In this document: in pieces, positions 1 through 64,000 of the stretch
Layout of the letters: every line of letters begins with the position of its first letter
How positions within the stretch are numbered: position 1 is the stretch's first letter
Assembly (NCBI GenBank): GCA_015055515.1
Contig: SVIC01000002.1
Coordinates: 62,001 to 126,000, forward strand
Length of the DNA: 64,000 nt
Direction of reading: 5' to 3'
From: Clostridiales bacterium
GTDB lineage: Bacteria; Bacillota; Clostridia; Christensenellales; UBA1242
Notes under the pieces: model-generated
Told to the model about the DNA's origin: nothing
The model's database searches: none
Seen by the model: only the letters and a program-made list of their open reading frames with translations
Translations under genes and position numbers: made by a program

Positions 1-286
1 TTTGCGATATTTGCTCTATTTTCTTTGCAAAAGCAACACTATCTAACGATTTTCCATTGACATCCAAGACAATATTGTATCCTTTTAGATACTTTTCAAA
101 TTTTAGACTTTCTTTCACCTTTACTTTTGCAATATCAGCAATACTTGCATTTTTTGCAATTTTTTCTTCTTCTAATTCGATGATATTTACATTATGATAC
201 TTTGATAGTCTCTTTATATATTCGTTGCATGCTTGTGTATAGAACTTCTCTTTAATATTTCCTATACAGAGAATATTAATTTTCAT
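1..286 (-). CDS. rlmH: 23S rRNA pseudouridine-1915 N3-methyltransferase RlmH (C-terminally truncated by window edge)
   Basis: Reverse-strand translation starts MKINILCIGNIKEKFYTQACNEYIKRLSKYHNVNIIELEEEKI..., typical RlmH N-terminus; no stop before window edge. Confidence 0.85.
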   Translation of the reverse strand, partial: MKINILCIGNIKEKFYTQACNEYIKRLSKYHNVNIIELEEEKIAKNASIADIAKVKVKESLKFEKYLKGYNIVLDVNGKSLDSVAFAKKIEQISQ

Positions 287-1422
287 TACATCAACCCCCA
301 TATAAATGTTGATACCGTAATTATAGTACCTAATAACACCGACACTATTAGAAAAATATAGTCTCTTTTGTGAGCTTTATATATTTTATCCTGCTTTGGC
401 ATAAATATATCTATTGGATTTTTAATAGAGTTAAAATCCAGATTTAATTTCGTAGTACTCTCTACTAATTGCTTTATTTCATTTGAATCATAGACAATTG
501 GAGCATCCGATGTAGGATTGCCTTTGTTGTAAGCAGTATTAATGGCTTGCTCTACCTTTCTTATCATGGTATTCTCATACAATTTTTTTAATAATAAATA
601 CAGAACGAATATTAATAATATAGATCCTATTATTATAGAAAGCACTAATAAAAAGAAATTCATATTATAAATGCCAGAATAAACATTAGTAACAAAATTG
701 TTATAAGAAGCATTGTTATCCATTAGAAATGTATTAGTTATCGATATAAAATTATTTACGAAATGCACTATTATAGCTGGCCAAATATTCTTCGAAATTA
801 CTGAAATATAACCAATAATTACGCCCAGAATAATAGCATAAAACACTTGCACAATATTTAAGTGTATCAATCCGAACAATATTGAACTAATTATAATTGC
901 TTTATGAAAGCCAATATGCTTTGTTCCTTGCAGGCACATTCCCCTATGCAAGAATTCTTCACAGAATGCTGGGAGCAATGCTGTAGTAAATATTTGAGTA
1001 ATATAAGCGCCCAATGTCATTGTCCCACTACCACCACCACTTCTAAATCCAAACATAGTTATAATGCCATTAAATAATGTAGAAGTCATAATAGTAACTA
1101 CGTATAATACAATACCAAGTGCAAGTGATATAATTACAGTTTTGAAATTAATTTTATAGAAATTACAGGTATTAAATAATTGTCTAGGCTTAACCTTTAA
1201 CATTACACAATATAAGATCATTGGTAGGACAAATAAGCATATAACTTCAATTAATGTAGAGTATATAATATCTATAGCATTGTCAGATAATCCATTCAGC
1301 ATTCCAAGTGCGGATGAAATACGCACTCCAACAAACGCTACGAAAGCTATAAAATATATCATATAAGTCTTGTATACAGACTTTTTATTAGGCTCTGATA
1401 TGTATTTCATATTCAACTCCAC
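286..1422 (-). CDS. CPBP family intramembrane metalloprotease
   Basis: Multi-TM protein with EEFLHRG and LIHLN motifs (EExxxR / FxxxH-type CPBP motifs). Confidence 0.8.
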   Translation of the reverse strand: MELNMKYISEPNKKSVYKTYMIYFIAFVAFVGVRISSALGMLNGLSDNAIDIIYSTLIEVICLFVLPMILYCVMLKVKPRQLFNTCNFYKINFKTVIISLALGIVLYVVTIMTSTLFNGIITMFGFRSGGGSGTMTLGAYITQIFTTALLPAFCEEFLHRGMCLQGTKHIGFHKAIIISSILFGLIHLNIVQVFYAIILGVIIGYISVISKNIWPAIIVHFVNNFISITNTFLMDNNASYNNFVTNVYSGIYNMNFFLLVLSIIIGSILLIFVLYLLLKKLYENTMIRKVEQAINTAYNKGNPTSDAPIVYDSNEIKQLVESTTKLNLDFNSIKNPIDIFMPKQDKIYKAHKRDYIFLIVSVLLGTIITVSTFIWGLM

Positions 1423-2372
1423 ATACTAATTGTAGTAAATATCCAAGATATTATTGCGATCGATACACCGCAGATTGCATAAAATTTTTCTGTAAATGTG
1501 TATTCACTTAAGTGTCTCGTCTTGTTTACATTTACATTTGCTTTTGCGATATATCTAAATATAATGTATAGCAGTAACACGCCTAGAATTGACAGCAATG
1601 TTGCTACAAATATATTAGTAAAGGACCAATTTGGAACAACCATGCCACCTGATTGCATGGTAAAATAATGAGATATTAAAACAATTGCATTATTTGTTAA
1701 ATGTGTGATTATTGGATATATTATATTTCCTGTAAAATTCATCACCAACGCTAATATTATGCCAATAATAAATTGATAGAATGTCTGTTGTAATGACCCA
1801 TGCATAATAGCGAAAAGAAGTGCAGATACAATCACTGCAAATCTCGTAGAGTTTTCTGACTTAAGACCAGTAAATATTATACCTCTAAATATTAAATCCT
1901 CGAATATTGCTGGCAACAACCCAAGCATAAGTATGTTAAGGAATAGAAATCCTATGTTATCTGTTCTTACATTAATGTTATCATCTGGATTAAAGCCAAT
2001 TAATTCTAATAACGTATCAAAAAGGTTAGATATATTAGAAAAAAAAGTTATACAGATCACTCCAATTAATATTGCAAATAAAATGTATTTTATTTTTATT
2101 TTTTTATTTAGTCCTATAGCTTGTCTTATATTGTATTGCTTGCCTCTATTCTGCCAAAAGAAAAGTAATGCAAAAACTGCAGGACTTAATAAACAAGTAA
2201 CATATGTATAATCTGGACTTTTACTAAATTCGGTATTGGCAATACCTGTTACAGATATAATTATAGTGAATATAAATGACACTAATATCTGAAAAAGGAA
2301 CATATTGAAATATGTCTTATAACTATCCAACATAGAATATTGAGATTTTATATTATATGAATTATTCTTCAT
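1413..2372 (-). CDS. CPBP family intramembrane metalloprotease (second tandem copy)
   Basis: Multi-TM, EDLIFRG and AIMHGSLQQ motifs; overlaps upstream CPBP gene. Confidence 0.75.
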   Translation of the reverse strand: MKNNSYNIKSQYSMLDSYKTYFNMFLFQILVSFIFTIIISVTGIANTEFSKSPDYTYVTCLLSPAVFALLFFWQNRGKQYNIRQAIGLNKKIKIKYILFAILIGVICITFFSNISNLFDTLLELIGFNPDDNINVRTDNIGFLFLNILMLGLLPAIFEDLIFRGIIFTGLKSENSTRFAVIVSALLFAIMHGSLQQTFYQFIIGIILALVMNFTGNIIYPIITHLTNNAIVLISHYFTMQSGGMVVPNWSFTNIFVATLLSILGVLLLYIIFRYIAKANVNVNKTRHLSEYTFTEKFYAICGVSIAIISWIFTTISMWS

Positions 2373-2949
2373 TTATAAACTGCTCGAACTTAATCAATAT
2401 TTCTTCTTTGCCAGACTTATTCTTGGCGCTAGACATTAATATGTTGTCTACACCCATAGCTAGACTATTTGCAAGCTTCAACTTGGCGTTATTTTGCTGT
2501 GCTTTTGACATTTTGTCGCACTTTGTAGCGATAAGAATATATGGAATTCTAAAATATTCCAGATAATTCATCATGCTTTTATCTAGCTCGCTTGCTTCTA
2601 ATCGGCTATCTACCAATATACATACTAATTTAAGATCTTCTGATTTAGTTAGAAAATCCCCCAGTATTGTATCCCACTTCGCACTCTCACTCCTATTCAA
2701 CTTAGCAAAACCATAGCCTGGAAGGTCTACAAAATACATATTATCATTAATTTGAAAATAATTTATCAGTCTAGTTCTACCAGGAGTACTACTAGTTCTA
2801 GCCATACTCTTATTGTTAACTAAAAAATTAAGTAATGAACTCTTTCCTACATTACTCCTTCCAACAAATGCTATTATAGGCTTTCCATCATTTATTATCT
2901 CTGCGCCATTTGCTACGCTTTTTACAAATTTACAACTAGTTATTCTCAT
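2362..2949 (-). CDS. engB: Ribosome biogenesis GTP-binding protein YihA/YsxC (EngB)
   Basis: FVGRSNVGKSSLLN, TPGRTRLINYF, DLPGYGFA, ATKCDK motifs. Confidence 0.95.
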   Translation of the reverse strand: MRITSCKFVKSVANGAEIINDGKPIIAFVGRSNVGKSSLLNFLVNNKSMARTSSTPGRTRLINYFQINDNMYFVDLPGYGFAKLNRSESAKWDTILGDFLTKSEDLKLVCILVDSRLEASELDKSMMNYLEYFRIPYILIATKCDKMSKAQQNNAKLKLANSLAMGVDNILMSSAKNKSGKEEILIKFEQFINEE

Positions 2950-3035
2950 ATTAGGAAGATATCACACTCATCATCTTTTGTCAAATCATATCAACATCTA
3001 TAATAATTTAATTAAGTAATTTAGTGAGATACGAT

Positions 3036-3064
3036 GAAAAAGGATGTATCAGTGATACATCCTT
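3036..3064 (-). terminator. Rho-independent terminator downstream of Gly/Cys-rich ORF
   Basis: Hairpin aaggatgtatc-agt-gatacatcctt followed by T-run on minus strand. Confidence 0.7.
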
Positions 3065-3101
3065 AATATATAATGTTAACTATGTGTAAATATGTAGATT
3101 A

Positions 3102-3305
3102 TTAATATTTGTTACCGCAACCGCAGCAGTTTAATAATAACAATAATAGTATAATACTACTACAACAATTGTCATCACCGCCAAATCCCATATTGCAGTT
3201 ACCGCATAATAATAGTATTAATATTAACAAGCAGCAATCGTTGTCTTTGGCAACGTGACCGCCACCACCACAACCGCATCCGCCATGATTATTACCGAAA
3301 AACAT
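3102..3305 (-). CDS. Small Gly/Cys-rich protein of unknown function
   Basis: 67 aa, 11 Cys, two similar CC-(L/I)n-C units; strong AGGAGG upstream of ATG; terminator downstream. Confidence 0.7.
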   Translation of the reverse strand: MFFGNNHGGCGCGGGGHVAKDNDCCLLILILLLCGNCNMGFGGDDNCCSSIILLLLLLNCCGCGNKY

Positions 3306-3410
3306 CAGATGTGTCCTCCTATATGAAATTAAAAAGCACCAATTTATGTAAACAGCTGTTATATTGTTTTGCTTTTCTACTTCATAATATGCAGAGTACT
3401 AGATTTTGTG

Positions 3411-4979
3411 CTACTTATTATTAAAAAATTTTATAATTTTATTTTTAAGATTTTCTATACCTATATTTTGCTTTACAGATATAACAACTCCATCATTTAA
3501 CTTATTTTCGAAGTCAGATATATTAACCTTATCTACCTTGTTATATACTTTTATAATTGGCACAGTTGATCCTAATTTTTGCAACACATCAATAGATACA
3601 TTCATTTGCATCTCGTAATCTGGATTAGATATATCGATAACAAGCAGTAGCAGATCGGAATATATACATTCTTCTAATGTACTACTAAATGCTTCAATAA
3701 ATTCATGCGGCAGATTACTGATAAATCCAACGGTGTCGGTAAATACTATCTCTTTCCCTTTTCCCATCCATACCTTTCTGGATGTAGTATCTAGGGTCGC
3801 AAATAATTCATCTTTTGCGTATATATTATCTTTTGCAAGTAAATTTAGCAGGCTACTTTTACCACTATTAGTGTATCCTACTATAGATACTGTTGGATTG
3901 GTATTACTTTGCCTATTTTTTCTATTTAATTCTCTGTGCTTCTTTAGTTTTTCTAACTCAGCAGATTTTTTTAATATATTAGCTTCTACAACCCGCCTAT
4001 TCATCTCCAATTTGGTCTCTCCAGGTCCTCTCATGCCTACTCCACCGCCATATCTGTTGGATGTATTAACATATGATTTTAACCTAGGTAGCATATATTT
4101 CAATTGAGCCAATTCTACTTGCAGTTTACCTTCATTGGTTCGAGCGCGCTTTGCAAATATGTCTAAAATTAGCATACTTCTATCTATTACTTTTACATTT
4201 AGATAATCAGATAAATTACTTTGCTTACTGCTAGACAATTCGTTTTCAAATATAACTAAATTAGCATCTGTTTTCGCTATCAAATCTTTTAGTTCTTCCA
4301 CTTTACCAGAGCCCAATAAGAATTTTGGATCGGGAGCAATCTTGTTTTGGGTTAAAACCCCCACTACTTCTATACTATCTGTAGAACATAGACCTTTTAA
4401 TTCTTCCACTGATTCGGTCATATTAATGATTGATCGTTTGATATCTACAGCCACTAATATCGCCTTGTCTTTTTCTGACTTGGTGTCGATAAGTTTTGTA
4501 GCATTTTTCTTCTCTCTTGCGATCTTATCATTAATTTTGTCCATTATGCCATATTTATTAATATACCCTGCATAATCATAATGCTCATTACATATTTTAC
4601 CCGAATCCAAATATGCTATATCAAAAGACCCTATACCGTTATCCATAACAGATACAGCAATAATATAATCCGGATTGTTTTTCTGTAAGAACAACATATC
4701 TTTCTCGCTTAATGTAGAAGGCGCAAAAGGATGTGTATGAATAATACGCATATTATGGCTATCAATATTAATTTCTACACTGCCAGATTGGCTATCACTT
4801 ACCCTGATATCTAATATTTCACCCTTTCTATTAGAAATTACAGCAATTTCTAATTTTTCTATTCGTGAAATATCACATATATCGCTTAAGAGTTTTTCAT
4901 CTATTAGAGTATCTTTTGTATATATTTTTCCTATATATGATTGTAGTAAGTCTTTATATTTTTGTTTTATTTCTTTCAT
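3411..4979 (-). CDS. hflX: GTPase HflX with N-terminal JAMM-like domain
   Basis: GGVGMRGPGETKLEMNRR, SIVGYTNSGKSSLLN, DTVGFISNLPHEFIEAF; N-terminal HTHPFAPSTLSEKD. Confidence 0.93.
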   Translation of the reverse strand: MKEIKQKYKDLLQSYIGKIYTKDTLIDEKLLSDICDISRIEKLEIAVISNRKGEILDIRVSDSQSGSVEINIDSHNMRIIHTHPFAPSTLSEKDMLFLQKNNPDYIIAVSVMDNGIGSFDIAYLDSGKICNEHYDYAGYINKYGIMDKINDKIAREKKNATKLIDTKSEKDKAILVAVDIKRSIINMTESVEELKGLCSTDSIEVVGVLTQNKIAPDPKFLLGSGKVEELKDLIAKTDANLVIFENELSSSKQSNLSDYLNVKVIDRSMLILDIFAKRARTNEGKLQVELAQLKYMLPRLKSYVNTSNRYGGGVGMRGPGETKLEMNRRVVEANILKKSAELEKLKKHRELNRKNRQSNTNPTVSIVGYTNSGKSSLLNLLAKDNIYAKDELFATLDTTSRKVWMGKGKEIVFTDTVGFISNLPHEFIEAFSSTLEECIYSDLLLLVIDISNPDYEMQMNVSIDVLQKLGSTVPIIKVYNKVDKVNISDFENKLNDGVVISVKQNIGIENLKNKIIKFFNNK

Positions 4980-4988
4980 TTCTTTTTC

Positions 4989-5804
4989 CTAAATAAGTTC
5001 AGAAATCTTGTTATTAATATCAGTAATTACATTTGTAATAGTATCTTTTATCTCATCTGAAATAACATCATTTTCTATATTTATGTCTATTTCTAATATA
5101 TTTGATCCCACAAGTAGTATTCTTCTATAGAAATTAACTAGGTAAATATTATCTATTCCAGACTGCTCCTCTAAGATAGATCTATAACTTTCTAAGTTGT
5201 TGTAATATGTACATAATAATCCTAAGATTGAGTTATCTCCACCATCTACAAAATAAGTATAAGATTTAACGCAAGTCAGCATAGTAGACATATAATAATT
5301 ATCAGGCTGTAAATAATTAATGTTTTTACCTATATTTGCCTGTAAATTCTCTTTGACTATCGTAACTGCTTGATTTGTCTCATTACATAGAAACAAAGCC
5401 TTAACTAATTTACACTTATAATAATTATCTTCATCTATTAACGAGCTTTTAGTCAATACGTCAATATTACTATTGTAATTCGTTCTATTAAGATAATTGA
5501 TGTAATCGGCATACCTTTCGTTTTGTTGCATTAAGGAATAATCTTCTATATACGACATATAATCAGATATCTCCAGATCAATGTTGCAAGCCTTTGCAAC
5601 ATAATTGATATCTAAGGACCTATTGTATTCTGACATATATAGATTAGACGCAATCTTTTTTAGCCCCATATTATAGCAAATATTAGCTGAAAAACCGCTA
5701 AAACAAGATAAAAGTATGCTTATTGCAATAATAAACACAAAAATTAATACTAACAAAGTAAATAAAATAACTTTTATAACCGATTTCTTATTTGACTTTT
5801 CCAT
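4989..5804 (-). CDS. Hypothetical membrane-anchored protein
   Basis: 271 aa ORF with one N-terminal TM helix; same strand and tight spacing to hflX. Confidence 0.6.
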   Translation of the reverse strand: MEKSNKKSVIKVILFTLLVLIFVFIIAISILLSCFSGFSANICYNMGLKKIASNLYMSEYNRSLDINYVAKACNIDLEISDYMSYIEDYSLMQQNERYADYINYLNRTNYNSNIDVLTKSSLIDEDNYYKCKLVKALFLCNETNQAVTIVKENLQANIGKNINYLQPDNYYMSTMLTCVKSYTYFVDGGDNSILGLLCTYYNNLESYRSILEEQSGIDNIYLVNFYRRILLVGSNILEIDINIENDVISDEIKDTITNVITDINNKISELI

Positions 5805-5869
5805 ATATTAGATTATACAAAAAAAATATCACAAAGACAACTTATTTGCTTTATGATATTTTTGTATTT

Positions 5870-6559
5870 CTATTTTATACTTTTGGCTAATATTTCTCCA
5901 GTCAATGGGTTAATTATCTCAGAGATGGTTGTTCCATTTGTAGCATATATCTGAACATACCAGTAATATTCACCTTTGTTATCTGTATTGTTCACAATCT
6001 TGATATAACACTCTGCATCCAATTTGTTGTTATTTATAAATTGCTTTATATATTCTTTCATATCATTACATACTATTTTCAAAGCATTTAGACCATCATA
6101 TTTCCACCCAATATTCGCTTTTGATAATTCCACATGTTTTTCATTATTATCTATGCTGAAGGTAATATCTAGATTATCTAAATCCCTCGCATCTATGTTA
6201 AGATCTACAACAAAACTATTATCATATGGATTATTAAGCATTTCGCCACTGTACTCTATCTCATTTATCACAGCTTTATATGTCACAGTTCTCTCGTTAT
6301 ATCCATAGTTTTTGTCAGTAAAATTTAATTTAATAATTGCAAAATCTACCAATTCACTCTGTGTTCCATTCATTGAATAGTCGCTTTCACGCTCTCCTGA
6401 CATAAATGTTACCGACATATCATCATCATAGAAATCCAGCAAATTATATCTAATCTCAGATATATTTTCCTTTGCAATATTATAAGTATTATCTATACAA
6501 CTAACAAGCATTAGACTAACGAACATCATAATGCATATAAAAAAATAAAACTTCTTCAT
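5870..6559 (-). CDS. Hypothetical lipoprotein
   Basis: Signal peptide with lipobox-like LVSC; 229 aa. Confidence 0.65.
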   Translation of the reverse strand: MKKFYFFICIMMFVSLMLVSCIDNTYNIAKENISEIRYNLLDFYDDDMSVTFMSGERESDYSMNGTQSELVDFAIIKLNFTDKNYGYNERTVTYKAVINEIEYSGEMLNNPYDNSFVVDLNIDARDLDNLDITFSIDNNEKHVELSKANIGWKYDGLNALKIVCNDMKEYIKQFINNNKLDAECYIKIVNNTDNKGEYYWYVQIYATNGTTISEIINPLTGEILAKSIK

Positions 6560-6604
6560 ACCTCACTCCTATGAGATTATATGAGAAGTTCTATTATAAT
6601 ATGA

Positions 6605-7033
6605 CTAAATATCAAGTAATTTTAGCCTTGCATTGTGTCTACCACCTTCAAATGGTGTTGAAAGGAAAGTATCAATCATTTTCTTTGCTTTGCTTATTTT
6701 TATTGAATTACCCGCCAGTACAAGAACGTTTATATCATCATCATTCCTTGCTAGAAAAGTAGTCTTTACATCATGACACACTCCCGCTCTTATTCCTTTG
6801 TACCTATTGGCTCTCATACATATTCCTATACCCGTACCACAGCAAAATATTCCTTTGGCATTCTTTAGTTCAAGCATTTTCTCACAGCCCTGCATTGCAT
6901 ATTCAGCATAATTATCCGCCTTGTCATACTCTTTGCTGGCATATTCTATATATTCTATATTCTTCTTGTCTAGATACTTCTTGATCTCTAGCATTATATT
7001 ATATCCCCTGTGATCGTAAGCCAATACTATCAT
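6605..7033 (-). CDS. rpiB: Ribose-5-phosphate isomerase B family (RpiB/LacAB)
   Basis: AYDHRGY, GIFCCGTGIGICMRANRYKGIRAGVCHD. Confidence 0.92.
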   Translation of the reverse strand: MIVLAYDHRGYNIMLEIKKYLDKKNIEYIEYASKEYDKADNYAEYAMQGCEKMLELKNAKGIFCCGTGIGICMRANRYKGIRAGVCHDVKTTFLARNDDDINVLVLAGNSIKISKAKKMIDTFLSTPFEGGRHNARLKLLDI

Positions 7034-7045
7034 TATAACTCCATC

Positions 7046-7123
7046 CTATTCTAAATGTTTTCTAAATATTAATCTAAGCAGCCCTGCTAAAAACTTAGGA
7101 CACTTAAAACAAATTATCCTCAT
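7046..7123 (-). CDS. spoVM: Stage V sporulation protein SpoVM-like micropeptide
   Basis: 25-codon ORF MRIICFKCPKFLAGLLRLIFRKHLE, aligns with B. subtilis SpoVM (MKFYTIKLPKFLGGIVRAMLGSFRKD); AAGGAG RBS upstream; lies directly after rpe as near B. subtilis spoVM. Confidence 0.87.
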   Translation of the reverse strand: MRIICFKCPKFLAGLLRLIFRKHLE

Positions 7124-7174
7124 ATACACTCCTTATAATCTAGGAATATATATGATTTTTATAGTCTATGTGTG

Positions 7175-7852
7175 CTAAATATTAGATTTTCTTCTGTACA
7201 TCATTTTAGACTTCTTAAATATTGCACTCTTATCTCTGGCAAGATACATAGCATTGCCCATAACCAGTATATCCGCCCCTGCATCTACTACTTGTTGCAT
7301 ATTATTCTCATTTATACCACCATCTACCTCAATCTTAATATTAAGATTTTGAGAATCAATAATAGTTCTTAATTCTTTTATCTTCTCATATGTAGATTCA
7401 TTAAATGTTTGACCACTCATGCCTGGCTCTACACTCATTATTAATACCAAATCAAATAGTGGCAATAATTTCTTAATACGTTCAATAGGCGTATTAGGCT
7501 TAATTGAGATACCCATTAATTTCTTATTATTTCTAATGTAATTTGACATTTTTATAATATTTTGAACACTATTATATGCTTCATAATGTGTAGTTATATA
7601 TGTCGCTGGCAAATGCATATATTTCTGAACATTTGTCATTGGCTCTACCATCATTAAATGCACATCCATGCCAATTGTAGTTCTACTCGCGATATCATCT
7701 AATAATGCAACATCTAAGCAGTGATTACCTACAAATATGCCGTCCATTACATCACAGTGAATAAATTCTGCCCCAGCTGATTGTAATACAGATATGTAAT
7801 CTAATAATTGGTCCTCGGGGCTAGGATTGGTACTAGGGAATATTTTAATCAT
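7175..7852 (-). CDS. rpe: Ribulose-phosphate 3-epimerase
   Basis: FIHCDVMDGIFVGN, DVHLMMVEP, MSVEPGMSGQTF, IEVDGGIN. Confidence 0.95.
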   Translation of the reverse strand: MIKIFPSTNPSPEDQLLDYISVLQSAGAEFIHCDVMDGIFVGNHCLDVALLDDIASRTTIGMDVHLMMVEPMTNVQKYMHLPATYITTHYEAYNSVQNIIKMSNYIRNNKKLMGISIKPNTPIERIKKLLPLFDLVLIMSVEPGMSGQTFNESTYEKIKELRTIIDSQNLNIKIEVDGGINENNMQQVVDAGADILVMGNAMYLARDKSAIFKKSKMMYRRKSNI

Positions 7853-8684
7853 ATTTTTTTCTCCATTTTTCTTTTAGCAAATTATATAACTGCACATATC
7901 TCTTATATCTTAGATCGTTTATTTTATTTTCTTTCACTAGTTTTGCTATCATACAGTCTTTATCATCAATATTAGTATGATCACAATTAGTATATTTGCA
8001 CTTACCAATTTTGTCAAATTCTTTGTAATACTTACCCAAATCTTCAGGTTCTATGTCTATATTAAGATCTAGCATGCTAAATCCAGGCGTATCCGCTATC
8101 TTAATATCATCTACTACATATATTTCACTGTGTCTAGTGGTGTGCTTACCTCTATTGATTTTTCTACTAAGACCATTGGTCTTTAATTTCAATTTAGGAC
8201 TAATGGCGTTCAATATAGTACTTTTACCTACTGCACTTTGTCCTGCAAAAGCAGACAACATACCATTCAGTTTTTTCCTTAATTCATCTATACCAATACC
8301 ATTAGTACCACTTACACATATTATGTCTGATACGGCATCTGAATACTGCTTTTTTATATCCAATATTTCATCTTCTGTATACAAATCCACTTTGTTTATT
8401 ACTATAAATGGTACTATATTGTTGATATAACAATATACTAATAATTTATCTACTAATAAATAATCTGTTTTTGGCACTTTGGAAAATATAATGAATAATT
8501 GATCTAGATTCGCTATAGGCGGTCTAATTAACACATTTCTTCTTGGCAGAACTTTGCTTACTACTTGTTTTTCTCCATAATCATTAGGAATTAAATCAAC
8601 GTAATCACCTACTAGAATTTTTGATCTCTTTGCATTGCCAGAAGGTATGCAAGATATTTCTTCATCATTGCATAGTGCTGTCAT
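7845..8684 (-). CDS. rsgA: Ribosome small-subunit-dependent GTPase A (start probably upstream at a non-ATG codon)
   Basis: NKVDL, FAGQSAVGKSTILN, DTPGFSMLDL, CKYTNCDHTNIDDKDCMI zinc-binding motif. Confidence 0.93.
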   Translation of the reverse strand: MTALCNDEEISCIPSGNAKRSKILVGDYVDLIPNDYGEKQVVSKVLPRRNVLIRPPIANLDQLFIIFSKVPKTDYLLVDKLLVYCYINNIVPFIVINKVDLYTEDEILDIKKQYSDAVSDIICVSGTNGIGIDELRKKLNGMLSAFAGQSAVGKSTILNAISPKLKLKTNGLSRKINRGKHTTRHSEIYVVDDIKIADTPGFSMLDLNIDIEPEDLGKYYKEFDKIGKCKYTNCDHTNIDDKDCMIAKLVKENKINDLRYKRYVQLYNLLKEKWRKKYD

Positions 8685-8724
8685 GTTCCCATTTAAGATC
8701 TTTAATATTTGTGCTTCGATAGTT

Positions 8725-9771
8725 CTAATCCTTCTTTTCTTTTAATTCTTTATTACGTAACTGACCACAAGCGCCTTCAATATCATCACCCAGACTTCTT
8801 CTTAATGTTGCACTTATCTGATGTGATGTTAAGATATTTAAGAATTGCTTGCAGCTGCCAATTGTAGGTGCTTTTAACGACCTGCCTTCAACCTCGTTCA
8901 ATCTTATTAAATTAACATGACAAGGAAAATCTGTCAAAAGATTTACTAATTGCATCGCGTGATTAGGTGTATTATTTACTCCCTCTATTAATGTATATTC
9001 TATAGTAATCCTTCTACTAGTAACAAGATTATAATACTTTGCGCTTTCAAGTATTGCAGATATAGGATAACTCTTTGCTATAGGCATAATTTGTTTTCTA
9101 ATAGTATCATTTGGAGCATGCAATGATATTGACAAGGTCACATTATAACCCAAGTCTGCCAGTTTTTCTATCTTTGGTGCAAGCCCACAAGTAGATATTG
9201 TTATATTCCTTACACTGAAATTATATAATGACTCGCTTGTAATTTGAGATAAGAACCTCGCAACATTATCGAAATTATCCAGAGGTTCGCCCGATCCCAT
9301 AAGAACAATATTAGATATTTTTCTGTCCTTTAAGTTGCCACCTAGATATTTATTTACAGCAATAATTTGACCTAAGATCTCTCCAGCGGATAAATTCCTT
9401 ACAAATCCATTAAGCCCACTAGCACAGAATGCACAATTCATCTTGCATCCAACTTGCGTACTTACGCATATTGAATTACCAAAAGCGTATTTTAACAGTA
9501 CTCCCTCTATAATATTCCCATCATATAGTTTGTACAAGAATTTTACGCTACCATCTTTGCTTTCTTTTGCCTTGTATATTTCTATCGGTTGTAATATTGC
9601 ACCAGCATCAATTATTTTCTCTAATAAAGACTTATTAATATTTATTTTTTCACCAAAATTTTTGCCGTTATACATGGCATCTAATAGCTGTTTCGCTCTA
9701 AATTTTGGCTCACCCATAGCCATAACTATTTCTTCTAATTCTTCCAGATTATAATCTAATAATATTTTCAT
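8725..9771 (-). CDS. rlmN: 23S rRNA (adenine2503-C2)-methyltransferase RlmN
   Basis: Radical SAM CKMNCAFCASG, MGSGEPLDN, RRSLGDDIEGACGQL. Confidence 0.96.
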   Translation of the reverse strand: MKILLDYNLEELEEIVMAMGEPKFRAKQLLDAMYNGKNFGEKININKSLLEKIIDAGAILQPIEIYKAKESKDGSVKFLYKLYDGNIIEGVLLKYAFGNSICVSTQVGCKMNCAFCASGLNGFVRNLSAGEILGQIIAVNKYLGGNLKDRKISNIVLMGSGEPLDNFDNVARFLSQITSESLYNFSVRNITISTCGLAPKIEKLADLGYNVTLSISLHAPNDTIRKQIMPIAKSYPISAILESAKYYNLVTSRRITIEYTLIEGVNNTPNHAMQLVNLLTDFPCHVNLIRLNEVEGRSLKAPTIGSCKQFLNILTSHQISATLRRSLGDDIEGACGQLRNKELKEKKD

Positions 9772-11063
9772 TCCCTTCTTAATCTCCCTATGAAGAACCC
9801 TTCACATCCACTTATATGAGGATAAAAAGTTCTCAATTTATGATACACTTCTGTCTCTACGCCATTGGTCTCAACATCAATAATTTTATAATTTTTATTA
9901 TTTTTAAGAAAAATTCCTACAATCTTCTCATTCTCTGCTTTTAATATAGAACATGTGCTGTATATTAACTCACCACCACTTTTCACATATTTGGCACCAT
10001 TTTCTAATATTTGCAGTTGGATATTACTTAACTCTTTTATTGAGTCTTTTGTTCTATTTAATAGTACATCGGGTTTTTTATTAGTTATTCCTAAGTTACT
10101 ACATGGCACATCGCATAGCACAACATCAAATGAATTTTCCCAATCTTTTCTATATATAGTTGCATCATTGATAATAGTTGTTATGTTATCTATATCGTAA
10201 GTATGAGCATATTTATTAATCAAATCCACTCTCATATCAGATACATCACATGATACAACTTGTGCATCGGGATTGTTTTGCGCAATTAATACGCTTTTAC
10301 CTCCAGGCGCAGCACAAAGATCAAGCACTCTTTTCGCATCTCTTCTCACATTATTTGCTGTAATTATGCTTGGCAATCCTTGCACAACATAACATTTTGA
10401 AATGTTTGGTATATTTAATAACTCTGAATATTCTACATACATAGTATTTTTGTATGCTGATTTAATATGCTTGACCTTATTTTCATCCAGTTTTGCAATA
10501 AAATCCTCGATAGTCATCTTATCTTCAAGTACACGGATATGTGTCAATGTAGTGAGTTCACAGTTAAGGAAATTCTCTACAAAATCAGTATCATGATCAT
10601 TAATTAACTCTTCGATTGCCCATATTGGATAAGAATATTTTACACTCAAGTACAACAAATAATCTTTGTCCTTGCTTGGCATTGTGGCATTGCGCTTAGC
10701 GATATTTTTTAGTGTGCCATTTATAAATCCAGCTACATATTTAGGCATAACAGCCTTAGCAATATTAACAAGTTCATTCACACAAGCGAAATCTGGAATA
10801 CTATTAAGATAGTACATGATATAAGTACCGATCTTAAGTAGCAATACTGCTAGTTTGTCTGGACTCTTCTTAACATACTGATTAATGATATATTCTAACG
10901 AAATATCTTTTTCTATAACACCATACACAATCTTAGTAACAAGCTTTGTATTACTTGTAGAGTGCTCTCGCTGGATTGTCTTATTTAGTTCAATTCCAGC
11001 ATATGCACCATTCTCATACACTTTTCTTAATATTGTGTAGGCTTGTCTTATCTCCTTATTCAC
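9768..11063 (-). CDS. rsmB: 16S rRNA (cytosine967-C5)-methyltransferase RsmB
   Basis: VLDLCAAPGGKS, DVPCSNLG, YSTCSI motifs; NusB-like N-terminus. Confidence 0.93.
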   Translation of the reverse strand: MNKEIRQAYTILRKVYENGAYAGIELNKTIQREHSTSNTKLVTKIVYGVIEKDISLEYIINQYVKKSPDKLAVLLLKIGTYIMYYLNSIPDFACVNELVNIAKAVMPKYVAGFINGTLKNIAKRNATMPSKDKDYLLYLSVKYSYPIWAIEELINDHDTDFVENFLNCELTTLTHIRVLEDKMTIEDFIAKLDENKVKHIKSAYKNTMYVEYSELLNIPNISKCYVVQGLPSIITANNVRRDAKRVLDLCAAPGGKSVLIAQNNPDAQVVSCDVSDMRVDLINKYAHTYDIDNITTIINDATIYRKDWENSFDVVLCDVPCSNLGITNKKPDVLLNRTKDSIKELSNIQLQILENGAKYVKSGGELIYSTCSILKAENEKIVGIFLKNNKNYKIIDVETNGVETEVYHKLRTFYPHISGCEGFFIGRLRRE

Positions 11064-12015
11064 AGAATGCTCTGTCTCCTACCTTAATTTTTCCTGAATT
11101 CAATAAATCCTTTGCTTCTAATATTTTACCGTTTTCTGCTTGTAATCTATCTATACTTACATACTTGTCTCTTGCTTTTATAATTAGCCCAGCCTTACTC
11201 TTTGCTACGACTACATCTCCAGGATTTGCATCTAAATTTGCTAATATTTGTGATACCTCACATTCTTCTACTATATGAGCATTATAGAGCTTATATCTAT
11301 TGTCATTGATGTATGTAAAAGCAACTGGTGATGGATTAAGACCATGAATCATATTTACTATATCTTTTGCATTATTATTGAAATTGATCTTGCCATAATC
11401 AGACTTAAACATCGTACAATGTGTAGCCATTGTCTCGTCTTGCTCTATCATTTTGGCTGTTCCATTCTCTATCATATCCAATGCACGCAACAAAGTCTCA
11501 GCACCAAGGTGCGACAATCTATCAGACAACTCCCCATATGTCTCATTATCTAATATCTGCAACTCACTAGTAGTTATAATTGGACCATCATCTATGCCTA
11601 TACCACTCTGCAATATTGTTATACCTGTAGTCTTATCCCCATTTATAATTGCAGATTGAATAGGCGAAGCCCCCCTATATCTAGGCAAAATGCTACCATG
11701 TACGTTTATCACACCATACTTCTTTGCATATAAGATTTCCTTATTTAATATCTGCCCATACGCACAAGTCACTATTATATCGGCATCCAATTCTTTTATT
11801 GTATCTACACCCTCTAGCCTAATCTTATTGAATTGATATATATCATAACCATATTCTTTCGCAAGCATCTTTACTGGAGACTCTTGGAGTTTATTACTTC
11901 TGCCAGTCGCCTTATCAGGCTGTGTTATAACAGCAACAACCTCATGTCTACTATCAGCCAACGCCCTAAGACATGGTACTGCAAACTGCGGTGTGCCCAT
12001 ATATATTATCTTCAT
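11056..12015 (-). CDS. fmt: Methionyl-tRNA formyltransferase
   Basis: MKIIYMGTPQFAVPCL, NVHGSILPRYRGASPIQ, GDKTTGIT. Confidence 0.96.
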   Translation of the reverse strand: MKIIYMGTPQFAVPCLRALADSRHEVVAVITQPDKATGRSNKLQESPVKMLAKEYGYDIYQFNKIRLEGVDTIKELDADIIVTCAYGQILNKEILYAKKYGVINVHGSILPRYRGASPIQSAIINGDKTTGITILQSGIGIDDGPIITTSELQILDNETYGELSDRLSHLGAETLLRALDMIENGTAKMIEQDETMATHCTMFKSDYGKINFNNNAKDIVNMIHGLNPSPVAFTYINDNRYKLYNAHIVEECEVSQILANLDANPGDVVVAKSKAGLIIKARDKYVSIDRLQAENGKILEAKDLLNSGKIKVGDRAFCE

Positions 12016-12021
12016 ATCTTA

Positions 12022-12462
12022 CTACTCCACTATTTTATCTATAAATAGTATGCCATCTAGATGATCCAACTCATGACACACTGCAACGGCCGTGAAATCA
12101 CACACAGTCAATGTCATAGCATTTCCATACCTATCAAAAGCCTTTACAGTTATCTCGTATGGTCTCTCAACTTTGCCATTAGTGTTCTTAACACTAAGAC
12201 ACCCTTCCATACCCACTTGTTTGCCTTTTTTTGCTATTATCTCAGGATTAATCAGTTCTAACTTTAATCCATTTGCTTCAACTATAACAACCCTTTTTAA
12301 CACTCCTACTTGAACTGCCGCTATGCCACAGCCATTATTCTGGACCATTGTGTCGTACATATCATCCAGCAACTGCCATAGAGGTGCATCAAATTGGCTA
12401 ACTGCCTTGCTTTTCTTTCTAATTATTTCATTATCACTTAATATAATATTTCTTAACGCCAT
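12022..12462 (-). CDS. def: Peptide deformylase
   Basis: GCGIAAVQVG, EGCLSV, CHELDHLDGILF. Confidence 0.95.
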   Translation of the reverse strand: MALRNIILSDNEIIRKKSKAVSQFDAPLWQLLDDMYDTMVQNNGCGIAAVQVGVLKRVVIVEANGLKLELINPEIIAKKGKQVGMEGCLSVKNTNGKVERPYEITVKAFDRYGNAMTLTVCDFTAVAVCHELDHLDGILFIDKIVE

Positions 12463-12531
12463 AATTTTCTCCTAAAGTATCATTATAGTATAGCATAGCC
12501 ACACATATTTTGCAAATAGTAAAAACAAGTT

Positions 12532-14793
12532 TTATGATAAGCTAAGTGGGTTATTTTCAACAAATACAGACACTTTGTTTTTCTCATATTTATCTAATAC
12601 TTGATAGATTTTAGATACAATTTCTTTGCTTAATGTTCTATTAAATCTTAACACAACTTGAAACCTATATTTGTTCTTTAATTTACTAAGAGGTGACTGC
12701 ATTGCTTGTAGAAAATATATTTCATTTTTGTATTCAACCTTCAATGCTTTTAAGTCATTGAAGATATCTCTTGTATAATTTCTAGCATTATTTTCATTCT
12801 CACTACTTATCAATATTCTAATAATTTCAGCAAAAGGTGGAAAATGTGTAGTTTGCCTTAGATTAATTTCTTTTTCATAAAATTTAGAATAATTGTAGTT
12901 CGCAACCAGATTGTATACATAGTTGTTTGGGAAATAGGTTTGTAATACAACTCTACCCTCTGCACTACTTCTGCCTGCACGGCCTGCTACTTGTGTGATC
13001 AACTGGAAGGTTTTTTCACTTGCACGATACTCTCCGAAGAACAAACTTAGGTCTGCATCTAGAATACCAACAAGGTCTACTTCGGGAAAATCATGCCCTT
13101 TTGCTATCATCTGAGTACCTACTAGTATAGATGGCTTTGACCTAGCAAATTCTGCTAATATATTTGCATGGCTATTTTTTGTCTTGGTTGTATCCATATC
13201 CATACGGAATATTGGTATGTTTGGAAAAATATTTTTCAAATCTTCTACAACCTTTTGGGTTCCAGTACCCCCCAATTTAATTTCATCGCTACCACATTCT
13301 GGACATTTATTAAAACTACGAAATCTGTTGCCACAATAATGACATTTCAGTTCGCCACACTCTTTGTGATAACTAAGGGTAAGATCACAAGCCGGACACC
13401 TAGGAATATATCCACATGCTTTACAGCTAACAAAACTAGAAAAACCCCTTCTATTAATAAAAATAATTGCCTGGTTGTTTCTCTTGATTGTATTTGATAG
13501 TTCTTGAATAAGTCTGTTTGAAAATATAGATGTATTGCCCGACTTAAATTCTGCTAGCATATCTATAATCTCTATCGTTGGCATTTCTTTGTTATTTGCA
13601 CGAATAGGCAATTCAAGCCTTACAAAATCCTCTTTCTCTGACTTATAATAACTCTCGATATTAGGAGTTGCACTACCTAACACAACAGGGCAATCATTGT
13701 ATTTTGCCCTTAATTTTGCAACCTTGTATGTCTCATATCTAGGATTACTATCGGATACATATGAATTATCGTGCTCCTCATCAATGATGATCACTCCGAC
13801 ATTCTCTATTGGTGTAAATATTGCACTTCTTGCACCTACTACGATCTTTGCTTCTTTCTTATAGATCCTATTCCATTCATCGAACTTTTCGCCCGAACTA
13901 AGTCCGCTATGTATAACTGCAATATCACTGCCAAATGTAGATGTAAAAATAGAAACCATCTGGGGTGTAAGCGAAATTTCTGGAACAAGCATAATAGCAG
14001 TTTTTTTCTCAGCAAGACATTTTCTAATGATTCTAGTATATACCTCAGTCTTCCCACTGCCAGTAACACCATGCAGTAAGAACATATTATATTTTGAATT
14101 AGAGATTGCGTCTACTGCTTCTTGTTGATATTTATTTAATACAACGTCTTTTTTTTCCTTGAATATTGTTGATTGCAGTCTGTTTTTTGTTCGTTCTTTT
14201 ACTATTACTACCCCATCATCTATCATCTTTTTTAACGATGCTGATGAGAAATTTTTTGCCAGATTAGTATATGTTTCTTCGCCCTTTTGTTCCAAATACT
14301 TAACAATAAGGATTGGATTTTTCGAATTTTTTCTTAGTGTTGAGAGATATTTATCTATGTCAATATCATGATTCAATGTCACATATTTGACTACTAAATT
14401 GTGTATGTTGCCATTCCTTATTTCTGAAGGAATAACCAACTTAATTAAATCAATATATTTAAGATAGAAGTCTGACTTCATATTATGAACTAATTGGATT
14501 AATTCTGGTTTAATTATTTGCGGTAAAAGTACTTCTTTGACCTCCTTCAACTTATCTAAATCATAATCGGAATAGTCCTTAATATTAAGAACAAATCCAT
14601 ATATTGACCTATTTCCGAAGGGTACGCTTACCATATCACCAATATTGACCAAAAAATCTTCAGATATCCTATAATCGAATACCTTATCTACCTCACTATT
14701 AACAATGTCTACTATTACTTCCGCTATCTTCATATGATCATAACTTATTTTATATTTGCTTTTTACAAACCTACTTGCACTTAAAGTATACAA
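12532..14793 (-). CDS. priA: Primosomal replication protein N' (PriA helicase)
   Basis: LLHGVTGSGKTEVY, DEEH, cysteine-rich CxxC zinc repeats, GTQMIAKGHDFPEV. Confidence 0.95.
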   Translation of the reverse strand: MYTLSASRFVKSKYKISYDHMKIAEVIVDIVNSEVDKVFDYRISEDFLVNIGDMVSVPFGNRSIYGFVLNIKDYSDYDLDKLKEVKEVLLPQIIKPELIQLVHNMKSDFYLKYIDLIKLVIPSEIRNGNIHNLVVKYVTLNHDIDIDKYLSTLRKNSKNPILIVKYLEQKGEETYTNLAKNFSSASLKKMIDDGVVIVKERTKNRLQSTIFKEKKDVVLNKYQQEAVDAISNSKYNMFLLHGVTGSGKTEVYTRIIRKCLAEKKTAIMLVPEISLTPQMVSIFTSTFGSDIAVIHSGLSSGEKFDEWNRIYKKEAKIVVGARSAIFTPIENVGVIIIDEEHDNSYVSDSNPRYETYKVAKLRAKYNDCPVVLGSATPNIESYYKSEKEDFVRLELPIRANNKEMPTIEIIDMLAEFKSGNTSIFSNRLIQELSNTIKRNNQAIIFINRRGFSSFVSCKACGYIPRCPACDLTLSYHKECGELKCHYCGNRFRSFNKCPECGSDEIKLGGTGTQKVVEDLKNIFPNIPIFRMDMDTTKTKNSHANILAEFARSKPSILVGTQMIAKGHDFPEVDLVGILDADLSLFFGEYRASEKTFQLITQVAGRAGRSSAEGRVVLQTYFPNNYVYNLVANYNYSKFYEKEINLRQTTHFPPFAEIIRILISSENENNARNYTRDIFNDLKALKVEYKNEIYFLQAMQSPLSKLKNKYRFQVVLRFNRTLSKEIVSKIYQVLDKYEKNKVSVFVENNPLSLS

Positions 14794-14858
14794 TAAATGA
14801 AATAAATATCATAGACAATTCAACATACCAAAGAAAAAAATCTATTTAATAATAGATT

Positions 14859-15077
14859 TTATTCTGTGGTAATATTATTCTGTACATTGTCTTCTTCGGC
14901 AATAACTGTACCTTCATATATTTCATGTACAGCTCTAGTTACTTCTGGTATAGCATTCAACTCTTCTTCTGTCAAAGTTCTTTGTAAATATTTTGCTCTT
15001 TTTCCAGCAAGAACTGCTAACTTATATGGATTGCCTACTTTCTTTACTAATTTATCAATTGGTGGTTCTAGTAACAT
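14859..15077 (-). CDS. rpoZ: DNA-directed RNA polymerase subunit omega
   Basis: MLLEPPIDKLVKKVGNPYKLAVLAGKRAKYL typical clostridial omega. Confidence 0.88.
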   Translation of the reverse strand: MLLEPPIDKLVKKVGNPYKLAVLAGKRAKYLQRTLTEEELNAIPEVTRAVHEIYEGTVIAEEDNVQNNITTE

Positions 15078-15143
15078 AATATAGCTCCTTCATTAATATA
15101 TCTTGTAGTATAACCTAAATATAAAAATATTTCAACTTAAATT

Positions 15144-17099
<1,956 letters not shown>

Positions 17100-17103
17100 T
17101 CAC

Positions 17104-19368
17104 CTATTTTATAAGAGTTAACGGTGCAAAGTCCAAAGACAATTTCTTCACACCAATTTTATCAAACTGACAAGAAGCATAAATGCTTCCTTCTACATTC
17201 TCTAATCCTACAATTCTACCCGTGCCAAACTTTGGATGTGACACCATTGAGTTGATTTTATATTCACTGAACTTGTTTTGTTCTTTTAACTTATTTGCCT
17301 TTATACTAATAAAATTCATAGAAGTATCAAGGCTAGACTTAGTAGATGTAGACGCAAAAGATGGCTTATTATAATTCGTTCCATAAGTGTTAGAATAAGA
17401 ATTCGAATAACTATTATGATAACTATAGTTATTCTCTGAATAATATTGCCTATTAGTATTCACTGTAGGAGCAGCTAGCTTCATCTCTTTCAAGAATCTA
17501 CTCTCGGTTGTGTAACTTCTATTTCCATATAAGAATCTGGATTTTGCTCTGGTTATTACTAGGTTTTTCTTCGCTCTGGTTATTGCCACATACATAAGTC
17601 TACGCTCTTCTTCTAATTGAGCTGCATCATCCAATGCTCTAGACAGAGGAAAACACCCTTCTTCTGCACCAATTATATATACGTAGTCGAATTCCAAACC
17701 TTTGCTGGCATGTACAGTTGATACACTTATATTATCTCCATTACCATCACTTTCTTCAATGTTGTTTTCAAGTGTAACACTCTCAAGATAATCGGTTAGT
17801 GATGCTGTAGGATTGTTCTTCTCGTACATAATCATAGATTGAACCAATTGCTCAATATTTGCTTTTCTATCCACATCCTCATCAGAGTTAGTCGCATATT
17901 GTTCCATAATTTCACATTTACTTATAATAGATTTAATTAGTGAACTCATACTATCTGTCTCAAGAGAAGAAGTAAGTTGTCTCATCACCTCACTAAAGCC
18001 AGAAATCTTTGCTTTTAATGATGTAGGTAAATCATAATTATTATAATCCAAAACTATTTCTAATATTGATTTATTATTGACCTTTGCACATTCAGCCAAC
18101 TTATCAATACTTGCTTGTCCAATGCTACGCTTAGGATAATTGATTATTCTTAATAAGCTAATATCATCCTTAGGATTAGTTAACACCCTTAAATAAGCCA
18201 ACATATTCTTTATCTCTAATCTGTCGAAGAACTTATAGATACCACTAACTACAAATGGCAAGTTATAATTTAATAATTTCTCTTCTATCAATCTAGATAG
18301 TGCACTTATTCTCATTAATACACCAATAGAATTCAATGGCACACCGTTCATATATAGCCTATTAATACTTCTTGCAATATACTCAGCCTCTTCTATCTCA
18401 TCATTAGATTGTGAGTACACGACTGCATCACCATCTTCATTATTTGTATATAATGTCTTATCTATTCTAGATACATTGTTCTTTATTAGCATATTTGCTT
18501 TTGATATTATTGCCTTAGTGCTTCTATAATTTTGCTCTAATTTATAAATTTTTGCATTATTATATTCTTTTAAGAAATTCCTAATATTGTCTATATTGGC
18601 GCCACGCCAAGTATAAATACACTGATCCTCATCACCTACAACAAATATATTGCCATAATATTGAGATAATAATTTAACTAATTTATATTGTACTACGTTA
18701 GTATCTTGGAACTCATCTACAAGTATATATTTGAATTTCTTCTGGTATTTTTGTAATACATCACTAAATTCTTCGAACAATACCAATGTCTTATATAATA
18801 AGTCATCGAAGTCCAGACTATTGCATCGCCTCAACTCTTCTTCATACTCACTAAAGCCTTTCTGAATCAACTCCAAATCGGTATCATAACTAATTAATTT
18901 GCAATACTCTATTATTGACAAACCCTCATTCTTGGCCTGAGATATATGCCAAGACAACTTTTCTGCAAAACCCTCTTTGTCTACACCTAAGTTCTTAACA
19001 ACAGACTTAATTATCTTCTTTCTATCATTCTCATCACATATCGTAAAATATTTAGTATAACCATCAAGGTTTTCAATATTTTCCCTTAAGATCTTAACAC
19101 ACATAGCATGAAAGGTACTAACCCATACACCATAAGCCATTGTAGACATATTCTGTATTCTTTCTTTCATTTCTCGTGTAGCCTTATTAGTAAAAGTAAT
19201 AGCAAGAATCTCTGTAGGATCAGCAAAATTTTCATCTATTAGATAACAGATTCTGTGGGTTAACAACCTGGTCTTACCGCTACCAGCACCTGCCGTAACC
19301 AATATAGCGCCTTCAGTGTCTTTGGCTATTTGTAATTGCATATCATTTAAGTCGTTTATATTATACAT
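17104..19368 (-). CDS. pcrA: ATP-dependent DNA helicase UvrD/PcrA
   Basis: VTAGAGSGKTRLLTHRI, DEFQDTN, VGDEDQCIYTWRGA, SVSTVHASKGLEFDYVY. Confidence 0.94.
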   Translation of the reverse strand: MYNINDLNDMQLQIAKDTEGAILVTAGAGSGKTRLLTHRICYLIDENFADPTEILAITFTNKATREMKERIQNMSTMAYGVWVSTFHAMCVKILRENIENLDGYTKYFTICDENDRKKIIKSVVKNLGVDKEGFAEKLSWHISQAKNEGLSIIEYCKLISYDTDLELIQKGFSEYEEELRRCNSLDFDDLLYKTLVLFEEFSDVLQKYQKKFKYILVDEFQDTNVVQYKLVKLLSQYYGNIFVVGDEDQCIYTWRGANIDNIRNFLKEYNNAKIYKLEQNYRSTKAIISKANMLIKNNVSRIDKTLYTNNEDGDAVVYSQSNDEIEEAEYIARSINRLYMNGVPLNSIGVLMRISALSRLIEEKLLNYNLPFVVSGIYKFFDRLEIKNMLAYLRVLTNPKDDISLLRIINYPKRSIGQASIDKLAECAKVNNKSILEIVLDYNNYDLPTSLKAKISGFSEVMRQLTSSLETDSMSSLIKSIISKCEIMEQYATNSDEDVDRKANIEQLVQSMIMYEKNNPTASLTDYLESVTLENNIEESDGNGDNISVSTVHASKGLEFDYVYIIGAEEGCFPLSRALDDAAQLEEERRLMYVAITRAKKNLVITRAKSRFLYGNRSYTTESRFLKEMKLAAPTVNTNRQYYSENNYSYHNSYSNSYSNTYGTNYNKPSFASTSTKSSLDTSMNFISIKANKLKEQNKFSEYKINSMVSHPKFGTGRIVGLENVEGSIYASCQFDKIGVKKLSLDFAPLTLIK

Positions 19369-19398
19369 GGTTTTTCCTTATAATTATCATTACACAAA

Positions 19399-19428
19399 TA
19401 AAGAAATTCTCTTACAAGAATTTCTTTT
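19399..19428 (-). terminator. Hairpin terminator upstream of pcrA
   Basis: aaagaaattct-cttaca-agaatttctttt. Confidence 0.5.
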
Positions 19429-19504
19429 ATCTGTACATAATATTATACCACACTCAACTCATTTAACAAAACAATAAGCATATTGTTTTGTGTAAGAATG
19501 CATT

Positions 19505-19894
19505 TTAGATAGCGCGCTTCTCTTTATTAAAATACCTTACACGCACATCATTATACTTCTCTGCCATTGTAAGTATATATGATTGTTTCTCTACATCGCT
19601 CAATCCATTAAAAATATCAATATCGATAAGTTGGGCGAATGGATTAAGGGAATAATCATCGGCATCTAACAACTCTATTACCCTTCTTTCGAATTCATCA
19701 TCGATCCTACTACCTATCTTTACATACTCTATTTTTGCCTTTAATTTCTTCATTGCACATGCATTTTTGATAAAATAATTACTTACTTTGGGAACAAAAG
19801 TCTGTTTCTCCTCTGTCTCTTTATACTCACCCTTCATCAGACGTTGTTTGGCAATGTTTGCCAATATCTTTAATTGATTATTTCTTTTTCTCAT
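19505..19894 (-). CDS. Hypothetical protein
   Basis: 129 aa ORF between rpsU and pcrA. Confidence 0.6.
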   Translation of the reverse strand: MRKRNNQLKILANIAKQRLMKGEYKETEEKQTFVPKVSNYFIKNACAMKKLKAKIEYVKIGSRIDDEFERRVIELLDADDYSLNPFAQLIDIDIFNGLSDVEKQSYILTMAEKYNDVRVRYFNKEKRAI

Positions 19895-20019
19895 TTCTTC
19901 TCCTATTTTTTAGCGATAATATTATTGTATAACAATACATATTATTATCCTAAAATATATAGGAATGAAAAAAGACAGACTTTGTCGAAGCATGACTTGT
20001 TCTGTCTTAATAAAAATAA

Positions 20020-20202
20020 TTATCTATTCTTTTTGTTTCTCTTTATAGCAGCCTTTTGCTTTTTCTTCTTCTTAACACTAGGCTTCTCATATTGCTCGTG
20101 CTTTCTTAGATCGCCGATGATACCATCTTTTTGGCATTTTCTCTTAAATCTCTTGATAGCGCTCTCAACATTCTCGTTCTCGCCAACTCTAACTGTAGAC
20201 AC
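20020..20202 (-). CDS. rpsU: 30S ribosomal protein S21
   Basis: MSTVRVGENENVESAIKRFKRKCQKDGIIGDLRKHEQYEKPSVKKKKK. Confidence 0.95.
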   Translation of the reverse strand: MSTVRVGENENVESAIKRFKRKCQKDGIIGDLRKHEQYEKPSVKKKKKQKAAIKRNKKNR

Positions 20203-20287
20203 TTATTTTTCACCCACTTTTTTATAAAATCTGAAGTATATTATACTCAAAAATAATACTTTGTCAACATTTTGAAAAATTAATTAA

Positions 20288-20692
20288 TTAAATTTTTAAT
20301 TTTTCTGCAATTTTAGCTAGATCTATATCATATTTTTCCTTTAATGGCCATATGTCAAGTCCATCTTCAGCACGTCTTGGAATAATGTGTACATGATAAT
20401 GGAATACCGATTGCTGTGCATCTACACCACTAGCATTAATTATGTTAACGCCCGTATATCCGCAATTATTTACGTAATGCTCGGATATATATTTCACAGC
20501 CTCTTGCACTCTCATATAATATTCCATATCACAGTCCAGACTATTTACATAATGTTCCTTTGGTATAACTAATGTATGTCCAACAGAATCCTTTGCAATA
20601 TCTAGGAATGCATAGACATATTCATTTTCATATATTTTATAACTAGGAACCTCTCCCTTAATTATTTTACAAAAAATACAGTTATTTTCCAT
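20288..20692 (-). CDS. HIT family protein
   Basis: CIFCKIIKGEVPSYKIYE..., HYHVHIIPR (HxHxH). Confidence 0.94.
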   Translation of the reverse strand: MENNCIFCKIIKGEVPSYKIYENEYVYAFLDIAKDSVGHTLVIPKEHYVNSLDCDMEYYMRVQEAVKYISEHYVNNCGYTGVNIINASGVDAQQSVFHYHVHIIPRRAEDGLDIWPLKEKYDIDLAKIAEKLKI

Positions 20693-21944
20693 ATTCCACC
20701 TTTAACCCTTCTTTATATAATTCTAATCCTTTTACCTTTATTATACTACCTATTACTATATTTTTGTTATTTGGCAAATAACACTTTATATAGTTCTCAC
20801 TATACCCTACAAGATAGTCTCCCTCAGTCTCTTCAATTAGCATTTCCATGCCTTTTCCAACGTATTTTAGATTGTATTCTTTTTGCAATTCTTCCGCAAT
20901 GCTAGATAGTCTGTTCATCCTATCTTTTTTTATCTCGGGAGCCGTATCTACAAATGTTGCTGCCCGTGTGCCCTTTTTCGCACTAAATGGGAAGCAATGA
21001 ATTTTACCAAACTTCACTTTTTTAACTAAATTCATAGTGCTGGCAAAATTTTCTTCTGTTTCACCTGGAAATCCCACTATAATATCTGTTGTTATATTTG
21101 CATTAGGAAAATATGAATATATCATTTCACAAGCATTTACATACTCCCTTGCAGTATATTTCCTATTCATTGACTTCAATACATCATCATCTCCACTTTG
21201 TAACGACAGATGAAAATGTGGAACAAAATTGGGCATACCTTTCATTATTTCTAATAGATCATTGGTTACTACACTTACTTCCAGACTACCCAGACGTATT
21301 CGAGCATCAATATCACTTAACTGAAGTAACAAATCCCTTAAGGCGTATCTATCATTAATCTTATAATCGGACATATCTATACCAACCAATACTATCTCGT
21401 TATAATCTCGTGATAATTCACGCGCCTCTTCAACAACCGATGATATATCTCTACTTACGCTCCTACCTCTAAGATATGGAATAATACAATAACTGCAGAA
21501 TCTATTACATCCATCTTGAATCTTAATATATGCACGTGCTTGATCTATTTTAGGATCTGTTAGATTATAATTAAATCCTGATAGTCGCACATCATCATAT
21601 AATTTGCCTTCAAAGTAATCTATAATCAAATCTTTGCGTTGATTATCAAAGACTGCATCGACACCGTTCTTTTGCAAAAAACTATCCTTATTTGCATCGC
21701 TTGCACAACCACATACTAATATTTTTGCATTAGGATTCAACTTGTTTATTTTTGAAACATATTGCCTACTCTTTTTCTCTGACTCATTAGTCACAGCACA
21801 CGTATTTAGAATATAATAATCTGCAACAATTAACTCTTCGCTAGTCACAAAACCCATTGCTTGCAATTTTTTTGCTAAGCAATCACTTTCATACTTATTA
21901 ACTTTACATCCTAATGTCAGTATACTTATTATCTCTTTTTTCAT
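20682..21944 (-). CDS. mtaB: tRNA (t6A37-C2) methylthiotransferase MtaB
   Basis: LGCKVNKYESD, CNRFCSYCIIPYLRGRSVSR radical SAM motif. Confidence 0.92.
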   Translation of the reverse strand: MKKEIISILTLGCKVNKYESDCLAKKLQAMGFVTSEELIVADYYILNTCAVTNESEKKSRQYVSKINKLNPNAKILVCGCASDANKDSFLQKNGVDAVFDNQRKDLIIDYFEGKLYDDVRLSGFNYNLTDPKIDQARAYIKIQDGCNRFCSYCIIPYLRGRSVSRDISSVVEEARELSRDYNEIVLVGIDMSDYKINDRYALRDLLLQLSDIDARIRLGSLEVSVVTNDLLEIMKGMPNFVPHFHLSLQSGDDDVLKSMNRKYTAREYVNACEMIYSYFPNANITTDIIVGFPGETEENFASTMNLVKKVKFGKIHCFPFSAKKGTRAATFVDTAPEIKKDRMNRLSSIAEELQKEYNLKYVGKGMEMLIEETEGDYLVGYSENYIKCYLPNNKNIVIGSIIKVKGLELYKEGLKVEYGK

Positions 21945-21947
21945 TTG

Positions 21948-22670
21948 TTAATTATCTAGCAATATTGATACATAACCAGCCATAGCAATACTTGCAGTCT
22001 CTGCCCTAAGTATTCTGCTACCCAATGATATGCTCACTCCTCCGCCTTTTATTATTTTCTTTATTTCTTGTTCTTCAAATCCACCCTCTGACCCAATAAT
22101 TATGGCGATCTTAGACGAATTCTTTATTTTATCAATATATTTACTTAATTTGATAGACTTCTCGCACTCATTCGCAAATAATACTAGATCATAGTTAGTA
22201 AACAACTCAATCATTTTGTCGAAAGCTATACTGTCATGAATTATCATAGATTTACTGCGTTTGCATTGTTTTGAACTCTGATTGCTTATCTTCTGCAATT
22301 TGTCTTGCTTATTTTCACTAGGTTTTACTGTCTGATATTTAGAATGAAACAATCTCAAGTTTGCAACACCTAACTCATTTAATTTTTGAACAATCATTGA
22401 CATTTTATCGTTTTTCACTAATGCTTGAAACACATCAATACACTTTGTTGGATTGTGATCATTGCTTTTCTTTTCCAACACTCTGCATATTGTCTCTCTT
22501 TTAGTAATATCTTGTATCTCACAGATATAATCATACTCATCGTTGCATACTACAATGATTTTATCACCAGTTCTCATCCTAATGACATTGCAGATATGAT
22601 TGTGCTCTTCGCCCTCTATAGATATAATATCAGAATCTATTAATTTGTCTAAGAAAAATCTTTTGTACAT
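21948..22670 (-). CDS. rsmE: 16S rRNA (uracil1498-N3)-methyltransferase RsmE
   Basis: IGSEGGFEEQEI, SLGSRILRAETA. Confidence 0.93.
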   Translation of the reverse strand: MYKRFFLDKLIDSDIISIEGEEHNHICNVIRMRTGDKIIVVCNDEYDYICEIQDITKRETICRVLEKKSNDHNPTKCIDVFQALVKNDKMSMIVQKLNELGVANLRLFHSKYQTVKPSENKQDKLQKISNQSSKQCKRSKSMIIHDSIAFDKMIELFTNYDLVLFANECEKSIKLSKYIDKIKNSSKIAIIIGSEGGFEEQEIKKIIKGGGVSISLGSRILRAETASIAMAGYVSILLDN

Positions 22671-22671
22671 A

Positions 22672-23325
22672 TTAATCCTCTATATGTGATAATTCGCCGA
22701 ATTCCAGCTTGTATTTATCACATTTAATATATTTTGCCAATTCTATATTATCACTCACGATTATACAAGACGCATCATTAGCCTTCACTAGCTTCTTTAT
22801 TTCATCTATTATATATTTTGCTTCGCTATCAGGAGCATCCTTAAACACATCATCTACCAGAATATAATCAAGTTTTCTCAAAGAAAGTCTTGCTAACGCA
22901 ACCTTAAGCCTATCAAATCGACCAATATTCTTCATTTTCTCATCTTTTAATAATTCCAGACCATAACATTTTAGAGCATTATTTATCTTTACTTCTTGCA
23001 TAGGCTTATTTATTTTACGAATCTTCAATACATACTTAAGGTTATCATATACACTTTTATTCTCTATACACGCAACCTTCTCTGGCATAAATCCCATTGA
23101 CACATTGGTCTTGAATAGATCCTTACTTACAGGTAAGTTATCATACAACACTTCACCCTTAAATGAATCCTCTATTCCAAGTAGTATTCTCAGAAGACTA
23201 CTTCTGCCACTTTCTTGCTTGCCATATATAAACATAGTTTTTTTATTTTGCAATTCAAAATTAATATTTTGCAATGTATTATACTCTTTTGTATATGCAA
23301 AATACAAATTACTCACCTTTAACAT
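22672..23325 (-). CDS. ABC-transporter-like ATP-binding domain protein with degenerate catalytic motifs
   Basis: Walker A-like GKQESGRSS, signature-like NIGRFDRLKVALAR, Walker B-like YILVDDVF. Confidence 0.75.
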   Translation of the reverse strand: MLKVSNLYFAYTKEYNTLQNINFELQNKKTMFIYGKQESGRSSLLRILLGIEDSFKGEVLYDNLPVSKDLFKTNVSMGFMPEKVACIENKSVYDNLKYVLKIRKINKPMQEVKINNALKCYGLELLKDEKMKNIGRFDRLKVALARLSLRKLDYILVDDVFKDAPDSEAKYIIDEIKKLVKANDASCIIVSDNIELAKYIKCDKYKLEFGELSHIED

Positions 23326-23413
23326 AATTAATCCTCGCTATAAAATATACTTTATTATACATCATAATTAGAAATAAAAAAAGGAATTGTATAATACAAT
23401 TCCTAAAATTTTT

Positions 23414-23938
23414 TTAATAATCCAACTCTATTAATCCTAGATTGCCATCCGCTCTACGATATATTACATTCACTTCGCCAGATTTAGCATTCAAGAATAT
23501 AAAGAATGAATGACCCAACATATCAAGATTGAACTCTGCATCTTCTATTGTCATTGGCTCCAATTCAAATCTCTTTGTTTTAACCACCTTACGAGGCTCT
23601 TCCTTTGGTATTTCCTCCAAGAATTCCAGAGTGTCTACAAAGTCTTTAATTGCTCTTGTTTTATTCTTTGTACAAGTCTTTACTATCTGTCTCTCTATCT
23701 TAGGCAAGGCCGAGTCAATATTGTTGAACATATTATCGCTCAATACCTCACTTCTGAAGAACATTCCATCAGCATTGATTGTGATCTCTAGCTTATGATC
23801 ATCATTTTGCTCGATGCAATTTACTTTCACATCGAAGTTCTTGTTGAAATATTTCTCCAACTTGGATATTTTTTTCTCGATTATGTCCTTAAAATGACTA
23901 GTAATTTTATAATTTTTAGAAATGTAATTAATTTTCAT
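23414..23938 (-). CDS. hpf: Ribosome hibernation-promoting factor (long form)
   Basis: MKINYISKNYKITSHFKDIIEKKISKLEKYF; C-terminal GHSFFIFLNAKSGEVNVIYRRADGNLGLIE. Confidence 0.94.
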   Translation of the reverse strand: MKINYISKNYKITSHFKDIIEKKISKLEKYFNKNFDVKVNCIEQNDDHKLEITINADGMFFRSEVLSDNMFNNIDSALPKIERQIVKTCTKNKTRAIKDFVDTLEFLEEIPKEEPRKVVKTKRFELEPMTIEDAEFNLDMLGHSFFIFLNAKSGEVNVIYRRADGNLGLIELDY

Positions 23939-24017
23939 AAGTTTTTACCCCCTTACCATTTCTTATAGTTAGTATATCAAATGATCGCATGTTTACAAAG
24001 GAAATAAATATATTTTT

Positions 24018-26531
24018 CTAAATATTCTCTGCCTCAAATTGTAACTGATTGCCTTTATAAGATATCTTGATGACATCACCTTTTACAATATTACCATTTA
24101 ACATTTCTTCTACAATCCTATCCTCTACTTGTTGCTCTATCAATCTTCTCAATGGCCTTGCACCATACTGAGGTTCATAACCCCTTTGGATTAGATAATT
24201 AAGGGCATTTTCTGTTATCTTCAAAGAGTTGCCTTTTTCTCTCAACCTCTTGTTAAGATTGCTAATGAATATCTTTGCAATACAAGTAAGGTCTTGTATT
24301 GTTAATGGATGGAAAATAGTAACAACATCTATTCTATTCACGAATTCGGGCTTGAAATACTCTCTAAATGCAGTAGTCAAAGTGTTTTTTACTATGTCAT
24401 AACTTATTGAATTATCACCAAAATGAATATAGTTATCATTCTTAGGCAACTTATCTACACCAACATTACTAGTAAATATAATTATCGTGTTTTTGAAATT
24501 TACTAGTCTTCCTTTGCTATCAGTCAGCCTACCGTCATCCAACACTTGCAATAACAGATTATATACATCGCTATGAGCCTTCTCTAATTCATCAAATAAG
24601 ATTACAGAATATGGTTTTCTTCTCACAGCTTCTGTTAGTTGCCCCCCATCTTCAAATCCGATATATCCTGGTGGCGGACCAATTAGCCTACTTACACTAT
24701 GTTTTTCCATATATTCGCTCATGTCTATTCTGATAAATGAATTCTCATTTCCAAACATAGCCTCTGCCAGAGCCTTGCACAATTCTGTTTTACCAACACC
24801 ACTTTGCCCTAAGAACATGAAGCTTCCTATTGGCCTCTTGTTATCTTTTAATCCCACTCTTGCACGCCTTATAGCCTTGCATACAGCCGATACAGCCTCG
24901 TTCTGACCAATAACCCTCTTGTGAAGCATGTTTTCCAGATCCATCAACTTATCTTTCTCTTCTTCATCCAGTTTTGTTACAGGAATCTGGGTCCAGTCAC
25001 TTATTATTTCTCGGATCTCGTTATCTGTTATTCTTAATTCGTTGTCACTTATATGTGAAGAAGAATGCATTGCCTTGTCTCTTTCACTCTGTAATTGTAC
25101 TATTTGCACACGTATTTCATTTGCCCGTGAATAATTCTCAGCCATTAATGCATTCTTCTTCTGTGCCTCTAGCGATTCAATTTTATTGTTCAGTTCTACC
25201 ACATTATGTGGCGATCGCATATGCCCTATCTTGATCCTGCTACTAGCCTCATCTATTAGATCAATCGCCTTGTCTGGCAGATTTCTATCAGTGATATACC
25301 TCTCCGACAACCTTACCGCACTGTCTATAGCCTCATCTGTAATTATAACATGATGAAAGTTCTCGAATCCTGCTCTTAACCCATGCAATATCTTGATAGT
25401 ATCTTCTATGCTAGGCGGATCTACCTGTACAGGCTGAAAACGCCTCTCCATCGCTTTGTCTGCACCAATATACTTTTGATACTCTTCGTTTGTTGTTGCA
25501 CCAATAGTTTGGAATTCACCTCTTGCCAAATATGGCTTCAACATATCAGCAGGATTAACTTCGCCTTTGTCGCCTCCCACTTGCATAATTGTGTGAATTT
25601 CATCTATGAATACAATGATCCTGTCATCATTAGTGACTACATCTATTAGCTTCTTTAATTTTTCTTCCAGAGCCCCTCTGTATTTTGTTCCTGCTAATAA
25701 GTGTCCCAACTCAAGCGAGAAAATAATCTTGTCTTTCAATATTTCTGGTACATCACCACATACAATTGCCCGTGCCAGTCCATCTACTATCGCACTTTTT
25801 CCAACACCTGGCTCACCTACTAGTACAGGGTTGTTTTTTGTCTTTCTACATAGTATTTCTATTACTCTAGATATTTCTTCACTTCTACCAATGACTTCAT
25901 CAATCTTGCCCATTCTTGCCTTAGCGGTCAGATCAGATCCTAATTCTTTTAACCCTTCTGGTAGATCAACGCTGTCTTTTTTCTCTTCACTAAAATAGTT
26001 CGGTGTTTCTTCATTCGTAACACTATTATATTCGAATATATTATTATCTTCTACCTCATCTTCCACTTTTGGTATAGTCATATATTCCGACTTAATTAAC
26101 TGCATTAAATTAGACTTTAATGTATTAATATTTGCCTTAAAATTCTTTTTTAATATATTTACGGCATAGCAATCGTCACAAGATAACAATGATACTAATA
26201 AGTGATCAATTGTTACATAATTCTTGCCTATCTGTGAACTGAATTGATTAGCTATTAGAAATACTTCTCTTGTCTTGCTAGCCAACTCAATTGTCGGATC
26301 AACAATAGTCTTTATCTTCTTAGGAGCAGTACGTGCAAATAATTTTTCTAACTTTGCAGTAGTCACATTGAATGACTGTAAAATATTACTAGCATTAGTA
26401 TTTGATACAGACACAATTCCATATAGTAAATGCTCTGTCCCTATTTCATATTGCCCATAATTAAGAGCGATTGCTCCCGCCTTCTGCAAAGCCAAATCCA
26501 CAGTTTCTGTTACATTAAATCCGTTATACAT
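24018..26531 (-). CDS. clpC: ATP-dependent Clp protease ATP-binding subunit ClpC
   Basis: Clp N repeats, two AAA domains (GEPGVGKSAIVDGLA; GQSGVGKTELCKALA), UVR-like motif. Confidence 0.94.
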   Translation of the reverse strand: MYNGFNVTETVDLALQKAGAIALNYGQYEIGTEHLLYGIVSVSNTNASNILQSFNVTTAKLEKLFARTAPKKIKTIVDPTIELASKTREVFLIANQFSSQIGKNYVTIDHLLVSLLSCDDCYAVNILKKNFKANINTLKSNLMQLIKSEYMTIPKVEDEVEDNNIFEYNSVTNEETPNYFSEEKKDSVDLPEGLKELGSDLTAKARMGKIDEVIGRSEEISRVIEILCRKTKNNPVLVGEPGVGKSAIVDGLARAIVCGDVPEILKDKIIFSLELGHLLAGTKYRGALEEKLKKLIDVVTNDDRIIVFIDEIHTIMQVGGDKGEVNPADMLKPYLARGEFQTIGATTNEEYQKYIGADKAMERRFQPVQVDPPSIEDTIKILHGLRAGFENFHHVIITDEAIDSAVRLSERYITDRNLPDKAIDLIDEASSRIKIGHMRSPHNVVELNNKIESLEAQKKNALMAENYSRANEIRVQIVQLQSERDKAMHSSSHISDNELRITDNEIREIISDWTQIPVTKLDEEEKDKLMDLENMLHKRVIGQNEAVSAVCKAIRRARVGLKDNKRPIGSFMFLGQSGVGKTELCKALAEAMFGNENSFIRIDMSEYMEKHSVSRLIGPPPGYIGFEDGGQLTEAVRRKPYSVILFDELEKAHSDVYNLLLQVLDDGRLTDSKGRLVNFKNTIIIFTSNVGVDKLPKNDNYIHFGDNSISYDIVKNTLTTAFREYFKPEFVNRIDVVTIFHPLTIQDLTCIAKIFISNLNKRLREKGNSLKITENALNYLIQRGYEPQYGARPLRRLIEQQVEDRIVEEMLNGNIVKGDVIKISYKGNQLQFEAENI

Positions 26532-26710
26532 ACTTCTATCCTTATATAATATATTTTAGTGTAACACATATTATATTATTATCCAAATCTCTTTGCATTG
26601 TTTTATTTTTGACATATTTTATCTTCTTTAATACTTTGCTATTTTCTTAAATTATATAAAAACATTGACAAACACATATTTTTGTTAGTACAATAAGTGT
26701 AGTTAGAGAG

Positions 26711-26995
26711 GTGAAAACAATGCAAATTAAAGAAAATACATTTATAAAATTATCGGATAATCGTACATATATCGTAGCAAATATTCTAGAATTCAAAGGT
26801 ACAGAATACGCATATCTAGTGAGTTCCGAAAATAAGAAATTATATTATTCATTCTGTACAGAGACAATCAATGCAGAAGGAAAACCTGTACTTAACTCTG
26901 TAAAGGATAAATATCTAACAGAAAGGCTAAAAGCGATGTTCTCTGAAAACATGCAGGAAAAACTTAAAAACTTAAAATTAGAAGATGTAGAATAG
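26711..26995 (+). CDS. Hypothetical small protein
   Basis: 94 aa ORF with RBS agagaggtg and a downstream hairpin terminator. Confidence 0.7.
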   Translation: MKTMQIKENTFIKLSDNRTYIVANILEFKGTEYAYLVSSENKKLYYSFCTETINAEGKPVLNSVKDKYLTERLKAMFSENMQEKLKNLKLEDVE

Positions 26996-27000
26996 AAAAA

Positions 27001-27026
27001 TGCCATGTATTATACATGGCATTTTT
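27001..27026 (+). terminator. Rho-independent terminator
   Basis: tgccatgta-ttat-acatggcattttt. Confidence 0.8.
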
Positions 27027-27045
27027 ATTTACTAATGACACGGAA

Positions 27046-27066
27046 AAATCCCCGAAGGGATTTTAT
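27046..27066 (-). terminator. Distal hairpin terminator (aaaatcccttcggggattttt on minus strand) beyond the tRNA-Leu 3'-end duplicate
   Basis: ATCCC-TTCG-GGGAT hairpin with T-run on minus strand. Confidence 0.6.
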
Positions 27067-27116
27067 TTTCGTTAATTCTTTAGTTTTAATCACATAAATG
27101 CTATACTAGTCGAACG

Positions 27117-27348
27117 TTGGTGCCGAAGACCGGACTAATCAATAAATCAACATAATATAAAAATCTCTACTACACATAATAATCCACTGCAGTAAATGTA
27201 CGCCGTGTAGCGTTAGCAGAACGGTCCGTGCCGGTTCAAGTGAGATTGTGTTAACAATCCATGATGCATTAGCAACATACCGTTCGAGGCACAGACAACA
27301 AAAAAATCCCCGTAGGGATTATTTTTGTTTGGTGCCGAAGACCGGACT
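27117..27348. repeat. 20-nt direct repeat pair (27117-27136 and 27329-27348, ttggtgccgaagaccggact); second copy is the 3' end of tRNA-Leu(TAA)
   Basis: Exact match of both copies by eye; 212 bp offset. Confidence 0.9.
27303..27320 (-). terminator. Terminator immediately after tRNA-Leu(TAA)
   Basis: aatcccta-cggggattttttt on minus strand. Confidence 0.7.
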
Positions 27349-27416
27349 TGAACCGGTACGATATTGCTACCGCAGGATTTTAAGTCCTGTGCGTCTGCCT
27401 ATTCCGCCACTTCGGC
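27331..27416 (-). tRNA. tRNA-Leu (TAA)
   Basis: Reverse complement GCCGAAGTGGCGGAATAGGCAGACGC...ACTTAAAATCC...GGTTCAAGTCCGGTCTTCGGCACC. Confidence 0.95.
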
Positions 27417-27424
27417 AAAATATT

Positions 27425-27499
27425 TGGAGGCACCATTCAGATTTGAACTGAAGAATGAAGGTTTTGCAGACCTTTGCCTTACCACTTGGCTATGGTGCC
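27425..27499 (-). tRNA. tRNA-Cys (GCA)
   Basis: GGCACCATAGCCAAGTGGTAAGGCAAAGGTCTGCAAAACCTTCATTCTTCAGTTCAAATCTGAATGGTGCCTCCA. Confidence 0.95.
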
Positions 27500-27544
27500 A
27501 TATAAATATATATGAAAACAATTAAAATTGTGCTAATTAAAAAA

Positions 27545-27619
27545 TGGAGCGGAAGACGAGATTCGAACTCGCGACATTCGCCTTGGCAAGGCGACGCTCT
27601 ACCACTGAGCCACTCCCGC
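27545..27619 (-). tRNA. tRNA-Gly (GCC)
   Basis: GCGGGAGTGGCTCAGTGGTAGAGCGTCGCCTTGCCAAGGCGAATGTCGCGAGTTCGAATCTCGTCTTCCGCTCCA. Confidence 0.95.
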
Positions 27620-27677
27620 ATAATTGGTTTATTAAATATTATAGCCTGCTCCGACGAACAGGCCAATAATAGTATTG

Positions 27678-27753
27678 TGGTGGAAGTTATAGGACTCGAA
27701 CCTATGACCCTCTGCTTGTAAGGCAGATGCTCTACCAACTGAGCTAAACTTCC
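27678..27753 (-). tRNA. tRNA-Val (TAC)
   Basis: GGAAGTTTAGCTCAGTTGGTAGAGCATCTGCCTTACAAGCAGAGGGTCATAGGTTCGAGTCCTATAACTTCCACCA. Confidence 0.95.
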
Positions 27754-27945
27754 ATATGCAATCTCTATCGAATGCTCTATTAATATAACAAATAAATTCT
27801 ACAAATGCAAGTGTTTTTTATAATTTTTTCAAAAAAAATTAAATTTTTTTATTTTTTATTTTACTTACATAAAAAATATAAAATAATTGCACCGAAGTAT
27901 CTCAAATTATTTGACTATATATGCATTTTGAGTATTATATGTAAT

Positions 27946-28593
27946 ATGGAAAGAGATAAAAAATTTTATTATATATTTATTAATATTAAAGGCGCATTAT
28001 ATACCGCCGATTGGATTAAATTCACGCAAAGTGCTGTAATGGCAGAAGAAGACCATGAATACACTAAAACTGTACATAGCATGCTAGAAAAACATCCCGA
28101 ATGGAACAGCTATTACAAGACTAGAATGTATATGAGGTCAAAACATATCCGAAAGATATGCCCATATAATGTTGAAGCACTGAATACTTTGATCGATGAA
28201 CTAAGCGACAACTATGATATTAATCTAGTGGTAACATCTCACAAGTGGAAAGAACTATTCGATATAAAGACTATTCCTGCATTGGTTAAGAACGGCCTAG
28301 ATTATAACCATATAGTACTAGATAAGACAGATACTCGCATAGAAGATACTACAAAGGGTATAAAAGACTATTTGGCACAGGTAGGCAATCCAAGCAATTA
28401 CCTTGTAATAGATTATCAAAAAGAATTAGAAGATTCATTTCCTAGCGACAAATTAATTTTGTGTGAAGAAAGAAAGAGTGGGCTAAACGAAGAACTGGTA
28501 AATCTATACTTGCATAATTCATCAGCAATAGACGGTTCCGTTGTTACTTCAAATGCCTCAATGGATTATGATGCAGAATATGAATTGGTATAA
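27946..28593 (+). CDS. HAD-like fold protein with substituted catalytic motif (hypothetical)
   Basis: MERDKKFYYIFINIKGALYT... (NIKG at DxDG position), VVTSHKW, NYLVIDYQ; the longer ORF from 27805 has a low-complexity A/T-rich N-terminus that is probably untranslated. Confidence 0.55.
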   Translation: MERDKKFYYIFINIKGALYTADWIKFTQSAVMAEEDHEYTKTVHSMLEKHPEWNSYYKTRMYMRSKHIRKICPYNVEALNTLIDELSDNYDINLVVTSHKWKELFDIKTIPALVKNGLDYNHIVLDKTDTRIEDTTKGIKDYLAQVGNPSNYLVIDYQKELEDSFPSDKLILCEERKSGLNEELVNLYLHNSSAIDGSVVTSNASMDYDAEYELV

Positions 28594-28622
28594 AAAATGA
28601 TGTCATATAGACATCATTTTTT
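28593..28622. terminator. Bidirectional terminator between convergent genes
   Basis: aaaaaatgatgtc-atata-gacatcatttttt. Confidence 0.8.
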
Positions 28623-29993
28623 CTTCTTTAACTTAAATGCCTCTACCGCTTCATCCAAAGATACATTTGCTAATGTATCATCCTGAGCTACAACTTGAGA
28701 TGTTGCACCCTTCTCAATCTGTTGAACAATCTTTCTTGCCTCGTTGCTCTTGTGCGGACCTATATGTAGAGTCTCACCTTTCTTCAATTTAACTCTTGCA
28801 TTCTTCAATGCATGCTTACTATCCAACTCGTTATAATGGTGTTCGGTCTCGGCATGCGCCTTTTTTGCAATTTCTTTTAACTTCTTAATAGTTGCTTGTT
28901 CACGCTTATCTATATCTTTCATCTTTGCTCTATATTCTTTATCAAATACAGCAAGCTTAGAGCCTTTACCTTTTTTCATCTTGTCTGCATATTCACTCTT
29001 CAGATTAGCCCTTTCTTCATCGTAGTGAAGAAGCAACTTCTGCTTTATGTAATACTTTTTCATATACTGAATGTCTTTCGGTGATTGCCATAAATAACTA
29101 ACAGACTCAATTCTTTCTTGCGGAGACAACTGAGCCAATACTTTGTATTTGTTCTTCTTAGACATTCGTATTCCTATATGATTAGCTATACATATAGGAT
29201 CATCCAATGCTAATTTTCCCTTCAATACTCTATCTTCCAATCCCGCCAATGACAGATTCTTCAATACATCCATAATTACCAAGAACAACATCAATATCAA
29301 AGGTATACATATAAGGAAGAATATTCCTGCAGATGTAGCAAACAACTTAAATATACTAAGCAGTAATGGACTAGCACCTTCGAAATACTGCCCTACTATG
29401 ACATCCTCGCTTATCCAGTATGAATCCTCACTAGGATTACTAGAACCATATGTCTTGAAATACAGCTTTCCATTACTATCTTCTCTTATTTCCTTGATAT
29501 GATGGAATACCATATCAGCGTTACTTTTCGCTGCATTACGTATAGTGTTGTTCTGATTACCTAGAAATTCACCGATGGATAAAGACACATCACTAGACAC
29601 GCCTTCTGCCATTGATGCAGTATAGATATCATATGTTTTACATTTCTTGCTAGAATCATAATACCTATAATATGCTATAATATCTCCTCGCACCAATACT
29701 TTACCATTTTCATCCACCTTGTCTCCTTGTAAAGATCTAGGATTAACCTTCTTCACAAGCACTACATCCCACGCATTAAATCCCGATTTCTTCATAGATC
29801 CAGTGGGAGCAATAGTCACAGTGCTATACCCACCTACACTAGTCACCACGCCTTGCATACGACAATTAAGGGTAGATATGCATACCACTGCACATATTAA
29901 TACCACTACCCAACAAAGAAGAGTAATTAGCACACTAATCACTTTTTCCACTGGCGTCTTTGGTCTTCTTATTATCTCAATATACTTACTCAT
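28614..29993 (-). CDS. SipW/S26-type signal peptidase with long charged C-terminal extension
   Basis: TIAPTGSMKKSGFNAWDVVLVKK, RGDIIAYYR, FHHIKEIREDSNGKLYFKTYG; N- and central TM segments. Confidence 0.8.
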   Translation of the reverse strand: MSKYIEIIRRPKTPVEKVISVLITLLCWVVVLICAVVCISTLNCRMQGVVTSVGGYSTVTIAPTGSMKKSGFNAWDVVLVKKVNPRSLQGDKVDENGKVLVRGDIIAYYRYYDSSKKCKTYDIYTASMAEGVSSDVSLSIGEFLGNQNNTIRNAAKSNADMVFHHIKEIREDSNGKLYFKTYGSSNPSEDSYWISEDVIVGQYFEGASPLLLSIFKLFATSAGIFFLICIPLILMLFLVIMDVLKNLSLAGLEDRVLKGKLALDDPICIANHIGIRMSKKNKYKVLAQLSPQERIESVSYLWQSPKDIQYMKKYYIKQKLLLHYDEERANLKSEYADKMKKGKGSKLAVFDKEYRAKMKDIDKREQATIKKLKEIAKKAHAETEHHYNELDSKHALKNARVKLKKGETLHIGPHKSNEARKIVQQIEKGATSQVVAQDDTLANVSLDEAVEAFKLKKKK

Positions 29994-30115
29994 TATATCT
30001 CCAGATATATTTTTATCCTATTTAACTCAATCATATATAGTATACCAATATTTGAGATTATTATCAAATATTAGCAAAGTATTTACAAATTATTACAAAT
30101 TACAGTAATTTCACT

Positions 30116-30147
30116 AAAAAATAACCATCTCTGGTCATTTTTTTAGT
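30116..30147 (-). terminator. Hairpin terminator
   Basis: minus strand AATGACCA-GAGA-TGGTTATTTTTT. Confidence 0.65.
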
Positions 30148-30176
30148 TACATTTTCAAAAGAATTATATAATTATA

Positions 30177-30920
30177 TTATGCTGTATAATCATTCTCATT
30201 TATCATGTTGAATGCGAAATTACAATTAATATTAGCATTTGTGTTTGGTTTAATTACACTTAATTCAATACGCATGGTAAGGCTAGACCCAGCATCTACC
30301 TTAGGTCCATTAGTCATAGATATAGTATCTAGTGCATTTACTGCCCCGTTCATATCAGATATCGATGTATAATACTTGCCATTAGCTGTATAATAATTCA
30401 CTGTCTGCAAATTACCACTAGTCGCTCTAAAGAATATGGAAATCATGAAATTATTATCATCTGCCACTTCCTTGCCAAATGTAATATACATTGCACTGCT
30501 AGATCTATTCTCAAACTTATAAAACAACTGTATCATAGATCCCGAATTAAGAGTTGTATCTGCATTTATCTCCAAATGTTGTGTGCTAGGCTCGGCACTA
30601 CCCTCTGCATTAAATTCCAACTCTGCACTTTCCTTGCCATCTACTAATAGTATTGTGCTATCGCCACCTATTTTTGTAGAATTTGCCGTAACAGTAACGG
30701 TTGCATTCACATTTGTTGCTGTAAAAGTCTGATCAGGCTTAACACCGCTATTGCCAATAAAAATAACCAGCACCACCGCTAACGCTACTACTATTGCAAT
30801 CAATATTGTTACTGCAATTATTCCTTTTTTACTTTTTTTCGCCGCCTTTTGCCCTAAATTATTAACTTTTTGAGCTAAACTATCAATTGATTTTGTTCCC
30901 ATATTTCCATCAAACCCCAA
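30177..30920 (-). CDS. Putative secreted/membrane-anchored surface protein, paralog 4
   Basis: Basic N-terminus, TM, then FTATNVNATVTVTANS matching the conserved start of the paralog ectodomains. Confidence 0.6.
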   Translation of the reverse strand: MGFDGNMGTKSIDSLAQKVNNLGQKAAKKSKKGIIAVTILIAIVVALAVVLVIFIGNSGVKPDQTFTATNVNATVTVTANSTKIGGDSTILLVDGKESAELEFNAEGSAEPSTQHLEINADTTLNSGSMIQLFYKFENRSSSAMYITFGKEVADDNNFMISIFFRATSGNLQTVNYYTANGKYYTSISDMNGAVNALDTISMTNGPKVDAGSSLTMRIELSVIKPNTNANINCNFAFNMINENDYTA

Positions 30921-30984
30921 TTATACATTTATAATAACATATGAGTATAGAATTAAAAAATAAAAAACCAACCTTTTTTATTTT

Positions 30985-31022
30985 TACACAAAAAAAGAGC
31001 AACAATAACATATTACTCTTCT
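30985..31022 (-). terminator. Hairpin terminator
   Basis: minus strand AAGAGTAA...TTGCTCTTTTTTT. Confidence 0.6.
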
Positions 31023-31038
31023 TTAGTTATATTACTTA

Positions 31039-31695
31039 TTAACCAGCAATGTCAGCATCTGGAGTAATCTCAATAGATACATTTACACTAGCATCAGCAT
31101 CGATAGATGCCTCTATGATAGCCATAACTATATAAATAGATGTAGCATTCTCATCTGTCACAGCTAGACCTGCCAATGTTGTCTCAAGGCTTGTAGCTGC
31201 CTTTGCCTCATCTAAGGTTGTTCCTACCCCTACCTTAACATTACCCTTATGTGACTCAAGAGTATCATCTATAGCAGCAGTTAATTTTACTTGAATATCA
31301 CTAGCTCCTACAGCAGCTGTGTTCTTAAAATCGAACTTATACACAGAATAACCCTTTGCAGTAAGTGTAACATCTTGGAAATCAATGTTACCTATAGTCT
31401 TTGTCTCGGTCTCTGACATAGCAGCATCTATATCTACTAACTTCACCTCTTCAGTAAATTGACCAGTGCCATCAGAAATCATTATAACTTGACCTTCTTG
31501 ATCTTCTGCATTGGCAAATATTCTAGCACTAGCAGTGATAGAACAATCTACTTGGTCTCCTGCTGTATATTGTACACGCATACTACTACCAAGTTTTGCA
31601 CTACTAGCTACTAATACTATACCTACTGATAGTCCAATAACAGCAACGATCAGTACGGCAATTAGTATACTCATTCCTACTTTTGTCTTCTTCAT
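31039..31695 (-). CDS. Putative secreted surface protein, paralog 3
   Basis: VIGLSVGIVLVASSAKLGSSMRVQYTAGDQVDCSITASA, shared N-terminus with 31751 and 32454 ORFs. Confidence 0.7.
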   Translation of the reverse strand: MKKTKVGMSILIAVLIVAVIGLSVGIVLVASSAKLGSSMRVQYTAGDQVDCSITASARIFANAEDQEGQVIMISDGTGQFTEEVKLVDIDAAMSETETKTIGNIDFQDVTLTAKGYSVYKFDFKNTAAVGASDIQVKLTAAIDDTLESHKGNVKVGVGTTLDEAKAATSLETTLAGLAVTDENATSIYIVMAIIEASIDADASVNVSIEITPDADIAG

Positions 31696-31750
31696 TTTCC
31701 TTCTCTCCCATTATTATTTACAAAAAAATTATTCCTACAAGCTTCAAAAC

Positions 31751-32320
31751 TTACTCTACTATATTTACAGTAATCTTCAGCGTTCCTTCGAACTTCGCAG
31801 AAAGGGTCTTATTCATCACCTTCATCTGCACAAGTATTGTACCGGTATTACCTGCAGATATACTAGTAGCACCGCTATTGTCTATAGATATCTGAAGATT
31901 CTCGCCTACCGTCTCTATCTCACCCACAGCCATAATTGGTCTAGATGTACCCGATGTATTAGCGTCATTGGTGATAGTGATAGTAAATATCACATATCCT
32001 GCACCATTATCACCTATCTTAATCTCATCAGTGTATGCCATAGCACCTGCGGTTGTGACACTATCATCTAATAGTGGCTCTACCTTCACATGATCGGGTG
32101 TAGGATATATAGTACTACCATTGGTAGACCCATCACCATTATATAGCTGTGCACTAGATCTGATAGTACAATCTACATTCTTTGCAATATATTGTACCCT
32201 CATACCAGCCCCAAGGCTAGCAGACCTTGCCACCAATATAATACCTATACTCAAGCCTATAACTGCCAAGATTAGAAACGTGGCGAAGATACCTATTATT
32301 GTCTTCTGTTTCGAACTCAT
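31751..32320 (-). CDS. Putative secreted surface protein, paralog 2
   Basis: MSSKQK start shared with paralog 1; VIGLSIGIILVARSASLGAGMRVQYIAKNVDCTIRSSA. Confidence 0.7.
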   Translation of the reverse strand: MSSKQKTIIGIFATFLILAVIGLSIGIILVARSASLGAGMRVQYIAKNVDCTIRSSAQLYNGDGSTNGSTIYPTPDHVKVEPLLDDSVTTAGAMAYTDEIKIGDNGAGYVIFTITITNDANTSGTSRPIMAVGEIETVGENLQISIDNSGATSISAGNTGTILVQMKVMNKTLSAKFEGTLKITVNIVE

Positions 32321-32402
32321 ACCTATCTCCTTGTATACATAGTATTGTAATATATATTTAGGCATTTTACAAAGAAAATTACATTAATTTTCATTTTTGA
32401 AT

Positions 32403-32430
32403 AAAAAAAGAAACCGCAAGGTTTCTTCAC
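32403..32430 (-). terminator. Intercistronic terminator after paralog 1
   Basis: minus strand GAAGAAACC-TTGC-GGTTTCTTTTTTT. Confidence 0.8.
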
Positions 32431-32453
32431 GGTTATGCGATTTCTTTATATTA

Positions 32454-33011
32454 TTAGTTACTAGGTGTCTGTGTAACTTTTAATGTATAAGCACCAACCA
32501 AAGATGCTGCAATTGTTGGATCATTCTTTTCTGCATCAATAGATACAACAATTGTCAAATCTTTATTAGCACCTGGAGCAATTGTAACAGCCTCAGAAGT
32601 ATAAACAACAGTCATATTAGTAATAACTGTAGTATCTTTTTCCTCAAGAACTGCATCGATTGAAGAACCAGTAGCTGATGCATCATTCTTTACATTAAAT
32701 GTATAAGTGATAGTAAGATTAGCATCTGTAAACTCAAAATCAGCAAATGCAAACGCACCAGATGTTGCTGTTGCTGCATCGTCAGTTGCTTCGATTTGAA
32801 CTGAATCAGAATCTTCACCATTTACTTTAATACCATTATCTGCAGAAGCAGTAATTGTACAAGCAACGTTCTCAGCCTTATATGTAACCTTCATTGTATT
32901 AGCAACTGAAGCAGAGCCAGCAACCAATACAAGACCAATTGTTAGACCGATAACTGCAAGTACTAAAACGATACCAATAGCTGAAATAGCAATTTTTTGT
33001 TTTGAACTCAT
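32454..33011 (-). CDS. Putative secreted surface protein, paralog 1
   Basis: MSSKQKIAISAIGIVLVLAVIGLTIGLVLVAGSASVANTMKVTYKAENVACTITASAD. Confidence 0.7.
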   Translation of the reverse strand: MSSKQKIAISAIGIVLVLAVIGLTIGLVLVAGSASVANTMKVTYKAENVACTITASADNGIKVNGEDSDSVQIEATDDAATATSGAFAFADFEFTDANLTITYTFNVKNDASATGSSIDAVLEEKDTTVITNMTVVYTSEAVTIAPGANKDLTIVVSIDAEKNDPTIAASLVGAYTLKVTQTPSN

Positions 33012-33110
33012 TATTTTCTCCTTAATAAAATATATTTTATTTAATTTGATATAGTCTTGCTAATATACATCTTCCCCGTGAACGAAAGATTGTATTAGTA
33101 ACACCATAAA

Positions 33111-33169
33111 TAATTAGTTTAATCATTGTGGCATAACAATTATTGCTATTACAATTATTAAACTAATTA
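33111..33169. repeat. 13-bp perfect inverted repeat (taattagtttaat / attaaactaatta) upstream of the paralog cluster
   Basis: 33111-33123 and 33157-33169 exact reverse complements. Confidence 0.85.
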
Positions 33170-33224
33170 TAATATACAACATTGAGATAAAATCACCAAC
33201 TATTTTTATACAATTTTATATTTT

Positions 33225-33278
33225 TATAAAAAAAGAATAGCAGACAATTTGTATTATGATAATCGTTCACTATTCTTA
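33225..33278 (-). terminator. Terminator of the small basic protein gene
   Basis: minus strand AAGAATAG...CTATTCTTTTTTT. Confidence 0.7.
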
Positions 33279-33303
33279 TAACAAAAATGAAATTACGCCC
33301 TAA

Positions 33304-33465
33304 TTAGTTACAACTCTTAGTAGTTGTACTTCTTTTAGAACACTTTCTGCCTGTAGAGCAATCTTTCGCTGCTTCCACCTTACCAGCTCTAGATCTAGCA
33401 GATGTCGCACTACGCTTAGTAGCAGATGTCTTACTAGTCTCTGTTGCTTTACTAGTTCTAGCCAT
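33304..33465 (-). CDS. 53-aa Lys/Arg/Ser/Thr/Ala-rich basic protein
   Basis: MARTSKATETSKTSATKRSATSARSRAGKVEAAKDCSTGRKCSKRSTTTKSCN*; AGGAGGTG RBS, own terminator. Confidence 0.75.
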   Translation of the reverse strand: MARTSKATETSKTSATKRSATSARSRAGKVEAAKDCSTGRKCSKRSTTTKSCN

Positions 33466-33509
33466 AATTTCACCTCCTATGTATTAGGAACATATATCGT
33501 TCCTAATAG

Positions 33510-33538
33510 TATGATGTGGATATATAAGATAATTATAC
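33510..33538 (-). promoter_or_regulatory. Candidate forespore (SigF/SigG-type) promoter for the 53-aa gene
   Basis: minus strand GTATA (33538-33534) - 17 nt - CATCATA (33516-33510). Confidence 0.45.
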
Positions 33539-33556
33539 ATAAATGATACTAATAAT

Positions 33557-34330
33557 TTAAGTAAAATTCTTCTTTATAGCATCTATGGCTGTCTTCTCTA
33601 ATCTTGACACTTGTGCCTGAGATATACCAATATCTTCACTTACCTCTACCTGCGTTCTACCATGATAGTATCTTAGCATCAGTATCTCCTTCTGTCTAGG
33701 ATCTAAGTGTCTTAACGATTCCCTTAATGTCATATTCTCTAACCACTTCTCTTCACTGCTACTATCATCGCTTAGTTGATCCATCAATGCTATTGTGTCT
33801 TCGCCATCATCATACACTGCCTCACACAGCGATATTGGATCACTGATAGCCTCCATTGCCACAGCCACATCGCGAATGGGAAGATCAAGGTACTGAGCAA
33901 TGTCTGCACTACTAGGTTCATTGACCATATTTCTCGACAATTCTTCTCTTGCTTTTAATACCTTGTACGCAGTATCTCTCATACTACGACTAACACGAAT
34001 ACTATTGTTATCCCTTAGGTATCGCCTAATCTCACCTAATATCATTGGTACAGCATAGGTACTGAACTTCACATTCTGCGACATATCGAAGTTGTCTATT
34101 GCCTTCATTAGTCCCACACATCCCACTTGGAACACATCATCTGCCGAAGTAATTCTACTACGAAAACGTTGTACCACTGATAGTACCAGCCTCATATTAC
34201 AAATGGCAAATTGATCCCTAGCTTCAGCATCACCAGCCTTCAATCGCTCCATTAAGACTAGTTGCTCCGAGGCAGACAATTTCGGCAAATACGATGTATC
34301 CACACCTGTAATCTCTACAGTACTCTTCAT
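33557..34330 (-). CDS. sigG: RNA polymerase sporulation sigma factor SigG
   Basis: VEITGVDTSYLPKL, NMRLVLSVVQRF, FQVGCVGLMKAIDNFDMSQNVKFSTYAVPMILGEIRRYLRDNNSIRVSRSMRD. Confidence 0.9.
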   Translation of the reverse strand: MKSTVEITGVDTSYLPKLSASEQLVLMERLKAGDAEARDQFAICNMRLVLSVVQRFRSRITSADDVFQVGCVGLMKAIDNFDMSQNVKFSTYAVPMILGEIRRYLRDNNSIRVSRSMRDTAYKVLKAREELSRNMVNEPSSADIAQYLDLPIRDVAVAMEAISDPISLCEAVYDDGEDTIALMDQLSDDSSSEEKWLENMTLRESLRHLDPRQKEILMLRYYHGRTQVEVSEDIGISQAQVSRLEKTAIDAIKKNFT

Positions 34331-34457
34331 GACACCTCCTAATACTTGGTGTATACCATAGGATTGTCATAAATGGCACCTAATATTCTTAAACGCTGGA
34401 TATTCGACAAGATAAGTGGCAATAAGACAAAAAAACAGTACTAGATATGCTCTAGCA

Positions 34458-35330
34458 CTATTCCATTATACTATTTACATACTTATTGTCTTCTCTCCAA
34501 CCCTCTCTAACCTTGACAAAGAGTTCTAGCATAACCTTCTTATCTAATAATTTTTCAATCTCTTCTCTTGCCTTTATACCTATATTCTTTATCATAGAGC
34601 CGTTCTTGCCTATGATTATCTGCTTATGGCTTTGCTTCTCACATATAATATCCGCAGAGATCTTGGCCAATTTTGATTTTTCTTCATATGCCAATATCTC
34701 AACCGCAACGCCGTGAGGGATCTCATCGTGAAGTAACCACAACATCTTCTCTCTTATCAGTTCCGCCACCATGAACTTAATAGATTTGTCAGTATATATA
34801 TCTTCATCGAACATAGCATCGCCTTCTGGGATATATGTCTTAATCTTGTCTAAGAGTACATCTACATTCTTATTCTTGAATACAGATATAGGAATAATAT
34901 CTTTAATATACTGCAACTCATTAAATGGCATCAATTGTGGGTACAACTTATCAAAAGATGAATCATCTATCTTGCTAATAACTAAGATTGCATTAGTATT
35001 TCTATTATCATATTTCTTAACAAAATCTACATCTTCTTGCCTAATCCTCTTGCTACCATCAATTACTATTATTATCAGATCTACCGATTTCTTTGCCTCA
35101 CTAATGTCTTTCGCCATATACTCATCTAATTTATTCTTAGCAGTATGAATACCCGGAGTATCCACTAGTACTATCTGATAATCGGGAATATTAAGTATTC
35201 CTAGTATCTTATTTCTAGTAGTCTGTGGCTTAGGTGACACTATTGCTACTTTCTCTCCCACAAGTGCATTAATGAGTGTGCTCTTGCCAGCGTTTGGCTT
35301 TCCTATAATTGTAACAAATCCTGAATGCAT
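34458..35330 (-). CDS. era: GTPase Era
   Basis: IGKPNAGKSTLINAL, VDTPGIHTAKNKL, KH domain GKNGSMIKNIGIKAREEIE. Confidence 0.95.
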   Translation of the reverse strand: MHSGFVTIIGKPNAGKSTLINALVGEKVAIVSPKPQTTRNKILGILNIPDYQIVLVDTPGIHTAKNKLDEYMAKDISEAKKSVDLIIIVIDGSKRIRQEDVDFVKKYDNRNTNAILVISKIDDSSFDKLYPQLMPFNELQYIKDIIPISVFKNKNVDVLLDKIKTYIPEGDAMFDEDIYTDKSIKFMVAELIREKMLWLLHDEIPHGVAVEILAYEEKSKLAKISADIICEKQSHKQIIIGKNGSMIKNIGIKAREEIEKLLDKKVMLELFVKVREGWREDNKYVNSIME

Positions 35331-35849
35331 TTATTTCTCCTTCGTTGTTATATTGCATTTCGCTAATATTTTCTCTTCCATCTCTCGCATTAATTTCTTA
35401 TCTTCATCTATCATGTGATCATAACCCAGCAAATGAAGCAGTGCGTGTATGGCTAGATACGAGACTTCTCTTTCTCTACCAGTACCATATTCCTCCGCCT
35501 GCTCAAAACACACAGGCAAGCACAAGAACACATCACCTAGAAATATATGTCCATTGGTCTCATCCACATCTAAGATATAATTTGTCTTAGTAATACTATC
35601 TGGCGGAATAATATTACCACTACCTCCTCCAGAATATATTAGCATTGGAAAAGACAACACATCGGTCACTCTATCCACTTGCCTATACTCATTATTTATC
35701 TGACGTATTCTCTTCTTAGATACAAAGGATATATTTACCATTAATTCCTTACAAGCAGGATTTAACACATCTAATGCAACATTATATGCCTTCTCTATAT
35801 ATTTCTTATATCTATTAGAAAATAATCTTTTGTTGAAATTTATAATCAT
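35331..35849 (-). CDS. ybeY: rRNA maturation endoribonuclease YbeY
   Basis: NNEYRQVDRVTDVLSFP, HALLHLLGYDHMID. Confidence 0.94.
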   Translation of the reverse strand: MIINFNKRLFSNRYKKYIEKAYNVALDVLNPACKELMVNISFVSKKRIRQINNEYRQVDRVTDVLSFPMLIYSGGGSGNIIPPDSITKTNYILDVDETNGHIFLGDVFLCLPVCFEQAEEYGTGREREVSYLAIHALLHLLGYDHMIDEDKKLMREMEEKILAKCNITTKEK

Positions 35850-35859
35850 ATACTACCTT

Positions 35860-36981
35860 CTATATATTGATGTCTTTGATACACTCTAGATACACATTGA
35901 TGATATATCTATCATCTAATTCTACTATATCTACTATCTCATCTACCATAGTCTCTGTATCATCCATATCATTATACACCATAGAGATTAGGTTAGCAAT
36001 AATTTTTTCCTTGCATTTATTAAAATCATTTTGGACAACTTTCTCTTCGGTCTCATAATATACAGTCTCTGTATATCTAATAGGAAGGATAAAACTACTG
36101 ACAACGACATCTCTGGTATATACATCATATGTCTCGTACGCAGTCTGCACATCCTTGGTGTACACAGCCCTGTCTCCAAGATAATATGTATAGCTGGCGG
36201 TGCTTTTGCCAGTTCTAGTATATATTATTTCTTCCTTATAACATTCATCTGTTGCCGTATGCCAAATAGTTGCAGATATATATCCCTTAGGAGCAACAAG
36301 ATGTAATACGCCATCTTCGTCTGTATATTCATCGGGATATATTAGAACATCACCCTTCTTTACTATTTTGCCAACACTAATATTACTTATACCCGAATAT
36401 ACTCTATAATCATTTATTACCATATTATATGGTGATATATAACATGAGATATCTTCCTCTACGCTAGAGGACTCTTCTTTTATATTTACCAATAACGTAG
36501 TACCTATAGACTGTATGCTCACCATGCTTACGCCATCTACGGCTTTTAATATATAATCCTCTAATCCTTTCTTATCATAAGTATTAATCTTACCTATCGA
36601 TATACCATAGTCTGATATTGCATTCAATACATCCAGCCTATTAATACTCTCTATACCAACTATATTAATATGTAGTGTAAAGGCACTAGCTATAGCATAT
36701 AGTGTAATTGATATTATTATACCTATTAATATACCCACTCTATGTATCATAGACACAAATGCACTTATAATACCGTATCTGCCTATATATTCTATTCTTG
36801 CTGTACGAAATTCTTCTTCTAGTCTATGTATATCTCTATCATTAATAGTAAGGTATACCTTGTTATACGCCTCTCTTACTATATTGTATATAGAGACATT
36901 AGCATCGGTTAAGTTATTAATACTTCTCTCTATATTCAGGCCTTCTATACAGACTCGCCGATAGTTATTCCATCTTCTCAT
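35860..36981 (-). CDS. yqfD: Sporulation protein YqfD
   Basis: YqfD-like architecture (N-terminal FoLD-like region then TM, YISATIWHT / KGDVLI), adjacent to yqfC-like gene and ybeY. Confidence 0.8.
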   Translation of the reverse strand: MRRWNNYRRVCIEGLNIERSINNLTDANVSIYNIVREAYNKVYLTINDRDIHRLEEEFRTARIEYIGRYGIISAFVSMIHRVGILIGIIISITLYAIASAFTLHINIVGIESINRLDVLNAISDYGISIGKINTYDKKGLEDYILKAVDGVSMVSIQSIGTTLLVNIKEESSSVEEDISCYISPYNMVINDYRVYSGISNISVGKIVKKGDVLIYPDEYTDEDGVLHLVAPKGYISATIWHTATDECYKEEIIYTRTGKSTASYTYYLGDRAVYTKDVQTAYETYDVYTRDVVVSSFILPIRYTETVYYETEEKVVQNDFNKCKEKIIANLISMVYNDMDDTETMVDEIVDIVELDDRYIINVYLECIKDINI

Positions 36982-37258
36982 ACTCTCTTAACGCTCCTGC
37001 ATAGTATATATGCACTATATTACCGGATAAAGATATATCAGATTTTGATAGTTGTCTTATAGATAGTTCTCTTCCCTCAACAACTAGTTCATCATTGCTA
37101 AGCTTTAACACAATACGATCCTTGCTATATGTCAATATCTTCTTATAATTATTTATGACAATTGCTTTGCCACCTATAGCAGTGAAAGATGTTACCTTAT
37201 TAATATCATCTATAGGCAGGGTAGCAGAACTTATTATCTCTCCTATATAGTCCAACAT
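36965..37258 (-). CDS. yqfC: YqfC family sporulation protein
   Basis: 97 aa, IGGKAIVINNYKKILTYSKDRIVLKLSNDELVVEG; overlaps yqfD start. Confidence 0.8.
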   Translation of the reverse strand: MLDYIGEIISSATLPIDDINKVTSFTAIGGKAIVINNYKKILTYSKDRIVLKLSNDELVVEGRELSIRQLSKSDISLSGNIVHIYYAGALREYEKME

Positions 37259-37385
37259 AATACACTACACCTTATATTTAATCTATAAATATGTATATGA
37301 CAATCGTTAAAAATATATAACCCTACTTCTATGTATTAAAAAAAGAAGCGATCCTCTAAACCACTTCTTTACTACTTATAATAGA

Positions 37386-39092
37386 TTACATCACAAGGTC
37401 ACTTGTAGCATCAGCATATATAGGTGCTACAACTTCTCCGTTCAGCTTCTTTGCATTCTCTCTAATTATCTTGGCAATTGCCTCATGCGTGTCTGTCCAT
37501 ACAAAATATTTCTCTACATAAGATTTTGCCATGTCAATGTCTTTGTCTATCTGCAATCTTACTACTTCACTTAGCATCACTCTTGCACAGTCTATTGCCT
37601 TATCGAAATCAAATAGCAATTTACCATCTTTATATATAATAGCGCCTTCTTGTAGCATTCTATTCGTAATCATTACACTCCTTACTCTATGTGCTTGCGA
37701 CATAAGAGGCTTTACCTTTAGAAAGCTAGAGTACAATTCAGTTACAATGATTTGTTTGGTCTGATCGGAGGTAAATGCTCCAGCAGCCTCATACTCTCTT
37801 AAGAACGCATACATTCCCATATCTGCCTTATATTCTTCTAACAAGCTTGAATATTCGCCTAATGCTTTGCCACTAACGGGTCCAAGAGAATGTGTATTCT
37901 CATGCTCGATTGTAGCCCAATGGCCAGCCTCTAGATTATAATAAGGTAGATAATCCTCATGTATTAACATCTTATATAGTTCGCTAGACTTGGTTGTTCG
38001 AACTTGCCTATGATATACGTTCCTATTACCTCCACCTAATTTTAGCGCCAACTTGTCAGAGTTCGGCAAATTCTCGGCTAGTGTTATTCCTGCTCTATAA
38101 GCACCGGTATCGCCCGTCATAGCAACAAGGTCTACATCCACAGCAATCTGAGATGAACTCTTTACGCTTTGTCCAGATTTGGAGTACTCTCCTATATATG
38201 GCATAAGCGGTCCAGATATATCGTTAAGAGTAGATAGAGTATCCAATAACTTAGTACCCTCAGTATTAACGATACCTACTCTTGCCCCTAGACTATCTTT
38301 TGCATTTACCTCTATATTAGCATTACGCAATCTTGCCATAAGAGGCTTATTGGCAAATAATGATGTTGTTAATTCATCATCGTAGCACTCTCTAGTGATT
38401 GTGAATTCTATCTTACTATCTTTTAGTTTTGCCCAAGCAATATCCGCTTTTGCATCTAACATAGGATCGGCAACACGCAATGCCTTAGCTTGCAATGACA
38501 AATAACTAGCAAAATCCTTGTCATCACTTAACTTACTAGCTTTATCCAACTCATCGGCACAACTAGTGAATTCGTCATGGAAATAGTCTACATAATCTAT
38601 TGCCCTGAATATATCACCATCATACTCTACTACAGATCTTGATGATAAGACTTTCTTTAATTCCTCTATCATACCATTATCTAACATTCTAGATATTACA
38701 TTATGGAAATCCTCTATGGACATGTCGAAATGATAATAATTCTTGCCTTTATTATCTGATATTCCTTTTGCAAGATTAATCATATTGCCATTAGTATCCA
38801 GAGAATTAATACTCTTCTGGGCTCTTAATAACCTAAATACATTCTTGGAATACTCATCATCCTTATTCGACACATAGTGATAGAAATCAATATTGTGTGC
38901 ATTTTGCAAACTATACTCTATCTTCTCTATCCAGAATCCCGCTCTACATAGATGATATATAACTTGCTTATCACTATCAGATAGATTAACATATTCTGGT
39001 GAATTGTAATCCAATAAATGAATACTGGTCAAATATTCTTTGTCTGTACGCTTTAACGCTTCTTCTTCTGATATATTATATATATAATCCAT
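37386..39092 (-). CDS. M49-like (dipeptidyl-peptidase III-related) zinc metallopeptidase
   Basis: HENTHSLGPVSGKALGEYSSLLEEYKADMG: HExxH plus EExxAD second zinc motif. Confidence 0.75.
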   Translation of the reverse strand: MDYIYNISEEEALKRTDKEYLTSIHLLDYNSPEYVNLSDSDKQVIYHLCRAGFWIEKIEYSLQNAHNIDFYHYVSNKDDEYSKNVFRLLRAQKSINSLDTNGNMINLAKGISDNKGKNYYHFDMSIEDFHNVISRMLDNGMIEELKKVLSSRSVVEYDGDIFRAIDYVDYFHDEFTSCADELDKASKLSDDKDFASYLSLQAKALRVADPMLDAKADIAWAKLKDSKIEFTITRECYDDELTTSLFANKPLMARLRNANIEVNAKDSLGARVGIVNTEGTKLLDTLSTLNDISGPLMPYIGEYSKSGQSVKSSSQIAVDVDLVAMTGDTGAYRAGITLAENLPNSDKLALKLGGGNRNVYHRQVRTTKSSELYKMLIHEDYLPYYNLEAGHWATIEHENTHSLGPVSGKALGEYSSLLEEYKADMGMYAFLREYEAAGAFTSDQTKQIIVTELYSSFLKVKPLMSQAHRVRSVMITNRMLQEGAIIYKDGKLLFDFDKAIDCARVMLSEVVRLQIDKDIDMAKSYVEKYFVWTDTHEAIAKIIRENAKKLNGEVVAPIYADATSDLVM

Positions 39093-39100
39093 TTTATCTC

Positions 39101-40366
39101 CTATACTGCTTTATCTTTTGGAGTATCTAACGCCTCTCTTATAAGCATTGCTTCTTCTTTGCCTGCAATAACACCCTTGTCTATTACAATCTTCTTTATA
39201 CTCTTATCACTAGGTGTCAAGAACATAAGATCCAACATACAAGACTCTAGTATGGTCCTAAGTCCTCGAGCACCAGTCTTTAGTCTAATACTCTTATCCG
39301 CAACAGCACTAACTGCATCTTCGGTCAATTCTAATTCCACGCCATCTAGGCCAAACATTGTCTTATATTGCTTAATAATAGCATTCTTTGGCTCTACCAT
39401 TATCTTAATAAGAGCATTCTTGTCTAACTCATTTAATCCCACCACTATAGGTAATCTTCCTACAAATTCTGGTATAAGACCGAATTTGATTAAATCTTGT
39501 GGTTGGATTTGACTAATTAACTCCGACATAGGAACAGCCTTCTCTTCCTCTATATTTGAGTTAAACCCAAGAGATGATGTGCTAGTACGCTTCTCTATAA
39601 TCTTGTCAAGACCTACAAATGCACCGCCACAAATGAACAATATATTACTTGTATCTATTTGTAGTAATTCCTGATGAGGATGCTTTCTACCACCCTGAGG
39701 AGGAACAGACGCTATTGTACTCTCTATAATCTTAAGTAGTGCTTGCTGTACACCTTCGCCACTTACATCTCTAGTTATACTACGGTTTTCACTCTTTCTA
39801 GTAATTTTATCTATCTCATCTATATATATGATGCCACGCTCTGCCTTTTTGATATCATTGTCTGCGTTTTGGATTAATTTAAGCAATATATTCTCTACAT
39901 CTTCACCTACATATCCTGCCTCGGTTAATGTTGTTGCATCCGCTGTAGCAAATGGCACCTTTAGTATCTTTGCCAGAGTTCTAGCCAGCATTGTCTTACC
40001 TGTACCCGTTGGACCTATTAATAGTACATTGCTTTTTTCCAGATCTAGTTCCATGCCATCATTTTGCTTTGCTTCTATATTATAATTGATACGCTTATAA
40101 TGATTGTATACTGCTACACTCAAGACCTTCTTTGCATCATCTTGACCTATTATATATTCATCTAACCTTTGCTTTATTTCCTCGGGAGTTGGAAGATCTA
40201 TCTTATCCAATTCTGAAGATTTAATATCATCCTTTAACATCTCTTTACATATATTTACGCATTCTTCGCATATATAACTATTGCCATCTGGACTAGAGAT
40301 AAGCTTCTTAGTTTCGGCTTGTGTCCTGCCACAGAATGAACAAATCATATCTATTCTATCGGTCAT
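39101..40366 (-). CDS. clpX: ATP-dependent Clp protease ATP-binding subunit ClpX
   Basis: Zinc finger CSFCGRTQ...[23 protein letters not shown]. Confidence 0.96.
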
Positions 40367-40558
40367 GTTATTCTCCTAGTATTTGTTATAATCTAATTAT
40401 ACGATATTTCTATATATTATATACGAGATAAGTGTAAACAAATTGGCGGATTTTGCAAAATCAATTTCATACTTTTTATTAAATTTATTCATTTTCTCAT
40501 ATATAATCACTATATTGATACAAAAAATGCACCCATAATGTAGGATGCATTCCTTTTT

Positions 40559-41158
40559 TTATTTTTTCTTAGATCTTGGCTCTATAACCTTGTCTACCAG
40601 TCCATAGTCCAGTGCTTCATTGGCAGTCATGAAATAATCTCTATCCATATCCACATCTAATTGAGAGACTGTTTTTCCAGTATTTTGTGCCATAATATCT
40701 ATTAATTTATCTTTTGTTCTCTTGATATGATTAGCTGTGATAATAATATCTGATGCCTGACCTTGTGCACCACCTAATGGCTGATGTATCATAACTTCAC
40801 CATTTGGCAGACAGAATCTCTTGCCTTTTGTTCCGCCAGACAATAGCACCGCACCCATAGATGCTGCTAGTCCTACACATATAGTAGATACATCACACTT
40901 AATATATTGCATAGTGTCATATATTGCTAGTCCTGCAGATACGCTACCGCCAGGACTATTGATATACAAGCAAATATCTTTATTAGGATTCTTAGCCTCT
41001 AGGTATATTAATTGTGCCACTATTGTATTTGCCACTGAATCATTAATCTCACCAGTTAAGAATATTATTCTATCTTCTAAAAGCCTACTGTATATATCAT
41101 AACTTCTCTCTCCAGAACTGGTCTGGTCTACTACCATAGGTATTAGCATTGAATCCAC
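40559..41158 (-). CDS. clpP: ATP-dependent Clp protease proteolytic subunit ClpP
   Basis: [50 protein letters not shown]. Confidence 0.96.
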
Positions 41159-41205
41159 CTCATTTTTTAGTCGTATATTTCATTATGTGTCAATTTTTAG
41201 TTAAA

Positions 41206-42489
41206 TTATGCGTTCTTTTCTAGCAAAAAATTAACAAGTTTGTTGAATAAGATATCATTCTTGATATATGAAATTCTCTCATCAGAGATGCTTGCCTTCA
41301 TATCCTTGATAGTCTTGCCTGTCTTAGATGCCATCTCTTTAATCTTAGCATCTACATCTTCTTTTGTAACATCTAGCTTCTCTAACTTAATAATTTCTTG
41401 TAATGCTAGTCTTACCTTAACAGATTTCTCAGCTTGACCTCTTTGTGCCTTTCTAATATCCTCAATTGAAGAATTAGTATATTTCAAATAATCGTCCATC
41501 TTGATGCCTTGATACATTAATTGGTTAGACATGTCCTTAATTATTTCGTCCAATTCGCTCTCAATCATACACTCAGGAATTGCAACTTCCATATTTTTGA
41601 CAATTTCATCTATGATTTTATTTTCTTTCTCAATTTTTGCATCGGCTTCTGCTTTTTTCTCTAATTTAGCCTTGATATCAGCCTTATAGTCTGCTAGAGT
41701 CTCGAACTCACTAACATTGCTAGCAAATTCATCATTGATCTCTGGGTACTCTTTAGTCTTAATAGCATTGACCTTGCACTTGAATTCTGCTGGTTTACCA
41801 GCCAAATTCTCTGCATGATATTCTGCTGGGAATGTAACCTTTACAACTCTCTCTTCGCCTACTTTTGCACCAATTAATTGATCTTCGAATGTATCAATAA
41901 AGCTATGGCTACCAATAGTTAGATCAAAGCCAGTTGCAGTGCCACCCTCAAACAGTTTGCCATCTACGCTTCCTTCGAAATCAATATTGGCAATGTCTCC
42001 ACTCTCAATGGTAGCATCCTCTGCCTTCTCTACTAGTCTAGATTGTTGCTCTTTTACTCTATCAATCTCTGCATTAACTTCTTTCGCAGTGATTTTCTTA
42101 GCCTCTACCTTGATATCTAGTCCTGTATATTTAGCGATCTTTACCTCTGGCTTAACTGGGATTTCTGCTACAATTACGATACCCTTATCATCCAAAGCCT
42201 TTACAGATAGAGTTGGCGCATCTACTGGCTCAATATCCTTCTCTTTAGTAAGGATTGTCATATAGTTCTTATAAAATCCCTCTCCTATAGCATCCTCATA
42301 GAATACTTCAAAGCCGTATGCCTTTTCAATGACCTTTCTTGGTGCTTTGCCCTTTCTAAAACCTTCTACTGGATACTTACCCTTGTTTTTGTTATAAGAT
42401 GCTTCTACTTCTGCTTCCCACTCTACGTTAGTTAAAGTCATCTCTATTTCAATATTTTTGTTCTCTAATTTCTTAATTGTGTATTTCAT
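41206..42489 (-). CDS. tig: Trigger factor
   Basis: VEGFRKGKAPRKVIEK, FEGSVDGKLFEGGTATGFDLTIGS FKBP domain. Confidence 0.94.
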   Translation of the reverse strand: MKYTIKKLENKNIEIEMTLTNVEWEAEVEASYNKNKGKYPVEGFRKGKAPRKVIEKAYGFEVFYEDAIGEGFYKNYMTILTKEKDIEPVDAPTLSVKALDDKGIVIVAEIPVKPEVKIAKYTGLDIKVEAKKITAKEVNAEIDRVKEQQSRLVEKAEDATIESGDIANIDFEGSVDGKLFEGGTATGFDLTIGSHSFIDTFEDQLIGAKVGEERVVKVTFPAEYHAENLAGKPAEFKCKVNAIKTKEYPEINDEFASNVSEFETLADYKADIKAKLEKKAEADAKIEKENKIIDEIVKNMEVAIPECMIESELDEIIKDMSNQLMYQGIKMDDYLKYTNSSIEDIRKAQRGQAEKSVKVRLALQEIIKLEKLDVTKEDVDAKIKEMASKTGKTIKDMKASISDERISYIKNDILFNKLVNFLLEKNA

Positions 42490-42579
42490 TATTTACTCCT
42501 TATATTGTCATACGACGGGATTATATCACAAAAAAAATATATTTGCAATTGTTTATGTCGCAAATATATTTATAAAATG

Positions 42580-42942
42580 TTATTTTATAACAGTATATAC
42601 TATTATCAATATAGCCAACACCCAAAAGCATATTGAGTATATAAGATACGAATTCTTATCAATAGACTGAAATGTACCCGTTACTCTAGAAAACACATTC
42701 TGATTTGGCTGTTGTGTAGTATTATCTATCACATCATATACTTCTTTATTGGCCTTGTGCCTCTTATACATCTTGTAACCAAGTAGTCCCATATCTATTG
42801 CTAGTATCCATAACACGAACTTAATATACCAGACACTGTTTATAGGCATTACTGCTAGTATAACGAAAAGCACAGACAATATTACCATTGTAAGATTGAT
42901 TTTATCTGCAAAAAATCGCTTTATTTTATCCTTAAACTTCAT
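42580..42942 (-). CDS. Hypothetical membrane protein
   Basis: 120 aa with three predicted TM stretches. Confidence 0.6.
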   Translation of the reverse strand: MKFKDKIKRFFADKINLTMVILSVLFVILAVMPINSVWYIKFVLWILAIDMGLLGYKMYKRHKANKEVYDVIDNTTQQPNQNVFSRVTGTFQSIDKNSYLIYSICFWVLAILIIVYTVIK

Positions 42943-42957
42943 TTTGCTTTAGTCCAA

Positions 42958-43236
42958 TTAGATGATGAAGAATAATACAATAAGAACTAATGATCCAACC
43001 CAGCCAAGATAGAACCAAACATTTCTCTTGTACGCTACATAACTAAATGATGCAAATAGTACTACTATGTAAGATAGTATATCTCCTACCATTTTTAGCG
43101 CAGATCCTATTGCAGAATTTAGACCCAATACTGCAGATAGTAATAGTGATATACCTACGCACACTACTGCTATAAAAGATAATAGTCTAAATATTCTACC
43201 CCAACTATAAGTAGTTGTTTTCTGTTTTGTCGACAT
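42958..43236 (-). CDS. Hypothetical membrane protein
   Basis: 92 aa, multi-TM, good RBS. Confidence 0.6.
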   Translation of the reverse strand: MSTKQKTTTYSWGRIFRLLSFIAVVCVGISLLLSAVLGLNSAIGSALKMVGDILSYIVVLFASFSYVAYKRNVWFYLGWVGSLVLIVLFFII

Positions 43237-43314
43237 AACACACCTCTCTATAACTTTTATATTTATTATGATATCACAATATTATTTGCTATAAAAGCAA
43301 AATAATCAAGTTTT

Positions 43315-43866
43315 TTATTTATCCCAAATAGAGTACTTGCACCCACAATATTTTTGACGATAAAGATCGTATTTTTCACTATTTCTAATAGATTTCAAAT
43401 ATCCATCATTTTTCTTAAAATTTGCCTCTAGATACTCCACTCCAAACTTACTAGACAAATCTCTACCAATCTCATTTAATAAGATATAATTCTTATGAGG
43501 ACTAACCGACATTGTAGTTGTGAATATATTATAGCCATTGTCTTTTGCGTATTTACAAGTCTTCTCTAGTCTTAGCCTAAAGCATTTCTCACATCTTGAT
43601 CCACCCTCAGGCTCATTCTCTAGGCCTTGCACTATATTATTGTATTCTGCAGGATTATACCCTACTTCTACTATTTTTATATCAGCACCTTCACTATTTA
43701 GTGCATTAACAATCTTATATTGCGTATCTAGTCTCTTATAATATTCTTCTTCTGGAAATATATTGGGATTATAGAAGAGTATAGTTACATCATATTCTCT
43801 TGTTAGAGCCTCTAATACACCACTACTACATGGCCCACAACAACTATGTAATAATAACTTTTTCAT
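43315..43866 (-). CDS. queH: Epoxyqueuosine reductase QueH
   Basis: LLHSCCGPCSSGVLEAL, CEKCFRLRLEKT, YCGCKYS. Confidence 0.93.
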   Translation of the reverse strand: MKKLLLHSCCGPCSSGVLEALTREYDVTILFYNPNIFPEEEYYKRLDTQYKIVNALNSEGADIKIVEVGYNPAEYNNIVQGLENEPEGGSRCEKCFRLRLEKTCKYAKDNGYNIFTTTMSVSPHKNYILLNEIGRDLSSKFGVEYLEANFKKNDGYLKSIRNSEKYDLYRQKYCGCKYSIWDK

Positions 43867-43873
43867 AATTCAC

Positions 43874-44818
43874 CTACATCACAAGTTGTAATACAAATCC
43901 AAGTATCGCACTCGTGCCATACAATGTCGTAAGTATCATCAAATTCTCTTTGATATTCTTATTATTCTTAAATAATACAAGCAGTGCTACACCTGCGTTT
44001 GCACATAGACCTGCTATACATGATGCAAAACTAATAGCACCACCAAGGAATAAATTAGTAATAACAAGGCTGGATGCACAATTAGGAATTAATCCAATCA
44101 ATGCAACTAAGAGTGGCTGAAATAGACTACTATTCATGCTAGAAATACTCTCTAATCCTACCCATTCAATTATGCCTGATAGTATAGCTGATACAATGAA
44201 TATATATAAGCAGATCTTAAGACTATGCACTAATGGATGTAAGATAAAGTGCTTAAAACTAGACTCTTCTTCTACAACGTCATGTCCGCAACATCCGTAA
44301 TCATGGTCGTGGTGTGGCACAGCACTATTTGTTAACGCTCCACCATCTATAAATATACCTTTTCTCCTCTTTATTCTATTATAAATAAAGTTAACAGTAT
44401 AGCCAATAATTACTGCATACACAAATTTGATAATAACAAGTAAGATTACATACTTCAGTGGATTATTTGCGAAATTACCATCAAATATATGTAAAAAGGC
44501 ATTATAATTCCCACCAATAAGTATTGGCAAAGCCTCGTCACTAGTTGCAATAAAAATTGCAAGAAGTGTTCCTATATTTATCTTTTTCTCAGAATACAAG
44601 TCGGTTGCAACAACCGAAAATCCGCATTGAGGAATAATTCCCACTGCACTAGCAATAACGGGAGAGTATTTATTGTCAAGAAATGATTTTGTTTTCCATT
44701 TCTTAGCACATTTATTCTCAATTACTTCTATTAGTATGTATATAAGAAAAAGCATAGGAAAAATTATTAGAGCTTCTTCTAATGAATGTAGTAGTATATG
44801 ACCTATTTTCTCAAACAT
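43874..44818 (-). CDS. Putative permease (putative manganese transporter/arsenic efflux-like family)
   Basis: Two repeats with IPQCGFSVVATDLYS and IPNCASSLVITNLFLGG. Confidence 0.75.
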   Translation of the reverse strand: MFEKIGHILLHSLEEALIIFPMLFLIYILIEVIENKCAKKWKTKSFLDNKYSPVIASAVGIIPQCGFSVVATDLYSEKKINIGTLLAIFIATSDEALPILIGGNYNAFLHIFDGNFANNPLKYVILLVIIKFVYAVIIGYTVNFIYNRIKRRKGIFIDGGALTNSAVPHHDHDYGCCGHDVVEEESSFKHFILHPLVHSLKICLYIFIVSAILSGIIEWVGLESISSMNSSLFQPLLVALIGLIPNCASSLVITNLFLGGAISFASCIAGLCANAGVALLVLFKNNKNIKENLMILTTLYGTSAILGFVLQLVM

Positions 44819-45345
44819 AATCTCCCCTCCAAATATTTTCTTAAAAATTTCTTATTATTTGATCTATAATTACTTAACATTTTGCTAAGGTCAGATCTAT
44901 CCAGCAAAACCACTTTTAGCCTATTTGCCATATCAATAGCCTGCTTAGAGTACTTAGAATTAGTCACAACTAAAGCATAGTCGCAAGAATAATAATTCTT
45001 AGCAGTATTTATCTCTTGTATAGCAGAAGAACCAACACTATGATTATAATACAATTTTGTCTGAATGCAATACTCTATACCGCGAAAATTAGCAAATATA
45101 TCAACGCCATAGTCGCCCGATCTCTTGGTTAATTTTGTTTTATAACCAAAAAAATCAAATAAGTACGCAACAATCTCCTCAAATTGTGTTCCAGTAATCG
45201 CATCTATATCAGAAACTGATATACCAGCCAAATAATTACGAACTCTGTTATTTCGGGCTTTCTTGGTTACCAATATTAATATAAGAACAACTATTGTCAA
45301 TGGCAATAGTAATACTGCCAATATAGTCAAAAATATTTTTTTCAT
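44803..45345 (-). CDS. TM-anchored Mrr-type restriction-endonuclease-like protein
   Basis: N-terminal TM; GTQFEEIVAYLFDFFGY, GDYGVDIFANFRGIEYCIQTK (D-x-QxK nuclease motif). Confidence 0.8.
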   Translation of the reverse strand: MKKIFLTILAVLLLPLTIVVLILILVTKKARNNRVRNYLAGISVSDIDAITGTQFEEIVAYLFDFFGYKTKLTKRSGDYGVDIFANFRGIEYCIQTKLYYNHSVGSSAIQEINTAKNYYSCDYALVVTNSKYSKQAIDMANRLKVVLLDRSDLSKMLSNYRSNNKKFLRKYLEGRLCLRK

Positions 45346-45385
45346 GTCGACATTATATCACAAAAATATATGTAATTACAAAAAT

Positions 45386-45418
45386 AAAAGCGATTAAAAT
45401 AAATTAATCGCTTTTGTT
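45386..45418 (-). terminator. Terminator downstream of the distal in-frame mscS stop
   Basis: aaaagcgatta-aaataaa-ttaatcgcttttg. Confidence 0.8.
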
Positions 45419-45503
45419 ATTATTTCTTCTTACCACCGATTATTTTCTTTATCTTAGTACTTACTTTTTTCTCTTCTTTCTCTTCTTCGGCTTTTTGTTT
45501 TTC

Positions 45504-46454
45504 TTATTCTTCTGCTTTCTTTTTCTTCTTTGCAGTATATTCTTGATTTTCGAACTCAATTTCTTCCTTTACCAGTACATCATCCTCATCTATAGGCTTA
45601 GGTAACTTATCATCTTCCTTGATATGCACATCCACTTGATTATATGGAATAGATATACCATTCTTATCAAACTCATATTTTACTTTTTCTAAGATATCGA
45701 ATTTGAAATCCCAATAATCAGCGGATTTAGTCCATGCACGGCAAATTATGTCTATAGATGATGCGTTATGAGCACCTACTCTGATTGTAATACCTTTGTC
45801 TGCCAATACCAATTCGTGATTATCCACTAATTTGTGTAGTATTCTTTTTGCTTTTCTAAAATCATTCTCGTATGCAATAGAGAATGTAAAATCCACCCTA
45901 CGCACATCTTTTATAGAATAATTTGTCACCGTAGTATTAGTTACTTTGCTATTTGGCACTACTATTACCTTGTTATCGCCAGTAACAATAGTTGTATAGA
46001 ATAGTTGAATTTTCTCTACTGTACCACTCTCGCCATCATATTCAACAAAATCACCAATTCTAAATGGTCTCATTACCAATATAATTATACCACCAGCAAA
46101 GTTGGACAGTGATCCTTGTAGAGCAAGACCTACAGTAACACCAATTGATGTAATTAATGCTACAATACTGCTCATCTCTACACCAAGATAACCAATAATT
46201 ATAATAAACACTAATAATTTAAGACCTTTTCTGCCAAAACCCACCACTGAATCTTTGATAGTTCGGTCTACTTTCTTTTCTGTCATTTTTTTGTCTAATT
46301 TCTTAAATACGAAGTTAATAACTCTAAATGACACCCACCATATAAGCAAGGCCACTATTAACTTGGTAAGAATTTGAAGACCTGTAGTTGTGCACCAATT
46401 AATGATACTATCCCAAAAATTGGTAGACTCTGCACCCAATAAATTTGTACTCAT
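45504..46454 (-). CDS. mscS: MscS family small-conductance mechanosensitive channel
   Basis: ALQGSLSNFAGGIIILVMRPFRIGDFVE, VPNSKVTNTTVTNYS. Confidence 0.92.
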   Translation of the reverse strand: MSTNLLGAESTNFWDSIINWCTTTGLQILTKLIVALLIWWVSFRVINFVFKKLDKKMTEKKVDRTIKDSVVGFGRKGLKLLVFIIIIGYLGVEMSSIVALITSIGVTVGLALQGSLSNFAGGIIILVMRPFRIGDFVEYDGESGTVEKIQLFYTTIVTGDNKVIVVPNSKVTNTTVTNYSIKDVRRVDFTFSIAYENDFRKAKRILHKLVDNHELVLADKGITIRVGAHNASSIDIICRAWTKSADYWDFKFDILEKVKYEFDKNGISIPYNQVDVHIKEDDKLPKPIDEDDVLVKEEIEFENQEYTAKKKKKAEE

Positions 46455-46540
46455 ACTTTTCCTCCTTATTTGTATAACGTAAGTATTTTATCACTAAAAA
46501 AAGCAAACACCAACAAAGTATCTGCTTTTTTGATATTTTT

Positions 46541-47140
46541 TTACATTTCTATACAATTTTCTTTTACTTTAATTTTTTCATTAATTCTATCTTGTGCATC
46601 TCTTAGGGCATATGGATCATCACTTTTGCCTATATATATTTTCATCTTGTCTACAATCCCAGTATCATTATAGTGATCAATTCTCTTCTCATGCTCTGGG
46701 TTTAATGCTATAGCCATATTACCATTATTATCTAACTTTACAACACCTCTTACTATATGACAATCCTCTTCGTCCTCTTCTACAGCAAGGAAATACTTAT
46801 TCTTGTCATCCTCTTTGCCTATTTTCTCTATCTCAGACTCATAGAACTCATTAAAAAATGATGACTGTCGCAAAAATCCAGATACATACTCTTGATCATC
46901 ATTTATACTTTTCTCTGGTAGATTTACATTATCAAAATCAAATTCATTACCATTGTTATCTAATTTTGACACTAGATCTTCGGACAAAATATCTTCTGCT
47001 TTTATCATAGATACAGTGTGCTCTAAAAAGATATGTCCGAATATATAATCTGACGACGCCTCATCCTTTTCAGTAACATCGTACACCCCAAAGAACTTAT
47101 CTTTTTCTATTTCTATATTCTTATAATCTAATTTTGCCAT
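46541..47140 (-). CDS. Hypothetical protein
   Basis: 199 aa soluble acidic ORF with terminator-like hairpin downstream. Confidence 0.6.
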   Translation of the reverse strand: MAKLDYKNIEIEKDKFFGVYDVTEKDEASSDYIFGHIFLEHTVSMIKAEDILSEDLVSKLDNNGNEFDFDNVNLPEKSINDDQEYVSGFLRQSSFFNEFYESEIEKIGKEDDKNKYFLAVEEDEEDCHIVRGVVKLDNNGNMAIALNPEHEKRIDHYNDTGIVDKMKIYIGKSDDPYALRDAQDRINEKIKVKENCIEM

Positions 47141-47158
47141 ACAATCACCTTTTTTATA

Positions 47159-47896
47159 TTAACAATGACCGCCATCCAATACTATCACTTGACCAGTAAT
47201 ATAACTGGCTTTATCCGAAGCCAGGAACACAACCGTGTCAGCAATCTCCTCTGGTTCTGCCCATCTACCCATATGATATTTTGCGGTCTCTTGCTCCACA
47301 AAATCCATTGGCAATTCTGCATTCATATCGGTATTAACCCAGCCAGGAGCCACGGCATTTACATTAATGACAGGAGCATACTTCATAGACAAATCTTTTG
47401 TCAAAGACTGAAGTGCCAACTTAGTCATTGCATAATCTGCCGTGCCTGGATTAAAGTCATACATGCCACTAGTACTACTAATATTTACAATCTTACCTTT
47501 GCCTTGTTTTACCATAATAGGAGCAATGAGTTGACTTAAGAATAATGGTGCCAGCATATTTGTTTTTACTATTTCCATGTTTTCTTCATATTTTATATCT
47601 TCAAATTCTCTATCGTATACAATGCCAGCATTATTGACCAATACATCTATTTTTCCATATTTTTCTATGATATATTTCACCATTGTCTTTTGCGCTGTTA
47701 TATCAGCAACATCCGCCTTGTACGCCTCAGCATTACCACCATGTGCGACTATCTCTTCTACAACTGAATTGGCAGATTTGCTATTGCTTTTATAGTTTAT
47801 TATTACAATATCTCCAATTTCAGCAAATTTTATTGCAGAGGCTCTGCCTATGCCTCTACCTCCACCAGTAATTAAAACAACTCTTCCTTTCATCAA
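47159..47896 (-). CDS. SDR family oxidoreductase (FabG-like)
   Basis: LITGGGRGIGRASA, VNNAGI, YAMTKLAL, GGHC C-terminus. Confidence 0.92.
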   Translation of the reverse strand: MMKGRVVLITGGGRGIGRASAIKFAEIGDIVIINYKSNSKSANSVVEEIVAHGGNAEAYKADVADITAQKTMVKYIIEKYGKIDVLVNNAGIVYDREFEDIKYEENMEIVKTNMLAPLFLSQLIAPIMVKQGKGKIVNISSTSGMYDFNPGTADYAMTKLALQSLTKDLSMKYAPVINVNAVAPGWVNTDMNAELPMDFVEQETAKYHMGRWAEPEEIADTVVFLASDKASYITGQVIVLDGGHC

Positions 47897-47913
47897 TTTC
47901 CATACCTCACTTT

Positions 47914-48228
47914 TTATCTATTATCCGTACTAATAAGGAATATTTTATCATGGAAAGCACCGCGTTTTTCTACTTTTTTATTTCTGATTGTATCAAATTC
48001 TTCATAAGAACAACCTTTTACATCCAGTATTGCCCTAAGTACTTCTTCTAGATCTGCCAGTTCTTCAATCTCACCAGACTCTAGATATTCTCTCATTTCT
48101 TCTTGCAACTTAGTGTTCAATTCCTTCAAGTACTGCATGTCATCCAGTATCCTAGTCTCACAACTTTCGCCATTTGCATTAATTATAGTAGGAATCTTAT
48201 CTCTCACTAATTTATTAAATATTTTCAT
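47914..48228 (-). CDS. Phosphoribosyl-ATP pyrophosphohydrolase/MazG-like house-cleaning protein
   Basis: MKIFNKLVRDKIPTIINANG...KLQEEMREYLESGEIEELADLEEVL. Confidence 0.8.
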   Translation of the reverse strand: MKIFNKLVRDKIPTIINANGESCETRILDDMQYLKELNTKLQEEMREYLESGEIEELADLEEVLRAILDVKGCSYEEFDTIRNKKVEKRGAFHDKIFLISTDNR

Positions 48229-49129
48229 TCTCATCCTCACTTTGCGATAGTTCATCTATTCTCAACACTATCTCATCACACATATTGGATATTGTGCCGT
48301 TATTTTTCAACTTTTGCTTTGTATCCCATTCTTTTGCATTGAACCATGTCCTTTGTTGCAAATATCTATTTGATGGAGTATTAAATAGACCATTCGTACT
48401 AATTACTAAATCTGCGTTCTTGTAGAAATGGTCTATATTATGTAAAAGATACTCATTTACATCATTACCTCTGGCTAGATTTCTGTCATCATAGTCTAGT
48501 CCTGGACATAACAACACTGTATTTGTTTTGCTTAAGATCTCATCAGTCTTGTCTTGAAGTTTAGGTATGGATATTCCATATTTCTTAAGTCGCATTTTGG
48601 TAAACATATTAGTCTTTTCACCAACCATATCCCAGCCAAAGGACCCTGGAGGATCTAAAACAATTGGTTGGTCTACCACACTATACACATATTCTATCAT
48701 TTTGATAGCAACATCATTAAGAGTAATTATTACTTCTTGCTCGCTAAATGATTGATATGGCTGATCCATGTATGCATTTACAACATCATATAGCGGAGTA
48801 AAGTCCTTTATTAGATTATGATAGTTGTTATACATATCTACAAATTCATTAACTAAAGCAATTTCCTTGTCTTTATATTCATCATTTAAGCAATCTTTTA
48901 GCATTGGATCTCTTGCTATATCTTTGATCACATCTTTCTTGTATTGCTCTTGGTCAAACTTATTAGTATTAATAACCCCTCTCATCTCTAGATCTACCAA
49001 CTGCATAAGATCATCTATACAAATATTCGGCATACCCAATCTACTAGACAACTCCGACGCAAGTAGGCTTTTGCCAACCCCTGATGGACCTATTAATGAT
49101 ATAGATTTCCTCAAATTCTCTTCTGTCAT
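48215..49129 (-). CDS. Shikimate-kinase-like P-loop protein
   Basis: SLIGPSGVGKSLLASELSSRLGMPNICIDDLM. Confidence 0.7.
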   Translation of the reverse strand: MTEENLRKSISLIGPSGVGKSLLASELSSRLGMPNICIDDLMQLVDLEMRGVINTNKFDQEQYKKDVIKDIARDPMLKDCLNDEYKDKEIALVNEFVDMYNNYHNLIKDFTPLYDVVNAYMDQPYQSFSEQEVIITLNDVAIKMIEYVYSVVDQPIVLDPPGSFGWDMVGEKTNMFTKMRLKKYGISIPKLQDKTDEILSKTNTVLLCPGLDYDDRNLARGNDVNEYLLHNIDHFYKNADLVISTNGLFNTPSNRYLQQRTWFNAKEWDTKQKLKNNGTISNMCDEIVLRIDELSQSEDENENI

Positions 49130-49139
49130 ATCTCTCCTA

Positions 49140-49703
49140 CTAGAATAATATCCTCATTATACTATCATACTTTTCTTTGGTTAACTCTTTTGTCTCAGCA
49201 CTCATCTTTGCATAACTTTTCTGGATCTTCTTCTTTACGAAATTATTCGCTGTCATAATGTCTTCACCCAAATACGCCCTCCAGCATATTAGTTCCACCA
49301 CACTATCCATATGGCTCACAGCATCGGCATCAGCCACGCAAATCTCTTCTATACTGTATTTGTCCCTGACTACGCTGGCTCTGTGATTTAATATACAACC
49401 CTTTACCCTAGATACAAAATTATCATCATATCCATCCTTAGTTAATATCGCACCAGCCAACTCAGCACCTAGTACATGGTGGTTATCACTATTAGCAAAA
49501 TCTAGTAAATTAGCATAATCATGAAACAACGCCGACACCTCTACAATGTCTCTATCTGCACCATATTTCTCTGCCAGCATTATGGCATTATTTATTACAG
49601 GTAGCAAATGATACTGCCATGTTTGACCTATTTGACAATTCTGTGGCCTATCGTAATGTTCCGCTTGTTCTTTGATTAAATCATAATACTTCTGGTATTT
49701 CAT
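49140..49703 (-). CDS. HD domain-containing protein
   Basis: VSALFHDYANLLDF, HHVLGAELA, ILNHRAS. Confidence 0.85.
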   Translation of the reverse strand: MKYQKYYDLIKEQAEHYDRPQNCQIGQTWQYHLLPVINNAIMLAEKYGADRDIVEVSALFHDYANLLDFANSDNHHVLGAELAGAILTKDGYDDNFVSRVKGCILNHRASVVRDKYSIEEICVADADAVSHMDSVVELICWRAYLGEDIMTANNFVKKKIQKSYAKMSAETKELTKEKYDSIMRILF

Positions 49704-49775
49704 ATACACCTCAAGCATGAGTATATCACAGAACACTATAAATATAAAATAAAAAAAGCCTCCAAATAGAGACTT

Positions 49776-50249
49776 TTAATTCAATATCCATAGTGCAATA
49801 TTAAGTGTTGTGGCTATACATACCCACACTGGATAAAGGGATATAATGAGGCCATTCATAGCATCCTCTTTGCATATCTCAAAATACAGTCTTAGTGCAA
49901 AAAGTGCATTAATTATAATTACCACATTGCCTAAGAATAATTGTTGCAAAGTAAAGAATACAAGGCACCACAATACATTTAGTACACCATTAATTACAAG
50001 CAAAACAATATTTTCCTTGCTAATAGGTGTTCGATTTTGCCACTTAATCAGTATCCATGCAAATAGCACATATATCACCGTCCATATTATAGGAATAACA
50101 ATAGACGGTATCCACTCTGTCGGCTTATTTAATCCCTCGAACCACCGCATGCCTATCTGACTAAATAATGTGCCTAGTCCAGCAATAATTATTATTGGAA
50201 TTATAATTGATACAATGTTACTTTTTCTCATAGTTGTATTTTTGCCCAT
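49776..50249 (-). CDS. TspO/MBR family protein
   Basis: WFEGLNKPTEWIPSIVIPIIWTVIYVLFAW, NVLWCLVFF. Confidence 0.88.
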   Translation of the reverse strand: MGKNTTMRKSNIVSIIIPIIIIAGLGTLFSQIGMRWFEGLNKPTEWIPSIVIPIIWTVIYVLFAWILIKWQNRTPISKENIVLLVINGVLNVLWCLVFFTLQQLFLGNVVIIINALFALRLYFEICKEDAMNGLIISLYPVWVCIATTLNIALWILN

Positions 50250-50305
50250 TTTTAGATAATTATACATAGAAAAAGTGCTTGCAAGACATTGCAAACACTT
50301 TTATT

Positions 50306-50974
50306 TTATTCCTTTGTCATATCATCGATTGTCAGTAGATTATCATCAATAGGCTGACCTATTCTATCATATATTTCTTTTACCTCTTCTGCCTTTACAC
50401 CCTCTGTGAACCATTCAAAATATCTAGATTTGATGTCTGAACGTTCGAATAACTTTTCATCGCCAGATATGCTATATAGATCTGATATCTCTAAATCTAT
50501 ACCTTTCTTTAATTCAGCCGGAACATAAGTAAAAATATATTTACCATTCACATAGCTAGATACATCATGAAAATGACCAATAGGGCTGGCTTCTTGCTTC
50601 TTAAAGCCGTAATCAGCCAATTTTTTACTAGTTAATCCCACACTTGCTTCAGAGCATGGCTCAATATTATTTTCTGCCTCAACCTTTTCCGAAATAAAAG
50701 AAATAACCTTGTATGCATCCTCATAAGTCATACCATTAGGCAATACAAATGGACTAGTTAGACCTAATGTCCTACCCAATTTCAAATCGTTGGTACCATA
50801 TTGATAAAAAGTCTCTAAATGTACATATAACATACGAACAGCCTTCGTCTTTTCATCATTATTTGTAACAACATCTTGACTATTCGTATTATTTTCTTTT
50901 CTAAATTTGCTTATATAATCCTTTATGCTCATAATTACCCTCTTATATCTATGTATATAATGATGATAACACAC
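50306..50974 (-). CDS. Hypothetical protein
   Basis: 222 aa ORF; probable start at internal MSIKDYI. Confidence 0.6.
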   Translation of the reverse strand: MCYHHYIHRYKRVIMSIKDYISKFRKENNTNSQDVVTNNDEKTKAVRMLYVHLETFYQYGTNDLKLGRTLGLTSPFVLPNGMTYEDAYKVISFISEKVEAENNIEPCSEASVGLTSKKLADYGFKKQEASPIGHFHDVSSYVNGKYIFTYVPAELKKGIDLEISDLYSISGDEKLFERSDIKSRYFEWFTEGVKAEEVKEIYDRIGQPIDDNLLTIDDMTKE

Positions 50975-51060
50975 ATTTTACACTTGTCAAGAGTAAAAGA
51001 AATAGAGCAATGCCTATAAAACAACAAAAAAAAACCACGACTATGTCGGGCTTATTGATT

Positions 51061-51251
51061 GTGGTGCGGATGAGAGGACTTGTCTATTGAACGACAGTTC
51101 AATACTTCGGGTGGCAGTATTAACTGACGGGGTCCCGAATACAGTTCAAGTCACAATGCTACAGCATTGTTATTGCGACAGCAATTCTCATCTAGACACA
51201 AAAAAACCTCGGTGAAACTGAGGCTATTAGTGGTGCGGATGAGAGGACTTG
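51061..51251. repeat. 22-nt direct repeat pair (51061-51082 and 51230-51251, gtggtgcggatgagaggacttg); second copy is the 3' end of tRNA-Leu(TAG)
   Basis: Exact match of both copies; 169 bp offset. Confidence 0.9.
51201..51226 (-). terminator. Terminator immediately after tRNA-Leu(TAG)
   Basis: minus strand GCCTCAG-TTTCA-CCGAGGTTTTTTT. Confidence 0.75.
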
Positions 51252-51313
51252 AACCCCCACTCTTTCGAACTAGATCCTAAGTCTAGCGCGTCTGCCAATT
51301 TCGCCACATCCGC
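51231..51313 (-). tRNA. tRNA-Leu (TAG)
   Basis: GCGGATGTGGCGAAATTGGCAGACGCGCTAGACTTAGGATCTAG...GGGGGTTCAAGTCCTCTCATCCGCACCA. Confidence 0.95.
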
Positions 51314-51322
51314 AAAATTGAT

Positions 51323-51398
51323 TGGTGACCCATCCGCGATTCGAACGCGGGACACCATGATTAAAAGTCATGTGCTCTACCAGCTGAGCTAATGGATC
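51323..51398 (-). tRNA. tRNA-Lys (TTT)
   Basis: GATCCATTAGCTCAGCTGGTAGAGCACATGACTTTTAATCATGGTGTCCCGCGTTCGAATCGCGGATGGGTCACCA. Confidence 0.95.
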
Positions 51399-51403
51399 GC
51401 ATT

Positions 51404-51478
51404 TGGCTGGGATGGCAGGATTTGAACCTACGAATGCGAGAGTCAAAGTCTCGTGCCTTACCGCTTGGCTACACCCCA
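51404..51478 (-). tRNA. tRNA-Gln (TTG)
   Basis: TGGGGTGTAGCCAAGCGGTAAGGCACGAGACTTTGACTCTCGCATTCGTAGGTTCAAATCCTGCCATCCCAGCCA. Confidence 0.95.
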
Positions 51479-51570
51479 ATGGTATTGTTCTAATCCTTGA
51501 CAACAACGTTATTCTATCACAGGAAAACATGATTGTCAATAGAACTAAAATACTTTTTGAAAAAATAATG

Positions 51571-51647
51571 TGGGGTGAATAGTGGGACTCGAACCCACGA
51601 CTTCCAGAGCCACAATCTGGCGCTCTACCAGCTGAACTATATCCACC
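51571..51647 (-). tRNA. tRNA-His (GTG)
   Basis: GGTGGATATAGTTCAGCTGGTAGAGCGCCAGATTGTGGCTCTGGAAGTCGTGGGTTCGAGTCCCACTATTCACCCCA. Confidence 0.95.
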
Positions 51648-51664
51648 ATAACCATAATAAAAAA

Positions 51665-51741
51665 TGGTGTGCCAGAAGGGATTCGAACCCCTGACCCTCG
51701 CCTTAGAAGGGCGATGCTCTATCCAGCTGAGCTACTGGCAC
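51665..51741 (-). tRNA. tRNA-Arg (TCT)
   Basis: GTGCCAGTAGCTCAGCTGGATAGAGCATCGCCCTTCTAAGGCGAGGGTCAGGGGTTCGAATCCCTTCTGGCACACCA. Confidence 0.95.
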
Positions 51742-51762
51742 ACGACTTGTATACTTTTTGAT

Positions 51763-51836
51763 TGGAGCGGGTGATGGGAATCGAACCCACGCAGCCAGCT
51801 TGGAAGGCTGGAGTACTACCATTGTACTACACCCGC
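51763..51836 (-). tRNA. tRNA-Gly (TCC)
   Basis: GCGGGTGTAGTACAATGGTAGTACTCCAGCCTTCCAAGCTGGCTGCGTGGGTTCGATTCCCATCACCCGCTCCA. Confidence 0.95.
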
Positions 51837-51961
51837 AAAAATGGTTATGTAATCAAAAAGCAACATAATAATAACAAATCTAATCCATGATTGTCAACAA
51901 TTTTTGAAATATTTTTATTTTTTTATATTTATATTTGATTACAATAACCCTTATTATATTA

Positions 51962-52429
51962 TTAAATACTTATATATTCATAATTTATATCATTATTGTC
52001 TATTCTGATCTCTAACGCCACACCATTCTTAAGTGACCCAGGATTGAGATAAACTATACCATCAGATATATAATTATATCTAGAATGTGTATGACCAAAT
52101 AACACCATGTCTACCCCTATCATCTTTGCGTATTTCTCAATACTAAGCATTGTCCTCTTTACCTCAAATGTATTGCCATGAGTGCAAAGGATATTCTTAC
52201 CAGCAATATTTATTACTTTCTCATAAGGATATGTGCTAAAAAAATCACAATTGCCTCTAACTGCTGTAACATTTGGCATGTTCTCATACAGACCCAGATC
52301 TGTCAATCCATCACCAAGGAATATAAAGTGGTCAAAAGTATATTCATTAAAAATCTTATCTATCTTGTCTTTTGCACCATGAGAGTCAGACACTACAATG
52401 ATAGTAGCTCTATTACTCTTTGTCATCAC
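51962..52429 (-). CDS. YfcE/MJ0936 family metallophosphoesterase
   Basis: VSDSHGAKDKI, FLGDGLTD, VRGNCDFF, CTHGNTF, FGHTHSRYN, NPGSL. Confidence 0.93.
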   Translation of the reverse strand: MMTKSNRATIIVVSDSHGAKDKIDKIFNEYTFDHFIFLGDGLTDLGLYENMPNVTAVRGNCDFFSTYPYEKVINIAGKNILCTHGNTFEVKRTMLSIEKYAKMIGVDMVLFGHTHSRYNYISDGIVYLNPGSLKNGVALEIRIDNNDINYEYISI

Positions 52430-53339
52430 TTATATCGTCTTCCTTCGAGGCTTGCTTCTCATTTCTCTTGTCTATCCTAGACTGCATATCCTTGATAATA
52501 TCGTTGGATTCCGCCTTGATCTGTTGCACTTTCCAGTTATATCTTTGTTGCAGTTTTACCCTCTTCTTTGCTACTTTTTTCATAGATTTGGCATGTTTTG
52601 ACTTAATAGCCTCTTCCTTTTTCTCCAGTTTCTCTTGCAAATGTTCTTTTAATTCCTCTTCCTTTTCTTTCAGATCATCCAATTTCTCTAATTTCTTGTC
52701 TTCTACCCTCTCCAGGTCTTTCTTTACACTTTCCTTGAAATTAATTAATCTCTCTTCGTTTGCGAAAAGTCTAATAAAATTCGTTCTATGTGCCACAACA
52801 TCAATAATGACAACAACCCACATCAGTATCATTGCCACATAGTTATATTGAATACCGGAAATGAATGTATGCACAATAGCAAAAATTATAATAAAAAACA
52901 TACTAGCAAGACTACCAATCTTGACAATAAGTAAGAATATAAGATCTGCTATAAGTATAGCAAGTGCCAGCAAAGGATTAGCAACTATGAACATACCTAT
53001 AGTGCACGCAATACCTTTGCCCCCTCTAAAATTGTACAATGCAGGGTACATATGGCCAATTACAGCCGAAAAGCCACCCACAAACATAGCAATTGTAGAT
53101 AGATATTCGTTACCTGGAAATAACACAAATCTACCAATTAGTGCCGGAATAGCTGCCTTCAAAGCATCGCAAAACAGTGTCAAGATACCCATCTTTAGCC
53201 CATACGTACGTAGCATATTCATGGTACCAGGATTGCCACTGCCCGACTTTGTAATATCTTTCTTAATCAATCTAGATATACTAATATTACCTAACAAATA
53301 GCCCAGTAATACTAATAATGCAAACTTAATTATTTCCAT
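52413..53339 (-). CDS. plsY: Glycerol-3-phosphate acyltransferase PlsY with C-terminal coiled-coil extension
   Basis: SGNPGTMNMLRTYG, GHMYPALYNFRGGKGIA; C-terminal ~110 aa Lys/Glu-rich. Confidence 0.9.
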   Translation of the reverse strand: MEIIKFALLVLLGYLLGNISISRLIKKDITKSGSGNPGTMNMLRTYGLKMGILTLFCDALKAAIPALIGRFVLFPGNEYLSTIAMFVGGFSAVIGHMYPALYNFRGGKGIACTIGMFIVANPLLALAILIADLIFLLIVKIGSLASMFFIIIFAIVHTFISGIQYNYVAMILMWVVVIIDVVAHRTNFIRLFANEERLINFKESVKKDLERVEDKKLEKLDDLKEKEEELKEHLQEKLEKKEEAIKSKHAKSMKKVAKKRVKLQQRYNWKVQQIKAESNDIIKDMQSRIDKRNEKQASKEDDISDDKE

Positions 53340-54657
53340 CTTTCTCTGCCTTACTCTTTATAATTAACTTAATAGGTGTACCAGAATAATCCACACTCTT
53401 TCTAATACAATTCTCTAAATATCTAACGTATGAGAAATGCATTAGTTTTGCATCATTACAGAACACCACAAATGTAGGAGGTGCCACCTCTGCCTGCGTA
53501 ATATAATATATCTTACATCTTCTGCCACTTCTAGCAGGAGGCTCATTCACAAGTATTGCCGACTGCAATATCTCATTCAATACACTTGTACCAATTCTGT
53601 TATGAGCATTATAGTACACCTTCTCTACTGTCTCCATAACCTTATTCAGCCTCTGCCCAGTAAGGGTCGATGTATATAGCGGAATATAATAATCCATGAA
53701 CTTCAGATCTTCATCTAGCTTTTTATTAAATTCATTCATTGAATGTGTATCTTTTTCTATCAGATCCCACTTATTCATTAAGATTATGCTAGGCTTGCCC
53801 GCCTCGTGTACGTATCCAGCAATCCTCACATCTTGCTCTGATAGCCCTTCGCTAGAATCCACTACTATTATCACCACATCAGCACGCTTGATAGCCTCAA
53901 ACGATCGAAGAATACTATATAGTTCCACACTCTCTGGCTCTATCGCTCTCTTTCTTCTAATACCAGCAGTATCTATAAGTACGAAATCCTTATTATTATA
54001 TCTAAAAGGAGTGTCAATAGCATCTCTGGTTGTTCCTGCAACATCGCTGACCATTACTCTATTCTCACCCACTAGTCTATTAAGTAGGCTACTTTTACCA
54101 GCATTAGGCTTACCCACTATTGCTATCTTTATCTTATCCTTATCCTCATCTACACTTACTTTGTTCTTAAATTTGGATACAATACTATCCAGTAGATCAC
54201 CTATACCCATACCTTGTACGCTAGATATACCTATAGGCTCACCTAATCCAAGGTTATAGAACTCGTACAATTTCTGCTCATCATAGTTATCCAACTTGTT
54301 TACAGCAAGCACGACAGGCACATTGTATTTTCTAAGGAAATTAACAGCGTCATAATCGGCAGGAACAAGCCCTTCCTTGCCATCTACTACCATCACAACT
54401 ACATCAGCAAGATCTACTGCAATAGAGGCTTGCTTAGTGATATTCTGCTGAAACTCAGACTTATTAAGTACATCAAGGCCACCAGTATCAACTAGCGAAA
54501 AAGCATAGTCACACCATGTTGCGTCACCATATATTCTATCCCTTGTTACTCCTGGCATGTCCTCTACAATACTAATTCTCTTGCCACATATTCTATTAAA
54601 AAGAGTACTTTTGCCTACATTTGGCCTACCTACTATCGCTACTAATGGCTTCTCCAT
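53326..54657 (-). CDS. der: GTPase Der (EngA)
   Basis: Two G domains: VGRPNVGKSTLFNR and VGKPNAGKSSLLNR. Confidence 0.96.
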   Translation of the reverse strand: MEKPLVAIVGRPNVGKSTLFNRICGKRISIVEDMPGVTRDRIYGDATWCDYAFSLVDTGGLDVLNKSEFQQNITKQASIAVDLADVVVMVVDGKEGLVPADYDAVNFLRKYNVPVVLAVNKLDNYDEQKLYEFYNLGLGEPIGISSVQGMGIGDLLDSIVSKFKNKVSVDEDKDKIKIAIVGKPNAGKSSLLNRLVGENRVMVSDVAGTTRDAIDTPFRYNNKDFVLIDTAGIRRKRAIEPESVELYSILRSFEAIKRADVVIIVVDSSEGLSEQDVRIAGYVHEAGKPSIILMNKWDLIEKDTHSMNEFNKKLDEDLKFMDYYIPLYTSTLTGQRLNKVMETVEKVYYNAHNRIGTSVLNEILQSAILVNEPPARSGRRCKIYYITQAEVAPPTFVVFCNDAKLMHFSYVRYLENCIRKSVDYSGTPIKLIIKSKAEKDGNN

Positions 54658-54805
54658 ACTTATCCTCCAGCAATTTTTGTCTAATTAGTATATCATACCT
54701 TAACTGCAAAAAGAAATATTATTATACGAATTTGAAAAAGAAATTTTTCTAAATACATCAAAAAATAGCCTATGAATTGATATCATCATAGGACTATTTC
54801 CCTTA

Positions 54806-57379
54806 TTATTCTGTTATCATAAATGGATATACATTTACTACCTTAATAGGCTTATCCATCTTCAGAGATCTATCAAGTGGTTTTACTACTGGTATTTTGC
54901 TAGATTTGACTAACTTCAATACTCCCTTGTCTTTCTCCACTACAAATTCTGTATTTGGTGTCAATCTTCTAGCATAGACCAACTTAGGAATATCATTCTT
55001 TACAGTAATTATCTTAGTTCCTTTCTTATTTCTAAGAGATTGTGGAATTTGCTTATACTTAATAGTATGCATTAGTCCATTATTAGCAAATATTGTCACT
55101 GCATCCTCTGGTGTTACCTGCATAGCAGATACAACCTCATCCTTAGTTGCTAACTGAATACCCTTGACACCCACACTCACTCTACCACTGACAGCGATAT
55201 CATCAATTGGCACAACCATACCTATACCATCCTTGGTAAACAACGCCATCTGCGACCCTTGTTTTACCAGTTCTACGGCAATCACTTCATCTCCATCTTT
55301 TAGCTTCATACCTGCCACATAACTTTTTGCACAGATATATTCTGATGCAGGAGACTTCTTGATCATACCGAACTTACTAACCATGACTATAACATCACTG
55401 CCACCATCTTTGCCAAGGTCTAGCATGTTAACTATCTTCTCATTAGTATTCACTCCCTTAGCATAAGACACCAAGTTGGCACCTTTGTCACGGAACTTAC
55501 ACTGATTAATATTAGATACACTTAGTTGTATGGAGTTGCCCATATTAGTAAATATATGCACTAATCCATCTGTCTTGAACATCTTAGATACAATTGGTAT
55601 TTCGTAAGTTGTGGCATTTGCACTCAGATCCTTTGTTGCCATATTATAACTTTTCTTATTTACAGCCTTCAATGTTGCATTCGGAGTAGCAATGATATGT
55701 AATTCCTCATCCACTTCACCGTCACTAACACTAGTCTCAACTATCTCAAACTCATCTGGATTAATAAACTCTGTCTTTCTATCACAACCAAATTTCTTAG
55801 CAATATCATTTAATTCATGCTTAACAATCTTTAACTGCATTTTCTCGCTCTTTAATATCGCAGTATATCTTACAATTAGATCTTTCAATCTCTTCAACTC
55901 AGTAGTTAACTTATCCACCTCTAAGCTAGTAAGTCTAGCAAGTCTCATATCAAGTATTGCTTGTGCTTGAACATCAGACAACTTGAACTTCTCTATCAAT
56001 CTAATCTTGGCATCGGTAACACTCTTACTAGTCTTAATGATCTTAATAACCGCATCAATATTCTGAATAGCAATTAGAAGCCCCTCTAATATATGCTCTT
56101 TCTTCAAGCACGCCTCTAGATCGAACTTGGTTCTATTATATATGACTTTCTTCTGATAATTAACATAATAACTTAGATAATCTATTAGGCTAAGTTGCTT
56201 TGGCTTACCATCGGCAATGGCAACCATATTTGCATTGAATGATGCCTGCAGATCTGTTTGCTTGAATAAGATATTAAGGATATTCTGCACCTTTGCATCT
56301 TTCTTTAGTTTTATTACAGCACGTGTTCCTTGTCTATCTGACTCATCCACTATATCTAGTATATAACTAAGATCACCCTTATCATCAGCCTCTTTTAGAG
56401 ATGCTATTTTTTGTAGTAGCGTTGCTTTATTTACTTGATAAGGAATCTCGGTAAATACAATGTTCTTTTTATCATTATCGGCGTTCTCAATATGATACTT
56501 AGATCTAATAATTATCTTGCCTTTACCAGTCTCATACACCTTTGCCATATCTTCAGCATTAATAATATAGCCACCGGTAGGGAAATCTGGTCCTGGAATA
56601 ACCTTTAATAGTTGCTTTAATGTGATATTAGGATTATCAATATACGCACACACAGCATTACATGCTTCACGCAAATTGTGTGTAGGAATATTGGTTGCTA
56701 GTCCTACCGCAATACCCATACTACCATTAACTAGTAGGTTCGGAAATCTACCTGGTAGCATATCTGGCTCTTTGCAAGAGTCATCGAAGTTCAGGCTCCA
56801 TGATACTGTATTCTTATCTATATCTCTTAATAATTCTAGTGACAATGGTGCTAGTCTTGCCTCGGTATAACGCATAGCCGCTGCACCATCACCATCCACA
56901 CTACCATAGTTACCATGTCCATCTACTAGGACTTCACCCATATTGAATGGCTGTGCCAGACGCACCATTGTATCATATATACTACGGTCACCATGAGGGT
57001 GATATTTACCCATACAGTCACCCACTATACGAGCACTCTTTCTATAAGGTCTATCTGGCATTACGCCCACTTCTAGCATACTATACAGTACTCTTCGCTG
57101 TACAGGCTTCAATCCATCTTCTACTCTAGGTAATGCACGATCTAGAATAACATATTCACTATAAGGTAGCATACTCTCATGTATAACCACATCTACCGCT
57201 TTAGTAACGTATGTCTCACCCTCCAGTTTTTCCTTCATTTCTTCGGCTTTTTTAGACCTTCTAGGCTTCTTTACCTCTTGTGCCATTGTCTCTTCTACAA
57301 TACTTTCTTTTACCTTTGTCTCTTTCTTAGACACAATATACTTGGATATATCTTCATTATTATCTATCTTCTTTGGCAT
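54806..57379 (-). CDS. parC: DNA topoisomerase (ATP-hydrolysing) subunit A, probably topo IV ParC
   Basis: RALPRVEDGLKPVQRRVLYSM, MGKYHPHGD, AAMRYTEARL; no clear GyrA box seen. Confidence 0.85.
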   Translation of the reverse strand: MPKKIDNNEDISKYIVSKKETKVKESIVEETMAQEVKKPRRSKKAEEMKEKLEGETYVTKAVDVVIHESMLPYSEYVILDRALPRVEDGLKPVQRRVLYSMLEVGVMPDRPYRKSARIVGDCMGKYHPHGDRSIYDTMVRLAQPFNMGEVLVDGHGNYGSVDGDGAAAMRYTEARLAPLSLELLRDIDKNTVSWSLNFDDSCKEPDMLPGRFPNLLVNGSMGIAVGLATNIPTHNLREACNAVCAYIDNPNITLKQLLKVIPGPDFPTGGYIINAEDMAKVYETGKGKIIIRSKYHIENADNDKKNIVFTEIPYQVNKATLLQKIASLKEADDKGDLSYILDIVDESDRQGTRAVIKLKKDAKVQNILNILFKQTDLQASFNANMVAIADGKPKQLSLIDYLSYYVNYQKKVIYNRTKFDLEACLKKEHILEGLLIAIQNIDAVIKIIKTSKSVTDAKIRLIEKFKLSDVQAQAILDMRLARLTSLEVDKLTTELKRLKDLIVRYTAILKSEKMQLKIVKHELNDIAKKFGCDRKTEFINPDEFEIVETSVSDGEVDEELHIIATPNATLKAVNKKSYNMATKDLSANATTYEIPIVSKMFKTDGLVHIFTNMGNSIQLSVSNINQCKFRDKGANLVSYAKGVNTNEKIVNMLDLGKDGGSDVIVMVSKFGMIKKSPASEYICAKSYVAGMKLKDGDEVIAVELVKQGSQMALFTKDGIGMVVPIDDIAVSGRVSVGVKGIQLATKDEVVSAMQVTPEDAVTIFANNGLMHTIKYKQIPQSLRNKKGTKIITVKNDIPKLVYARRLTPNTEFVVEKDKGVLKLVKSSKIPVVKPLDRSLKMDKPIKVVNVYPFMITE

Positions 57380-57381
57380 AA

Positions 57382-59337
57382 TTACTTCCTATCCTTCTCA
57401 AAATTAGATACTTTGTTAAAGTTTGCATTCTCTATAATATATTTCTTTCTGGCATCGATATCATCACCCATAAGAGTATTGATCATCTTCTCCGCCTCAG
57501 CCACATCATCCAAAGTCACCTGTACTAATACCCTCTTCTCCGGATCCATAGTGGTCTTCCACAACTGCTCGGCAGTCATCTCACCTAGTCCCTTAAATCT
57601 CTGCACTGTATAACTGGACGATCCCTTGGTTGCCTTTAGATAATCTTCATCATTATAGATGTATGTAGTCTCATTACGCTTAGTAATCTTATATAGAGGT
57701 GCAACACCTATAAATACGTGACCATCTAATATCAATTCCTTCATATATCTATAGAAGAATGTAAGCAGTATTGATCTAATATGTGCACCATCTTGGTCGG
57801 CATCGGCAAGAATTATAACCTTATTGTATTTAAGATTATTGATATTGAATGTGTCCCCAATACCTGTACCCAATGCACTAATAATTGTTCTAATTTCTTC
57901 GTTGTCTAGAATTTGTGCAAGACGCTTCTTCTCTACATTAAGAGGTTTTCCACGAAGAGGAAGAATTGCTTGGAAGCTTCTATCACGGGCTTGCTTTGCA
58001 CTGCCACCCGCACTATCACCCTCAACTATAAAGACCTCATTAAGTAGCGGATTACGCCCCGAACAACTAGCCAATTTTCCAACTAAGCTAAAGGTCTCTG
58101 CACTATGAGCTTGTCTTGTTAGGTCCTTTGCCTTTTTTGCGGCCTCTCTTGCTTTTTGTGCAAGTCTGCCCTTTGCTATTATAGCAGATATTACATCTTT
58201 ACTTCCCTTCTTCTCTGCAAACAGGATTAGATTATTATATACTATCTGCTCAACCTCTGATTTTGCTTCTGGGTTACCCAGCTTTGTCTTAGTCTGACCC
58301 TCGAACTGCACATTCTTCATCTTCACAGACAGAACAACAGACATACCCTCCTTGAAATCATCGTTGGTAAGGTTAGAATCCTTTTCCTTAATTATACCCA
58401 GCTTTCTACCCGCTTCATTAATTGCACGTGTAAATCCACTCTTAAATCCAGTCTCGTGTGTACCACCTTCGCTAGTAGGAATATTATTAACATAAGAGAA
58501 TATATTCTCAGCATAACTATCGGTGTATTGTATAGCACACTCCATAACAACCTTGTCGCTAGTGCCATCGAAATATATTGGATCCTTGTATGCCAAAGAC
58601 CTCTCCTTGTTGATATATTTCATGAAATCTATCAATCCATCCTTGAACTGATATGACACCATTCGAATTTCTGGTACTTCTCTATATGTATTATCTATGA
58701 GAACTAGTTCAATTCCTCTGTTAAGAAAAGCCAATTCCTTAAGCCTCTTAGAAATAGTATCGTACTCAAACTGAACCGTCTCAAATATCTTCGCATCGGG
58801 CTTAAATGTAACCTTCGTGCCTGATTTCTTAGTAGCACATACTTTCTTCAGTGATCCCTGTGGTACACCACCGGCATACTTACCATTAGACTTCTTTACT
58901 GTCTTGAAATCCATAGAATACTCGAAGCCATCTTTCCATACAACAACATTCAACCACTCTGACAGTGCATTGGTAACACTAGCGCCTACACCATGCAAAC
59001 CACCCGAGTATTTATAATTATCATTATTGAACTTACCGCCCGCATGAAGTTGAGTGAATACAACCTCTACACCACTCATATTCATAGTAGGATGCTTGTC
59101 TACTGGTATTCCTCTACCATCATCCTCTACTGTGACACTGCCATCTACATTCAAAGTCACTATAATCTTGTTACCATAACCATTAGTAATCTCATCTATG
59201 GAGTTATCTACAATCTCCCACAATATATGATGCAATCCTTTGCTACCAGTTGTACCTATGTACATTCCTGGACGAAGTCTAACTGCATCCAATCCCTCCA
59301 ATACTACGATATTGGCACTCTTATATGAACTTGCCAT
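57382..59337 (-). CDS. parE: DNA topoisomerase subunit B, probably topo IV ParE
   Basis: LRPGMYIGTTGSKGLHHILWEIVDNSIDE, VEGDSAGGSAKQARDR, RFKGLGEM; operon with parC-like gene. Confidence 0.87.
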   Translation of the reverse strand: MASSYKSANIVVLEGLDAVRLRPGMYIGTTGSKGLHHILWEIVDNSIDEITNGYGNKIIVTLNVDGSVTVEDDGRGIPVDKHPTMNMSGVEVVFTQLHAGGKFNNDNYKYSGGLHGVGASVTNALSEWLNVVVWKDGFEYSMDFKTVKKSNGKYAGGVPQGSLKKVCATKKSGTKVTFKPDAKIFETVQFEYDTISKRLKELAFLNRGIELVLIDNTYREVPEIRMVSYQFKDGLIDFMKYINKERSLAYKDPIYFDGTSDKVVMECAIQYTDSYAENIFSYVNNIPTSEGGTHETGFKSGFTRAINEAGRKLGIIKEKDSNLTNDDFKEGMSVVLSVKMKNVQFEGQTKTKLGNPEAKSEVEQIVYNNLILFAEKKGSKDVISAIIAKGRLAQKAREAAKKAKDLTRQAHSAETFSLVGKLASCSGRNPLLNEVFIVEGDSAGGSAKQARDRSFQAILPLRGKPLNVEKKRLAQILDNEEIRTIISALGTGIGDTFNINNLKYNKVIILADADQDGAHIRSILLTFFYRYMKELILDGHVFIGVAPLYKITKRNETTYIYNDEDYLKATKGSSSYTVQRFKGLGEMTAEQLWKTTMDPEKRVLVQVTLDDVAEAEKMINTLMGDDIDARKKYIIENANFNKVSNFEKDRK

Positions 59338-59591
59338 TATACACCTCTCTCCATATTATTAACAAAAGTAGTGTAACATATTTATTTTTATTTCCAAAAT
59401 AAAATCCAAACATTTGAACAAATTATTAAAAAGACCTACTTTTAGAACTTTTTGATATATCCACACGGGTGTCATCTTATTAATTTTATACATTTTGTAA
59501 GTATGTTTTTTAATTCAAATTCGATAAATTACAAGTCATAATGTAAATAAAATCAACCAAAACGCATACACTTTTAAGAAAAGGAGGAACT

Positions 59592-60638
59592 ATGGCAAAA
59601 TCAATAGTCTTAACAGGCGGAGGTACCGCAGGTCATGTAATGCCAAACATCGCCTTACTTCCTAGACTATCTAAAAAATTTGATAATATATACTACATTG
59701 GTAGCAAGAATGGTATAGAAAAAAGAATAATCTCTAATCATAAAAATGTAAAATACTACGAAGTGGACAGTGCAAAATTAGCAAGGAAATTAACATTAAA
59801 AAATCTAGCCACACCCTTCGTAATAATCAAATCGGTATGTCAATGCATAAAAATACTAAAGGAAATAAAGCCAACAGTAATTTTCTCTAAAGGCGGATAT
59901 GTTGCAGTGCCTGTCGTTATTGCCGGAAAGTTATTAAAAATTCCCATCATTGCACACGAAAGTGATTCCTCCATAGGACTTGCTAATAAGATAATATATA
60001 AGTTCTGTGACACCATGTACTTCTCATTCAAGGAGGCAATGACTGGATATGAGAAAAAAGGCATATATAGTGGATCACCAATAAGGCAAGAATTTACAAA
60101 TCCTCCAGCATACAAAATAGATAGCATTAATAGAAACAACAAAACAATTGTAATTATTGGAGGTAGCCTTGGTAGTACAGCAATTAATAAATTGATAATA
60201 TCAGCACTGCCAAAATTGCAAGATTATAATGTCATCAATATTGTAGGCAAAGGCAATATTAATAAAGAAATACAATACAAGAACTACATGCAATACGAAT
60301 TCGTAGATAATATTGCAGGATTATTGCAGTTGGCGGATGTGGTCATATCAAGGGCTGGGAGTAATACAATATTCGAGTTACTTGCAATGAACAAACCTAT
60401 GATATTAATACCTTTACCGAAGGATGAATCTAGAGGAGATCAATTAGTCAATGCTAAGATATTTGAGAAAAACGGATGGGCAAAACAACTGGATCAAAAA
60501 AGCACAACTACGGATATTTTAATCTCGGAAATCAATGATCTAATAAAAAACAAAAACAAATATATAACTAATATGAAAAAACAAAATAAAACAAATGCAG
60601 TTGAAATAATCGTATCCAAAATTGGTCAATATGTATAA
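59592..60638 (+). CDS. murG: UDP-N-acetylglucosamine--N-acetylmuramyl-(pentapeptide) pyrophosphoryl-undecaprenol N-acetylglucosamine transferase MurG
   Basis: VLTGGGTAGHVMPNIALLP, ISRAGSNTIFELLAMNKPMILIPLP; aaaaggaggaac RBS. Confidence 0.93.
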   Translation: MAKSIVLTGGGTAGHVMPNIALLPRLSKKFDNIYYIGSKNGIEKRIISNHKNVKYYEVDSAKLARKLTLKNLATPFVIIKSVCQCIKILKEIKPTVIFSKGGYVAVPVVIAGKLLKIPIIAHESDSSIGLANKIIYKFCDTMYFSFKEAMTGYEKKGIYSGSPIRQEFTNPPAYKIDSINRNNKTIVIIGGSLGSTAINKLIISALPKLQDYNVINIVGKGNINKEIQYKNYMQYEFVDNIAGLLQLADVVISRAGSNTIFELLAMNKPMILIPLPKDESRGDQLVNAKIFEKNGWAKQLDQKSTTTDILISEINDLIKNKNKYITNMKKQNKTNAVEIIVSKIGQYV

Positions 60639-60678
60639 TGTTATTGTCAAAAAATACTATTCGGTTATCAAAAATAAT

Positions 60679-60708
60679 AAAAAAGATGTCAAATACGACA
60701 TCTTTTTA
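60679..60708. terminator. Bidirectional terminator between convergent murG and cobW-family gene
   Basis: aaaaagatgtc-aaatac-gacatcttttt. Confidence 0.85.
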
Positions 60709-61986
60709 TATTTTATCTAGTTCTGTCTTTATAGCCGATTTATCTAAGTGCTGACCAATAAATACAAGCCTAATCATCCTATCACCATACTTATCATCCC
60801 AATCTCTTCTAAATGATTCATCCGATTCTAGCCATGCTCTTTTCTCTTCTTCAGATAGTATAACATCATACCATTCGCCGTTCTCTGTCAACGACTTCGA
60901 ATATCCTGCTTGCTCATACAGATATGACATATCTCTATTGTCTGTGAAATATACCACGCCCTTAGTTCTAATAATCTTTCTACCAAAATCCTTTGTACAG
61001 AAATCTTCAAAGCCCAATCTATCAAAGGGCTCTCTACGATAATATACGTATGTGCCTATCCCATACTCTTCACCATGTTCATGGTCATGGTCGTGATGGC
61101 AATGTCCGTGATGGTGGTCATGGTGTTCGTGATGGTCATGATCGTGGTCATGACAATGACACTTGTCATGATGATCTTCTTCATGATCATGGCAATGACA
61201 TTCTTCAATACTATGATGACACTCATCACACTCACCAACAACAGTCTCTTCGACTTCCTTTTCCAACTCTTGTATCCAACCAGCAGATGTAAGTGCGTGT
61301 TCAAAATTGAACAAATTAGTATCAAGGATATCCGCCATATCCACCTTAGAATAGTTAGTCTCTATAAGTTTTGCTGTGGGTTGCAATTTCTTTACTACAG
61401 CCCTAACTCTACCCAACTCTTCTTCATCTACATCATCAACTTTATTTAGTATTAGAATATCACAGAACTCAATCTGTTGAATAACAAGGTTTTCAATATC
61501 CTCTTCTTCTAGATTTTCTTTTTTTAATTTGTCTCCGCAACCAAATTCTTTTGCAAGTCGTATTGCATCTACAACTGCCACAACTGCATCTAACTTACAC
61601 ATTTCAAAGCCAAATATTTGTATTAGGTTTTCTCTCAAGAATTCCAAAGTCTGTGCAATAGGAACAGGCTCACATATACCACTAGCCTCAATAACTATAT
61701 GATCGAATTTATTCTGCTTTATTATTTCTGCTACTTGCTCAATAAGATCTTGCTTCAATGTGCAACAAATGCATCCATTAGATAACGCAACTAGGCTCTC
61801 TTCTTTCTTTCCAACAACGCCACCCTTCTCAATCAGTTGTGCATCTATATTAACTTCACCAATATCATTTACTATTACTGCTACTTTATAACCCTTAGTA
61901 TTAGATAATATATTGTTAAGTAGTGTTGTCTTGCCACTACCAAGATACCCTGTAACCAATGTAATAGGTACTGTTTTCATAATCAA
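60706..61986 (-). CDS. CobW/COG0523 family metallochaperone-like GTPase with His-rich region
   Basis: VTGYLGSGKTTLLNNIL, SNGCICCTL, NKVD; DHDHDHHEHHDHHHGHCHHDHDHEHG. Confidence 0.94.
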   Translation of the reverse strand: MIMKTVPITLVTGYLGSGKTTLLNNILSNTKGYKVAVIVNDIGEVNIDAQLIEKGGVVGKKEESLVALSNGCICCTLKQDLIEQVAEIIKQNKFDHIVIEASGICEPVPIAQTLEFLRENLIQIFGFEMCKLDAVVAVVDAIRLAKEFGCGDKLKKENLEEEDIENLVIQQIEFCDILILNKVDDVDEEELGRVRAVVKKLQPTAKLIETNYSKVDMADILDTNLFNFEHALTSAGWIQELEKEVEETVVGECDECHHSIEECHCHDHEEDHHDKCHCHDHDHDHHEHHDHHHGHCHHDHDHEHGEEYGIGTYVYYRREPFDRLGFEDFCTKDFGRKIIRTKGVVYFTDNRDMSYLYEQAGYSKSLTENGEWYDVILSEEEKRAWLESDESFRRDWDDKYGDRMIRLVFIGQHLDKSAIKTELDKI

Positions 61987-62028
61987 CCTCCAATATTTGA
62001 AATAACTAGGCCGTACGCCTAGTTATTA

Positions 62029-62760
62029 TTACTCTTCATAATTATCTACATTATGATACACTTCTTGTACATCATCGCAATCATTAAGTGCATCCATTAA
62101 TTTACCAAAACTAGCCATTTTATCTTCTGGTACAGACACATAACTAGTAGGTATCATCTCGACAGCAGAATGTTCAACAACTATGCCGTTATTATCAAAA
62201 TATTCCTTGACACTATCAAGGTTATTCGGCTCAGTATATACTGTAAAGCACTCATCATCTATCTCTACATCCTCTGCTCCTGCTTCTAATGCATGCATCA
62301 TCATATCGTCATCAGATATTCCTGTGCCTTTTGCAATAATTAGCAAGCCTTTGCTATTGAACATATATGATACGCAACCAGTAGAGCCTAGACTACCACC
62401 AAACTTATCAAAATAATGTCTCACATCAGATGCTGTCCTATTCTTGTTATCTGTCAAGCAGTATACAATTACAGCACTACCTGCTGGACCATAACCCTCA
62501 TAAGTGATGGCCTCGTAATTCACTCCGCCAGCCTCACCTGATGCTTTCTTAATAACTCTCTGCACATTATCATTAGGCATATTAGCAGATTTTGCCTTTT
62601 GCATCAACATTTTTAATTTTGGATTTGTACTAGGATCTGCACCACCAGCCTTTACCGCCACCATCAACTCTCTACCTATTTTGGTAAATACCTTGGCATT
62701 TGCTGCATCGTTCTTTGCCTTAGTATGCTTTATTGTACTCCATTTATTATGTCCTGACAT
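62029..62760 (-). CDS. yebC: YebC/PmpR family DNA-binding/translation regulatory protein
   Basis: MSGHNKWSTIKHTKAKNDAANAKVFTKIGRELMVAVKAGG. Confidence 0.95.
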   Translation of the reverse strand: MSGHNKWSTIKHTKAKNDAANAKVFTKIGRELMVAVKAGGADPSTNPKLKMLMQKAKSANMPNDNVQRVIKKASGEAGGVNYEAITYEGYGPAGSAVIVYCLTDNKNRTASDVRHYFDKFGGSLGSTGCVSYMFNSKGLLIIAKGTGISDDDMMMHALEAGAEDVEIDDECFTVYTEPNNLDSVKEYFDNNGIVVEHSAVEMIPTSYVSVPEDKMASFGKLMDALNDCDDVQEVYHNVDNYEE

Positions 62761-62775
62761 ATATTTATCTTCCCC

Positions 62776-63513
62776 TTATTTCAAATAATACATTATTATT
62801 CCAGCAGAAACACTGGCATTAAGGCTCTCAACCCCATTCTGCATAGGAATAGATATCGTGGTTGTAGCAAGTCTTCGCAATCTATCGGACACACCACCAC
62901 CCTCACTGCCTATTATTATAGCAAATTTATCAGCCTTTGGTCTAGTATTTTCTATACTTTTTCCATTCATATCACAGCAAATTAGTGCAACATTATTAAT
63001 GTCTGCGTATCTTTCAACCTCATCATATGATACATCTACCATATTAACCTTGAATATAGTACCCATACTGCTTCTAATCACCTTAGGCGAATAAGCATAA
63101 CATGAATTAATGGTAAATATAGTATTATACCCAAAAGCAACGGCACTCCTTATTATTGCACCAAGATTACTAGGGTCTTGTATTCCATCCAAAATTATAC
63201 TCTTATCACCATATTCTGTGACCTTTTGCGGTAATTTAACCACTGCAAATATACCAGTAGATGTCTCTGTGGTAGACAGTACCCTCATAACACTATCGGA
63301 TATATCAATCACATCGCACTTGGCTTTGCTTAACACCATATTGTGCCTATTCCTATCTGTCACCAGTATATATTCTACCATATTCGCATCAAGAAGTTCA
63401 GATATTATCTTAGGGCTCTCTACCAGAGTCTTCCCCTCTATCTTTGAATACTTTGGCAAGATTAATTTGGTAACATACTTAATTATTTTGTTGTCTTTGC
63501 TACTTATATACAT
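62776..63513 (-). CDS. TrmH/SpoU family RNA methyltransferase
   Basis: LDGIQDPSNLGAIIRSAVAFG, IIGSEGGGVSDRLR, ESLNASVSAGI. Confidence 0.93.
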   Translation of the reverse strand: MYISSKDNKIIKYVTKLILPKYSKIEGKTLVESPKIISELLDANMVEYILVTDRNRHNMVLSKAKCDVIDISDSVMRVLSTTETSTGIFAVVKLPQKVTEYGDKSIILDGIQDPSNLGAIIRSAVAFGYNTIFTINSCYAYSPKVIRSSMGTIFKVNMVDVSYDEVERYADINNVALICCDMNGKSIENTRPKADKFAIIIGSEGGGVSDRLRRLATTTISIPMQNGVESLNASVSAGIIMYYLK

Positions 63514-63600
63514 AATCTATTTCTCCATGCATAGTTTAATACTATTTGACACAAAAAACAACATAACTAAGTATGTTGTTTAATTTTACATATTTTAGAT

Positions 63601-63960
63601 TTACGCTTTTGCAAGTGCTTTCTTTGCTGTTGCAACCAATTCAGCAAATGCTTTCTCATCGTTTACAGCGATATCAGCCAATACCTTTCTGTTAAGGTTG
63701 ATATTAGCTAATTTTAATCCGTGCATAAATGTGCTATAAGACATATCGTTCATTCTGCAACCAGCATTAATTCTTACAATCCATAGTTGTCTGAAATCAC
63801 GCTTCTTTAATCTTCTACCAATATATGCATATTGTCCGCTCTTCATAACTGCTTGGTTAGCTACTCTATATTGCTTGCTTCTAGCACCCCAGTAACCCTT
63901 AGCAGCCTTCAATACCTTTCTTCTCTTCTTTAATGCATTAACAGCTCTTTTAATTCTCAT
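63601..63960 (-). CDS. rplT: 50S ribosomal protein L20
   Basis: [61 protein letters not shown]. Confidence 0.96.
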
Positions 63961-64000
63961 AATATTCCTCCTATATAGTCAGTTTTTAGCCAACTAGTAG

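What the first reader, a model, noticed from the sequence alone, without database searches (positions are those of the whole stretch)
51061..51251. tRNA-Leu(TAG)-linked element: duplicated tRNA 3' end plus an inverted, hairpin-interrupted copy of the same tRNA half
Seen directly: the 22-nt gtggtgcggatgagaggacttg, which ends inside tRNA-Leu(TAG), is repeated exactly 169 bp downstream of the tRNA (51061-51082). Between the copies, the + strand reads GTTCAAGTC (51144-51152) - hairpin acaatgc/taca/gcattgt - hairpin attgc/gaca/gcaat - TCTCATC (51186-51192). That is the sense sequence of the tRNA's own 3' half (GTTCAAGTCC-TCTCATC), in inverse orientation and split by two hairpins. It can pair either with the genuine tRNA 3' end or with the downstream duplicate (CAAGTC/GACTTG and TCTCATC/GATGAGA). 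Further stems: TTCGGG/CCCGAA and ATTGAAC-tgtc-GTTCAAT. A T-run terminator separates the tRNA from the element and another poly-T hairpin follows the duplicate. Inference: either a structured RNA acting on or mimicking the tRNA 3' end, or a tiny tRNA-targeted integrative element with a folded attachment site.
Basis: partly seen in the sequence, partly recalled or inferred. Interest (0 to 1): 0.85.

Follow-up and report, generated by a model that had tools for sequence, protein, structure and literature searches.

The report
Tiny folded elements inserted behind tRNAs
Behind a leucine tRNA gene lies a 169-bp gene-less insert that carries both a direct and an inverted, hairpin-split copy of that tRNA's own end; the same kind of insert, re-fitted to each host tRNA, recurs behind most tRNA genes of this gut bacterium and its relatives, so it looks like an undescribed family of miniature tRNA-targeting mobile DNA.

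Summary
On the minus strand, after tRNA-Leu(TAG), comes a unit: terminator, arm5, two hairpins, arm3, a conserved core hairpin, a third hairpin, then an exact copy of the tRNA from T-loop C56 to CCA. A covariance model of the core found about 55 copies in 19 of 311 genomes of the taxonomic family, nearly all just 3' of tRNA or tmRNA genes on the same strand. The direct copy and inverted arms match the local tRNA (own 16.7 vs 11.7 for permuted tRNAs, 0 of 20,000 permutations as high), while hairpin and core modules are shared across tRNAs. A precise empty site, patchy presence, different core types at orthologous tRNAs and tandem arrays phased at C56 point to site-specific insertion. Best reading: non-autonomous integrative elements whose attachment site folds from one DNA strand (comparable to CTXphi attP or integron attC) and rebuilds the target tRNA's T-arm; the recombinase acts in trans and is unknown. 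The RNA reading is not excluded. No match in Rfam, phages or plasmids, and none convincing in IMG/VR. How arms become matched to each tRNA is unexplained.

The parts
51231..51313 (-). tRNA-Leu(TAG), last gene of a Gly-Arg-His-Gln-Lys-Leu cluster; host gene of the insertion
   Evidence: ARAGORN, Rfam RF00005
51231..51251 (-). first copy of the duplicated segment, tRNA positions C56 (T-loop) to A76 (CCA)
51083..51251 (-). repeat unit / presumed mobile unit, 169 bp: C56-A76 plus everything up to the base before the second copy
   Evidence: 169-bp period; in tandem arrays at Met tRNA and tmRNA the unit starts exactly at C56
51200..51225 (-). terminator-like hairpin + T-run right after the tRNA; read as part of the inserted unit because the equivalent terminator differs between species at the Glu site while the one after copy 2 is conserved
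51186..51192 (-). arm5 (GATGAGA): complement of T-stem 3' side/acceptor of the tRNA and of copy 2; forms closing stem P1 with copy 2
51172..51185 (-). hairpin 1 (ATTGC-TGTC-GCAAT)
   Evidence: hairpins 1 and 2 recur in nearly all of 25 folded elements
51153..51170 (-). hairpin 2 (ACAATGC-TGTA-GCATTGT)
51144..51152 (-). arm3 (GACTTGAAC): complement of the tRNA T-loop and T-stem, including tRNA bases upstream of the duplicated segment
51105..51139 (-). conserved type-1 core hairpin (TTCGGGACCCCGTCA...TGCCACCCGAAG), covarying stem
   Evidence: alignment A1, pair counts, CM hit 51082-51143 61.5 bits
51085..51104 (-). hairpin 3 (TATTGAAC-TGTC-GTTCAATA), followed by GA just before C56 of copy 2
51062..51082 (-). 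copy 2: exact 21-bp copy of tRNA C56-A76 (CAAGTCCTCTCATCCGCACCA)
51026..51053 (-). hairpin + T-run after copy 2 (pre-existing terminator in the insertion model)
50963..50990 (-). promoter-like site TTGACA-16-TATCAT downstream of the element, before the 222-aa ORF
   Evidence: consensus match only
50306..50974 (-). 222-aa ORF, no Pfam hit; only two homologs in the other genus genomes, one about 1 kb from another tRNA-Leu element array (possible cargo)
27118..27350 (-). second, decayed (type-2) element of the same kind behind tRNA-Leu(TAA): copy 27118-27138 (19 of 21)

Best explanation
A gene-less, non-autonomous integrative element of 150-220 bp that inserts at the 3' ends of tRNA and tmRNA genes by site-specific recombination in the T-loop (C56), or in a subset the anticodon loop. 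The inserted unit brings a terminator and a replacement C56-CCA end, so the tRNA stays intact and correctly terminated. As a single strand the unit folds so that arm5 pairs with the C56-CCA copy (right half-site, P1) and arm3 pairs with a short sense copy of the T-stem (left half-site, P4). This rebuilds the tRNA T-arm as double-stranded DNA with paired hairpins (hp1+hp2 on one side, core+hp3 on the other) at the crossover point: a folded attachment site in the manner of the CTXphi attP(+) or integron attC. A tyrosine recombinase supplied in trans (prophage, or the single host Xer) would recombine it with the tRNA. Shown: insertion at a precise empty site with a 21-bp duplication; fit of arms and copy to each tRNA; shared hairpin and core modules; covariation; tandem arrays phased at C56; patchy distribution. 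Inferred: mobility by site-specific recombination, folding as single-stranded DNA, trans-acting recombinase. Unexplained: how the arms are re-fitted to each new tRNA.
For: (1) Recurrence: core in the own genome beside Arg, Ser, Glu tRNAs; about 55 CM hits in 19 of 311 family genomes, nearly all 3' of tRNA or tmRNA on the same strand; 49 tRNAs/tmRNAs with a downstream 3'-end copy of at least 14/21. (2) Empty site: in G012 tRNA-Glu(TTC) is followed directly by the flank that in G007 and G000 follows copy 2 of the element; the insert duplicates C56-A76. Leu(TAG) in G002, G006, G009 has no element. (3) Target fit: complementarity of the insert to its own tRNA 16.69 vs 11.71 (sd 0.36) permuted, 0 of 20,000; 24 of 39 elements prefer their own tRNA over all others. 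(4) Shared modules across different tRNAs: core alignment of 18; hp1 motif GCAGA..TCTGC in 13 of 62 elements behind Glu, Gln, Asn, Ser, Met, Leu and Trp tRNAs, background 0.16%. (5) Structure: covariation score 0.245 vs 0.053, 0 of 500 shuffles as high; 2.28 vs 0.15 perfect hairpins per element against shuffles. (6) Tandem arrays with periods 190, 192, 218 and 152 bp; the 190- and 192-bp arrays begin at C56 of the real gene. (7) T-loop and anticodon-loop crossovers and tmRNA use are the known sublocations of tyrosine-integrase islands (PMC4383910). (8) Few G-U pairs and no G-T versus A-C asymmetry, unlike what I would expect of an RNA selected on one strand.
Against: No recombinase is linked: PF00589 hits per genome are one ~350-aa Xer plus sporadic phage integrases, with no evident link to element presence, and the inovirus marker is in only two genus genomes. 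No carrier found in phages, plasmids or (convincingly) IMG/VR. No circular or excised form observed. The strand-bias test was inconclusive. Arms matched to each tRNA are not predicted by ordinary site-specific recombination. Tandem arrays can also arise by homologous recombination.
Confidence: 0.6

Rival explanations
1. A structured non-coding RNA family. The element is transcribed (read-through from the tRNA or its own promoter) and folds into a six-way junction with a CCA end; arms antisense to the tRNA T-arm let it bind, sequester or regulate its neighbour tRNA or tRNA precursor.
For: Strong conserved fold and covariation; arms match the neighbouring tRNA, including bases outside the duplicate; in one Ser element (G012) changes in copy 2 keep top-strand pairing through five G-T pairs.
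Against: A terminator separates it from the tRNA in nearly all cases; no convincing promoter inside (only a 9-of-12 match) and tandem units leave little room for one; few G-U pairs (38 of 1128 in top-strand folds) and no strand asymmetry; no Rfam match; patchy across close relatives.
Confidence: 0.2
2. The arms act as a programmable guide: an RNA or ssDNA made from the element base-pairs with the target tRNA T-arm and directs insertion there, so retargeting means rewriting the arms.
For: Target-specific arms on both sides of the crossover with shared, non-target modules; arm3 covers target bases that the element's own copy 2 does not carry.
Against: No associated protein found; arms could equally be maintained by the need for the folded site to match the target; arms are imperfect or missing in some copies (for example C16 at tRNA-Arg).
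Confidence: 0.08
3. Decayed tandem duplication of the tRNA 3' end, or remnants of excised prophages, with hairpins by chance or as terminators.
For: Direct copies of tRNA 3' ends are common scars of integration; an inovirus prophage sits between tRNA-Glu and its element in G000.
Against: Constant anatomy and spacing (median 158 bp) across 12 tRNA/tmRNA types; covariation; modules shared across tRNAs; the element lies outside the prophage; precise insertion relative to the empty site.
Confidence: 0.05

Closest known systems
Folded single-strand attachment site of filamentous phage CTXphi (attP(+)) and other Xer-exploiting elements
   Same: A forked hairpin of about 150 nt in which two inverted att-like sequences pair to create the recombination site (PMC3089051); here inverted copies of the tRNA att segment pair around hairpins.
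   Different: Target is tRNA/tmRNA rather than dif; no phage genes in the unit; arms differ per target; extra hairpins at the crossover; recombinase unknown.
Integron attC sites and gene cassettes
   Same: Short structured recombination sites with inverted half-sites, arrays of units, and single-gene units (GNAT, S51, NUDIX, TrpF-like) near the same tRNA sites.
   Different: No IntI identified; the anchoring site is a tRNA gene; attC R/L boxes and paired extrahelical bases not established; most units carry no gene.
Tyrosine-integrase genomic islands in tRNA/tmRNA genes (Islander type)
   Same: Insertion restores the tRNA and leaves a displaced 3' fragment; T-loop and anticodon-loop sublocations; tmRNA use; tandem arrays (PMC4383910).
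   Different: Islands carry an integrase and kilobases of genes; these are 150-220 bp, gene-less, and have an inverted, hairpin-split copy of the target.
Miniature non-autonomous transposable elements (MITEs, REP/REPIN)
   Same: Small, gene-less, palindromic, multi-copy, presumably mobilised in trans.
   Different: Site-specific at tRNA 3' ends, duplication is the tRNA segment itself, and arms are specific to each target.

Membership tests
tRNA/tmRNA-integrated island | intact tRNA plus displaced 3' fragment in the same orientation | tested here: met
   21/21 copy at 51062-51082; 49 tRNAs/tmRNAs with copy of at least 14/21; precise empty site
tRNA/tmRNA-integrated island | integrase gene within the island | tested here: not met
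   no room for a gene in the 169-bp unit; no PF00589 gene beside the window element; own-genome hits are a host Xer and the inovirus integrase
Integron attC / cassette | integron integrase IntI in the genome | tested here: inconclusive
   two PF00589 hits in the own genome: a 348-aa Xer-like protein next to a LexA-like ORF and the inovirus integrase; they were not classified against IntI models
Integron attC / cassette | R''/L''-L'/R' boxes (RYYYAAC..GTTRRRY) and extrahelical bases on the folded bottom strand | tested here: inconclusive
   paired half-sites exist as P1 and P4 but no GTTRRRY boxes were recognised by eye; strand preference not resolved
CTXphi-like folded attP (IMEX) | inverted att-like sequences that can pair in single-stranded DNA | tested here: met
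   P1 and P4 pairings in folds of 25 elements; predicted, not shown to form in cells
CTXphi-like folded attP (IMEX) | integration at dif by XerC/XerD | tested here: not met
   insertion is at tRNA/tmRNA T-loops or anticodon loops
Known structured RNA family (Rfam) | match to a covariance model | tested here: not met
   only tRNA hits in the window; none at E up to 1 over the element
Structured regulatory RNA | transcription of the element | not testable with these tools
   no expression data; a terminator precedes the element
MITE | terminal inverted repeats related to a transposase-bearing relative | not tested
   no parent element was found; a transposase search was not made

The most novel reading that the evidence does not exclude
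A categorically new class of mobile or host-domesticated element: a gene-less module that colonises most tRNA and tmRNA genes of a genome, and whose two inverted arms are re-copied from, or programmed to match, the T-arm or anticodon arm of each new target, with the tRNA set acting as a distributed, integron-like platform for gene cassettes.
Probability: 0.3. Interest if true: 0.93.

Novelty: new variant of a known kind. Interest (0 to 1): 0.8.

Why it matters
tRNA genes are the classic docking sites for mobile DNA, but known occupants are mostly kilobase islands with their own integrase. Here a 1.1-Mb gut bacterium carries gene-less, folded inserts behind about 16 of 20 surveyed tRNA units, each fitted to its tRNA. 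If true, this adds a folded-DNA recombination system outside integrons and Xer phages, suggests how small genomes tolerate insertions at essential tRNAs (replacement end plus terminator), and poses a testable question: how does an element rewrite its arms to match a new target? Clusters of single accessory genes at the same sites suggest a route of gene capture.

Tried and rejected
Rfam at gathering and relaxed thresholds: nothing but tRNA. IMG/VR core patterns: 0, 0, 1 and 0 hits; the single hit was not followed and is probably chance. Phages and plasmids, distant blastn: none. The genome contigs pattern also hit Mycobacterium, Zoogloea and others. ARAGORN was run on eight of these non-Clostridia loci (L043, L044, L048, L052, L058, L061, L069, L074): seven had no tRNA and one had an opposite-strand Trp; three (L043, L048, L074) were read and look like coding sequence; the rest were set aside without a check. 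Inovirus as carrier: in G000 the element lies outside the prophage, between attR and the host flank, and the inovirus marker is in only two of 13 genus genomes. Strand preference: lower bottom-strand energy is explained by base composition. Core model in 397 order-wide genomes: no hit outside the own genome. The window ORFs downstream as a cassette array: no further Leu(TAG) 3' copies found, so cargo status is open. Literature searches for integron-like arrays at tRNAs found no description; only open-licence papers were searched.

Full report
Observation. Read on the minus strand, tRNA-Leu(TAG) (51313-51231) is followed by a terminator, arm5 GATGAGA, hairpin 1, hairpin 2, arm3 GACTTGAAC, a core hairpin, hairpin 3, and an exact 21-bp copy of the tRNA from T-loop C56 to CCA, then another terminator-like hairpin. 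The fold is far more stable than shuffles (z -4.98).

It is a family. A 185-bp query found the same core elsewhere in the same 1.07-Mb genome, beside Arg, Ser and Glu tRNAs. In same-genus genomes the copies lie behind Leu(CAA), Gln, Asn, Thr, Ser, Arg, Glu and tmRNA. A covariance model (R1) built from 18 cores gave about 55 hits in 19 of 311 genomes of the taxonomic family, 7 of 42 genera (the weakest hits, such as those in G334 and G241, are probably chance), and none outside the own genome in a 397-genome sample of the order. Reading the loci shows nearly all are 3' of a tRNA or tmRNA on the same strand. In a survey of tRNA-unit ends in the own genome I count about 16 of 20 with an element or relic; in the sister species G009 only about 3. 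Elements with other core types occur at further tRNAs, and the window itself holds a decayed second one behind tRNA-Leu(TAA).

Anatomy. In 25 hand-delimited elements the common fold is: closing stem P1 (arm5 with the C56-CCA copy), hairpins 1 and 2, an apical P4 (arm3 with a short sense copy of the T-stem), the core hairpin and hairpin 3; the number of hairpins inside P1 is 5 in 14, 4 in 5, 6 in 3 and 3 in 3 elements. In the window element P4 is minimal and arm3 pairs with copy 2 in the minimum-energy fold. The core stem covaries (pair 5-38: UA 8, CG 7, GC 3; covariation score 0.245 vs 0.053 shuffled). Perfect hairpins of 6 bp or more number 2.28 per element against 0.15 in shuffles. Some Ile and Ser elements use the anticodon loop instead of the T-loop (my reading).

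Fit to target. Across 39 elements, complementarity of the insert to its own tRNA is 16.69 against 11.71 (sd 0.36) for permuted tRNAs, 0 of 20,000 permutations as high. Yet modules are shared across tRNAs: the core, and hairpin 1 with GCAGA..TCTGC in 13 of 62 elements behind seven amino-acid types. So the same modules sit in different, target-matched arms. I have no demonstrated mechanism for this.

Insertion. At tRNA-Glu(TTC) the species G012 has the tRNA joined directly to a flank (ATTTTAATCTCTATC...) that in G007 and G000 follows copy 2 of an element: a precise empty site with duplication of C56-A76. The terminator inside the insert differs between G007 and G000 while the one after copy 2 is conserved, so the first terminator belongs to the insert. 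Leu(TAG) in G002, G006 and G009 has no element, and in G012 has one with another core. Tandem arrays have periods of 190, 192, 218 and 152 bp; the 190-bp (Met) and 192-bp (tmRNA) arrays start at C56 of the genuine gene.

Cargo. At tRNA-Glu in G000 the element is followed by single-gene units (TrpF-like, S51 peptidase, GNAT, NUDIX); the first two are bounded by the tRNA 3' end and share a promoter region and 3' tail. G012 and G007 have one such unit each, and G001 has the tail. A GNAT gene lies between element copies at tRNA-Arg in G000, and a related GNAT lies behind tRNA-Asn in G006. The 222-aa gene after the window element has one genus homolog near another Leu element array. This is suggestive of cassette capture but not proved for the structured elements themselves.

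Mechanism. The insertion geometry (restored tRNA, displaced 3' fragment, T-loop or anticodon-loop crossover, tmRNA use) is that of tyrosine-integrase islands (PMC4383910). The inverted target copy that pairs with the direct copy, within a multi-hairpin region of about 130-150 nt, resembles the CTXphi attP(+) (PMC3089051) and in logic the folded attC of integrons (PMC3053210). I therefore propose a non-autonomous integrative element with a single-strand-folded attachment site, moved in trans. No recombinase is tied to it: genomes have one Xer plus sporadic phage integrases, and the inovirus seen at tRNA-Glu in G000 lies outside the element and is rare in the genus. Strand-specific tests were inconclusive once composition was controlled; G-U pairs are scarce and G-T and A-C mismatches roughly balance, which weakly favours a DNA-level structure over an RNA.

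Novelty. No match in Rfam, phage or plasmid collections and none convincing in IMG/VR, and no description found in the open-licence literature searched. It shares logic with known kinds but is not a member of any that I could test.

Limits. All evidence is computational, largely from metagenome-assembled genomes. Counts of occupied tRNA units are my reading of listed sequences. Homologous recombination could account for the arrays. Several non-Clostridia pattern hits were not inspected.

Noticed in passing
L212 (G000:C3:12000-23500), about 6500-10100; L213; L214: Array of single-gene units at tRNA-Glu(TTC): TrpF-like, S51 peptidase, GNAT, NUDIX, with the tRNA 3' end, a shared terminator and promoter region and a conserved AT-rich 3' tail between the first ones; single-gene versions in G012 and G007. 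Integron-like arrangement anchored on a tRNA.
   Followed up: partly
L125 (G000:C3:21500-41000) about 650-7035: About 6.3-kb inovirus-like prophage (Rep with weak PF23343 hit, Zot-like ATPase by appearance, tyrosine integrase PF00589) inserted in tRNA-Glu, between the tRNA and its structured element.
   Followed up: partly
window 27118-27350: Second, decayed element of a different core type behind tRNA-Leu(TAA), in the same window.
   Followed up: partly
L009 (G000:C16:25500-30000): Two element cores 1036 bp apart flank a GNAT gene and a pseudo-tRNA-Arg; their 3' copies do not match tRNA-Arg and the arms are missing, possibly a non-cognate insertion.
   Followed up: partly
L129 (G005:C1:322000-336000): Two nearly identical 80-bp core-to-CCA segments 1 kb apart behind tRNA-Leu(GAG) flank a reverse-oriented 269-aa gene; nearby a homolog of the window's 222-aa ORF and a Phage_30_3 protein.
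   Followed up: partly
window 46541-50974: Seven tightly packed minus-strand accessory-type genes downstream of the element (222-aa unknown, TspO, HD domain, AAA-like, unknown, SDR, unknown); whether they are cargo is open.
   Followed up: no
L244 (IMGVR_UViG_2568526601_000001) 4333-4367: Only IMG/VR hit to the relaxed core pattern; not examined, probably chance.
   Followed up: no

What the first reader, a model, noticed from the sequence alone, without database searches (positions are those of the whole stretch)
51131..51210. The two tRNA-Leu elements are related to each other but follow their own tRNA
Shared order and sequence on the + strand: GGTCC(n5-8)[C/A]GTTCAAGTsAsA - hairpin(s) - inverted acceptor-side segment - AGACA(a)CAAAAAAA - terminator - tRNA-Leu 3' end (27223-27320 versus 51131-51226). 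The segments that pair with the tRNA differ between the elements and match the cognate tRNA (GGCAC/CCG in one, TCTCATC in the other), while hairpin positions are kept. That covariation between element and host tRNA argues for function or a specific copying mechanism over chance. Both are at the 3'-terminal tRNA of a cluster and both are Leu isoacceptors. I do not recognise a described family with this layout.
Basis: partly seen in the sequence, partly recalled or inferred. Interest (0 to 1): 0.85.

Follow-up and report, generated by a model that had tools for sequence, protein, structure and literature searches.

The report
Hairpin mini-elements inserted in tRNA genes
Behind most of this gut bacterium's tRNA genes sit tiny non-coding DNA elements that copy the tRNA's own end and carry a folded sequence complementary to that particular tRNA, which looks like an undescribed kind of minimal mobile element that depends on folded single-stranded DNA.

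Summary
In the window's genome (a ~1.1 Mb gut Clostridia-type MAG) 16 of 20 cluster-terminal tRNA genes carry such elements. They also occur in related genomes at Ser, Leu, Glu, Asn, Gln, Gly, Arg, Thr, Met, Ile and Val tRNAs and at tmRNA, so the Leu pairing was a coincidence. Layout in tRNA direction: intact tRNA 3' end, terminator, sequence antisense to that tRNA's T-arm/acceptor interrupted at the T-loop by two hairpins, structured core, then a second copy of the tRNA 3' end that begins sharply at C56. Typical unit 110-220 bp, non-coding, often tandem.

The antisense part matches its own tRNA (19 of 38 rank first among 31; p~1e-18). Element hairpins have GNA/GNNA loops almost only on the strand antisense to the tRNA (39 vs 3, p~6e-9), the loop type of exceptionally stable DNA mini-hairpins; terminators and control hairpins lack this. 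This points to a folded single-stranded DNA intermediate.

Best reading: non-autonomous, T-loop-specific integrative mini-elements, moved in trans by an unidentified recombinase. No IS110 transposase, and in this genome no Y1 transposase or reverse transcriptase, was found. No Rfam, phage, plasmid or literature match. Mobility and enzyme are inferred, not shown.

The parts
51231..51313 (-). host tRNA-Leu(tag); its last 20-21 nt (51231-51251, C56 to A76) are the element-proximal copy of the direct repeat
51200..51223 (-). terminator hairpin and T-run of the tRNA, carried inside the repeat unit
   Evidence: manual reading of the sequence; not found by the pattern scan
51186..51192 (+). right guide: TCTCATC, same sequence as the tRNA acceptor/T-stem 3' strand, so antisense to it when read on the - strand
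51173..51184 (+). hairpin hp1 TTGC-GACA-GCAA (GNNA loop on + strand)
51153..51170 (+). hairpin hp2 ACAATGC-TACA-GCATTGT
51143..51151 (+). left guide AGTTCAAGT, same sequence as the tRNA T-loop strand
51106..51139 (+). core helices P1 (TTCGGG/CCCGAA) and P2 (CAGT/ACTG), the sequence-conserved part of the subfamily
51086..51103 (+). core hairpin P3 ATTGAAC-GACA-GTTCAAT next to the insertion boundary
51062..51082 (-). distal copy of the tRNA-Leu(tag) 3' end (20/20 identical, begins at C56): far boundary of the insertion
27330..27416 (-). host tRNA-Leu(taa) of the second window element; last 20-21 nt are the proximal repeat copy
27300..27321 (-). terminator hairpin and T-run of tRNA-Leu(taa)
   Evidence: manual reading of the sequence
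27280..27292 (+). right guide CCGTTCGAGGCAC
27261..27278 (+). hairpin hp1 (ATG-A-TGC-ATTA-GCA-A-CAT)
27244..27259 (+). hairpin hp2 GATTGT-GTTA-ACAATC
27228..27240 (+). left guide GTGCCGGTTCAAG
27139..27227 (+). core of a different subfamily (not matched by models R1/R2)
27118..27137 (-). distal copy of the tRNA-Leu(taa) 3' end (19/20 identical)

Best explanation
These are members of an undescribed family of minimal (typically 110-220 bp), non-coding integrative elements that insert site-specifically at C56/R57 in the T-loop of tRNA and tmRNA genes. Each unit brings a replacement for the displaced tRNA 3' end plus a terminator, so the tRNA stays functional and the old 3' end marks the far border. 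Each unit also carries a sequence complementary to its host tRNA's T-arm and acceptor strand, interrupted at the insertion point by two hairpins. On the strand antisense to the tRNA this folds, as single-stranded DNA, into a duplex copy of the target site with two mini-hairpins protruding at the crossover (a four-way junction). Inferred mechanism: a recombinase acting in trans, most likely of the tyrosine type, recognises this folded strand and exchanges one strand with a T-arm target, somewhat as integron integrases use the folded bottom strand of attC. Complementarity to the target would steer the element to its own tRNA, while the universally conserved T-loop (GTTCRA) would allow occasional jumps to other tRNAs, after which the guide arms re-adapt. 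Shown here: anatomy, direct repeats, cognate pairing, strand-specific hairpins, tandem arrays, patchy presence. Inferred: single-stranded DNA as the active form, recombinase type, present-day mobility.
For: Direct repeat of the tRNA 3' end with a sharp start: mismatches jump from 12/45 at C56 to 40/45 one base upstream. 16 of 20 cluster-terminal tRNAs of this genome carry units (and the Glu-ttc copy). Tandem units at 13 tRNAs, including a four-unit array; also at tmRNA. The core of the 51 kb subfamily recurs in 7 of 12 other same-genus genomes and one other genus, and in 13 gut Clostridia loci of genome contigs, all reading as behind a tRNA 3' end. Cognate guide match: rank 1 of 31 in 19/38 elements, p 9e-19. 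Two hairpins between guide arms in 27/32 against 2.5% of shuffles. Core covariation 56 cells against 16 shuffled. Loops: on the antisense strand GNA/GNNA 39, on the sense strand 3 (p 6e-9); GNA 23/52 and GNNA 16/45 against 5/89 and 1/72 in control hairpins and 0/8 and 0/16 in terminators. GNYA outnumbers GNRA 11:5, unlike RNA tetraloops. GNA/GNNA loops are those of exceptionally stable DNA mini-hairpins (PMC4686876). Guide mismatches show no RNA-type wobble excess (G-T 8, A-C 8). The + (antisense) strand folds better as DNA: z -6.6 against -5.1. At the orthologous Leu-tag locus the element is absent in five relatives, truncated in one and of another core type in one.
Against: No excised form, no experiment, and no dedicated enzyme. 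This genome has only two tyrosine recombinases, a XerS-like one with counterparts in most relatives and an inovirus-type integrase. No clean empty-site pair was found: distal flanks are too diverged in the relatives examined. The circular form would lack the left half-site (GGTTC), so a conventional attP cannot be drawn. Some units (Thr-cgt, Arg-tcg, Ser-gct) have a weak guide or none. All evidence is from MAGs.
Confidence: 0.5

Rival explanations
1. They are internally deleted remnants or satellites of ordinary tRNA-targeting islands and phages: double-stranded attL/attR with a shrunken interior, integrated by a conventional tyrosine integrase; the inverted T-arm and hairpins are integrase or factor binding sites.
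For: The tRNA-restoring direct repeat is the hallmark of tDNA islands (PMC4383910). An inovirus-type prophage with a tyrosine integrase sits at the same T-loop of tRNA-Glu(ttc) in this genome.
Against: Constant layout and small size over several core subfamilies and more than ten tRNA species, guides that follow each tRNA, and strand-biased loops are not expected of deletion scars. No parental large element with the same ends was seen. The inovirus attR keeps GGTTC, the mini-elements do not.
Confidence: 0.2
2. The element is an RNA device: an antisense or readthrough RNA that pairs with the tRNA 3' half and controls tRNA maturation or abundance.
For: Guides pair with the tRNA, structure is conserved with covariation, position next to tRNAs is constant.
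Against: The tRNA-strand part lies behind a terminator. No antisense promoter-like match stands next to the distal end of the 51 kb element. Wobble pairs are not enriched in the guides. Loops are GNA/GNYA rather than GNRA. Tandem arrays and a second tRNA end copy are unexplained.
Confidence: 0.15
3. Repeat-driven DNA copying without a dedicated enzyme: fold-back or template switching at the terminator hairpin made inverted copies, and homologous recombination between tRNA ends spread and duplicated them.
For: The order tRNA - terminator hairpin - inverted tRNA end is what fold-back synthesis would give. Guide mismatches are strand-neutral. Tandem arrays can arise by unequal exchange.
Against: The inverted copy lacks the complement of CCA and starts inside the acceptor. 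A shared conserved core and exactly two inserted hairpins with biased loops need another origin and selection.
Confidence: 0.1

Closest known systems
tDNA islands / tyrosine-integrase elements at tRNA and tmRNA genes (Islander type)
   Same: insertion inside a tRNA or tmRNA gene, element restores the 3' end, displaced fragment marks the far border
   Different: typically 110-220 bp, no gene, carries an antisense copy of the target split by two hairpins, present at most cluster-terminal tRNAs of one genome
Integron gene cassettes with attC sites
   Same: small tandem units, structure conserved rather than sequence, one strand carries the functional fold, protruding features near the crossover
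   Different: no integron platform found, attC consensus boxes not enriched (1 of 50 against 1.5 expected), target is the tRNA T-arm, units non-coding
IS200/IS605 elements and REP/RAYT systems
   Same: single-stranded hairpins plus short guide sequences that pair with the target
   Different: no Y1 transposase in this genome, guides about 6-14 nt per arm matched to each tRNA, tRNA 3' end carried along
IS110 bridge-RNA elements
   Same: element-encoded guide matching the target on both sides of the insertion point
   Different: no IS110 transposase in any of 13 genomes of the genus; both arms pair with the same strand; hairpin loops look like DNA, not RNA
Filamentous phage integrated through folded ssDNA by host Xer (CTX type, from general knowledge)
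   Same: host recombinase acting on a folded single strand would fit a genome with only a XerS-like enzyme and an inovirus
   Different: target is tRNA, not dif; unit is far too small to be a phage

Membership tests
tDNA island (tyrosine integrase) | restored tRNA 3' end plus displaced fragment | tested here: met
tDNA island (tyrosine integrase) | element encodes its integrase | tested here: not met
   unit non-coding; only two recombinases in the genome, neither inside a unit
Integron cassette | attC R' GTTRRRY / R'' RYYYAAC boxes | tested here: not met
   1 of 50 elements has both, 1.5 expected
Integron cassette | folded single strand carries the site | tested here: inconclusive
   strand-biased DNA-type loops; no biochemistry
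Integron cassette | integron integrase in the genome | tested here: not met
   both tyrosine recombinases score far below the integron integrase cut-offs; assembly 92% complete
IS200/IS605 or REP | Y1 HUH transposase | tested here: not met
   absent in own genome and in element-rich G006; present in 5 of 13 of the genus
IS110 bridge RNA | DEDD IS110 transposase | tested here: not met
   0 of 13 genomes
Group II intron / retroelement | reverse transcriptase | tested here: not met
   none in own genome
Known structured RNA (Rfam 15) | covariance-model match | tested here: not met
   only tRNAs above gathering scores
Casposon | Cas1 integrase with terminal inverted repeats | not tested
   no TIRs seen; cas1 not searched

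The most novel reading that the evidence does not exclude
A new class of mobile DNA: gene-less units whose own folded strand carries a complement of the target, so that insertion site choice is made by DNA-DNA base pairing at the T-loop of tRNA genes, with a borrowed recombinase doing the chemistry.
Probability: 0.3. Interest if true: 0.92.

Novelty: categorically new. Interest (0 to 1): 0.8.

Why it matters
If right, the tRNA gene set of a gut bacterial lineage hosts a dense population of some of the smallest integrative elements yet seen. They would show how a non-coding element can retarget itself among tRNAs by base pairing, and offer a DNA-guided integration system to study. They also matter practically: tRNA-end repeats of this kind can confuse island detection and MAG assembly. 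The mechanism is directly testable with a cloned unit and candidate recombinases in a laboratory strain.

Tried and rejected
Chance or artefact: rejected, independent MAGs from several hosts and studies share the layout. tRNA-Leu-specific feature: rejected. T-box-like reading of GGGTGGCA...GTCCC: considered, dropped, no Rfam hit and the wobble and loop pattern does not look like RNA. Bridge RNA, Y1 transposase and reverse transcriptase as resident drivers: searched, absent here. attC membership: tested, not met. Viral, phage and plasmid carriers of the core: none found. Simple duplex energy ranking of guides was uninformative because it cannot treat the four-way junction; a two-arm score was used instead. 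Empty-site test through distal flanks failed because relatives are too diverged. The core model over 397 genomes of the order found only the own genome and one relative, so the core is lineage-specific while the architecture is wider. Literature searches gave no description; the library lacks most subscription journals. The 48:1 preference of guides for the tRNA over the distal copy is partly by construction and is not used as evidence.

Full report
What is there. The window is G000:C5:62001-126000 of a 1.07 Mb, 92% complete MAG. Core-pattern hits in the named genome collection are gut Clostridia MAGs except two chance coding hits. Each is bounded by two copies of the tRNA 3' end, one in the tRNA and one 212 bp (Leu-taa) or 169 bp (Leu-tag) further downstream.

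Copies in the genome. DNA and covariance searches plus reading of all tRNA flanks show units at Leu taa/tag/cag/caa, Ser gga/gct/tga/cga, Glu ctc/ttc, Asn, Ile, Thr cgt, Gln ctg, Met and Arg tcg: 16 of 20 cluster-terminal tRNAs. Trp, Tyr and Lys-ctt have none; Thr-ggt has at most a remnant. Internal cluster members are free, as expected if the unit's terminator would silence downstream tRNAs (inference).

Anatomy (tRNA direction). tRNA ...GGTTC|RANTCC...CCA - terminator - right guide (antisense of T-stem 3' strand and acceptor) - hp1 - hp2 - left guide (antisense of GGTTCRA) - core - RANTCC...CCA. Folding puts the tRNA end and the guides into one long duplex with hp1 and hp2 at the T-loop, a four-way junction. 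The identity block starts at C56. In the 51 kb subfamily the core is YTCGGG-NCCC-GTC-hairpin-CCACCCGAR-hairpin and covaries. Other subfamilies have unrelated cores with the same frame.

Distribution. Model R1 finds the core in 8 of 13 genus genomes, own included, and in one other genus. Model R2 finds it in only two of 397 genomes of the order. The frame itself, with other cores, appears in other genera of the family (G047 Thr-cgt with further tandem units; G013 Met) and, in a variant form, in another family of the order (G074 Val-cac), while G073 and G029 flanks look plain. tmRNA is also used.

Specificity. A two-arm complementarity score ranked the cognate tRNA first among 31 in 19 of 38 units that have a clean distal copy (p 9e-19), and within the first three in 25. 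In flanks without a distal copy most ranks look random; several of the exceptions are units whose distal copy has decayed. For the two window elements the cognate ranks 2nd and 4th, so by themselves they would not have been convincing.

Strand. Hairpins of units have TNC/TNNC loops on the tRNA strand and so GNA/GNNA loops on the antisense strand (39 against 3). Terminators show none of this on that strand, and hairpins from element-free flanks show no bias. GNA and GNNA are the loops of exceptionally stable DNA mini-hairpins (PMC4686876). GNYA exceeds GNRA, and guides show no wobble excess, which speaks for DNA rather than RNA. Caveats: most GNA loops here are closed by T-A, not by the C-G pair of the classic mini-hairpin, and units of one genome are not independent samples, so the p-values are too small.

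Mobility. Supported by direct repeats, tandem units at 13 tRNAs, a four-unit array and patchy occupancy of the orthologous Leu-tag locus. Not demonstrated: excision, an empty-site pair, or an enzyme. Resident candidates are a XerS-like recombinase beside a LexA-like gene and an inovirus-type integrase. Y1 and reverse-transcriptase genes were not found in this genome nor IS110 in the genus, within the limits of a 92% complete assembly.

Comparison. It works most like a mixture of a tDNA island (border logic; PMC4383910) and an integron cassette (folded strand; PMC3053210), but it fails a defining feature of each. Hence it is filed under neither.

Noticed in passing
L018:3230-9485 (G000:C3 about 22229-28484): Prophage-like ~6.2 kb element with a tyrosine integrase, a Rep-like protein with an HxH motif, small membrane or coat-like proteins and a Zot-like NTPase reading (inovirus-type), integrated at tRNA-Glu(ttc) between the tRNA and a mini-element. 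Pfam/NCBIfam recognise only the integrase among the proteins scanned.
   Followed up: partly
L027:3023-4215 (G000:C16 about 27022-28214): Two cores in the same orientation about 1 kb apart behind tRNA-Arg(tcg), with a GNAT acetyltransferase-like gene and a degenerate tRNA-Arg between them: possibly a gene-bearing variant of the unit. Their distal tRNA ends look like those of other tRNAs. The tRNA-Arg T-loop itself (GGGTTAGAGTCC) is unusual.
   Followed up: partly
L042:1400-1760 and L060:1400-1720: Units directly behind tmRNA (ssrA) 3' ends in two related genomes, in tandem in L042.
   Followed up: partly
L058:1385-2200: Four nearly identical tandem units behind a tRNA-Met, one partly masked by N (assembly gap).
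   Followed up: no
L019:2049-2180, L021 about 2600-3121: Thr-cgt and Ala/Ile flanks hold GTTCGCTTCGCTC-type sequences (GAGCGAAGCGAAC on the other strand, containing the DNA mini-hairpin GCGAAGC), with tRNA end copies but without a clear guide at Thr-cgt.
   Followed up: no
window 27805-28593: ORF of 262 aa with only a weak sub-threshold Pfam hit to HAD_SAK_2 (RNA-repair-type HAD domain), next to the Leu-Cys-Gly-Val tRNA cluster.
   Followed up: no
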